Below are positions 1 through 10,391 of a stretch of DNA of 10,391 nucleotides, in pieces. The stretch is from Nitrospirota bacterium (GTDB lineage Bacteria > Nitrospirota > Nitrospiria > Nitrospirales > Nitrospiraceae), in contig SCVQ01000170.1 of the NCBI GenBank assembly GCA_004296865.1, positions 1 to 10,391 of the forward strand, given 5' to 3'. A program made the position numbers and the translations under genes. The notes under the pieces are model-generated. The model had not been told where the DNA came from. It saw only the letters and a program-made list of their open reading frames with translations, and did no database searches. Each line of letters starts with the position of its first letter. Position 1 is the first letter of the stretch.

Positions 1-1357
1 TGCCCAACAGATCCATGCGATATTTGAGCATCCTTCGACTGATCCCTAAGAGAGCGGCTGCGTGAACCTGCACGAAATCCGTCCGCATAAGCGCGTCGAG
101 GATGAGTTGCTTCTCGAACTCCATCACAGCCTTCTCCAGTGTCAATTGGCCAGAGAGGGCTCCGGCTCGGAGCGAAGGAGTGCGGGTGTCCGTTCGAACG
201 GTAGAAGGAAGGTTGTCCGGGGTGATGGTGGCCCCACGGCACCAGATGCTCGCCTGCTCGATCACGTTCTGGAGCTCCCGGACATTGCCCGGCCAGTGGT
301 ACTTCGTCAGGACTTCGAGCGCCTCTTTGGAAAATTCTTGCGGGGGGCGCTGTTCTTCCGCGAGCCGTTTGACCAAAAAGTGCCGGGCCAGGAGCGGAAT
401 GTCTTCGCGTCGGTCGCGCAAGGCGGGGAGGTGGATGGAGACGACGTTGATTCGGTAATACATGTCCTCCCGAAACTCCCCGCGGCGGAGCAGGTCGGCC
501 AGGTTCTTGTTGGTCGCCGCAATGATCCGCACGTCCACTTTGACCGATTGGGTGCCTCCGATCCGGGTGAACTCGCGTTCCTGCAGCACCCGCAGCAGCT
601 TGGCCTGGATGGCTGGGCTGATCTCGCTGATCTCGTCGAGGAAAAGGCTGCCCTCGTGCGCAAGTTCGAAGTGGCCGGCTCGGCGCATCCGCGCATCCGT
701 GAACGATCCTTTTTCGTGCCCGAACAGCTCGCTTTCGATGAGGGTGTCGGGCAGCGCGGCGCAGTTGATCGCAATGAACGGCCGGTCCCGCCGCGAGCTG
801 TTGTAGTGCAAGGCCCGCGCGACCAACTCCTTTCCCGTCCCGCTCTCGCCGGTGATCAGCACGGTCGTCCGGGCATCCGCGAGCTGCTCGATTTTTGCGT
901 AGACCTCCTGCATAGACGGGCTCTTCCCGATGAGGTTGTGAAACGAGTACCGATGGGCTACTTGCGCGCGCAGGTATTGGACCTCCTGTTCCAGGGCGCG
1001 AGCCGCCAGCGTTTTGGCGACGATGAGGCGGAGTTCTTCGACGTCGAACGGCTTCGTGATGTAGTCGGCCGCGCCCAGCTTCATGGCGTCCACCGCACTC
1101 TTGACCGTTTTGGTCGCGGTCAGCATGATCACGGGGACGTCTGGAGCTTCGGTCCGCATCGTCTGAAGCAGGGCCATCCCGTCTTCACCGGGCATGATGA
1201 TGTCGAGGAGCACCAGGTGGGGCGATTCGCGGTGAAGCAGCGCCAGTCCTTCCGCCCCGTTCGAGGCGGCGAACACCTCATAGGCGGGCTCCAGCACCAC
1301 TCTCAGGGACGCGCGAATGCCCGGCTCGTCATCGACCAAGAGGATCCGTTGTTTCAT
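1..1357 (-). CDS. Sigma-54-dependent NtrC-family response regulator (3' end outside window)
   Basis: Predicted DNA-binding activator that couples phosphorylation by a sensor kinase to opening of sigma-54 promoters. About 452 residues are visible. The receiver domain (1-120) has acidic residues D9/D10, phospho-acceptor D52, T80 and K102. The AAA+ domain (about 140-375) has Walker A GESGTGKE (170-177), Walker B LFLDE (238-242) and an arginine-finger region around REDMYYR (296-302). The C-terminal Fis-type helix-turn-helix shows AALLGISRRMLKYR (434-447) and is cut by the window edge only a few residues before the expected stop. The sigma-54 contact loop reads GSFTDA (217-222) instead of the canonical GAFTGA; the central Phe-Thr is kept. 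The ATG at 1357 is preceded by AAGGA about 10 bases upstream. The gene overlaps the kinase gene by 29 bases, so the two are very likely a cognate pair. Its own operon carries a sigma-54 promoter, which suggests autoregulation. Confidence 0.95.
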   Translation of the reverse strand, partial: MKQRILLVDDEPGIRASLRVVLEPAYEVFAASNGAEGLALLHRESPHLVLLDIIMPGEDGMALLQTMRTEAPDVPVIMLTATKTVKSAVDAMKLGAADYITKPFDVEELRLIVAKTLAARALEQEVQYLRAQVAHRYSFHNLIGKSPSMQEVYAKIEQLADARTTVLITGESGTGKELVARALHYNSSRRDRPFIAINCAALPDTLIESELFGHEKGSFTDARMRRAGHFELAHEGSLFLDEISEISPAIQAKLLRVLQEREFTRIGGTQSVKVDVRIIAATNKNLADLLRRGEFREDMYYRINVVSIHLPALRDRREDIPLLARHFLVKRLAEEQRPPQEFSKEALEVLTKYHWPGNVRELQNVIEQASIWCRGATITPDNLPSTVRTDTRTPSLRAGALSGQLTLEKAVMEFEKQLILDALMRTDFVQVHAAALLGISRRMLKYRMDLLG

Positions 1358-3503
1358 GTGCGCGATGTCCTTGTGATGAGCCGCGGGAGACGGGGTCCAC
1401 GGGCAGGGTGACGACGAAGGTGGTGCCGACCCCGACCGTGCTGTCGACCTCGATGGTCCCATGATGCTCCTGGACGATCTCATGGACGATCGTTAACCCC
1501 AGCCCGGTCCCCGCACGTTCCCCGCTCTCGTGTTTCGTGGTGTAAAAGGGGTCGAAAATGTGGTCCACGCTATCGGCTGGGATGCCCCCGCCGGTGTCCG
1601 TGATTTCGATCTGCACCCATGCGTCGCCGGTCGGCTTCGTTAGCCGGTGCGTTTTGACCGTCAGCCGTCCTCCCGCTTCTTCCATCGCATCCATGGCGTT
1701 GAGGAAGAGGTTCAGCAGGACCTGTTTGAGTTGCTGGCGGTCCACGAGGACCTGGGGAAGGTCCGCGGCCAGGTCTTTCTCAATGGCGATTTCCTTGCTG
1801 TCCGCTTTGACCTCGATGAAGTACAGGCACGAGCCGATGATATCGTTGAGGTCTTCCTCCGCGAACCGGGGCTCCATGTACCGAGCATAGTCCAGGATTT
1901 CCTGAATCAGCCGCTCGATCCGCTGCACATCCTCGGCGACGACCGCGCTGAACGTCCCCATGAATTCCTCGTCGTCTTTGCGCTCGGGCGCGAGTTGGAT
2001 GAACGTCTTGATAGAGGTCAGCGGATTCCGGATCTCATGGGCGAAGCCCCCCGCGATGATCTCCAGGGAGCGGAGGCGATCGGTGCGGCGCATCAGCGCC
2101 TGGGAACGTCTGAGGTCTTCATAGAGCATGGCGTTGTCGAGGGCGATGGCGGCATTTTGACCCAGCGTGGACAGGAGACGCAAGTCCTCCTCGGCGTACA
2201 TGCGGCGGTCCTTGCGCGGACCCAGATTGCAGAAGCCGACCAGGCGGTCCTTGTTCACGAACGGGATGCACACGTCGGAATCCATGGCTGCCAAGATGTC
2301 CGCGAGGGATCGGCTCGGATCCTGGGCCGGGGCTTGTTCCAGCTCTTCCCTCACCAGGATCGTCTGGGCCCGCGCCAGGCAGGCCGGCACGCCGTCCCGG
2401 GCGCTCAACCGGACGGCCGGCATGCCGTTCGAGCCCAATCCGCGTGAGGCGGAGAGGAGGTAGGCATCGTGCTCCTTGTCGAGGAGATAGAGGGACGCCG
2501 ACGCGATTCCGATGACGTCGGCCAGCGTGCGGACGATCGTGTTGGTCAACGATTTGAGGTCCAGGTTCGTCACCAGCGCATTGGGAAACGCCGACAGCGT
2601 TTCGTACATGTGTTGCCGGTGCCGAAACAGGGTTCGGTCAACGACGGCTTGCGCTCTGGTCCGCAGCCGATAGGCCGCCGAGATCGCCAAGACGAAAAGC
2701 GCCAGCATGATGGTTGAAAATTGATAGCTGGCCTCTCCGAAATAGGCCTGCTGGATCGCCAGCAGGATGACGAACGACGGGGCCGCGATGAAGAACGTGA
2801 GCAGTAGGTAGGCAAGCCCTTTTTGCATAACCACGGTAAAATCGAATAGTCGATAGCGGACCATCGCGTAGGCCACGATGGCGGTGTACAGGGAAATAAG
2901 AACGGTTCCGTTGGGAGGGATTGGGATGCCGTACCAGAGAGGAAAGTTGGTGAAGCCCCCCAAGTATCCGATCACGGAACCGATCGCAAGGTAGAGATAC
3001 TGATTGCGTCGAATGCCCCTGGCGGTCTGGTAGGAGTGAATGCAAAGGTACGTCGCATAGACGACATAGATCGTGAACCACACTAGGTAGAAGTGAAAAG
3101 CGATTCCGGGTTTGGGCCAGTGCTGGAATCCGGCTTCCGTCCGAAGGTCGGCAACGAAATAGGGGGTGCAGTCGAGGAACAGGAAGACACCACCGAAGAC
3201 ATATCCAGCCTGAAGGAGCCGTCGATGGGTGTCGATGCGGTCCAGAAGGGTAAGCGTATGGGACAGGTAAAAGACAGGGATCATGATGGCGCCCGCCATC
3301 AGTAGCCGAACGAACAGGAGGGCGAGCTCTTTTGATTCCGTGATCTGCCACGCAAAGTAAAAATAGCTCCAGACGGAGAGGCTGAGGCAGTAGAGACCGT
3401 AGGCCAGGTGTTTGGGGTTTCGTGGGTCCCGAGAATAGACGAAGATCCCCAACGTCGTGGCAGCCGCCGCGTTCAGAAGAGCGCTGAAGGCATAAAAGTT
3501 CAT
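1329..3503 (-). CDS. Membrane sensor histidine kinase (9 TM, GAF, HisKA, HATPase_c)
   Basis: Inner-membrane sensor kinase of 724 residues, probably partner of the downstream regulator. The N-terminal third holds about nine hydrophobic segments (near 5-22, 34-52, 61-86, 98-116, 133-154, 169-190, 199-215, 229-251 and 261-278), resembling the 7TM sensor region of the HisKA_7TM/PrsK type plus two more helices. A GAF-like domain follows (about 312-456). The dimerisation domain has phospho-accepting H489 in AHEIRNPLTS. The ATPase domain has N-box N602, the G1 box DTGGG (636-640), the F-box FDPFYTTK (650-657) and the G2 box GTGLGL (665-670), so it looks catalytically complete. Its ATG shares the ATGA overlap with the stop of the upstream fusion gene, and no strong ribosome site of its own is visible, which points to translational coupling. 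The ligand is unknown; the many TM helices suit a hydrophobic signal (inference). PrsK of PEP-CTERM systems is a possible relative. Confidence 0.95.
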   Translation of the reverse strand: MNFYAFSALLNAAAATTLGIFVYSRDPRNPKHLAYGLYCLSLSVWSYFYFAWQITESKELALLFVRLLMAGAIMIPVFYLSHTLTLLDRIDTHRRLLQAGYVFGGVFLFLDCTPYFVADLRTEAGFQHWPKPGIAFHFYLVWFTIYVVYATYLCIHSYQTARGIRRNQYLYLAIGSVIGYLGGFTNFPLWYGIPIPPNGTVLISLYTAIVAYAMVRYRLFDFTVVMQKGLAYLLLTFFIAAPSFVILLAIQQAYFGEASYQFSTIMLALFVLAISAAYRLRTRAQAVVDRTLFRHRQHMYETLSAFPNALVTNLDLKSLTNTIVRTLADVIGIASASLYLLDKEHDAYLLSASRGLGSNGMPAVRLSARDGVPACLARAQTILVREELEQAPAQDPSRSLADILAAMDSDVCIPFVNKDRLVGFCNLGPRKDRRMYAEEDLRLLSTLGQNAAIALDNAMLYEDLRRSQALMRRTDRLRSLEIIAGGFAHEIRNPLTSIKTFIQLAPERKDDEEFMGTFSAVVAEDVQRIERLIQEILDYARYMEPRFAEEDLNDIIGSCLYFIEVKADSKEIAIEKDLAADLPQVLVDRQQLKQVLLNLFLNAMDAMEEAGGRLTVKTHRLTKPTGDAWVQIEITDTGGGIPADSVDHIFDPFYTTKHESGERAGTGLGLTIVHEIVQEHHGTIEVDSTVGVGTTFVVTLPVDPVSRGSSQGHRAHETTDPLGR

Positions 3504-6211
3504 ACGTGGGAGAAGGGTTCCAATTGTCGGTGGTCGCGTGCAGCATGGGAAACCTGGGCCGCGCTGGGTTTGGTCGCAACCGCAATAAACGCCTGGTTTC
3601 CGAAGGTGGAATAGATGCGGGGCTGTTGGGCTCCGCTGCAGGTCAGCAGGGTGGCTAGGTCCTGCCTGTTAAAGAATCGGAAAATGCCGTCGCTCTCGCC
3701 CTGTTTGATCTTGCTCGAGTTGTGCAAGAGTTTTCTCCCTTCCTCTAGTTCTTCCTCCTGCTCGGTCAAGTGCACGAAGTTTCTGTAAATTTGGGACAAG
3801 TCCGCCTGGGGCTTGAGGTTCGTGATCACGAGCCGCCCATTCGGGGACAGGACCCGCATCAACTCGCGAAGGGTGAACAGGGGATCCTGAAGGTAGCCGA
3901 TCACGAGATTGCTGACGACGCAGGTGAACTGGCTGTCGATGAAGGGAAGGGGGAGATTCAGGTCGGAAAGGGCAAGCGCGGCGCTGGCTGTTGTTGGCTT
4001 GGTCATCGGATGCACCGGTGATGCAATCGACTCGGCGGCAAGGTTCGCCAAGTTCCTGCGCGCCTGGGTCAGCGCGTCAAAGACGAAATCGGTGCCCACA
4101 TAGCCGAAAGCGAGAGGAGTGCTCGGATCCGTGTGCCGACGGCTGTAGGCTTGGTTGACCATGAGGAACATGCCGAAATTGCCATTGCCGCAGCCTGCAT
4201 CGAGAATCCGGTCATTGGCTGCCAGTGTGCCCAGCAACCGATAGACATGGTCCAGAAGTTGCCAGAAATCCGAGACATTTGCAATGTAATGAAAGTGTTC
4301 GAGGTAATCCTGCCAGAATTGCACGTTCTCGATCTTCGCCATCTGGTTCTGGGCGCGTGCCCGCTCCCGCTCCAGCCGGCTCTGGAGGCCGATTTCCCGC
4401 TGCGCCGGCTGCCGAACCTCCTGCACGGAGGAGGCGTCAACGAAATACTCCGAACAGCAGGCTACGACCTGACGAAAGACCGCCCGTGCCTTTCTCGGAT
4501 TTTCGTTCAAGCGGTGCAGGGCTTCCGGGATCACATACAAGTGCTTGCGGTCCGAACGCAAGGCGGCATGCACTGTTTTGACCGATTCCAGGCCAACCCA
4601 GGCGTCATGTTCCGCGCAAAATAGAGCGACCGGCGTTGTGACTTGCTCTGCATCTTTGATGGTGGTTCGCAAATCGGCGTAGCCGGCCTTGACGGCGTCT
4701 GCCAACCAGCCATCGGCGTCAATGTTGAACCCCAGCATGTTGATCACGCCGCGCCTGATGCCGTGCACGTGGTCGCCGATGAGGTCTTCTTGATGGACGG
4801 CGAGGAGGGTAGCCTGAACATCCACGACGCCGGTTAGCAGGACCAGCAGCTTCACGCGATGCTCTTGGCTGACGGCCTTCAGCGCGACGCGGCCAGCTAG
4901 GCTCGTGGTGATGACAGCCAAGGGACTGGCGGGCCAGGTCTGCTCCGCAAAGTCGAGCATGGCGGTGAGGTCCTGTCTCATGCTGCTCAGGGTCGAGTGT
5001 TGAATCTCGCCGTCGCTTTCCCCGACGTGGTTCGAATGGTCATAGCGGAGGACGTGGAATCCGTTGGCGGCGAGATAGTAGGCCAGCGCGACATGCTCTT
5101 TTTTTGTCTCTCCGTACCCTGGCGAGATGATAATGACCGGGGTGCCTGGGGGGAGCTCGTCCCGGCGATGGTCGTAGTACAGTGCGATCCGCTGATCCAG
5201 CGGATTCCGGCAATCGAGCGATTCGCTGACCAAAGTTCGGCTCGTGCCGTCCTGCTCGATCTGTTCCGGTGCGGTCAGGAGCTGCGCAACCAGGCCCGCG
5301 ATTTTGAGCCGGATTGCGTCATTGAGATAGGTAAGCCGTAGCCCGACGCGGAATGTTCTCGACAGGCAGGCTTGCGTCCTCTCCTCAGCCGGCTCAGGAT
5401 CCACCATTTTCCAGACGACCTCTGCCGTCAGAGTACTTTCCATGGCGTCTTCTGCGCCGGCGGGGAGCGATGCGTTGGGTATCGATGCCTGAGGGAGGCG
5501 GCCGGCAGGATTGTGAGGCAACGAGAGTCGGAGCACCAAGGGCCCGGCAAGTAAATCAGGCCGCGTTTCCAAGCGGAGACTCATTCCTCCGAGGCTGAGA
5601 TCGACCGTCTGGGCTGTGAGATTCAATGATGGTGAAGATGGATGCTGATGTTCAATCAGAATGGGGATCGACAGTTTGCCACGGGATGTCAGCCGGCGTT
5701 CCGGCGGAGCCGCGTCTTCCGCCTCGGGGGGCGAGGGCGAAGACGAGGGATAGATCGGCGCGAGATCGGTCGCGCTGCCCCCCGGGGCGTTCACTTCGAG
5801 CAGGAGGTCGCCGGTCTCTTGGGGGATCAACAGGCCCATAAAACTGATGGGTAGGGCATGTTCGCGCGCTCCATCAAGGATTGACTCCAGAATCTGCCGT
5901 TCAATGGTTCCGAGAGGCGCATACTTGACCGCGATACCAAGCGGAGGCACCCCGGGCTGATTCGTCGACGAACCCGCGGCTTCACGGAGGCCCAGCACTC
6001 TGCCGTTGATCTCCAGGACGCCCACCTCGCTCACCAGGCCTAGCTGGATCGGCTGGTTGCTGGTCACAGGGACTGTGGCAGGGAAGACCATGTACAGTCC
6101 CTCGAGGCTGGCGTTGAGGGCCTTGCCGTTCCAGGTGTCTCCGTTCAAGGCCAGCTTGGCGTCAGCCTGTAGCTCAATGCGCGGAGCGCTCCGCCGTTCC
6201 AGATCGAGCAT
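3500..6211 (-). CDS. PilZ-PilZ-LuxD-like acyltransferase-SAM methyltransferase fusion
   Basis: A 903-residue cytosolic multidomain protein without signal peptide or TM helix. PilZ 1 (about 5-115) has the c-di-GMP motifs R7xxxR11 and N33xSxxG38. PilZ 2 (about 170-312) has R173xxxR177 and D204xSxxG209. Residues about 323-628 form an alpha/beta hydrolase whose GFHVLRYD (385-392) and HVGESDG (395-401) stretches resemble LuxD, the acyl-ACP thioesterase of bioluminescence operons. Its putative triad S437, D536, H566 has spacing 99 and 30, close to 97 and 30 in Vibrio harveyi LuxD (S114, D211, H241, from memory). After a charged linker (609-626) comes a class I methyltransferase (about 630-885) with SAM motif I LDAGCGNGNFG (670-680). 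The start is supported by a strong GGAAGGGAG ribosome site just upstream. It is first in an operon with a kinase and a sigma-54 regulator. Inference: c-di-GMP-responsive release and methylation of an acyl group. The real substrates are unknown. Confidence 0.9.
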   Translation of the reverse strand: MLDLERRSAPRIELQADAKLALNGDTWNGKALNASLEGLYMVFPATVPVTSNQPIQLGLVSEVGVLEINGRVLGLREAAGSSTNQPGVPPLGIAVKYAPLGTIERQILESILDGAREHALPISFMGLLIPQETGDLLLEVNAPGGSATDLAPIYPSSSPSPPEAEDAAPPERRLTSRGKLSIPILIEHQHPSSPSLNLTAQTVDLSLGGMSLRLETRPDLLAGPLVLRLSLPHNPAGRLPQASIPNASLPAGAEDAMESTLTAEVVWKMVDPEPAEERTQACLSRTFRVGLRLTYLNDAIRLKIAGLVAQLLTAPEQIEQDGTSRTLVSESLDCRNPLDQRIALYYDHRRDELPPGTPVIIISPGYGETKKEHVALAYYLAANGFHVLRYDHSNHVGESDGEIQHSTLSSMRQDLTAMLDFAEQTWPASPLAVITTSLAGRVALKAVSQEHRVKLLVLLTGVVDVQATLLAVHQEDLIGDHVHGIRRGVINMLGFNIDADGWLADAVKAGYADLRTTIKDAEQVTTPVALFCAEHDAWVGLESVKTVHAALRSDRKHLYVIPEALHRLNENPRKARAVFRQVVACCSEYFVDASSVQEVRQPAQREIGLQSRLERERARAQNQMAKIENVQFWQDYLEHFHYIANVSDFWQLLDHVYRLLGTLAANDRILDAGCGNGNFGMFLMVNQAYSRRHTDPSTPLAFGYVGTDFVFDALTQARRNLANLAAESIASPVHPMTKPTTASAALALSDLNLPLPFIDSQFTCVVSNLVIGYLQDPLFTLRELMRVLSPNGRLVITNLKPQADLSQIYRNFVHLTEQEEELEEGRKLLHNSSKIKQGESDGIFRFFNRQDLATLLTCSGAQQPRIYSTFGNQAFIAVATKPSAAQVSHAARDHRQLEPFSHV

Positions 6212-6283
6212 CGTTCTCCCTTCCTTTCTCCGTTTCTCGTTGGAGTGGTTGCGCGAAGGCTGATGCTAATGTGGGTGATAGAA

Positions 6284-6299
6284 AGCAAGGGATATGCCA
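6284..6299 (-). promoter_or_regulatory. Sigma-54 (-24/-12) promoter of the PilZ fusion/kinase/regulator operon
   Basis: Read on the minus strand, 6299-6284 is TGGCATATCCCTTGCT. It fits the consensus TGGCAYRNNNNTTGCW at every defined position, with the invariant GG (6298-6297) and GC (6286-6285) separated by exactly ten bases. Transcription would begin near 6273, leaving a leader of about 60 bases before the ATG at 6211. The operon's last gene encodes a sigma-54 activator, so a self-activating loop is likely (inference). Confidence 0.8.
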
Positions 6300-6327
6300 G
6301 TTGGGGCGATCTGAGCCGCAACCCCTA

Positions 6328-6336
6328 TGTTATAAT
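6328..6336 (+). promoter_or_regulatory. Extended -10 promoter of uvrA
   Basis: TGTTATAAT is a perfect extended -10 element (TGn plus TATAAT) for the housekeeping sigma factor. No good -35 hexamer lies 16-18 bases upstream, which is usual for extended -10 promoters. The start point would be near 6343, giving a very short leader that just contains the GAGAGG ribosome site (6346-6351) five bases before the ATG. No LexA-type CTGT-N8-ACAG box is seen. Confidence 0.65.
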
Positions 6337-6356
6337 TCTGTCGCCGAGAGGTTTCA

Positions 6357-8852
<2,496 letters not shown>

Positions 8853-8882
<30 letters not shown>

Positions 8883-8936
8883 CGGGGGGCGGGAGCGGCT
8901 GGGGGCATATACGGAAGTGGGTATGGGCTGATGGCT
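8853..8936 (+). repeat. Copy A of a diverged direct repeat: uvrA 3' end and trailer
   Basis: The last nine sense codons of uvrA (8853-8879, QVLKEAGIG) match 9772-9798 at 21 of 27 bases. The similarity resumes past the stop codon with an identical GAGCGGCTG (8893-8901) and with CGGAAGTGGG (8912-8921), which matches copy B at 9 of 10 bases. The two copies bracket the MNT/HEPN genes. The trailer is G-rich, so part of the downstream match may be compositional. Confidence 0.5.
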
Positions 8937-9064
8937 GTGCGGCCACCGAGTTGCGATCCCGCATCCGGCATGACTTTGCGAATCAGTAGTGCTACCATTG
9001 ACGCTGGCTTGGTCGGCCAGTGAATGGAACGGGGCGTAAAGCTGTTCGTTGAGAGTGTGGCGCT

Positions 9065-9382
9065 ATGACGGCTCATGAGGCCATTGAAACGGCGGTGCAG
9101 CGGCTGGTGGCTGCGGCCAATCCGAGGAAAGTTATTTTGTTCGGTTCCTACGCCGAGGGAAAGGCCACCTCGGAATCCGACTTGGACCTGCTCGTGATCG
9201 AACGCGAGGTGGCATCCAAGCGCAAGGAAATGGTCCGCTTGCGGAAAGCCATTGGATCGGTCGGCCTCCCCGTGGATGTTCTCGTGTACTCGGAGGAGGA
9301 GGTGGCCGACTGGGGGCACCTGCCCGGGACGGCCCTGTACTGGGCTCTGAAAGATGGCAAGGTCCTGTATGAAGCGGCCTGA
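9065..9382 (+). CDS. MNT-type minimal nucleotidyltransferase, probable MntA-like antitoxin
   Basis: A 105-residue protein of the minimal nucleotidyltransferase family (pol beta superfamily). The family signature GSYAEGKATSESDLDLLV (27-44) is complete: G27/S28 bind nucleotide, and D39, D41 and the downstream D71 (in PVDVLVY) form the three metal-binding carboxylates. Members paired with HEPN proteins act as type VII antitoxins that AMPylate and so silence the HEPN RNase (known for MntA/HepT of Shewanella). The ATG at 9065 has a modest GAGAG ribosome site (9051-9055). The 3' end overlaps the HEPN gene by 14 bases, which indicates coupled translation. Only weak promoter-like elements are visible upstream. 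Base composition looks somewhat lower in GC than uvrA, compatible with acquisition. Antitoxin activity is inferred from pairing. Confidence 0.88.
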   Translation: MTAHEAIETAVQRLVAAANPRKVILFGSYAEGKATSESDLDLLVIEREVASKRKEMVRLRKAIGSVGLPVDVLVYSEEEVADWGHLPGTALYWALKDGKVLYEAA

Positions 9383-9749
9383 GGAGTTGGCTCGACTGTT
9401 TCTTGCTCTGGCCGACCGCGACATCAGAGCGTTTCGCAAGCTGTCGGATGACCCAGAAATAGACGACGAAATTGTAGGGTTTCACGCCCAGCAAGCCGTC
9501 GAGAAGTGTCTCAAGGCGGTATTGGCGAAGCATCGTATCGAAGTTCGCAAGACTCACGATCTGCAAGTTCTCCTCGACCTGCTGACTCGGAATAATCTGC
9601 CAAGTCCTCCCGCACGTGAAGGAATTGACGCCTTGGGTCCATTCGCAGTCGAACTGCGATATGACTTGATGGCGACCGAACCGCTTGATCGTGCGCAAGC
9701 ACGCAACGTTGTGAACAGTGTCCGTCGCTGGGCTGAGGAGCAGCTCTGA
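9369..9749 (+). CDS. HEPN-domain protein, probable toxin partner of the MNT protein
   Basis: A 126-residue all-helical HEPN protein of the PF05168 type. It is recognised by FHAQQAVEKCLKAVL (38-52) followed by a THDL motif (62-65) and a late ELRYD (95-99). In paired systems HEPN proteins are RNases held in check by the MNT partner. The classical catalytic motif is R-X4-6-H. Here the only fit is R56-x6-H63 in the loop before THDL, and the Tyr that is AMPylated in Shewanella HepT is not at the equivalent spot, so both RNase activity and the silencing mechanism are uncertain. I prefer the ATG at 9369, with AAGG six bases upstream, over the in-frame ATG at 9354, which would add five residues inside the MNT gene without a ribosome site. 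The gene overlaps the MNT gene by 14 bases, as expected for a co-expressed pair. Confidence 0.85.
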   Translation: MKRPEELARLFLALADRDIRAFRKLSDDPEIDDEIVGFHAQQAVEKCLKAVLAKHRIEVRKTHDLQVLLDLLTRNNLPSPPAREGIDALGPFAVELRYDLMATEPLDRAQARNVVNSVRRWAEEQL

Positions 9750-9771
9750 TGGAAGCGCGCCCTGGGCCCTG

Positions 9772-9857
9772 CAGGTGTTGAAGGAAGCGGGACTCGGAGG
9801 CGGGTGGCGACGGGTGGGCAGAGCGGCTGACGGCGGGTAAGTCGGAGGTGGGCTGAC
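9772..9857 (+). repeat. Copy B of the direct repeat: remnant of a uvrA-like 3' end
   Basis: The first 27 bases, read in the uvrA frame, give QVLKEAGLG against QVLKEAGIG at the true uvrA end. The six mismatches fall in five codons: four pairs are synonymous (CTG/TTG, AAA/AAG, GGC/GGA twice) and one is Ile to Leu. That pattern suggests descent from a working uvrA gene rather than chance. The frame continues as GGG-rich codons to a TAA at 9838. GAGCGGCTG (9821-9829) and CGGAGGTGGG (9843-9852) continue the match to copy A with small gaps. No start or ribosome site serves the fragment. Confidence 0.5.
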
Positions 9858-9912
9858 GAAGTGGTAGCCGGGCTCAGCAGCGCCATGATGCGCTGATGAA
9901 GGACGGCTTGCG

Positions 9913-10065
9913 ATGTCGTACCGTTGGCATCGCGCCTTATCGGACCACCGGAACGGCGCTCAGCACTGGTTCGGCTTGCAACAGGCCACGCCCACCATGT
10001 CGCGTAGCCTCACCGGCCACCCCTTCCAGCCCCGCGCACATCGGAAGAAAAATGGAAGCGGCTGA
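9913..10065 (+). CDS. Doubtful small ORF, 50 residues
   Basis: An ATG at 9913 with an AAGGA ribosome-like site about nine bases upstream opens a 50-codon frame rich in His, Arg and Ser. Its stop TGA lies inside the stem of the following hairpin terminator, an arrangement seen with short genes. I do not recognise the product; it has no TM helix or Cys motif. It may well be chance, because an overlapping frame (9896-10141) is also open here. Confidence 0.2.
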   Translation: MSYRWHRALSDHRNGAQHWFGLQQATPTMSRSLTGHPFQPRAHRKKNGSG

Positions 10066-10098
10066 TGGCGCGAAGGGGCCGTCAGCCGCATTTTATAG
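10058..10098 (+). terminator. Rho-independent terminator
   Basis: An 11-pair stem is formed by GCGGCTGATGG (10058-10068) and CCGTCAGCCGC (10079-10089), with one T-G wobble and a 10-base loop. ATTTTAT follows on the plus strand. On the minus strand the same stem is followed by TTCCATTTTT (10057-10048), so it may work in both directions. It would end transcripts from the MNT/HEPN module and separate them from the HNH-like gene. Confidence 0.75.
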
Positions 10099-10162
10099 AA
10101 AGATACTGCCCGCACTAGGGTCCCTGTTACAGCTCACTTAGCAGACAGTTCAATGCAAAGAG

Positions 10163-10391
10163 ATGAAAGCACCAATCTCAGATACATGCGTGATTTGCGG
10201 ACGGGAGAAGGCATGTTCGAGGGATCACGTCCCTCCTAGATGTATTTTCCCTGAACCCCGCCCTGGTGATTTAGTCACCGTGCCGGCTTGTACTGGGTGT
10301 AACATGCACAGGTCTGGACTAGACGAGCAATTCAAGGTCTTCCTGGGCCTTACCGTGGGTTACCATCTCGGTGGAGACAAGAGCTATCGCG
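10163..10391 (+). CDS. HNH-endonuclease-like zinc protein (5' part; runs off the window)
   Basis: Only the first 76 codons are inside the window. The visible part has two Cys pairs, C9/C12 and C43/C46, which probably share one zinc ion; D21-H22 in SRDHVPPRCIFP; and C46-N47 followed by LDEQF (53-57). This CxxC - DHVPP - CxxCN layout is typical of HNH/ENDO VII-fold (treble-clef) nucleases, where the His of DH acts in catalysis. A second catalytic His would have to lie at H49 or beyond the edge. The ATG at 10163 is the only in-frame start after a stop at 10139; its ribosome site (AAAGAG directly adjacent) is poor. Codon use (AGA, AGG, CTA, TTA) and lower GC differ from uvrA and the operon, suggesting transfer. 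A role as a nuclease in defence or a mobile element is possible but not shown. Confidence 0.6.
   Translation, partial: MKAPISDTCVICGREKACSRDHVPPRCIFPEPRPGDLVTVPACTGCNMHRSGLDEQFKVFLGLTVGYHLGGDKSYR

Follow-up and report, generated by a model that had tools for sequence, protein, structure and literature searches.

We analyzed a 10,391-nt window, a whole contig, which holds one minus-strand operon: a PilZ-PilZ-thioesterase-methyltransferase fusion (FUS), a histidine kinase, and a response regulator, in that order, with a sigma-54 promoter at the 5' end (Table 1). Open reading frame calls and Pfam bore out the domains that an earlier note on this DNA had claimed for all three genes. FUS matches PilZ in two stretches (E value, 4e-13), Acyl_transf_2, which is the LuxD family (3e-31), and SAM methyltransferases (7e-11). 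The kinase matches HisKA_7TM (1e-12), GAF, HisKA, and HATPase_c, and the regulator matches Response_reg, Sigma54_activat (6e-73), and HTH_8. The FUS and kinase genes share 4 nt, and the kinase and regulator genes share 29 nt; the regulator is truncated at the contig end, at base 2, and its 3' end is missing. After the regulator of a relative, L031, lies a response-regulator/HD gene, and another contig of the same genome as the window, C506, starts with a gene 71% identical to it; the two contigs likely adjoin in the genome. The window kinase and regulator also score against the models for PrsK/PrsR (XrtA/PEP-CTERM), likewise a kinase paired with an NtrC-type regulator, and both missed the cutoffs for that identity (146.5 bits against 300 for TIGR02916 and 427.8 against 502.6 for TIGR02915).

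Table 1. Features of the operon, in window coordinates
Feature	Coordinates	Strand	Basis
Sigma-54 promoter TGGCATATCCCTTGCT, 5' of FUS	6284..6299	-	Consensus match
Shine-Dalgarno region, purine-rich, preceding FUS ATG	6212..6230	-	Read from sequence
FUS, PilZ-PilZ-LuxD-like thioesterase-SAM methyltransferase, 903 aa	3500..6211	-	ORF call, Pfam
PilZ domain 1, aa 5-112, motifs RSAPR and NASLEG	5876..6199	-	Pfam, motif reading
PilZ domain 2, about aa 171-322, motifs RLTSR and DLSLGG	5246..5701	-	Domain search, motif reading
LuxD-like alpha/beta hydrolase, aa 348-582, triad Ser437, Asp536, His566	4466..5170	-	Pfam, fold search, alignment
Class I SAM methyltransferase domain, aa 665-821, motif DAGCGNG intact	3749..4219	-	Pfam, alignment
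Histidine kinase, 724 aa, 7TM-GAF-HisKA-HATPase, phosphoacceptor motif HEIRNPL	1329..3503	-	ORF call, Pfam
Kinase N-terminal multi-pass sensor unit, aa 1-290, exchanged with enzyme in relatives	2634..3503	-	Kinase comparisons
Sigma-54-dependent response regulator, REC-AAA+-Fis HTH, start ATG 1357	2..1357	-	ORF call, Pfam

The LuxD-like acyl-transferase proposed earlier was upheld. The FUS triad residues align with the catalytic Ser, Asp, and His of LuxD, and the hydrolase shares both fold and triad with the Vibrio myristoyl-ACP thioesterase LuxD (PDB 1THT). LuxD itself has no PilZ or methyltransferase fusion and serves the lux aldehyde pathway. FUS fell below the threshold of the model for LuxD proper (NCBIfam NF052253; 104.6 bits, cutoff 420), and its methyltransferase matched the fatty-acid O-methyltransferase Mtf2 weakly (12.9 bits, cutoff 400). 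The methyltransferase fold was barely covered in the FUS fold search because hydrolases occupied the match list. A viral fold library returned generic hydrolase and methyltransferase folds, and a plasmid search with HYD-MT gave one record, from E. coli K-12 and annotated as an acyl transferase (26.5% over 48% of the query).

PilZ c-di-GMP receptors carry the motifs RxxxR and [DN]xSxxG, and by motif reading both are present in each window PilZ domain. Among intact f1 copies of full length that do not belong to genus g18, 7/7 have canonical motifs in both domains. A motif pair was found in 3/11 intact g18 copies and in 0/25 intact copies of family f3; AAR-type enzymes lack the motifs. The c-di-GMP input proposed earlier is not a general one. 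Judged by these motifs, c-di-GMP input looks lineage-specific.

The promoter predicted earlier was also recovered. We scanned with the sigma-54 consensus TGGCAYNNNNNTTGCW, and the only exact match in the window was TGGCATATCCCTTGCT, where shuffles would lead one to expect 0.03. For relatives we used only scores of ≥20, because scores of ≥16 are common (175/391 other genes). A strong site lay upstream of 28/43 intact FUS relatives versus 0/26 nonintact ones. The 15 intact regions without one include the scanned g18 copies, and two nonintact regions (L051 and L162) scored 19.0 and 18.5. Before other enzyme types (n = 16), only L065 (19.0) and L186 (18.5) stood out from shuffles. Such a consensus -24/-12 site, placed upstream and kept in relatives, is the arrangement predicted for an autoregulated sigma-54 operon. 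Family f3 retained the promoter; a search of ten genomes, eight of them f3, found no close regulator orthologue above 48% identity in f3 (E value, 1e-120; 4/8 matched).

Loss of operon linkage in relatives was named in the earlier note as a result that would speak against its reading, and the linkage proved to be kept. We mapped 73 FUS loci in Nitrospirales, leaving L130 out of the counts as the same locus as L031. The catalytic Ser and His are kept in 45 of the 73, and a 7TM kinase comes next in 41 of these 45. Of the remaining 28 loci, 20 have a soluble kinase next and 2 have a 7TM kinase that follows a new PilZ-ketosynthase gene; 2 stop at a contig edge, and at 4 no kinase was seen. The hydrolase site and the 7TM part are lost together, in few independent events: a quick tree gave one independent pair of Ser loss and 7TM loss on supported branches and two to four on all branches, too few for a sign test. 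Among distal genes picked by hand as controls near the loci outside the order, 1/10 was an acyl-type enzyme (L226, a ketosynthase of the same cluster) and 2/10 had no family.

Related 7TM kinases follow other, often PilZ-fused enzymes: ketosynthase, acyl-ACP-reductase-like, HMG-CoA reductase, and TENA-like. In kinase trees the first 7TM unit clusters by enzyme type, but the core shows no such clustering. Between kinases of one genus whose enzymes differ, identity is 67 to 91% in the core and 31 to 42% in the first 7TM unit. The core tree forces at least three changes of KAS type, and among labeled rows each enzyme type keeps to a single sensor clade. For the kinase trees we left out near-copies of g18 and g32 (17 loci in two analyses, 21 in three) and, in the latter three, the partial L187. 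Five f3b kinases, L186, and L203 were left out of one core tree because of their long branches; a core tree retaining the long-branch rows needed 13 changes (minimum, 6). The receptor domain therefore covaries with the synthase, in conflict with the phylogeny of the remaining kinase sequence, as in a specificity cassette (pherotype), and at the sequence level this co-exchange is the pattern of a matched synthase and receptor. An enzyme that produces the signal sensed by its kinase would be expected to change together with the sensor unit in this way.

The enzyme gene and the 7TM coding region lie side by side, so part of their joint transfer may be passive. Taken to its limit, operon conservation plus cassette recombination would carry enzyme and first 7TM unit together through adjacency only, and identity does jump between this unit and the rest of the kinase in L041/L066 and near its end in L128/L036. 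Adjacency alone sits poorly with the forced KAS-type changes and the confinement of each enzyme type to one sensor clade, as well as with the joint loss of hydrolase site and 7TM part, few as those events are, and we consider it very improbable. Kinases of this family also occur with no enzyme seen alongside (6/20 loci in one survey; 4/20 in a second, one of them a contig edge), as do three plasmid copies in Ca. Manganitrophus.

Alternatively, the enzyme protein could dock on the 7TM unit as a co-sensor of substrate or c-di-GMP status, signaling by contact with no diffusible product and swapping jointly through a protein interface. Co-exchange fits contact as well as it fits a ligand, the FUS and kinase genes overlap, and FUS is itself a signaling protein, with relatives that carry PAS (L052), REC (L034 and L065), or kinase-like (L038) domains. 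Yet unrelated folds (thioesterase-methyltransferase, ketosynthase, HMG-CoA reductase, acyl-ACP-reductase-like, and TENA) would all have to form an interface with one kind of membrane unit, and PilZ, their common domain, had no match in HYD-MT proteins outside the order. Contact alone would also not demand the catalytic Ser and His, which are kept in 41/41 FUS loci with an adjacent 7TM kinase and without the ketosynthase. We regard docking as unlikely.

We take the window operon to be a probable module for an acyl-derived autoinducer, from a Nitrospirota family whose members are exchangeable, and the reading that we favor with fair confidence is a synthase-receptor-regulator loop that makes and senses a small hydrophobic signal. 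The domains, intact active-site residues, operon, promoter, linkage, and co-exchange are read directly from sequence; its substrate, product, release, binding, phosphotransfer partner, and c-di-GMP effect are inferred. The thioesterase would free an acyl chain from a thioester, and the methyltransferase domain would methylate the chain or a derivative; the simplest guess for the signal is a fatty acid methyl ester. The N-terminal 7TM unit is its putative binder. Phosphotransfer from the kinase to the regulator would then turn on the promoter and close a positive loop. In the window, c-di-GMP probably tunes synthesis through the PilZ domains, and the HD-GYP-type response-regulator gene that comes next in relatives would in turn act on c-di-GMP as feedback.

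Many of these enzyme types come from families acting on acyl chains, CoA/ACP thioesters, or aldehydes, and the sensor sits in the membrane, so intracellular lipid housekeeping also deserves consideration: the kinase would read the state of the membrane or of acyl thioesters, and the enzyme would adjust that pool, with no cell-cell communication. Chemically different enzymes replace one another along with the sensor unit, however, and the core follows the lineage, which fits signal identity better than a shared pool and leaves housekeeping with little probability. Extending the autoinducer reading to phylum-wide Nitrospirota communication cassettes is a proposition to which we give even chances. 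Here, a GPCR-like 7TM unit on a common GAF-histidine-kinase chassis would be paired with its own, often PilZ-fused synthase (LuxD-like thioesterase-methyltransferase, FabH-like ketosynthase, acyl-ACP-reductase-like, HMG-CoA reductase, TENA/haem-oxygenase-like, methyltransferase, or further ketosynthases). Lineages would switch language by joint swap, with c-di-GMP gating in some.

Nitrospirales are major nitrite oxidizers and comammox bacteria. If our reading is true, they hold a second, lipid-type signaling repertoire in which c-di-GMP is tied directly to signal synthesis and the ligand class of a matched 7TM receptor can be predicted from its enzyme, so that synthase-receptor pairs would be readable from genomes; the pairing would be testable through exchange of one sensor unit. 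Quorum-sensing work on the order in the parts of PMC12342949 and PMC8553950 consulted treats AHL signaling. The LuxI/LuxR systems of the former are likewise proposed to autoinduce, but their enzyme, receptor, and regulator all differ from those of the window, and PilZ and LuxD have no mention in its main text. Within open-licence PMC literature, we found neither LuxD together with PilZ nor PilZ with HMG-CoA reductase and a histidine kinase.

Pherotype-type systems for comparison include agr and Bacillus ComQXPA, the signal of the latter being a peptide. ComQXPA is likewise a polymorphic synthase-signal-kinase locus that sets communication groups (PMC4408185); its variation lies within a single enzyme family, whereas here whole enzyme families are exchanged. 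The earlier parallel to Ralstonia PhcB-PhcS-PhcR, a 3-OH PAME/MAME quorum-sensing system, holds as a likeness of logic only: there the signal enzyme is a methyltransferase, encoded in one operon with its sensor kinase and response regulator (PMC11960443), and the window operon likewise combines a methyltransferase, a kinase, and a regulator. In the excerpted text of that source, no thioesterase or PilZ part is named, and the response regulators are described without a DNA-binding part, output passing through the LysR-type PhcA. The same text reports that PhcB and PhcS types divide by signal type independently of strain phylotype.

The minus strand of the window, one of 613 contigs of a Nitrospirales genome, encodes a 903-aa fusion of two PilZ domains, a LuxD-like thioesterase and a SAM methyltransferase (FUS), a histidine kinase with an N-terminal multi-pass sensor unit (7TM kinase), and a sigma-54 response regulator (see table). 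The FUS and kinase genes share 4 nt. The sigma-54 promoter that the earlier note had seen ahead of FUS is confirmed; it is the sole exact match within the window. The regulator has GSFTDA as its L1-loop variant, as do 29/32 regulators of the mapped loci described below. The divergent gene, which we take from its sequence to be uvrA, is followed 3' by overlapping genes for an MNT-type nucleotidyltransferase and a HEPN protein (9065-9749, plus strand), possibly a toxin-antitoxin-like pair.

Features of the window, and enzymes encoded upstream of 7TM kinases at other loci (L numbers)
Feature	Position or loci	Strand	Basis or remark
FUS	6211..3500	minus	ORF + domain search
7TM-GAF histidine kinase	3503..1329	minus	ORF + domain search
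Sigma-54 response regulator	1357 to contig end	minus	ORF + domain search
Sigma-54 promoter	6299..6284	minus	sole exact match within window, 0.03 expected
uvrA (presumed)	6357-8882	plus	divergent from FUS operon
Within Nitrospirales
TENA/haem-oxygenase-like	L186, L188-L190		4 loci
Acyl-ACP-reductase (AAR)/PigE-like	L192-L197, L201, L202		8 loci
HMG-CoA reductase	L191		1 locus
Outside Nitrospirales
PilZ-methyltransferase	L212, L214		Pfam, methyltransferase part weak
PilZ-methyltransferase	L217, fragment L215		72 and 86% identical to L212
Aldehyde dehydrogenase family	L216
Methyltransferase end of contig-cut protein	L218
4HBT thioesterase	L219
PilZ-KASIII (ketosynthase)	L220, L222		own HMMs
PilZ-HMG-CoA reductase	L221
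Flavoprotein, then ketosynthase genes	L223, L229
Shikimate_DH-type reductase	L224
Ketosynthases	L225, L226
Acyl-reductase-type protein + ketosynthase	L227

A hydrolase-methyltransferase profile matched 143/235 Nitrospirales genomes at 1e-25. We mapped 73 FUS loci, a hand-chosen subset of all matches (the second batch being 31 intact and 5 degenerate), using mechanical ORFs as gene calls and HMMs trained on the first loci and then applied to the remaining ones; many source genomes are fragmented metagenome assemblies. Catalytic Ser and His (and Asp) are retained in 45 of the 73, here called intact, and a 7TM kinase adjoins FUS in 41 of these, bearing out the conserved linkage expected in the earlier note. 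A contig edge ends three intact loci, and 7TM sequence is seen at the contig end in L032 and L033; L134 has no adjoining 7TM kinase, and one lies elsewhere in its genome (L203). The 28 loci without both Ser and His have a soluble GAF kinase (20), a PilZ-KASIII gene and 7TM kinase (2), a contig edge (2), or no kinase seen beside FUS (4). Three genomes of the last group (G032, G013 and G022) have a 7TM kinase elsewhere, behind KASIII, reductase-like and HMG-CoA reductase enzymes.

Many degenerate FUS proteins are longer, at about 1400 aa, and the single one scanned (L052) has a PAS domain. Such forms (L052 8567-12754 and similar proteins) carry additional signalling domains at the N terminus, and their hydrolase and methyltransferase sites are decayed; they are candidate pseudoenzyme sensors. 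Upstream in L052 (13059-16648) are PP2C phosphatase, SnoaL-domain and RNase_H_2 genes, and genes of like size and order occur in several other loci of family f1. Most genomes of genus g18 (e.g., G030, loci L042 and L061) carry two FUS copies: one is intact and paired with a tandem-7TM kinase, the other is degenerate and accompanied by a soluble kinase, regulator and HD gene. In L031 (7941-12866, plus strand), FUS and kinase form a single 1641-aa frame in which the FUS C-terminal residues appear frame-shifted, perhaps an assembly error; the sequence was kept uncorrected.

Sigma-54 sites scoring at least 20/21 lie upstream of FUS in 28/43 intact and 0/26 non-intact loci, and upstream of 1/391 other genes in FUS loci. 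That one gene (L054 5536-6591, plus strand; 20/21) is directly ahead of a degenerate FUS. The strong site is retained in family f3 and the window's closest relatives, was absent from the FUS upstream regions scanned in g18 and L034-L036, and is rare upstream of the other enzyme types.

The 7TM kinase also occurs behind other enzymes. PilZ-KASIII, matched at 1e-178 or better in four Nitrospirales genomes, is directly upstream of a 7TM kinase in 4/4, although in L128 the PilZ part lies past the contig end and the first 7TM unit is about 30 residues short. A kinase profile matched 84/235 genomes of the order. Among 20 kinase loci fetched away from FUS, one (L187) belongs to a FUS locus, forming its second half, 13 have a different enzyme directly upstream, and six (L184, L185, L198-L200 and L203) have no enzyme there. 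Ten of the 13 enzymes were scanned with Pfam, eight also with NCBIfam; L196, L197 and L201 are 79, 77 and 66% identical to L195. The AAR label reflects NCBIfam matches that fall below the model's threshold (TIGR04058, 81-91 bits against 449.7). Pfam finds a PilZ part in L188, L189, L191 and L202; most reductase-type proteins match weakly, by our own HMM alone, and neither method found one in L186 or L190. Five of the enzyme-less loci (L184, L185, L198-L200; all f3) hold second 7TM kinases beside a hybrid kinase; as their sensor unit nests within the hydrolase-type clade, they are possibly second receptors for the same signal.

Outside the order, such kinases occur in 46 of 96 matching genomes (395 searched). 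In 20 loci sampled from 17 of these 46, an acyl- or methyl-type enzyme is directly upstream of the kinase in 16, compared with 1/10 hand-picked distal control genes. L228 has an unrelated gene upstream, L213 a contig edge, and L230 and L231 no upstream gene on the kinase strand. Also outside the order, a hydrolase-methyltransferase without PilZ match precedes the 7TM kinase in 5/5 loci, divided between two frames in L206. Plasmids of Ca. Manganitrophus (L209-L211) carry 7TM-GAF kinases, in pieces in 2/3 copies, and a sigma-54 regulator, with no enzyme upstream; these kinases are possibly receivers only.

We consider it fairly likely that the FUS-kinase-regulator operon is a lipid-type autoinduction loop, of which the product and its release are the weakest links. 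Most of the same facts would also follow from direct contact between enzyme protein and kinase, which we think improbable, or from intracellular lipid control, to which we give equally little weight. The parallel with PhcBSR drawn in the earlier note stands as shared logic; in evolutionary terms, the specificity cassettes of pherotype systems offer the closest parallel. A published study reports that PhcB and PhcS, too, divide by signal type (PMC11960443).

The earlier note also proposed c-di-GMP input through the PilZ domains. Canonical motifs are present in both window domains and in 7/7 full-length intact f1 copies outside g18, in three KASIII-type enzymes, in TENA-type L188 and in HMG-CoA reductase L191. 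A motif pair occurs in 3/11 intact g18 and 0/25 f3 copies (two surveyed copies are cut), and the motif scan found no canonical motifs in reductase-type enzymes. Thus, c-di-GMP input is plausible for the window but is not general.

Downstream content varies by lineage. Family f1 usually has the regulator and then a response-regulator/HD gene, mapped intact g18 copies have neither next door, and mapped f3 loci consist of the enzyme-kinase pair alone. The HD genes (n=31, contig-cut genes counted) have an HHE...GYP motif in 21, a GYP-like motif in three and neither in seven. A long palindrome-like stretch 5' of the HD gene in L171 (G000 contig C506, 60-105) is possibly a hairpin or terminator.
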